The notes under the pieces: generated by a model
Databases searched by the model: none
What the model saw: only the letters and a program-made list of their open reading frames with translations
Told to the model about the DNA's origin: nothing
Translations under genes and position numbers: made by a program
From: a virus
Virus record (IMG/VR): IMGVR_UViG_3300036859_000153
Span: 1-20,485 of that record
Length of the DNA stretch: 20,485 bases
Reading direction: 5' to 3' (one strand)
Shown here: piece after piece, positions 1 through 20,485 of the stretch
Layout: the number at the start of each line of letters is the position of its first letter
How positions within the stretch are numbered: the stretch's first letter is position 1

Positions 1-406
1 ACGTTTCTCGCGCACCAGACGTGTTGCCGCCGCCAAAGTTGTGCGTGATCAACAGGGCAGAGAAAATGTTGTTGCCGTCAGTGCCAAGGCGCACCTGATC
101 GGAGACCACATCGAATTGGTTAGCACGCACGAGGCCGGTAGGTGAGGGCCCGTCTCCAGTCATAACTTGCGTAACGTGCAAGCCCTCTTGCAGTCCAGTC
201 GCTGGGGTGAGAGTGAGAACGGGCGACACGCTCTCGGCGAAAACCGCCCGGCTGCCCCAGAATGATTGGACGCCAGGTCCGCCGGAGACGAGAGGCGCGC
301 CGAGGGGACCGAACGCGGCGGGTGGGATGAATCCACCGCTACCGCCGCCAGCTCCGCCGGGCGCGAAGAACGGGAGGCCATGAACGCCAGGCGCGCAACA
401 AGCCAT
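1..406 (-). CDS. Partial appendage-like or virion surface protein, C-terminus beyond left edge
   Basis: The frame from an ATG at 406 stays open for 135 codons to the window edge, so the C-terminus is missing. The ATG shares one base with the stop of the gene before it (TGATG junction), the usual coupling in this cluster, which supports the start. The N-terminus is unusual: MACCAPGVHGLPFFAPGG, followed by a Gly/Pro/Ser-rich segment to about residue 45. It then becomes a normal-looking beta-rich sequence with TPATGLQEGLHVTQVMTGDG around residues 67-86 and a region containing NQFDVVSDQVRLGTDG around 94-110. Gly-rich N-termini before beta-rich domains are common in phage fibres, spikes and neck proteins, and the position after the ejection and lysis-type genes would suit such a role. 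That is inference; I recognise no family. The reading frame is certain and the function is not. Confidence 0.75.
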   Translation of the reverse strand, partial: MACCAPGVHGLPFFAPGGAGGGSGGFIPPAAFGPLGAPLVSGGPGVQSFWGSRAVFAESVSPVLTLTPATGLQEGLHVTQVMTGDGPSPTGLVRANQFDVVSDQVRLGTDGNNIFSALLITHNFGGGNTSGARET

Positions 407-699
407 CACACCCCCGAGAACTCATACACCGTCACAGGCGTGCTCGGTGCACTTGCAATAGCGTTGACCGCTGCTGTCCAGCCATCGAGCTGCATGCCAG
501 TTTGGGGCAACAGCGTGATCGAGTTGGCGCCGTTGATCGCAGGGGTCGCACCAGCTGGCGCGATGGCGATCGTCGCGGCTGCGCTGGGATTGTAGACGAA
601 CAGAGATTCCCGGCTGACGTTCTGCGGCGCGATCTCGATCGCCGACGTGCCAACCAAGGGCGCCGCGAAAGGATTTGGTTGAGGAAGGGTTGTCGCCAT
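406..699 (-). CDS. Small beta-rich virion protein (97 aa)
   Basis: A 97-residue ORF starting MATTLPQPNPF. ATG 699 lies just after the stop of the preceding gene at 704-706, with a weak TAGG element upstream. The protein has no signal peptide or membrane segment. It reads as alternating beta strands: SLFVYNPSAAATIAIAPAG, then a Gly/Asn turn, SITLLPQTG, and a C-terminal TPVTVYEFSG. Its layout (RxxLxVxNP, then an SItLxP strand, then a closing TVxxxEF-like strand) resembles the 115-aa protein at 1068-1415 with GLVITNRGANVLTFVALK, ESIVL and a terminal ISEF. The two may share a small beta-sandwich fold. Such proteins often decorate phage heads or fibres. The gene is well supported by context; the role is unknown. 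Confidence 0.75.
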   Translation of the reverse strand: MATTLPQPNPFAAPLVGTSAIEIAPQNVSRESLFVYNPSAAATIAIAPAGATPAINGANSITLLPQTGMQLDGWTAAVNAIASAPSTPVTVYEFSGV

Positions 700-703
700 T
701 CCG

Positions 704-1066
704 CTACCTATATAAAATGCGCGTGTTTACTTCTCCAGCGCCTGGCGCCGTCGCGTCCGTGAAAATGAAGTTGACGGTGACGACCGTCCACAGGCCATTG
801 ACGAACGGGATTCCAGCGAAGGAATTCGAGCTGGCGATAGTGGCCGGGGCAAGCGTGTTGACGCCCTGCGCGAAGAATGGACGATCCGTGCCAACAATCG
901 GCGCACCAACGCTGTCCCAGAATTTCAGGAACCGGGTAGCGGCGCCATAATTGAGCGCAATCGCCGCCATCAAAAAGCCGCCGCCGTTTTTCACGAGAAC
1001 GGGGACAACATCCGCCGCGCACTGGTAGTCCAGAAATTTCGTGATGACGACGTTGTATTCGCCCAC
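704..1066 (-). CDS. Conserved-looking small virion protein (120 aa)
   Basis: The start is GTG 1066, supported by GGAG seven bases upstream; that site spans the stop of the preceding gene at 1068-1070 (GGAGTTCTAGCGTG). The protein contains ATRFLKFWDSVGAPIVGTDRP at roughly residues 43-63 and a C-terminal half with GIPFVNGLWTVVTVNFIFTDAT. This arrangement (a variable N-terminus, a residue run ending in GTDxP, then an aromatic beta strand with D-rich end and a final ILYR) is familiar from small phage structural proteins encoded near tail or neck genes. I cannot name a characterised member. No membrane segment or catalytic motif is seen. It sits between two other small beta-rich proteins, suggesting one co-expressed set of minor particle components. 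Confidence 0.75.
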   Translation of the reverse strand: MGEYNVVITKFLDYQCAADVVPVLVKNGGGFLMAAIALNYGAATRFLKFWDSVGAPIVGTDRPFFAQGVNTLAPATIASSNSFAGIPFVNGLWTVVTVNFIFTDATAPGAGEVNTRILYR

Positions 1067-1067
1067 G

Positions 1068-1415
1068 CTAGAACTCCGATATCGTGCACACGATGGCGCC
1101 GGTCACAGTGATGCCCTGCACCGCTGCAGTGAACGGGAACGGGAACCCGCTGTTCGCAACCGGGCCCAACACGATGCTCTCTCCCGCCGCCAGGTCGATG
1201 CCGAATCCGGCAGCTCCGGCAACCGGCACATTCTGTGGTCCGGTCAACGGGAGCGGCTTGAGGGCAACGAATGTGAGCACATTCGCTCCGCGATTGGTGA
1301 TCACCAGTCCATTGCGGGTCGGATTCTCGCCAATCAACAGAATACCGCCGGCCGTCGTCGGCACAGTTACGGTCGTCATGGCGGGAGCAATCTGCGTACC
1401 TGCTGGATTTGCCAT
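1068..1415 (-). CDS. Small beta-rich virion protein (115 aa)
   Basis: ATG 1415 is chosen over the longer open frame because the preceding gene ends at 1424-1426 and its TAG is fused to a ribosome-binding sequence (GTAGGACACACCATG). The protein opens with a Thr/Pro/Val-rich stretch and contains ENPTRNGLVITNRGANVL at about residues 30-47, then a loop rich in Pro/Gly/Val, GIDLAAGESIVLGPV around 72-86, and ends VTGAIVCTISEF. The NPxRxGLVIxNxG strand followed by a GIxLxAGES strand is typical of small beta-sandwich phage proteins that decorate capsids or fibres. It resembles the 97-aa protein at 406-699 in strand order. No enzyme motif is present; a structural role is inferred. Confidence 0.78.
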   Translation of the reverse strand: MANPAGTQIAPAMTTVTVPTTAGGILLIGENPTRNGLVITNRGANVLTFVALKPLPLTGPQNVPVAGAAGFGIDLAAGESIVLGPVANSGFPFPFTAAVQGITVTGAIVCTISEF

Positions 1416-1423
1416 GGTGTGTC

Positions 1424-1576
1424 CTACTCGCCTTTTTGCGTGCGCCAAAGGATCGGCCAGAAAACCAGCAAGGTATATGCCACAGCAACGCTGAATGGCC
1501 AAATGCCTGGGTCGTAGACTGCCCACGCCCACAGACTGCAAGCTCCGATCAGCACCGCGTAGGCGATGGCCGTCAT
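1424..1576 (-). CDS. Two-helix membrane protein, holin candidate (50 aa)
   Basis: ATG 1576 overlaps the stop of the upstream gene in an ATGA junction, which fixes the start; the open frame upstream of it is the shadow of that gene. The 50-residue product is almost all membrane: helix 1 about residues 3-20 (AYAVLIGACSLWAWAV), a short turn YDPGIW, helix 2 about 25-44 (SVAVAYTLLVFWPILW), and a charged tail RTQKGE. Two short helices with a charged C-terminus in a late phage gene cluster is the usual appearance of a small holin or holin partner. The last part of the upstream gene product is visibly related (ACxxWxxAVYxP in both), so the pair looks like a tandem duplication. No endolysin is recognisable in the window, so the lysis role is not confirmed. 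Confidence 0.75.
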   Translation of the reverse strand: MTAIAYAVLIGACSLWAWAVYDPGIWPFSVAVAYTLLVFWPILWRTQKGE

Positions 1577-1905
1577 CCGCGACTCCAGTTCAGCCAGATC
1601 AATGGTAGGAGCACGATCCCGGACGCCACGGCGGCCGCGATTGTGCGCGGGGTTGTCGGCTCGTAAACCGCATAATCCCAGATCGCGCAAGCGTTCAGGG
1701 TGGCGATGATGGTAAGACCGCGCGCCGAGGCGACGTCGATCGCCGCGCGCACGACAGCCAGGTATTGGGCCTGAGACGGCGCCGCCCGAGACGCCTGGGG
1801 AACGATCTCGCCGATCTCCGGAGCCGGACCGCCAACCATCTGCCCTCGCAGATGCCCGTTGGCATCGTAGGGACTATCCGGCGTTGGGGAAGAATGACTC
1901 GTCAT
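1573..1905 (-). CDS. Two-helix membrane protein with soluble N-terminus, holin or holin-partner candidate (110 aa)
   Basis: ATG 1905 has AAAGG about ten bases upstream; a GTG nine bases earlier (1914) is an alternative. The start lies inside the 3' end of the previous gene, a 32-base overlap. Residues 1-60 are hydrophilic, rich in Pro, Ser and Gly, with a helical ASRAAPSQAQYLAVVRAAID stretch around 38-57. Two hydrophobic helices follow: about 63-81 (LTIIATLNACAIWDYAV) and 88-106 (TIAAAVASGIVLLPLIW), ending NWSRG. The C-terminal hairpin matches the 50-aa protein that overlaps it downstream. A long and a short version of the same two-helix protein could act as a holin/antiholin pair, but this is inference from topology and position only. 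Confidence 0.75.
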   Translation of the reverse strand: MTSHSSPTPDSPYDANGHLRGQMVGGPAPEIGEIVPQASRAAPSQAQYLAVVRAAIDVASARGLTIIATLNACAIWDYAVYEPTTPRTIAAAVASGIVLLPLIWLNWSRG

Positions 1906-2071
1906 CGTCCACACCTTTCAGTTTTTTCTCGACGATCAGGAGCTTGAGAGAGCACTCTATCGCCTTCAACTTTTCAGCCGTTGTCGCCTTGTCGTCTTTG
2001 AGAACGGCCTGGATACCCTGGCGGGCGCTCGTTAGCAGTTCGTCGGCTGGATCGGCTTTGCGTTTTGCCAT
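1874..2071 (-). CDS. Small helical phage protein (65 aa)
   Basis: The product is 65 residues: a basic start MAKRK, an amphipathic helical region DELLTSARQGIQAVLKDD, a second helix TAEKLKAIECSLKLLIVEKK at about 31-50, and an acidic tail DDDESFFPNAG. The pattern (a short alpha-helical hairpin, TxAEKLKAIE in the centre) is one I associate with small phage proteins of unknown function found near lysis and tail genes. No Shine-Dalgarno sequence is visible before ATG 2071, which is odd here since most genes in the cluster have one or a stop/start junction. Its 3' end overlaps the next gene by 32 bases, supporting co-translation with the membrane-protein pair. Confidence 0.65.
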   Translation of the reverse strand: MAKRKADPADELLTSARQGIQAVLKDDKATTAEKLKAIECSLKLLIVEKKLKGVDDDESFFPNAG

Positions 2072-2291
2072 TGACAGATTTCGCGAATCACCGCTTGCCT
2101 ACACGAAACCGCGAGGGGTGTCATGACCGTCTACCACTATCGCATCCGCCAAGCCAAGCGCGGCGCTGCCGTCGCCAAGCGAGCGCGCGCTGTCCACTTC
2201 TATTGGATGCGCTCTATGCACAAGCCCAAGTTCCGCCGAATGCCACCTTGGGCGATGTTTGACGGCCGGCTGCAGAGCCCGCGCCGCCGGT
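2072..2291. other. Intergenic gap on the minus strand
   Basis: This is one of the two real gaps in the minus-strand gene array. It holds most of the plus-strand 65-codon ORF. The 51 bases between that ORF and the divergent minus-strand gene (2072-2122) contain an 8-base palindrome TTCGCGAA at 2080-2087 and begin next to a TTGACA hexamer at 2071-2076. I see no terminator hairpin after the 730-aa gene and no clear minus-strand promoter. Confidence 0.5.
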
Positions 2292-2320
2292 TCATTTTTT
2301 GCCCTGTTGCGCTTTCCTGA
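2123..2320 (+). CDS. Possible lone plus-strand basic protein (65 aa)
   Basis: This is the only plus-strand ORF I consider plausible. ATG 2123 has a GAGGGG ribosome-binding sequence five to six bases upstream. The product is strongly basic and aromatic (MTVYHYRIRQAKRGAAVAKR, then a segment with HFYWMRSMHKPKFRR), with no membrane segment and no recognised domain. It fills the gap between the minus-strand genes ending at 2292 and starting at 2071, and its last 29 bases run antisense to the 3' end of the 730-aa gene. A minus-strand alternative in the same place (31 codons from ATG 2295) is weaker. No convincing promoter is seen upstream: a perfect TTGACA at 2071-2076 lacks a -10 at the right distance. 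Real gene or chance frame remains undecided. Confidence 0.4.
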   Translation: MTVYHYRIRQAKRGAAVAKRARAVHFYWMRSMHKPKFRRMPPWAMFDGRLQSPRRRFIFCPVALS

Positions 2321-4484
2321 TCAGCGCATCCCGATCCGCCTGCGAGAGCTTGTCCCAGTCGCCCACCGACCACGTGGGCGAATTCGCGTTGGCGGGACGG
2401 ATTAGGCGGATCACGTTCTGCGCCTCCTGATCTCCGGCCGGGGCTTTCTTCTCTTGTTGGTCTTCCACCTTGGGCCCACCGAGGTTCATCCGACCAGGCA
2501 ACGGAGCCTTGCTGCCCATCGGGGACACCTCGCCCGGCAGCCTCGGTTTTTCTCGGGTTCGATCGTCCGTCGCCCCAACGCCACTCAATGCACGCAGACC
2601 TTGCTGCCGCGCCTTGGTCGGCAGGTCCGGCATGTTCGCAACCATCTCGCGAACCTTTTTCATGGCCGGCTCTGATGACGCGAGCCCGTCGATCGCGCGA
2701 TAGTACGTGGCGGCGTCTTTGGAGAGCAGCATTTCAACGACGCGATCCATGACCTGTCGCGTCTGGCGCTCTTGTGTCGCCTCCGCGATCTCGGTGACTT
2801 TCTTTTTGCCCCACCCGAATAGCATCGTGCCAATACTGCTGGGATCAAAGTTGGCAGCCATTTGCGCCGCTTTCGATACGCCCGCTTGCGGAACCTGATA
2901 GCGCTGTCGTGCCTCGGCTTGCGCAACGGTCGTCGAATTGCTCAGAGCCTCCTTTGCGCGCGTCAACAACGTCTCGATCTCAAGCACGGCCTCCAACTTC
3001 CGCGCCGTCTCCGGTCCAAGCACTGCGTCGAGCTGCTGCCTGGCTCCCTCGCTTGCCGCCAGACGCTTGACGACGTCTGCTCGATCTTGTGCATAGAGCA
3101 CGGTGCGAATGACTTGATCGACATAGCCTGATTGGACATGCCCCCATTCTTCTGGGCCCGCCTGCTTCCGCATCTTCTCGATTTCGCCGGGCAACATCCG
3201 GCTCTGCGCAATTTTCTCGCCGGCCTCAACCGCGTCTCCGGCACCCATGACTTTTGCGGAGTTCCCGCGCGCGATTGCGTACTCGGGCACGGCCTTGTCG
3301 AGTTCTTCCACGTATTTGTTGCGCTGGGCGCTCCACAGCCGGGCCGCCTCATTCTCGCCAGCTCGTTTGGCAGCTCCCACCTTGTCGTCCAAAACGCGCT
3401 TGATCTTGTCGTGCGCCTCCAACGTTAGTGGCATTCCATCCTTGCCGCCAGCGTGCCACTGACCTGTCGTCAGCCCGGCCTGATACTCATTCGCCCAGCG
3501 CTCATAGGCTTGCTGCAGTACGCGTTCCCACTCGGGACCAACGCCTGTGGGCGGACCGGGATAGATGCCATTCTCTCCAGCTGCGTACGCCGCGTTATAA
3601 GCGGCGGTCGTTGGCGAGCGCGCAGCCTCGCGAATCTTATCGAGCGTCAGCTGCGCCTCTTCCGGGTTCCCGGTCGCCTTGCGCAGCCAATCGACCATGC
3701 GCACGGCTTGTTCTTTGTAGCGCGGATCGGTGACGTCTTTCACTGCCTCGCGCGCGGCGGGAGATGTGTTTGCAGCGGTGCGCATAAGCGTGCGCGTTTC
3801 TTCCCCACCAACGTCCAACAGTCGAACATCCTGCCCGGCCTCGGCTCCAGCCTCGATCTTTTTACTTGCCGCCTCGGCGGCTGCTGTGCCTGGATCACCA
3901 GCCGCAAGCTTGGCATCCTTGCGCAGCGCCTCGCTCACCCAGCGCTCGGCATGTGGGGTGGGATCGAACGCGGTCGCCTTCGGCAGTTTGCTTGCGACAG
4001 TTTCGGCAGCCGTCTTGGCGGCTTGCGCAACCGGCTTGGCGCCAGGGATGACCGAAAGCGAGCCAAGCGCTGCCTCGCCCCAATGCCCAGCCTTCGCTGC
4101 CCGCTGCCCTTCCTGAGCACCCATCACAATGCCGGCCGGAGTGAGATCAGCGACGCCGACTGTCGTTGATCCACCGAGCGGCCCACCGCCCGCAAGAGCT
4201 TGCACTAGGCGTTCGCGCGTAGATGACGGCCGGGCCTCAGGGTCTTCGCCGAGAACTTTCGCGACAATGTAATCGAGCCCGCCTGCCGCCTTGTTCCGGA
4301 ACGTTGGATCGTAGGCTCGCAACTCGGGACCAGCAGGCTTTGCGGCAACAGGCTTGGGTGGCTCATCCCCAGGCCCGCCATACTGAGTCCGCATGGCCTC
4401 GGTCATGGCATCGTCGGGGGTGCCTTTAGGGAATCTGTTGATCACCCCATCCGGGCCTTTGATCCTGATGTCGTCGTCTGCCAT
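2292..4484 (-). CDS. Large internal virion / DNA-ejection-type protein (730 aa)
   Basis: ATG 4484 shares a base with the stop of the upstream gene (TAATG junction). The N-terminus carries RIKGPDGVINRFPKGTPDDA at residues 7-26, an IxxPdGxxxxFPxGTp module often seen at the start of very large phage structural proteins. The remainder is Ala/Glu/Lys/Arg-rich and mainly helical, with helix-prone stretches over about 190-240, 280-300 and 360-520, and a short Gly-rich hydrophobic patch near 560 (SIGTMLFGWGKKK). The C-terminal 80 residues are Pro/Lys/Gly-rich and end QADRDALIRKAQQGKK. It is the last and longest of three consecutive large proteins after the GNAT-like gene, matching the position of T7 gp14-gp16 internal core proteins and their analogues. 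I see no transglycosylase or peptidase signature. An ejection role is inferred from size, order and composition. Confidence 0.82.
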   Translation of the reverse strand: MADDDIRIKGPDGVINRFPKGTPDDAMTEAMRTQYGGPGDEPPKPVAAKPAGPELRAYDPTFRNKAAGGLDYIVAKVLGEDPEARPSSTRERLVQALAGGGPLGGSTTVGVADLTPAGIVMGAQEGQRAAKAGHWGEAALGSLSVIPGAKPVAQAAKTAAETVASKLPKATAFDPTPHAERWVSEALRKDAKLAAGDPGTAAAEAASKKIEAGAEAGQDVRLLDVGGEETRTLMRTAANTSPAAREAVKDVTDPRYKEQAVRMVDWLRKATGNPEEAQLTLDKIREAARSPTTAAYNAAYAAGENGIYPGPPTGVGPEWERVLQQAYERWANEYQAGLTTGQWHAGGKDGMPLTLEAHDKIKRVLDDKVGAAKRAGENEAARLWSAQRNKYVEELDKAVPEYAIARGNSAKVMGAGDAVEAGEKIAQSRMLPGEIEKMRKQAGPEEWGHVQSGYVDQVIRTVLYAQDRADVVKRLAASEGARQQLDAVLGPETARKLEAVLEIETLLTRAKEALSNSTTVAQAEARQRYQVPQAGVSKAAQMAANFDPSSIGTMLFGWGKKKVTEIAEATQERQTRQVMDRVVEMLLSKDAATYYRAIDGLASSEPAMKKVREMVANMPDLPTKARQQGLRALSGVGATDDRTREKPRLPGEVSPMGSKAPLPGRMNLGGPKVEDQQEKKAPAGDQEAQNVIRLIRPANANSPTWSVGDWDKLSQADRDALIRKAQQGKK

Positions 4485-5926
4485 TACTCGAGTCGCCCAG
4501 TCTTCGGGTTATAGACCCGCTCTTTCGGCGCTCCGCCGCCGCTCTTCGCCAGATCGCGCAGCTCTTGCTTGGCCGCCGCCGGAGCCTTCGCCGCCGCCTC
4601 CGCCTCGATCATCATCTGATCAAGAACGGCGTGCATCTGCGCCGACGTCATGTCCCGGTTTAACATTTCTCGCGCGTGTTCTTTGTCGCTGACCGTGCCC
4701 GTTCCTGTTGGGCTGATAGCACGGGCATAGACGTTGACCAGTGTGTTGAGCGCAGCGCCAAGCTTTGCCTCTTCCGTGCTGCCTGTACCTGTTTCAAACG
4801 CTCGCCACGCGCGATTGACGGGCACGACACCGCCGCGGCTCACGTTGTTGATCGCGGTGCGCACGGTCGGGAGAATTTCTTTCAGCTCCTGACCGGCCAA
4901 GGCGAATGTCGCGGCCCGAGTGCCGATCGCCCGCTGCGACGCGCGCTGTCCAAATTGTTCGGCGATGCGCTGGTCAATATCTTCCGGCGCGATGCCTTGC
5001 TCTTTCGCGATCTCCGCAGCGCGTGCGTGAATCTTGGATAGATTTTCAGAACCCTGTGCGCCACGGCCGATGTTCGCCAGCGCATTCGGGCTGCCGGCGA
5101 CAACGCGACGCGCGATAGCATCGATCGCCTCATCGTCCATCAGGCCGGCCTTATATTTCTTATCCTTCTCCGCCAGCTCGCGCTCTTTGAGCTCCAATGC
5201 TTTCTTGCGATCCTCGGCTTTCTCGCGCGCCTCGGTGATCATGCGGTCGATGTTGCGCGTGCGCTCGGTCATCTGCGCCGTGTGGTACTCGTATTGCGCG
5301 ATGTTCTTGGAAATCTCACTCAGCCCGGACACACGCAACGCCTGTTCGTTGACCTTGTCCTGGTTGATGGTGGCGATCAACTTGAGCTGCTGCAGTTTTT
5401 GATCGCTCGTGAGCTTGTTGCTCTCAAGCACCATCTTGTATTGCGAGACCAGCTGATCATTGCTTTGCGAAACAACTTCGCTCTGCGCCTTCCAGGTCTT
5501 ATAGCTGCGATCGAATTTTTCCTTGTTGCCCTCTTTCATTCCCTCCAGCGCACCGCCGAACGCGGTGAGGGCATTAGTCGACGCATTGCGCCCGCGCACA
5601 CCGGCAAGAATGCCGAGCAAGGCTGCGGCGCCAAGCCACCCCTGGACGTCCGGCGCCATGTCAACTTCTTTCGGAGGCTCCGGAGGCTTTTGCAGCTGTG
5701 GCGGCTTGGGCAGCGTCTGGTTGAGCGCAGAGAACGCGCGCTTTTCCAGCGGCTCCATTTCCTTTCGGCCGCGCTCATATTCGGCCTCGCGCTTGGCCAT
5801 CGCCTCACGCTGGTCTTCAATCGATTTGTAGAACTGATTTTCGCGGCGATCATCGCCAGGCTCAGGCGGAGCCTCAGTTGTGCCGGGGCTTTCTACTTCG
5901 TCGCCGCCCGCCAGTCTTTCCACCAT
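4484..5926 (-). CDS. Internal virion / ejection-type protein with coiled coil and one hydrophobic segment (480 aa)
   Basis: ATG 5926 lies just after the upstream stop at 5928-5930; the longer open frame is a shadow. Residues 1-90 are acidic and Pro-rich, with charged helix EDQREAMAKREAEYERGRKE near 37-56. A hydrophobic segment GWLGAAALLGILAGV spans 96-110 and could enter a membrane. A Gln/Lys-rich helical region follows, with a long coiled coil from about 215 to 262 (dense Arg/Lys/Glu heptads). The C-terminal half has DDEAIDAIARRVVAGSPNAL at 264-283 and a helical block with ALNTLVNVYARAISPTGTGT at 392-411, patterns I know from phage structural proteins of unknown function. It ends VYNPKTGRLE. 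Placement between two other large proteins suggests a component of an ejection channel or inner core; this is inference. Confidence 0.82.
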   Translation of the reverse strand: MVERLAGGDEVESPGTTEAPPEPGDDRRENQFYKSIEDQREAMAKREAEYERGRKEMEPLEKRAFSALNQTLPKPPQLQKPPEPPKEVDMAPDVQGWLGAAALLGILAGVRGRNASTNALTAFGGALEGMKEGNKEKFDRSYKTWKAQSEVVSQSNDQLVSQYKMVLESNKLTSDQKLQQLKLIATINQDKVNEQALRVSGLSEISKNIAQYEYHTAQMTERTRNIDRMITEAREKAEDRKKALELKERELAEKDKKYKAGLMDDEAIDAIARRVVAGSPNALANIGRGAQGSENLSKIHARAAEIAKEQGIAPEDIDQRIAEQFGQRASQRAIGTRAATFALAGQELKEILPTVRTAINNVSRGGVVPVNRAWRAFETGTGSTEEAKLGAALNTLVNVYARAISPTGTGTVSDKEHAREMLNRDMTSAQMHAVLDQMMIEAEAAAKAPAAAKQELRDLAKSGGGAPKERVYNPKTGRLE

Positions 5927-5927
5927 G

Positions 5928-7145
5928 TCACGCCGCCCTGCGCGTCGGCTGTCCGCCGATTGTTGATCCGAAGGCGCGCACCGCGTTGGAAAGCGCGGTG
6001 TTATAAGCCGCGTCCTGCTGCTGCTGTAGCTGAGCAACCGACATGATCGAGTTGGTAGCGCCGCCGGCAGCCTGCAGACCTTGAGAGATCAACTGCTGTA
6101 TGAACTGCTGGCGCATGGCGACGGCCTGCTGCTCGATTTGCTGCACGCCCTGCTGATACGCAGTTGAGGTGCGCGGGTCTTGCCCGGACGCAACGATCTG
6201 TTGATAGAGCTGATTCTTGGCGCCCTGCACATACTGGTCAATCTGAGCAGTCTGGGCTGGCGTGATTTGTCCTGCCTGACCAAGGCGCAAAGCCTCTTGC
6301 CCGAAAGCAGCGTTCGCTTGCATGAGCGGCAGGTTTGCCTGTTGTACCGCGCGCGCTTGATCCGACATCTCCGGCGGTCCGGAGAGCAAATTGTAGCCGA
6401 GCACGCCAAGGCCAGCGAGCGGACCATAGGTGCGAGCACCCTGAGCAATCGAGCCGAGAATCCCGCTGCCGCCAGTCGTGCCTGCTGTGATCCCGCTTTC
6501 TGCGACGCCAGCTCCAGCGCCGGCAAGGCTGCCGGAGGCAGCGTCAGCTGTGAGTGAGCCGAGACCGGAATCCACGGGGCCACCAAGGCCCATCAAACCG
6601 CCAGTGTCACCCAGCGCCGACACTTCACCTAGCGGGCCGGCCTCGCCGAGAGACGGGAGCAATACGCCCTCGCTGAGTCCTTCTCCAGCCGCTGACGCCA
6701 ATCCGCCGCCCGCCTCGGCAGCACTGCCGGCGAGATCAGCGGCAGCACTCGTTCCGCCGCCTAGCAGATCGCCGCCGAGCCCAGTTGCCTCGCCGAGAGG
6801 CGAGGCCAAATCGCCAATGCCGGTCAAAACACCGCTGGCCGCATCTCCCAACCCGCCGAGAGCGCCTGTAATTCCACCCCCAATGTCTCCAGCCAACCCA
6901 CCTAGGCCCCCGGCAAGCGCCTCCGCTCCGCCGAACAATCCGCCACCTAGTGCCTCCGCTCCGCCCAGCAGCGCACCGCCGGCCCCAGTGGCAAGCGCCT
7001 CGGCGCCACCAAGCAACGCGCCACCGGCCGCGCCAAGCCCGCCAAAGAGCGCCTCGCCAAGCCCAAAGATGCCGGCACCGATCGAGATCGGATCACGCCG
7101 CGGTGTCCAGCGGCGGCTTTCTCTCATCCCGAATTCGTTCATCAT
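5928..7145 (-). CDS. Gly/Ala/Leu-rich internal virion or ejection-type protein (405 aa)
   Basis: ATG 7145 forms an ATGA overlap with the upstream stop; a second ATG follows directly. Residues 21-255 are extremely rich in Gly, Ala and Leu with few charges. Residues 41-77 contain three copies of an 11-residue unit: GGALLGGAEAL at 41-51 and 56-66, and GGGLFGGAEAL at 67-77. Looser GxLxG repeats continue, then GPLAGLGVLGYNLLSG at 241-256. From 260 the sequence becomes a normal Gln/Ala-rich helical domain (QANLPLMQANAAFGQEAL and similar) to residue 390. In many podoviruses the first ejection protein is a small membrane-active Gly/Ala-rich protein with a Gln-rich helical tail, and this protein fits that pattern and position. 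Membrane insertion is plausible but not shown. Confidence 0.82.
   Translation of the reverse strand: MMNEFGMRESRRWTPRRDPISIGAGIFGLGEALFGGLGAAGGALLGGAEALATGAGGALLGGAEALGGGLFGGAEALAGGLGGLAGDIGGGITGALGGLGDAASGVLTGIGDLASPLGEATGLGGDLLGGGTSAAADLAGSAAEAGGGLASAAGEGLSEGVLLPSLGEAGPLGEVSALGDTGGLMGLGGPVDSGLGSLTADAASGSLAGAGAGVAESGITAGTTGGSGILGSIAQGARTYGPLAGLGVLGYNLLSGPPEMSDQARAVQQANLPLMQANAAFGQEALRLGQAGQITPAQTAQIDQYVQGAKNQLYQQIVASGQDPRTSTAYQQGVQQIEQQAVAMRQQFIQQLISQGLQAAGGATNSIMSVAQLQQQQDAAYNTALSNAVRAFGSTIGGQPTRRAA
6915..7025 (-). repeat. Tandem 11-residue GGALLGGAEAL coding repeat
   Basis: Three in-frame copies of an 11-codon unit occur within the 405-aa protein, two with identical amino-acid sequence separated by four residues and a third with two changes adjoining directly. 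Codons differ between copies, so the repeat is conserved at protein level more than at DNA level. Confidence 0.75.
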
Positions 7146-7483
7146 GTGACCACCCACACTTTCTTGCCGTTCAGCGTTTCGTCGGTTTCCTTGAACCCGA
7201 TCAATCGCAGGAACCTTGGCGCGCTAGGATAGCGCAAGTCCTCGCAGGCTGCATACAGCGGGCGCTCCGCCTCTCGGATGATCCTCCGCATTTGCCACAT
7301 CATCTTGAATTTCCGCGTATCTCTGGTGTCCATTTGGACAAAAAGGCGCCCATCGGATCGGCGGGCGAAGATGGCCAACGCGACAAGCTCGCCGTCCATC
7401 TCGGCAACGTAAGACGATTCCAGGCGTCCCGCCCACTCGACAAGGTCCAATCGTGTTGCCGGCCGGATGTTTGCGCACGTCAT
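7142..7483 (-). CDS. GNAT-like small virion-associated protein (113 aa)
   Basis: ATG 7483 overlaps the upstream stop (ATGA). The sequence reads as a short GNAT-type fold: IRPATRLDLVEWAGRL at residues 6-21, a beta hairpin SSYVAEMDGELVALAIFAR at 23-41, a strand RLFVQMDTRD, a helix around KFKMMWQMRRIIREAE, a strand LYAACED, then SAPRFLRLIGFKETDE and a terminal KKVWVVT strand. The GFxE segment near the end and the final strand are typical of the family. The acetyl-CoA pyrophosphate loop is not clear and the protein is shorter than most enzymes. In T7-like phages a protein of this type (gp13 family position) precedes the internal core proteins, exactly as here, so a structural assembly role is as likely as acetylation. 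Confidence 0.78.
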   Translation of the reverse strand: MTCANIRPATRLDLVEWAGRLESSYVAEMDGELVALAIFARRSDGRLFVQMDTRDTRKFKMMWQMRRIIREAERPLYAACEDLRYPSAPRFLRLIGFKETDETLNGKKVWVVT

Positions 7484-7830
7484 GTGATCCCGAAAGCGGT
7501 TCGCAATTTCTCATGCTCTGTTCTATGCGCCTCCATCCAAAGCGCAAAGCGGTCCGGCCTTTCTACGTCCAAGCCAGAGAAGTCAAACCCAGACACTTTC
7601 ACCGTCGCACACAAGATTTGATGCGTCACGGCGTGGCTGGAAATCCAAGTCTCCTGGGCGCCCTTGTTGTCGCCGAAGTACCAGAAATCCCAGTTTGGAA
7701 AGAACAGCACTGGCGTATTGAGCAAGCCGAGTTGGACGAACTGTTGATGCTCCAAATAGTGCGCGGTGAGCCAACGCGCAAAGCCGGCCTCATCTCCAAA
7801 GGCGGTCAGGTCTGGCGAGAACAGCGCCAT
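7480..7830 (-). CDS. Unknown conserved-looking phage protein (116 aa)
   Basis: ATG 7830 follows the upstream stop at 7832-7834 by one base. The product is soluble with no membrane segment. It has many aromatic and His residues: a helical FARWLTAHYLEHQQFVQLGL at 17-36, then PVLFFPNWDFWYFGD around 40-54, SSHAVTHQIL near 64-73, and a C-terminal helix with ALWMEAHRTEHEKLRTAFGI. The order (helix, aromatic strand pair, His-rich helix) is not tied to any family I can name. It lies between the tail hub and the GNAT-like gene and is coupled by overlap to the latter, so a tail- or ejection-associated role is likely but unproven. Confidence 0.75.
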   Translation of the reverse strand: MALFSPDLTAFGDEAGFARWLTAHYLEHQQFVQLGLLNTPVLFFPNWDFWYFGDNKGAQETWISSHAVTHQILCATVKVSGFDFSGLDVERPDRFALWMEAHRTEHEKLRTAFGIT

Positions 7831-7831
7831 T

Positions 7832-10021
7832 CTAGTTGGTAAGGTTGCTCGATTTCATAGGCCCCGTCTCCTGGTACTCGATCATGATATAGTCCAGAGA
7901 TAGTCCGGCGATGACGCCACTTAGCGTTGCGCCCAACAGCAGGCCGGAGCCTGCCGCCTGAGTCTCTTCCCAGAAGAATCCTACAGGTTGCGTGAACGAA
8001 ATCGTGACCTGCGATTGCTCGGTGTCGGACGATAGGAAGAGCGTCCCGCCTGCCGTCGCCTCCTGCATCGTGCCGATACGCAATGCGCGCTTGCCCATGT
8101 ACGGCTTGCCATTGTCGGTCAACGCGGTCTGCACGATGAAAACTTGCGTCTGCGCCGCGTTGGCGAACATCCTCGTGAAGTCAGTCCCTGAGCTTGAGTA
8201 GACCTGCAGCGTGTTGCCGAGTGCCATCTGCGCCACGGCCACCTCAGAGCTGCTGCCACTCACCAAGAACCACCGCTTGTTGAAATAGCACATGAACATG
8301 GAACGGAGCTGATTGTTCAGGTCGAGCGCGTTCACGAGCAGGCAATAGCAACGGATGTTGTTGACGTCGCCAACCGCGGCCTGCAGATCAAGCGCAAAAT
8401 TCACGGTCCTATAAAGACCGTCCATCATGTCGGAGATTTTCTGCACCGACGCGCCGTAGACGGCGAAGACACCAACCGTGTTCGCGAACAGAACCAACCG
8501 CTCGTGAGACTGGATCGTCATAGGGAACGTGGTCCCCTGGTCTGACGAAAGCGAAAGGATGTTGAAGAGCGTAGTTGTGCCGCTGACCGTGATAGCGCCG
8601 ATCTGTTTGATCGCACCGTCGCCGAAAATATATAGGTAGTTGTTGAGACTGCGTAGCGCGGTGATCGAGTGCTTGAGATCAGCGTCCGTGATCACCGTCG
8701 ATCCGGCGGCATTCGCCGGATTGGTGTCATCAAACCCGAGAGTTCCCGTGTAGGTCAGCAGGCGACCGGACGACAACCACACGCGCCCCTGAAACACCGC
8801 AACTGATGCAGCAAACCCACCGCCTGTCCCGGCGATGACTTCCTCGGTCGCCGTCGCGGTCACCGGAGCCGGAGGCGCATCTATGGTGACCGTTGGGCCA
8901 CTTGTATAATTCGTTCCAGGCGAATCTCCGACGACCGCAGTCACCTTCCCATCCGTCAAAACAGCATGGGCCGTGGCTCCGGAGCCGCCCCCGCCCGTAA
9001 GAGTAACGGTTGGTGGAGACGGGTATCCAGACCCAGGATCGTCCACCGTGAAAGTAAACCCGACAAGGCCACCGGAAATATCTGAATGAGCGGTCGCCTG
9101 AACCCCAGCCGGCGGCGCTCCGATCGTGACCACGATCACATTACCAGCCTGCCACCCCGATCCGGAATTCGTCAGCTGAATGCCGACCACTCCGCCGCCC
9201 GAGATCGTCGAGACAGCTGTGGCGCCAGTGCCGCTGCCTCCAGTGATCGTCACCGTTGGAGCTGCGTAGTAATAAAAGCCTGGATTGGTGATTGCGAAGA
9301 TCGGCGAGAGCGTCACGAATGATCCACCGATGAATGGCCAAATGATCGCGGTCGCGGTCGCGGCGCCGGAACCAAACGTCACCGTCAGGACGTCGCCTGG
9401 CAGATAGCCTGAACCTGGGTTGGTCAACAGAACTTTGGTGACAACGCCGTTCGTGATCTGCGAGATCGCTGTTGCGCCGGAGCCCGTCCCGCCGGAAATC
9501 GTCACAGTCGGCGGAGCGCCGTAACCCGACCCGCCATTGGTGACGACAATGTTCGGGGAGACTCCGCCAGCAACGACAAATGTCAGATTATCATAGGTCG
9601 CATATCCAGCCTGCGGATCGTTGATCAGTATGCGTTCAGACTTCCATTGCGTGACGTCCGGGATTTTTGAGAACGTGCCCGCTGCGGCAAAATTGGTGAC
9701 GGCGCCGGTTGAGAGCTGGATGACATGGCCGCTGCCGGCCACCGTGAAGACCACGGCCCAATCGATGACGTTGGTGGGATCGGCTCCACCGCCGCCCGTG
9801 AACGTGGCGAAGAACGCACGAGTCACCGCGCTCGGCAAGGTCGCGAGCGCAGCAATCAGACCCGGCACCTGCAGCAGCTGGCTTGGTCCGATCGGCTGCA
9901 CGTTCTCCAGCCATGACGCATGCTTGGGGTCAAGCCCTTCGCGCGCACCCTGAGTGTCCATCGTCTGGATATCGCGAAAGACGATGTACTCAAGCGCGCT
10001 GCGTTTGTCGGGGCCGGCCAC
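7832..10021 (-). CDS. Tail hub / stabilisation-like protein with inserted GSGY repeats (729 aa)
   Basis: The start is GTG 10021, two bases after the upstream stop, with AGGA about eleven bases upstream. Residues 1-150 and 395-729 read like the beta-propeller-type podovirus tail or stabilisation proteins (P22 gp10 / T7 gp12 functional class): WKSERILINDPQAGYATYDN at 126-145, AVFQGRVWLSSGRLL at 408-422, a YLYIFGDGAIKQI segment at 462-474, then GTTFPMTIQSHERLVLFANT with GVFAVYGA just after it. Between these halves, residues 155-392 are six Gly/Thr/Val-rich beta repeats (GSGYGAPPTVTI, GSGYPSPPTVTL, GTNYTSGPTVTI and weaker copies). The repeats interrupt the propeller pattern and look like an insertion exposed on the tail. 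The protein likely closes the connector and carries the fibres; family naming is from pattern only. Confidence 0.82.
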   Translation of the reverse strand: MAGPDKRSALEYIVFRDIQTMDTQGAREGLDPKHASWLENVQPIGPSQLLQVPGLIAALATLPSAVTRAFFATFTGGGGADPTNVIDWAVVFTVAGSGHVIQLSTGAVTNFAAAGTFSKIPDVTQWKSERILINDPQAGYATYDNLTFVVAGGVSPNIVVTNGGSGYGAPPTVTISGGTGSGATAISQITNGVVTKVLLTNPGSGYLPGDVLTVTFGSGAATATAIIWPFIGGSFVTLSPIFAITNPGFYYYAAPTVTITGGSGTGATAVSTISGGGVVGIQLTNSGSGWQAGNVIVVTIGAPPAGVQATAHSDISGGLVGFTFTVDDPGSGYPSPPTVTLTGGGGSGATAHAVLTDGKVTAVVGDSPGTNYTSGPTVTIDAPPAPVTATATEEVIAGTGGGFAASVAVFQGRVWLSSGRLLTYTGTLGFDDTNPANAAGSTVITDADLKHSITALRSLNNYLYIFGDGAIKQIGAITVSGTTTLFNILSLSSDQGTTFPMTIQSHERLVLFANTVGVFAVYGASVQKISDMMDGLYRTVNFALDLQAAVGDVNNIRCYCLLVNALDLNNQLRSMFMCYFNKRWFLVSGSSSEVAVAQMALGNTLQVYSSSGTDFTRMFANAAQTQVFIVQTALTDNGKPYMGKRALRIGTMQEATAGGTLFLSSDTEQSQVTISFTQPVGFFWEETQAAGSGLLLGATLSGVIAGLSLDYIMIEYQETGPMKSSNLTN
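8846..9559 (-). repeat. Six GSGY-type beta repeats in the tail hub gene
   Basis: About six units of 35-45 residues occur in tandem, each with an xxNxGSGYxxxPxVTI core followed by GGxGxGATAxxxIxxG and a Val/Leu strand. Copies 1, 3, 5 and 6 keep PTVT; copies 2 and 4 (GSGYLPGDVLTV, GSGWQAGNVIVV) form a second subtype, so the block partly alternates between two kinds of unit. The same core occurs in the genes at 10023-10928 and 11338-12525. Confidence 0.8.
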
Positions 10022-10022
10022 T

Positions 10023-10928
10023 TCACATCCTGTTCAGGCGGCGATACCAGGATCGATAAACGTTCTGATAACGCCGATCCTGCCGCGTCAGTTTGATCTG
10101 CTGCAGCCTCGCCTCATACTTTTTGTTGAGGTAGTCCGCGTGCTCAAAATTCTGCAGCTTGATCAGCGCGAGGTGCGCCGCATAAAACTGCACCGCGTCA
10201 GCGTTGGGCTGCAATATCTGCAAGTCAGATTCCGACAGGCCCACCAGCGGATTCGGCAACACGATCGCATCAATCTCAGAGATATAAGATTGGTCGGGGA
10301 TCGGATACAGGAAGAACGCGTTGATTTCGTCGAAGTTGGTCCACACGCTCGGATTGCGAGAGAATGTCGGCAACGTCCGGCAGAACGCCTGGAACGGCGT
10401 GAAGGGGAGCCACCCCAGCGTGTAGCGGTTTGTGTTCCCCGGCCACAAGATGCTGATCGACAGGATATCGAGCACATTCAGCAATGTGATCGCCACCGCA
10501 GTCGCGGTTACGCCAGCGCCAGGCGGCGCGATCGTGATGGATGGCGTGGTGACATAGCCGCTGCCCCAGTTGGTGATTGTCACCAAGCTGACGGTGCCAG
10601 CAGCCGACACAGTCGCGACTGCCGTAGCCGTCACTCCGCCCGCCGGGGCTGCCGCAATCGTCACAGCAGGGGGAGCCGCCGGAGGCGGAGCATAGCCGGA
10701 ACCCGCAAGCGTGAGTTGGGCTCCGCCCACTCCGCCAGTGATCGGGTATCGCTCCTGCAGCGGGATCAGGTTGAGGCCGGTATAGAAACTGCGGACACAG
10801 TGAGCGTCGAGCGCGACGCGCTGGCGAGCAGTGTTGATATACCCGATCAGATCGGAATTGCTGAAATCGTTCCCCTGCAGGTCATGCACGAGCTGGCGGA
10901 CCTGCAGAATGTAGTCGGACAACAGCAA
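10023..10928 (-). CDS. Head-tail connector / adaptor-like protein with inserted repeats (301 aa)
   Basis: The preferred start is TTG 10928, just after the upstream stop at 10933-10935, with GCGAG upstream; TTG 10922 is an alternative and no ATG fits this frame. The N-terminus LSDYILQVRQLVHDLQGNDF followed by SNSDLIGYINTARQRVALDA is typical of podovirus tail-tube-A/adaptor-like proteins that bind the portal. The C-terminal part has a helix with ADAVQFYAAHLALIKLQNFE at 243-262, then YLNKKYEARLQQI, again typical. Residues 70-147 are two Gly-rich beta repeats (GSGYAPPP...VTI and GSGYVTTPSITI) separating the first helical pair from the rest; related adaptors lack this as far as I know. The gene lies directly before the hub gene, which supports the connector role. 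Confidence 0.8.
   Translation of the reverse strand: MLLSDYILQVRQLVHDLQGNDFSNSDLIGYINTARQRVALDAHCVRSFYTGLNLIPLQERYPITGGVGGAQLTLAGSGYAPPPAAPPAVTIAAAPAGGVTATAVATVSAAGTVSLVTITNWGSGYVTTPSITIAPPGAGVTATAVAITLLNVLDILSISILWPGNTNRYTLGWLPFTPFQAFCRTLPTFSRNPSVWTNFDEINAFFLYPIPDQSYISEIDAIVLPNPLVGLSESDLQILQPNADAVQFYAAHLALIKLQNFEHADYLNKKYEARLQQIKLTRQDRRYQNVYRSWYRRLNRM
10488..10721 (-). repeat. Two GSGY-type beta repeats in the connector-like gene
   Basis: Two copies of the repeat core, GSGY at residues 77-80 with a short Pro/Ala expansion and GSGYVTTPSITI at 122-133, each followed by APxxGVTATAV. The GVTATAV tail is shared by both copies and resembles GVQATA in the neighbouring genes. Confidence 0.78.
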
Positions 10929-10932
10929 AGCA

Positions 10933-11328
10933 TCACTCGCTTGGCCCCGGCGCGATCGTCTCCGGAATATCCTTGCGCGGGCGAGGCCCGCCGCGCTTGC
11001 TCACATACGTCGGGTCTTTGACTTCCACGAGCTGGTACGTGACCGGCCGAATGTCGAGATTGCCGAAGAACTTCACATCCTCGCCAGCCTTGACGCGGTC
11101 CAGTGTGTTCCACCCGAACCGCTTGCAGCAGTGCCGAAACTGTTCGTCCTCGGTCGCCTCCAGATGGAACCCGAACAGATGGTGCGCGGCATCCAGCGGG
11201 ATGTCTTGCGGCTTGCCAGGGGGAAACCGATACAAAATGGAGTCGCACCGATCCGCGATCTCGAAATCGTTGTGGTTCGTGATGCGGATGCGCGCGACGG
11301 TTGGCGCGAACGGGTCTTCTTTGTCCAA
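10933..11328 (-). CDS. Conserved small head or head-tail protein (131 aa)
   Basis: The start is TTG 11328, with GGAG in the stop-fused motif TAGGAGTC six bases upstream; the stop of the preceding gene is part of the motif. The protein begins MDKEDPFAPTVARIRITNHN, continues with a segment ending in SILYRFPPGKPQDIP at 30-44, then AAHHLFGF at 47-54, a Cys pair in FRHCCKRFGW, and a strand VKFFGNLDIRPVTYQLVEVKD. Its tail is Arg/Pro-rich. The arrangement RIxNhxxFxixdxxDxxxYxFxPGkpxxIPxxAAxHxFGF is one I recognise from phages, where the gene sits between capsid decoration and connector genes. The function is not known to me. Confidence 0.78.
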   Translation of the reverse strand: MDKEDPFAPTVARIRITNHNDFEIADRCDSILYRFPPGKPQDIPLDAAHHLFGFHLEATEDEQFRHCCKRFGWNTLDRVKAGEDVKFFGNLDIRPVTYQLVEVKDPTYVSKRGGPRPRKDIPETIAPGPSE

Positions 11329-11337
11329 GGTTGACTC

Positions 11338-12525
11338 CTAATCCATCAGTGCCGGCTGCAGAACGGACGTATCCGTGATGCCGCCGACCACGGCCGTAAA
11401 CACGCCGATCGTCGGCAGCGCCGCGTTGCCAAACTCCAGCACGCCGACGTTGACCACGCCCTGCAGGCCGAATCCTGGGTCTTCCACAACTGACGTGTTG
11501 CCAGACGTCGCAGTCAGCCTGCCGCGAGCCGCACGCGGGCCGAAAGCGTTGTTGTTGTTGAACAGCACCGGAGTTGCGCCGGTTGGCGTCAACGAGGTGA
11601 TGAATGGGGCGCCGACCGTATAGCCGGCGCCACCAGCGTTGGTGGCGGAGATGAAACAGAACGACGGTATCGCCGTTGCCGCCGCTGCGCCTGCACCCGT
11701 AATCGTGATGGTCGGGATCGTGGTGCCGGTATACCCCGCGCCGTAGGCCGTCATCACGATTGCGGTGACCGTCCCCGACCCCGTCAAGGCGCCAGCAGTG
11801 AGAACAGCGCCGCTGGGAGACTGCTGGACTTGCGTCCAGTTGATGCCGGGGAAGAACGGAGGCTGCTGGAAATTGAGAATGCCGGGCGGCACGATCGACG
11901 GCGGGCCCGCCGGATTCACCGGAACGCCAATGCCAACATAGGTGCTGTACTGCGGAATGACGTACACATTGGGGACGGCCGTGTAGCCGGCGCCAGGGTT
12001 GACGAGGGTAACGGCGTTGATGACGCCGCCAGAGATCGTGCACGTGGCGGTCGCCTGGACGCCGCCCGGCGGGGGAGCATCGATGACGATGATCGGCGCT
12101 ACCACAAACCCGGAACCGCCGTTGGTGATCACGATGCCGGAGAGCGCGCCACCGACGACCGCATACGCGGCGGCTGCCTGGCCGTTGGCCGGCGCCGCGC
12201 CGAATGAGACGGCGACACCAGTTGCAGCCTGCCCGATGCCGTTGACTGCGCCGGAACCCGCGTTGGTGATCACCGCGGCGTTGACCACGCCAGACATATT
12301 GATCAGGCGGTAGTTGTAACCGTCGCAGGAAATGACGGTGTGCATTCCGCCTTGCGGGTTGTCGACATTCCGCCAGGAGAGCAGCACAGGGTCGAAATAC
12401 TGCATGACGGTCTGCCCGCCTGGGCTGACGAAATAGTTTCCGGCGGGGACATAGAAGACGCCGCCGGCCGGCAGCGCCACCGGGACCGCCGCTTGGCCAA
12501 ACGGGAAAGCTCCACCGAGACGCAT
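11338..12525 (-). CDS. Capsid decoration-like protein with GSGY repeats (395 aa)
   Basis: ATG 12525 follows the stop-fused ribosome site TAGGAGTC directly after the capsid gene. The N-terminal part has ALPAGGVFYVPAGNYFVSPG at 18-37, TVMQYFDPVLLSWRNV at 39-54 and SCDGYNYRLINMSG at 66-79, a pattern found in phage proteins encoded right after the major capsid protein. From about residue 84 the protein is dominated by Gly/Ala/Val-rich beta repeats: GSGFVVAPIIVI at 137-148, GAGYTAVPNVYV at 178-189, GAGYTGTTIPTITI at 262-275 and GAGYTVGAPFIT at 299-310, with a Pro/Gln-rich linker at 200-245. No catalytic motif is present. An outer-capsid decoration or head-fibre role is inferred from position and repeats. 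Confidence 0.8.
   Translation of the reverse strand: MRLGGAFPFGQAAVPVALPAGGVFYVPAGNYFVSPGGQTVMQYFDPVLLSWRNVDNPQGGMHTVISCDGYNYRLINMSGVVNAAVITNAGSGAVNGIGQAATGVAVSFGAAPANGQAAAAYAVVGGALSGIVITNGGSGFVVAPIIVIDAPPPGGVQATATCTISGGVINAVTLVNPGAGYTAVPNVYVIPQYSTYVGIGVPVNPAGPPSIVPPGILNFQQPPFFPGINWTQVQQSPSGAVLTAGALTGSGTVTAIVMTAYGAGYTGTTIPTITITGAGAAAATAIPSFCFISATNAGGAGYTVGAPFITSLTPTGATPVLFNNNNAFGPRAARGRLTATSGNTSVVEDPGFGLQGVVNVGVLEFGNAALPTIGVFTAVVGGITDTSVLQPALMD
11596..11778 (-). repeat. Second GAGY repeat block in the decoration-like gene
   Basis: Residues 250-310 hold two further units, GAGYTGTTIPTITI and GAGYTVGAPFIT, separated from the first block by a Pro/Gln-rich linker of about 50 residues. Confidence 0.72.
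11959..12276 (-). repeat. First GSGY/GAGY repeat block in the decoration-like gene
   Basis: Residues 84-189 contain a degenerate unit (NAGSGAVNG), then GSGFVVAPIIVI and GAGYTAVPNVYV, with GGVQATATCTISGGVI between the last two. The units match those of the tail hub gene in order and spacing. Confidence 0.75.
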
Positions 12526-12534
12526 TGCGGACTC

Positions 12535-13542
12535 CTAGATGTTCAGGAAGGCGAGGTTGTCAAACTTCCCGTGCGCCTTCGGCTTGACGTCGACCAGCTC
12601 GATCAGCGTCACGACTGCGCCGACATAGCCGAGCTGGTTGTTCGGCAGCGTCGACTCGAATCCGGTGAAGTAGAAGTTCGCCCGCTCGTGCAGATAGGCG
12701 CTGAGGTAGTCGTTGTTGAGCAGATACAGCGTCCCCTCCGGACAGTTCGGGTCCGCGTAGAAGGGGACGCCCGCGACGTCGAGAGCTTGGAAGAGAGAGG
12801 CGACCTTGCCGTTCTCGAATGAGCCGGACGGCGTGATCAGGTAGCGCTCTTGCGAAGTGAAGTCCTGGGCAAGCTGGGTCCACGTGCCGAACCCCATGAG
12901 TCCCATTTTCGGCCGCTCGCCCGTCACCTTGGTGACCTGTGCAATGTACTGCAGCATGAGGTTGCGGGTCGGTACGGTCGGCGAGCCATTGTGCACGTAG
13001 GTCGAACGCCAGAAGGCATTCGCCGTGCGCGAGATGTTGCCGTAGTTGACTGAGAACGTGCCGTCATCGACCGCGGCCGGCAGGCCGATCATGGCGTTCT
13101 GGTTGGCAACGTTCGTGAACAGATCGCTGGAGAAACGATCGAGCGTGACGTTGGTGACGTCGTTCATGCGCGCCTCGATCAGCGGAACCACCGCGTAATC
13201 GAGCTGCACTAGACCCTCGAGTCCGATGAATGGGACCGCCGTGAGGTAGCCCTTGAGGTTGAATTCCGCGTTCTGCAGACCTGGCGTCACGCCCGGCTGA
13301 TTGAACGAACCGTCATAGCCGATGGTCTGGATTGCCACCATCGGGTTGCCCTGCAGCGGGACGGTGATTGGCGAGAGACCGCCGCTAGCTGTCTGCGCAT
13401 GCGATAGCACCGCGGCGAGGAACGGTGTCGACCGCCAGAGCTGGACGATCACCTTGGGAATGAACGCGCGCCGCGTGACGGCCGCAAGCTCTGCCGCAAC
13501 GGCGCCTTGCGCCGGGACGATGCCTTGTCCGAATACGGGCAC
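12535..13542 (-). CDS. Major capsid protein, HK97-like fold (335 aa)
   Basis: The start is GTG 13542 with AAGGAG nine bases upstream, the strongest ribosome site among the large genes here, as expected for the most abundant protein. Features of the HK97-type coat are readable: an N-terminal arm (1-60), an E-loop-like segment around 61-105, a long spine helix around QLDYAVVPLIEARMNDVT (113-130) continuing to NVTLDRFSSDLFTN, and the typical closing strands LDVAGVPFYADPNCPEGTLY at 254-273, then LLNNDYLSAYLHERANFYF and a terminal strand VTLIELVDVKPKAHGKFDNL. The length of 335 residues is usual. It follows a scaffold-like gene and precedes the decoration-like gene. The assignment rests on pattern, size and gene order together. 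Confidence 0.88.
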   Translation of the reverse strand: MPVFGQGIVPAQGAVAAELAAVTRRAFIPKVIVQLWRSTPFLAAVLSHAQTASGGLSPITVPLQGNPMVAIQTIGYDGSFNQPGVTPGLQNAEFNLKGYLTAVPFIGLEGLVQLDYAVVPLIEARMNDVTNVTLDRFSSDLFTNVANQNAMIGLPAAVDDGTFSVNYGNISRTANAFWRSTYVHNGSPTVPTRNLMLQYIAQVTKVTGERPKMGLMGFGTWTQLAQDFTSQERYLITPSGSFENGKVASLFQALDVAGVPFYADPNCPEGTLYLLNNDYLSAYLHERANFYFTGFESTLPNNQLGYVGAVVTLIELVDVKPKAHGKFDNLAFLNI

Positions 13543-13556
13543 GATCAGACTCCTTG

Positions 13557-14063
13557 TTACCGATGCGCGGCGTTGATCCTATCGATCTCGGCATACGCTT
13601 GGTTGCGCGCTGCGGTGATCGGGTCGTCGAGCAAGCCGGGCAGTTCCGGCAGCGACCATGGCCCGCCTTCCGGCTTGGGCCGATGATTGGACGGATGCGC
13701 TGGGGCGCGGTCGTTGGAGTAGAGGATTGCGCCGGCCTCGTAATCGGAGAGACCGAGCGACTGCATCTTGGTCTCGATCTCTTTCACCTGGTCTTCGGTG
13801 TAGCGACCGCTGCTGATCAGCATGGCGCGCGCCGCGCTCAAACGTCTGGTCGTCTCTTCCGTCGCCCGGTCAAGGCGCTCTTGCTCGAGTCGCGTCTCCA
13901 TTTCCTCGCGCAGATCGGCGACGTCAGCGTCCGGGAACCGGCGGTCCGGTTCAACCTCTTTCACCTGTTTGATGAAAGCGCGCCTGGTCTTAGCATTGGT
14001 CGCCAGCTTGACGGCCAACAGCCCGTACTCTTTCAGGGTCGCGTCATCCAAATCACGAGGCAT
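13557..14063 (-). CDS. Scaffold-like protein before the capsid gene (168 aa)
   Basis: ATG 14063 overlaps the end of the upstream gene by 11 bases and has GGGGAG about twelve bases before it; the longer frame is a shadow. The protein is hydrophilic and helical: DDATLKEYGLLAVKLATNAK at 6-25, then a long charged segment DVADLREEMETRLEQERLDR at 47-66 that continues to about 82, then VKEIETKMQSLGLSDYEAG. The last third is Pro-rich with a short terminal helix ARNQAYAEIDRINAAHR. Charged, helix-rich proteins of this size immediately before the capsid gene are usually scaffolds, with the C-terminal helix contacting the coat. That helix is not strongly basic, so the scaffold call is probable rather than certain. 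The TAA stop is two bases from the capsid ribosome site. Confidence 0.75.
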   Translation of the reverse strand: MPRDLDDATLKEYGLLAVKLATNAKTRRAFIKQVKEVEPDRRFPDADVADLREEMETRLEQERLDRATEETTRRLSAARAMLISSGRYTEDQVKEIETKMQSLGLSDYEAGAILYSNDRAPAHPSNHRPKPEGGPWSLPELPGLLDDPITAARNQAYAEIDRINAAHR

Positions 14064-14325
14064 CGTCGAAAGGCTCCCCTTTGCGGGACATGATGGCGCC
14101 CGAGCCGGCGAGCGGCGTCCGGTAATTCGAGCGCTTGGCATAGCTGGGCTTGTCGAGATCGAACCCGTTCAGGCCGGGAAAGCTCTGAGGGTTGCTGTAG
14201 TATTTGGCGCGGCCGTAGTCGTCACCCATGCCAAAGGGCTGCGGAATGGCATCGCCGGCAGTCGAGCCCTTTGGGCGCCCGCCCTGCCGGCCAATGATTC
14301 CGCGCTTGATCGACGGCCGCCACAT
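14053..14325 (-). CDS. Unknown small head-region protein (90 aa)
   Basis: ATG 14325 shares a base with the stop of the preceding gene (TGATG), which fixes the start inside a much longer open frame. The product is rich in Gly, Arg, Ser and Pro, with little predicted secondary structure: GRQGGRPKGSTAGDAIPQPF at 12-31, YYSNPQSFPGLNGFDLDKPS at 42-61, and a tail SRKGEPFDDAS. Its disordered look suggests an arm or linker between larger particle proteins. I do not recognise a family. Confidence 0.68.
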   Translation of the reverse strand: MWRPSIKRGIIGRQGGRPKGSTAGDAIPQPFGMGDDYGRAKYYSNPQSFPGLNGFDLDKPSYAKRSNYRTPLAGSGAIMSRKGEPFDDAS

Positions 14326-14525
14326 CAGATGGGTTTCCCGGACCTCGCTTGCGGCGTCTTTTCGAGCGACATGGTCGACGCCTCCGGCATCGGAATCTTG
14401 TCCGCGCTCGTGAGACCGCCAAATCGCACGTAGCCGGGCACGTTCACGAACATGCCGCGATTGCGCTCGCGCACGCCGATCTTGCCGGCCTTCACCTTCG
14501 GTTTCAGATACGCATATTCGGCCAT
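14325..14525 (-). CDS. Unknown small head-region protein (66 aa)
   Basis: ATG 14525 follows the stop-fused ribosome site TAGGAGTC. The 66-residue product starts MAEYAYLKPKVKAGKIGVRE, then RNRGMFVNVPGYVRFGGLTS, and ends with a Lys/Pro-rich tail. The first half is basic and may form two beta strands; the rest looks flexible. The strong ribosome site and overlap with the next gene support a real gene. No family is recognised. Confidence 0.72.
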   Translation of the reverse strand: MAEYAYLKPKVKAGKIGVRERNRGMFVNVPGYVRFGGLTSADKIPMPEASTMSLEKTPQARSGKPI

Positions 14526-14534
14526 GGGAGACTC

Positions 14535-15005
14535 CTACATTGGAACGCCGAGGCCCGGCGGTGCTGGCGGCGGGCCGGCGCCCGGCTCTGGTGTTGCAGT
14601 TGCAATACCCGGCGGCATCGCGCCTGGCAAGGGCGCGCCAGATTTCGCGGCCATTGCCATCTGCTGGATTGCGCTCGGAACAAGCGACTCTTGATTCTCT
14701 TTCCCAAAGTTCGACGTCAGCGCGCGGATGGCGTTCAGCAGTCCGTTGTACTTCTTTGAGCCGACCGCGTAGGCACCGAGCGCCTTGTGCAATCCGGGGA
14801 TCATGCTCTTGATCATCGCGTCGGCTGCGGCCTCTTGGCCGGCACCGCCGCCAGGCGCCATGGCCGGACCGCCGCCGGGACCACCGGGACCGCCAGCAAC
14901 GTTGCCTGGGAGCTTGGGCGCGCCGCCCATTGGCCCAGCTCCGCCAGGGGCAGGCGGGGGCGGTGCGCCAGGTGGCATTCCGGGAGGCATTCCAGGCACG
15001 GGCAT
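14535..15005 (-). CDS. Pro/Gly-rich protein with central helical domain (156 aa)
   Basis: ATG 15005 is the first start after an in-frame TAG. Residues 1-55 are almost pure Pro, Gly, Met and Ala (PGMPPGMPPGAPPPPAPGG at 4-22). Residues 58-122 form a helical domain, including MIKSMIPGLHKALGAYAVGS at 64-83, KYNGLLNAIRALTSNFGK, and SAIQQMAMAAK. The last 35 residues return to Pro/Gly. A short helical core framed by disordered arms between the portal and scaffold suggests a minor head protein or assembly cofactor. In podovirus clusters a gene of this type is common just after the portal, but I do not know its function. Confidence 0.75.
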   Translation of the reverse strand: MPVPGMPPGMPPGAPPPPAPGGAGPMGGAPKLPGNVAGGPGGPGGGPAMAPGGGAGQEAAADAMIKSMIPGLHKALGAYAVGSKKYNGLLNAIRALTSNFGKENQESLVPSAIQQMAMAAKSGAPLPGAMPPGIATATPEPGAGPPPAPPGLGVPM

Positions 15006-15025
15006 GCCGGTTTGCTACAGCAACT

Positions 15026-15358
15026 CTAAAATGCGCGCAAGTGAGCGTACGCCAACTTGCCCACATAGACCGCGAAGGCGAGCACTTCGCGCTCTAGCTG
15101 TGCGCGCTCTCGCGCTAACCTTCTGACAGGTGGCCGGCGCTTTTTTTCATAGGCGTTTTTGATCTCGCGCCGATCCTTGCGGCGTTCGTATTGCCGACGC
15201 CAGCGCACTCGGGATTTCTTGCGAGCACGCGCCTTGCTGTATGCGCGCCAGTCCACAAGCCGCTGCTCGTGCGCGTGCTCGGGCGAGCAATACCATTGGT
15301 TGGCGGAGGTTTTCTCGAATGTCGCGCCGCACCAGCGGCAGTCAGCGGGAGCGAACAT
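15026..15358 (-). CDS. Zinc-finger basic protein (110 aa)
   Basis: ATG 15358 has only a weak AGG upstream. The N-terminus has a zinc-binding pattern: C7-x2-C10, then C24 and H28/H30 (ADCRWCGATFEKTSANQWYC, then SPEHAHEQR). The middle (about 38-90) is extremely basic, with RARKKSRVRWRRQYERRKDR at 44-63, and the last 20 residues form a more hydrophobic helix EREVLAFAVYVGKLAYAHLRAF. A treble-clef-like finger plus a basic arm suggests nucleic-acid binding. A resemblance to the zinc part of HNH nucleases is possible, but no HNH motif follows. The ribosome site lies within the 3' arm of the hairpin at 15363-15411, so translation may depend on that structure. Confidence 0.72.
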   Translation of the reverse strand: MFAPADCRWCGATFEKTSANQWYCSPEHAHEQRLVDWRAYSKARARKKSRVRWRRQYERRKDRREIKNAYEKKRRPPVRRLARERAQLEREVLAFAVYVGKLAYAHLRAF

Positions 15359-15362
15359 GGCG

Positions 15363-15411
15363 CCTGAAAAGCAAAGCCCCGATCGGGGTTGCCGGGGCTC
15401 TACTTTTCAGG
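15363..15411 (-). terminator. Long hairpin, probable intrinsic terminator overlapping a ribosome-binding site
   Basis: A near-perfect 49-base inverted repeat: outer arms CCTGAAAAG (15363-15371) and CTTTTCAGG (15403-15411), three positions with two mismatches, then inner arms AGCCCCG (15375-15381) and CGGGGCT (15393-15399) with an 11-base loop. On the minus strand the inner GC stem is followed by TTTGCTTTT, the usual form of a Rho-independent terminator; the outer arms make it work as a longer stem too. The last bases of the stem include AGG, five bases before the start of the zinc-finger gene. Confidence 0.7.
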
Positions 15412-15441
15412 GGGCAAAGATACGCGTCAAGAGGCTTTCGG

Positions 15442-15504
15442 CTAGCGCCGACGGCGCCTGCTCTTGCGGCCGCGCCGAAACGCCTCGGGGGTCTTGGTCA
15501 GCAT
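15442..15504 (-). CDS. Arginine-rich micro-ORF (20 aa)
   Basis: ATG 15504 has an excellent ribosome site, AAAGGA at 15511-15516 with six bases of spacing. The frame reads MLTKTPEAFRRGRKSRRRRR and ends in TAG at 15442. Half of the residues are Arg or Lys and the last five are all Arg. Its size and charge recall RNA-binding Arg-rich peptides of phages (such as the N peptides), and also leader peptides whose Arg codons slow ribosomes before a downstream hairpin. Both ideas are inference. It lies between a promoter-like sequence and a terminator-like hairpin, so it could be the only product of a short transcript. Confidence 0.5.
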   Translation of the reverse strand: MLTKTPEAFRRGRKSRRRRR

Positions 15505-15549
15505 GGTGATTCCTTTCATTACCGCTACAGGGCGGGCTTGTTTCGCTTG

Positions 15550-15563
15550 ATCCCTCACGGGAT
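15550..15563 (-). ncRNA. Short hairpin with GTGA loop at the predicted transcript 5' end
   Basis: On the minus strand, ATCCC-GTGA-GGGAT forms a 5-bp stem with a GNRA-class tetraloop, a highly stable small RNA fold. It lies right at the start site predicted from the promoter at 15569-15596 (about 15562), so it would cap the 5' end of the transcript. Confidence 0.4.
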
Positions 15564-15568
15564 GCCCC

Positions 15569-15596
15569 AAAATAGCATTGCCCCCGCAACCGTCAA
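15569..15596 (-). promoter_or_regulatory. Sigma70-like promoter upstream of the micro-ORF
   Basis: On the minus strand, TTGACG (15596-15591, five of six to the -35 consensus) is followed after 16 bases by TATTTT (15574-15569, four of six to the -10). It is the best promoter-like pair I found in the window and falls in the only sizeable gap among the head genes. The predicted start is near 15562, about 46 bases before the micro-ORF ribosome site. Confidence 0.5.
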
Positions 15597-15603
15597 TGGT
15601 TGC
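15586..15603. promoter_or_regulatory. Operator-like dyad over the -35 element
   Basis: Six-base inverted arms GCAACC (15586-15591) and GGTTGC (15598-15603) are separated by six bases, which with one arm base make up the -35 hexamer of the promoter. Placement over the -35 is typical for a repressor site, though a dyad this short can arise by chance. Confidence 0.4.
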
Positions 15604-15621
15604 CGCCAACTCCTGCCCACG

Positions 15622-17367
15622 TCATACCGGCATGGCTGGCGCAACCCCGTTTTTGCCCTTCGGACCAGGCTTGCCAGCCTGCTTTGTCGGATCAGCGGCC
15701 TCCGCCGCCTTGGCGGCTTGCTCAGCCTTGATCCGCTGCCGCAACTTGGCGATCAGCACAGCAGCATTCGGTGGATTGCGCAGGCGGATGAATTGCTCGC
15801 GGTCGATCGCATCCGCTTTCTTGAGCAAGATGGATTCCTCTTTTGCCTCGTCAGCGAACAGTGGCGAGTGCGAGTGCCCGGCAATGCGGATGCGCCAATC
15901 GCCGACCTGCGCCAGCAAGAACTCTCCCGGAACACCCTGCCCGACCAGGCGCTGCGGATCGTTCCGCCGCATCAGGCTCAGAGACAGATCAGCCAAGCGC
16001 ACCAGCGCCGGCTCGAGTCCAACCGCAACCTTGCGGATGCGGGCCGATCCGGTTACGGCCAGTTGTCGCGCATGCCCCTTGCCGCGCACACCAGCCTCGC
16101 CTTTGCCGCTCACCGTCTCAGTGAGTCCCGACGCCTCAAGGAAAACCTCGCCGATCGATTTGAACTCGGCGAAGATGTCCGGCGGCATCGGCGGGCGCAA
16201 CTCTTCCACCTTGGCACCAGGCATCATGTCGAGCACCCACGTGCCAGGTCCACCGAGCGCGCCAGCCTTTTCGTCGCTCAACCCGTTGAACCCAGAGAAC
16301 ACCTTGGCCGGATCAATCTGCCGCTCCAAAACTTCCCTGATATTGTCGAGCGTGCCGTTGGTCCAATCCTGCAACTTGATCAGCCGATCGCAGTGTGACT
16401 CACCCCAGAAATATTCGGGCAGCTCGTAAGGGCGGAATTGGACGAATGGGTGATCCTGTTTCATGAAGATGTTCGTGTGCGACGCGTATTGCGGCCGACT
16501 GCCCTCGCCAGCTTTCGACGCCTTCGCAAGCGCCTCGATCGTCTCACGCGAGTCCGATAGAATGATATCGTTCTCAGCGACGGTGAACGTCACGTAGTCT
16601 TCGGCCAGATCATCCCACACCCACAGCTCGTGCATGGCCACCATGACGGCATCCGAGCGTGGCTCATAGTCCGCGTTCGGCTGATAGTTGGTCTGCGACT
16701 GCCCCATGATCGGGCCGGACAGGTTGGCGCCACCCGTCGCGGTGATCAGCAGGTTGGCCAGTGCCGGAGGCAGCAACGATGCGGTGGGACCGGCCGATGT
16801 CGAAAGGCGCTTGATCTCTGATTTCTTACCGGCGCGAATCAGCCGCAGCACGGCGTTGTCCCAATTCAGATGGTAGGTGTGGACGAACGCCTCCTGACTA
16901 TCCAGGTCCGGCTCGCTCTCGTCATAGACCCCGAAGTTGTGCGGGGTGATCATCTTCGCGTACAGCTCGTCCCTGGACTCGTGCCAGCCGAGCTTGAAGA
17001 ACACGCTGTCATAGACAAGCGCCCAAAGCAGCGCGAGCGTGATTTGAAATGCCAGGCCGGAGTCGCGGAACTCGTCATTCCAGCAATCTTCCACCGCCTC
17101 CATTTGCGACACCACCTCGGGCGGAGAGTTCGGCGGCGCAGCCACAGTGTAGCGCGCATGGTCTGCCGCGTAGAGGAACGACGCCACAAGGTCCGTGTGC
17201 GACATCAGTCGGTTGTAAAGGATCGGCTCGTATGAATACGTCCCGAACAGGAAGTAGCGGCGGCGGCGATCATAGAGCGAGATACGCGTCTGCTGCGACT
17301 GCAGACAACAGTCGAGAATGTACTTCACCTTTTGCGAGCGCGCGGGCTCGGTGCGCGGGATGATCAT
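15622..17367 (-). CDS. Portal protein (581 aa)
   Basis: ATG 17367 overlaps the zinc-ribbon gene stop (ATGA). The length fits podovirus-type portals. Readable elements include the N-terminal helix region with YNRLMSHTDLVASFLYAADH at 51-70, the wing-type VYDSVFFKLGWHESRDELYA at 118-137 followed by ITPHNFGVYDE, DHPFVQFRPYELPEYFWGES at 305-324, the helix KLQDWTNGTLDNIREVLERQ at 331-350, and the stem/crown region with GHARQLAVTGSARIRKVAVG at 431-450. The C-terminal 40 residues are Ala/Lys/Gly/Pro-rich and likely disordered. It forms the dodecameric ring through which the terminase packages DNA and to which the adaptor-like protein at 10023-10928 would bind. Position after the large terminase supports the call. 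Confidence 0.88.
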   Translation of the reverse strand: MIIPRTEPARSQKVKYILDCCLQSQQTRISLYDRRRRYFLFGTYSYEPILYNRLMSHTDLVASFLYAADHARYTVAAPPNSPPEVVSQMEAVEDCWNDEFRDSGLAFQITLALLWALVYDSVFFKLGWHESRDELYAKMITPHNFGVYDESEPDLDSQEAFVHTYHLNWDNAVLRLIRAGKKSEIKRLSTSAGPTASLLPPALANLLITATGGANLSGPIMGQSQTNYQPNADYEPRSDAVMVAMHELWVWDDLAEDYVTFTVAENDIILSDSRETIEALAKASKAGEGSRPQYASHTNIFMKQDHPFVQFRPYELPEYFWGESHCDRLIKLQDWTNGTLDNIREVLERQIDPAKVFSGFNGLSDEKAGALGGPGTWVLDMMPGAKVEELRPPMPPDIFAEFKSIGEVFLEASGLTETVSGKGEAGVRGKGHARQLAVTGSARIRKVAVGLEPALVRLADLSLSLMRRNDPQRLVGQGVPGEFLLAQVGDWRIRIAGHSHSPLFADEAKEESILLKKADAIDREQFIRLRNPPNAAVLIAKLRQRIKAEQAAKAAEAADPTKQAGKPGPKGKNGVAPAMPV

Positions 17368-17843
17368 TCGGTCGGCCTATGTCTCGCGACCACCTGTGTC
17401 ATCTGCTGCAGGCGCTGACGACCGGCTGCCGCTTGCGCTGGATTCACAGTCCCCACCGGCCTGAACGACGATCCGACTCCGGTCGGGGAGCACACGGCGC
17501 CGTTATAGGGAAGGTCAGGCGTGCCCATCTGCCCGTTGATGTTGACCGGCATCTTGACGCCGCCATATTGCCCGCCAGCCGGCCGCAGCGGTATCCCGCG
17601 CGCGGGCTCGGGCGCACGCTTGACCGCCTCACCCTGGCGGGCTGTCTGGAAATTGGAGAGGCCGAACTGCGCAGCCAGGTCTCTACTCGACCGGTCGACG
17701 CCGGTTGCGACGGCGCGAATGGCAATACCTTGTGGCACCCACCGGGCGCGCGTACCCTTGCACTTTGGGCACCGGGGTCTGTTGACGGCGACGGTGTAGG
17801 TCTTGCCGCAGCTCTGATTTAGACAACGGTAGGTCCAGCTCAT
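17364..17843 (-). CDS. Zinc-ribbon protein between terminase and portal (159 aa)
   Basis: ATG 17843 is preferred over GTG 17849 two codons earlier; TAGG lies upstream of both. The N-terminus has four cysteines in a zinc-ribbon order: C7-x4-C12 and C25-x2-C28 (TYRCLNQSCGKTY, then RPRCPKCKG). The rest has no clear fold: a short helix SSRDLAAQFGLSNFQTA at 52-68, then Gly/Pro/Asn-rich sequence and a C-terminal helix AQAAAGRQRLQQMTQVVARH. Small zinc ribbons between terminase and portal genes occur in several phage groups; they could bind DNA during packaging or help the motor dock, but I know of no tested function. The gene is coupled to the portal by overlap. Confidence 0.78.
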   Translation of the reverse strand: MSWTYRCLNQSCGKTYTVAVNRPRCPKCKGTRARWVPQGIAIRAVATGVDRSSRDLAAQFGLSNFQTARQGEAVKRAPEPARGIPLRPAGGQYGGVKMPVNINGQMGTPDLPYNGAVCSPTGVGSSFRPVGTVNPAQAAAGRQRLQQMTQVVARHRPTE

Positions 17844-17888
17844 AGGCACGCCTATAAGCCCAGAAATACAAGTAGTAAAGCCAACCCA

Positions 17889-19745
17889 TCATTGGCGTTG
17901 CGTCACGTCGATGCGCGCGCGGCGTAGATAGTCGATTACCATCGCCTGCGCCACGCGCTCCGGCGGGATCGGACCACTCTGGCTTTCCCGCTCCAGCACA
18001 ACCTTGTAGGTCGCCCCGTTGCCCAGCATCCGAGGCTGCACCCAGCGTTTCCATGCCTCATGAGCGAGGCCGCTGGCAATGGCACGGTCGTCTTTTTTGG
18101 CGCCCTCCGCCTCAATCACGCCGTCCTCGATCTTGATCGAGCGCATCTCTTCCAGGCACGGCATGGATCGAATGATGATGCGGCCAAGGTCGACCGAATC
18201 CTTGAACGCCGACATCATTGAGAACTTGTTCATTTCGGTCATCTTCCATTGGAACAGCAGACCACCCGAGAGGCTGTCCGCGCGTCGGTACAGAAAGTGC
18301 CGCATATTGTTGAGCACTCCCTTAATGTCGTTCTCGTGAGGCATCGCCGGCATGCGCGACATCCCAACCTTGAGACTGTTCAGCTCATTGAACACTGCCT
18401 CGCCGGGGCCGTTCATTTCAAGGTTGACCATCGTCGTCTGATACCAGCCAGCCAAATGCGCGAGCACCCAGGCGCAGTGGTAGGTGGAGGCAACGACGCT
18501 CACCCACTCCGCCACCTGAAAGAGCCGATCAGCAAAGCAGCGGTAGATCGAGATCGAGTGCCGATCTCCCTTGTCGGATCGCCCATAGGCGACATCGCAG
18601 CCGATCACGTATTCGTTGCCAGGCTTGGGCGGCTCCCACACACGCAATCCGGCCCGCCGGTCCTGGGTCTCCATGACACCAAGGTCTTTCCACTCTGCCC
18701 CGAGCACGTAGTTGTAGAGCCGCAGCTTTGTTGCTTTGGCCGCTTTCATCTGCATGCCTAGTGCCGCGTTCGTGAAGAACTTAGCGCCGGTTGCCTGGAA
18801 CGCGTCTTCGTCCGTCCACGGAAACATTTCGTCCATCTTGGCTTGATCGCCGTTGCATTCATCGTCGAGTTTCCAGCGATACCAAGCGACTTGCTCGTGC
18901 GTCACCTCAAAGTCGGCGGAGTCTTTGACGTCACGAACGCGCCTGCGCTCAAGCGGCGTGAGCGTTTCCTTGAGACCTTTCGGCATGTACTGCAGAAAGC
19001 GCGGGTCTTCCTGATCGAACGCGTACAGCTCGTTCCGCCACCAACCTATGAAAATCGCGCGCATGCCTGGTGACATCTTCGCCTGCTCATACATGTCGTG
19101 GAAAAAATTGAACCCGCGAGCGGTCGTCTCATCAATCTGTAGGCGATGCTTGTAGTGCGTCGACATCGCCGCGCGTAGCTCTTTCAAATCTTCCTCGCTG
19201 CCCCAGTTGGCCGTTTCGGTGCGGTGCGCGAAATTGTACGCGCCACCGCGCCCGAGACCGGCCTTTTTCCCAGCCTTCTCACGCGTGCCGGCAACAAGGT
19301 ATGTGAACTGACTTCCGTTCTTGAAGATCAGCATCGTTCGGTTGTGCTTGCTGACCTTGACCTTATGCGATGGCGGCAGATGCGCGAGGAAGACATCCAC
19401 GATCGCCCTGATCTGGTCGCGATTTGTGTCGGCATGTGTAGCAATGCAACCTGACAGACCCGGATGCTCAAAGGCCCAAAATAGATCGATCGCGAGCCAG
19501 AGGGTGGACAAGCCAAGTTGGCGAGCCTTGAGAATGCAGAAAGTAGACACCCCTTCCGCGAGACCCTTTTCGATTTCATCGAGAACATAGAGCTGTGTCC
19601 CCAGCAAGTTGTCATGCAGCGTCTGCAGACCGAAATCCTTGGTCTGCACCTTGAGCACCTTTAGAAATTTCATGAACCGCTCGCGCGGGAACGGCGCTAC
19701 CGCGGTATCCGCAATTCGATTTGTGACTCTTGGCGCATGTGCCAT
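17889..19745 (-). CDS. terL: Terminase large subunit, ATPase and nuclease (618 aa)
   Basis: Packages DNA into the prohead at the portal. Numbering from ATG 19745: the Walker A-type KARQLGLST is at 73-81; HRTETANW at 174-181 is the region after Walker B common in this family; YRWKLDD and FPWTDEDAFQATG at about 289-320 are typical linker motifs. The RuvC-like nuclease acidic residues are visible: D384 in GCDVAYG, E443 in NLEMNGPG, and D552/D553 in KKDDRAIASGLAHEAW. All key motifs appear intact. The open frame extends to 19901, but its first part is antisense-like shadow of the small-subunit gene. ATG 19745 overlaps that gene by 49 bases with only a distant GGGAG; ATG 19673, just after it, is an alternative start. 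Confidence 0.93.
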   Translation of the reverse strand: MAHAPRVTNRIADTAVAPFPRERFMKFLKVLKVQTKDFGLQTLHDNLLGTQLYVLDEIEKGLAEGVSTFCILKARQLGLSTLWLAIDLFWAFEHPGLSGCIATHADTNRDQIRAIVDVFLAHLPPSHKVKVSKHNRTMLIFKNGSQFTYLVAGTREKAGKKAGLGRGGAYNFAHRTETANWGSEEDLKELRAAMSTHYKHRLQIDETTARGFNFFHDMYEQAKMSPGMRAIFIGWWRNELYAFDQEDPRFLQYMPKGLKETLTPLERRRVRDVKDSADFEVTHEQVAWYRWKLDDECNGDQAKMDEMFPWTDEDAFQATGAKFFTNAALGMQMKAAKATKLRLYNYVLGAEWKDLGVMETQDRRAGLRVWEPPKPGNEYVIGCDVAYGRSDKGDRHSISIYRCFADRLFQVAEWVSVVASTYHCAWVLAHLAGWYQTTMVNLEMNGPGEAVFNELNSLKVGMSRMPAMPHENDIKGVLNNMRHFLYRRADSLSGGLLFQWKMTEMNKFSMMSAFKDSVDLGRIIIRSMPCLEEMRSIKIEDGVIEAEGAKKDDRAIASGLAHEAWKRWVQPRMLGNGATYKVVLERESQSGPIPPERVAQAMVIDYLRRARIDVTQRQ

Positions 19746-19954
19746 AGCTTGAATGCCAGCTCCCGGAAGGGACGCACGTGCTGGCGCCGCACCTTCCCAG
19801 GTTTGACAGTTAGACCACGCCGCCGCGCTTTGCCAGTGACTGAGCCCTTGCTGCGGGCAAGGCGCTCTGCGCACCAGACCGGGCCGAACGGCCCGTACCA
19901 CTGGTCAAGGAATGATAGTTCCCCAGCGCTCCATGGCTGCTCGCGGGCCCTCAT
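19697..19954 (-). CDS. Helix-turn-helix protein, likely terminase small subunit (85 aa)
   Basis: ATG 19954 forms an ATGA overlap with the upstream stop, which picks it out of a longer frame. The sequence shows a SANT/GcrA-like DNA-binding fold: PWSAGELSFLDQWYGPFGPV at residues 7-26, then CAERLARSKGSVTGKARRRG with the Rs-x-x-sV-x-x-KA-x-x-xGL pattern seen in this class. The remainder is basic with a helix RPFRELAFKLWHMRQE. Phage small terminases recognise the packaging site with an N-terminal helix-turn-helix and oligomerise through the rest; 85 residues is short for the known ones. The 49-base overlap with the large subunit supports the pair. A transcription regulator of GcrA type is the main alternative. 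Confidence 0.7.
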   Translation of the reverse strand: MRAREQPWSAGELSFLDQWYGPFGPVWCAERLARSKGSVTGKARRRGLTVKPGKVRRQHVRPFRELAFKLWHMRQESQIELRIPR

Positions 19955-20265
19955 GCCTTGGCCGCAGCCTCCATCTTGGCGAAGTTGCCCCGCGGGCGAG
20001 TCGGCGGCAGATCGCGAGGTATCAAAGCGGCAGCGCTCGGCCACTCCTTTGCCGGCGCTCCCTTCCTCTCCGACACGAGATCGGCAATGATCTGCCGTAG
20101 CGTGTCGCGCTCGTGCTCCAGCGCCGCTAACCTGGATTTCACCAACTGCTCTTGCGCGTACTGACGTTCCTTGCGCTCCACCTCTGCGCGCTTGGCCTGC
20201 GCCTCGACATACTGGCACGCGCGCCGCGTGAGGCGTCGCGTCACGCATACTTGGCAATGTCCCAT
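19951..20265 (-). CDS. Small coiled-coil protein with N-terminal CxxC (104 aa)
   Basis: ATG 20265 shares a base with the upstream stop (TGATG) and has AAGG seven bases before it; a GTG one codon earlier is possible. The N-terminus MGHCQVCVTRRLTRRACQYV has Cys4, Cys7 and Cys18, perhaps a partial metal site. Residues 20-68 form a strong charged coiled coil (including EAQAKRAEVERKERQYAQEQ and ALEHERDTLRQIIADLV). The C-terminus is Pro/Arg-rich. The gene is joined at both ends by overlaps, so it is translated with the terminase genes. Possible roles include packaging accessory or lysis spanin-like partner, but no signal or membrane segment is seen. I do not recognise it. Confidence 0.72.
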   Translation of the reverse strand: MGHCQVCVTRRLTRRACQYVEAQAKRAEVERKERQYAQEQLVKSRLAALEHERDTLRQIIADLVSERKGAPAKEWPSAAALIPRDLPPTRPRGNFAKMEAAAKA

Positions 20266-20485
20266 CACCTCGCCTTTCGTTTTTTCTTCCTCGTGCCGCG
20301 CACCTTGGTCGCAGCCACCTGGGTCGCAGCCTCCGCCTCCAAGCGGGTATTCTCCCCCTCCAGCCTCCTATTTTTAGACTCCGCCTTGTTGAGCATGTCC
20401 CGCAGGTGGGCGTTGTAATATCTCTCCATGGCGCGGATTTGCTCGATCCGCTGCTGCGCCTCGGTCACCTCCTTCTCAAACCGCT
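20265..20485 (-). CDS. Partial coiled-coil protein, N-terminus beyond right edge
   Basis: The frame is open to the window edge and the upstream residues (RFEKEVTEAQQRIEQI) continue the helix smoothly, so the true start probably lies outside. An internal GTG at 20468 and ATG at 20429 are possible starts, but neither has a ribosome site at a useful distance. The visible 72 residues are one charged coiled coil with heptads over most of the length, then a very basic end TRKKKRKAR. Its stop overlaps the start of the next gene. No family is recognised; by position it belongs to the same packaging operon. Confidence 0.68.
   Translation of the reverse strand, partial: RFEKEVTEAQQRIEQIRAMERYYNAHLRDMLNKAESKNRRLEGENTRLEAEAATQVAATKVRGTRKKKRKAR

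Follow-up and report, generated by a model that had tools for sequence, protein, structure and literature searches.

A large group of soil and freshwater phages, almost entirely uncultured, carries a family of very short genes for arginine- and lysine-rich peptides between the portal and the capsid genes. Comparison among these phages strongly supports the view that the micro-ORFs are real genes under selection for the peptide, and each of them usually appears to form a predicted transcription unit of its own, with a promoter and a terminator. The member from which the comparison was made lies on the minus strand of the window, which is an entire IMG/VR virus record (20,485 bases) and possibly a fragment of a larger genome; the most complete relatives are about 40–44 kb long. 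What the peptides do is a matter of more graded judgment, and the possible functions are considered below together with the evidence that bears on each of them.

The micro-gene unit and its surroundings in the window

Terminase, portal and major capsid protein (12535-13542) are all encoded on the minus strand of the window, together with several small genes. The portal gene (15622..17367) lies directly upstream of the micro-gene unit; its match to the PHROG portal family is weak, and in tblastn it matches the annotated portal proteins of the GenBank records MW202825 and MW202753. On the other side of the unit is a small ORF (15026..15358, minus strand) whose start is CxxC zinc-finger-like and which matches PHROG 12986 and, weakly, NinG/Rap. 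This ORF is outside the unit, beginning 4 nt past the terminator stem, and because no counterpart was seen at that place in the relatives that were read, it looks like an insert. Its ribosome site is a weak AGG located inside the terminator stem. Another small observation on the neighborhood comes from two relatives, in which a segment past the capsid gene (L004:10506-10811 and L005:9746-10051) resembles a portion of the major capsid protein's C-terminal half, with about 32–35% identity.

The initial annotation had described this gap as a separate unit of promoter, ORF and terminator encoding an Arg-rich peptide, a proposal that is now well supported by comparison. The promoter, TTGACG-16-TATTTT, was recovered at its place by a consensus scan, with the -35 box at 15591..15596 and the -10 box, which has a TG in front, at 15569..15574 (both on the minus strand). 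It is the sole minus-strand consensus match in 10000-20485, and its score of 16 places it among the top-scoring upstream regions of 110 relatives. Judged from the window sequence alone, 2 promoter matches were found against 2.4 expected, and the window promoter, taken without the relatives, could be of chance origin. It is their conservation in relatives, not the window alone, that leads us to accept the promoter and the terminator as more than chance.

An operator-like dyad (GCAACC-6-GGTTGC, 15586..15603, minus strand) can indeed be read from the sequence, but an operator role for it is not supported. By our estimate arms of 6 bases are about what chance provides for such a gap size, no equivalent was seen by eye at the -35 of relatives, and the dyad is probably fortuitous. 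The GNRA hairpin noted at the predicted 5′ end of the transcript is likewise present in the fold (AUCCC-GUGA-GGGAU, 15550..15563, minus strand), but its loop is not conserved, differing among the relatives when compared by eye; the stability of the 5′ leader in the window is not unusual (z -0.45).

The remaining elements were confirmed in the sequence as described. A Shine-Dalgarno site AAAGGA (15511..15516, minus strand) stands 6 nt 5′ of the ATG at 15504, which opens the micro-ORF MLTKTPEAFRRGRKSRRRRR (15442..15504, minus strand) of 20 codons, the last five of them Arg. The long hairpin with a T-rich tail is an intrinsic terminator at 15363..15411 on the same strand: the core (15398-15376) sits within an extended stem of about 20 pairs (15411-15363) and is followed by the tail TTTGCTTTT (15375-15367). 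The window peptide is a divergent, N-terminally extended member of the family, and its own coding claim therefore rests on where it lies, on its basic tail and on the ribosome site and terminator that flank it, alongside the conservation of the family and the purifying selection seen in its relatives.

The micro-ORF family in related phages

Scanning with the portal and capsid proteins brought up relatives in IMG/VR as well as the two GenBank records, both environmental phage genomes; kept at 90% portal identity, the set contains 129 distinct relatives. A scan of a genome collection yielded three loci only, all of them in metagenome-assembled bins whose hosts are uncertain. The micro-ORF was sought as a basic ORF with a required Shine-Dalgarno site no more than 700 nt past the portal, and under this definition it was present at 111 of the 129 loci, as compared with 2 on the antisense strand and 2.7 +/- 1.7 in dinucleotide shuffles. 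In a further look at relatives, 22 loci gave no standard match; at most of these the ORF was found behind an insert, overlapping the end of the portal gene, N-terminally longer, or slightly below the charge cut-off. At least three loci (L059, L068 and L132) have no such micro-ORF. A convincing micro-ORF is also absent at this place from Mx8, Microcystis phage Mwe-JY13 and Stenotrophomonas phage BUCT555, and from a TM7 phage, a faecal contig and Hydrogenobaculum phage 1, which are distant relatives.

The peptides usually occur in one to three copies per genome and are 10–28 aa long, with a few longer, and about 60% of their residues are Arg or Lys. The median member has 13 aa (mostly 10–16) and a charge of +8, acidic and large hydrophobic residues being nearly absent. 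Examples from relatives are MARRHRRGRRR, MKRKHKRGRRKHKRK and MARRKGRRKGRKHRRK; many freshwater members have two micro-ORFs (MYKKMKRGRKTRR then MARKSRKGRKARK) or three. Pfam and PHROG gave no match for six longer members, one of them the window peptide; peptides of such short length can hardly match there at all. No description of Arg-rich phage micro-peptides like these was found in the open-access literature, and a prior description elsewhere is possible.

The place of the micro-ORF between the portal and capsid genes is fixed, even behind inserts, and it is the same head-operon position in relatives whose portals are only about 30% identical. This constancy bears on the idea that the peptide is aimed at the host, as a takeover or accessory factor acting on ribosomes, membranes or nucleic acids and carried by a moron-like unit. 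Binding to ribosomes or membranes is common among tiny cationic peptides, and a gene with its own promoter and terminator does resemble an added one; accessory genes, however, are not expected to be nearly universal at a single position of the head operon across such divergent portals, and we consider the host-directed role unlikely.

Selection for the peptide

The coding argument was based on pairs of nearest neighbors chosen solely by portal similarity; an alternative set of pairs, picked by peptide similarity, is biased. Among the portal-based pairs there were 35 amino-acid differences in the peptide, against a neutral expectation of 87.6 and a minimum of 74 in 500 simulations. A telling pair is L033 and L034, whose 16-aa peptides are identical while several of the Arg codons have switched between CGN and AGR. 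The choice between Arg and Lys follows the GC content (r 0.61), and since the two residues interchange in this way, it is the charge that is conserved, more than the exact sequence.

The same substitutions decide the standing of the small regulatory RNA that the initial annotation offered as a possible product, in which case the ORF would be incidental. A promoter, structured leader and terminator would delimit a compact RNA some 200 nt long, as befits such a product. The relatives, however, alter the nucleotides but keep the peptide, and their ribosome sites are conserved as well; a small RNA as the main product was therefore rejected, and we regard it as highly improbable.

Transcription signals across the relatives

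Predicted upstream promoters with a score of at least 14 were found at 45% of the loci, compared with 4% in shuffles, and terminators with a score of at least 18 at 62%, compared with 1.5%; both kinds of signal are thus enriched at the places where the window has them. In 91% of the strong promoters, the -35 box is 80–115 nt 5′ of the ORF, and in the window it is at 92. One relative, L048, has within about 150 nt past position 5002 a tRNA-like sequence that ends in CCA and, by eye, apparently has a CAT anticodon; it sits between the micro-ORF and the terminator.

A second predicted promoter follows the micro-ORF at 56% of the loci (10% in shuffles). That of the window, TTGCGC-17-TAGCAA (15012..15040, minus strand), lies 6 nt 5′ of the ATG at 15005 that starts the next head gene; its -35 box is weak, and the equivalent in relatives is TTGACG-18-TATCAA. 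At 14 of 59 GC-rich loci, the window included, the next head gene begins 2–9 nt past the -10 box. This head gene past the unit is proline-rich and has a predicted near-leaderless promoter, the -10 box being only about 6 nt from the start (15005-15040 in the window; L031, L036, L177 and others).

These signals are of consequence for a further proposal of the initial annotation, namely that the unit is an attenuator controlling the capsid genes, and for the related idea of an antitermination switch. In either case polymerase would be let through the terminator, whether by ribosomes translating the Arg codons or by the peptide binding the hairpin. The ORF does stand directly 5′ of a strong terminator, and the GNRA hairpin and Arg-rich peptide of the window recall lambda N and boxB. 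Nevertheless, Arg and Lys interchange, which indicates that no tRNA is being sensed, and a uniform run of one amino acid's codons, of the attenuator type, was not found across the family. Conservation of the GNRA loop is lacking, a separate promoter is predicted for the next head gene in the window and many relatives, and in some relatives the micro-ORF overlaps the portal end with no gap upstream; such overlapping micro-ORFs presumably rely on the upstream message. Taken together, a switch of either kind seems very unlikely. The trans-acting peptide that was also envisaged fits the data, but an antiterminator function is not supported, given the unconserved hairpin and the fact that most members consist of the basic stretch alone.

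Leader RNA structure and the freshwater pseudoknot

The leaders of the GC-rich, mostly soil-type loci, among them that of the window, fold as a group slightly better than shuffles (mean z -0.69, 53 loci), and no fixed loop common to the soil-type leaders was found. The freshwater relatives have an H-type pseudoknot 5′ of the second or only basic micro-ORF, for instance at L085:5237-5300, L023:8331-8396 and L014:8670-8730, and at more than 80 further loci. Its first stem, S1, occurs as GGG/CCC, CGG/CCG, CAG/CTG, CTG/CAG and AGG/CCT, and the 7-bp S2 as GGCTGCT/AGTGGCC, GGCTGAC/GTTGGCC, AGCTGCT/AGTGGCT and GGCTGAT/ATTGGCC. Both stems pair completely in 36 of the 37 sequences; the search fixed the core letters of S2 and left free the two end pairs that covary strongly. 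In a MAFFT alignment, S1 of which is shifted in five rows, two-sided changes were counted in 41 cells, against 11.2 +/- 4.4 in shuffles and 0–10 with slid partners, relatedness being a factor that inflates such counts. A scan with a DNA pattern that made no use of the peptide returned 113 matches, 84 of them with the full pseudoknot; in 83 of the 84 a basic micro-ORF comes next, while the remaining one is at a contig end. No gathering-level match to Rfam was obtained for the window and ten relatives, with chance-level matches only around L085, and the pseudoknot is apparently undescribed so far.

Such a structure invites the suggestion that the peptide is an RNA-binding regulator of structured leaders, its own and perhaps others, controlling the translation or stability of head mRNAs. 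Arg-rich peptides bind RNA hairpins, the pseudoknot in the freshwater group is found only 5′ of the micro-ORF (the 83 of 84 above), and the leader pseudoknot of T4 gene 32 offers a precedent (PMC535899). On the other hand, the pseudoknot is absent from the window, nor was it detected in the soil group, where the leaders have no fixed loop in common; it is located 5′ of the ribosome site, not covering it; and two or three copies of a regulatory peptide per genome would be odd. We consider regulation of this kind possible, though rather doubtful.

A proposed protamine-like role in the phage head

The explanation that we favor, with confidence that is about evenly divided, is that the micro-ORF encodes a dedicated protamine-like polycation, which would bind and condense the nucleic acid of the phage while heads are built and DNA is packaged. 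In outline, a sigma70-like promoter would produce the transcript of about 200 nt, and the leader hairpin together with a good ribosome site would permit strong translation of the 20-residue polycation. The terminator would stop the transcript ahead of the next head genes, which have a predicted promoter of their own. The polycation would be made alongside the head proteins and neutralize or condense the phage nucleic acid. It is from the extreme charge, the conservation of that charge, the copy number and the position among head genes that we infer a nucleic-acid-binding role in the head; strong expression, DNA binding and presence of the peptide in the head are part of this same inference. 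Tailed phages package their DNA with a motor and generally do not need a condensing peptide, which counts against the condensing role. A basic peptide could also bind RNA equally well, which counts against DNA packaging as such, and the freshwater pseudoknot hints at regulation. A more ambitious picture joins the two: a lineage of tailed dsDNA phages may build its heads with protamine-like micro-peptides made from insulated micro-transcripts, which in the freshwater branch would be controlled by binding of the peptide to the leader pseudoknot. We offer it as a tentative and, in its entirety, somewhat improbable proposal.

Genes of 10–20 codons slip past annotation, and the two GenBank records illustrate the point: in both MW202825 (L023:8246-8506) and MW202753 (L024:4740-5038) antisense hypothetical ORFs are called over the micro-genes, which are themselves missed. 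Conserved polycation genes at one fixed position in so large a phage group would suggest that condensing peptides are used by some tailed phages, where they have been thought unneeded in the presence of a packaging motor. As a candidate new RNA element, the pseudoknot also offers an easy way to search for such phages.

Comparison with known systems

Protein J of phiX174 (Microviridae) is a very short, strongly basic, DNA-binding protein, the gene of which lies beside the capsid gene. The micro-ORF peptides are likewise very short, strongly basic and encoded near the capsid genes; J, in contrast, comes from an ssDNA phage with neither portal nor motor, and at such lengths a sequence relation between J and the micro-ORF peptides cannot be shown. 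The P6.9 protein of baculoviruses, a protamine-like core protein, is small and basic, condenses the viral DNA and aids its packaging (PMC6669607). It matches the proposed role of the peptides in being a small basic DNA-binding protein, and its dsDNA virus fills preformed capsids; it differs in its length of about 50 aa, its regulation by phosphorylation and its eukaryotic virus, and the two are compared here as analogs.

On the RNA side, T4 gp32 regulates through the pseudoknot in the leader of its own gene 32 (PMC535899). The freshwater group, and only this group, has a comparable arrangement, in which a pseudoknot of about 30 nt precedes the ribosome site in front of a gene for a putative nucleic-acid-binding protein, but both the sequence and the protein are different, and the window is without the pseudoknot. 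With lambda N and boxB, the window shares an Arg-rich peptide and a GNRA hairpin, although the hairpin loop is not conserved in relatives, and no region like that with which lambda N contacts NusA and RNA polymerase was found in the family, most members being 10–16 aa of basic stretch only. Like J, P6.9 and adenovirus mu, the peptides are short, strongly basic and encoded near capsid genes, and as far as sequence comparison can tell, the family would join the small basic nucleic-acid-binding proteins of viruses, its novelty being that the proteins come from micro-genes in tailed phages.
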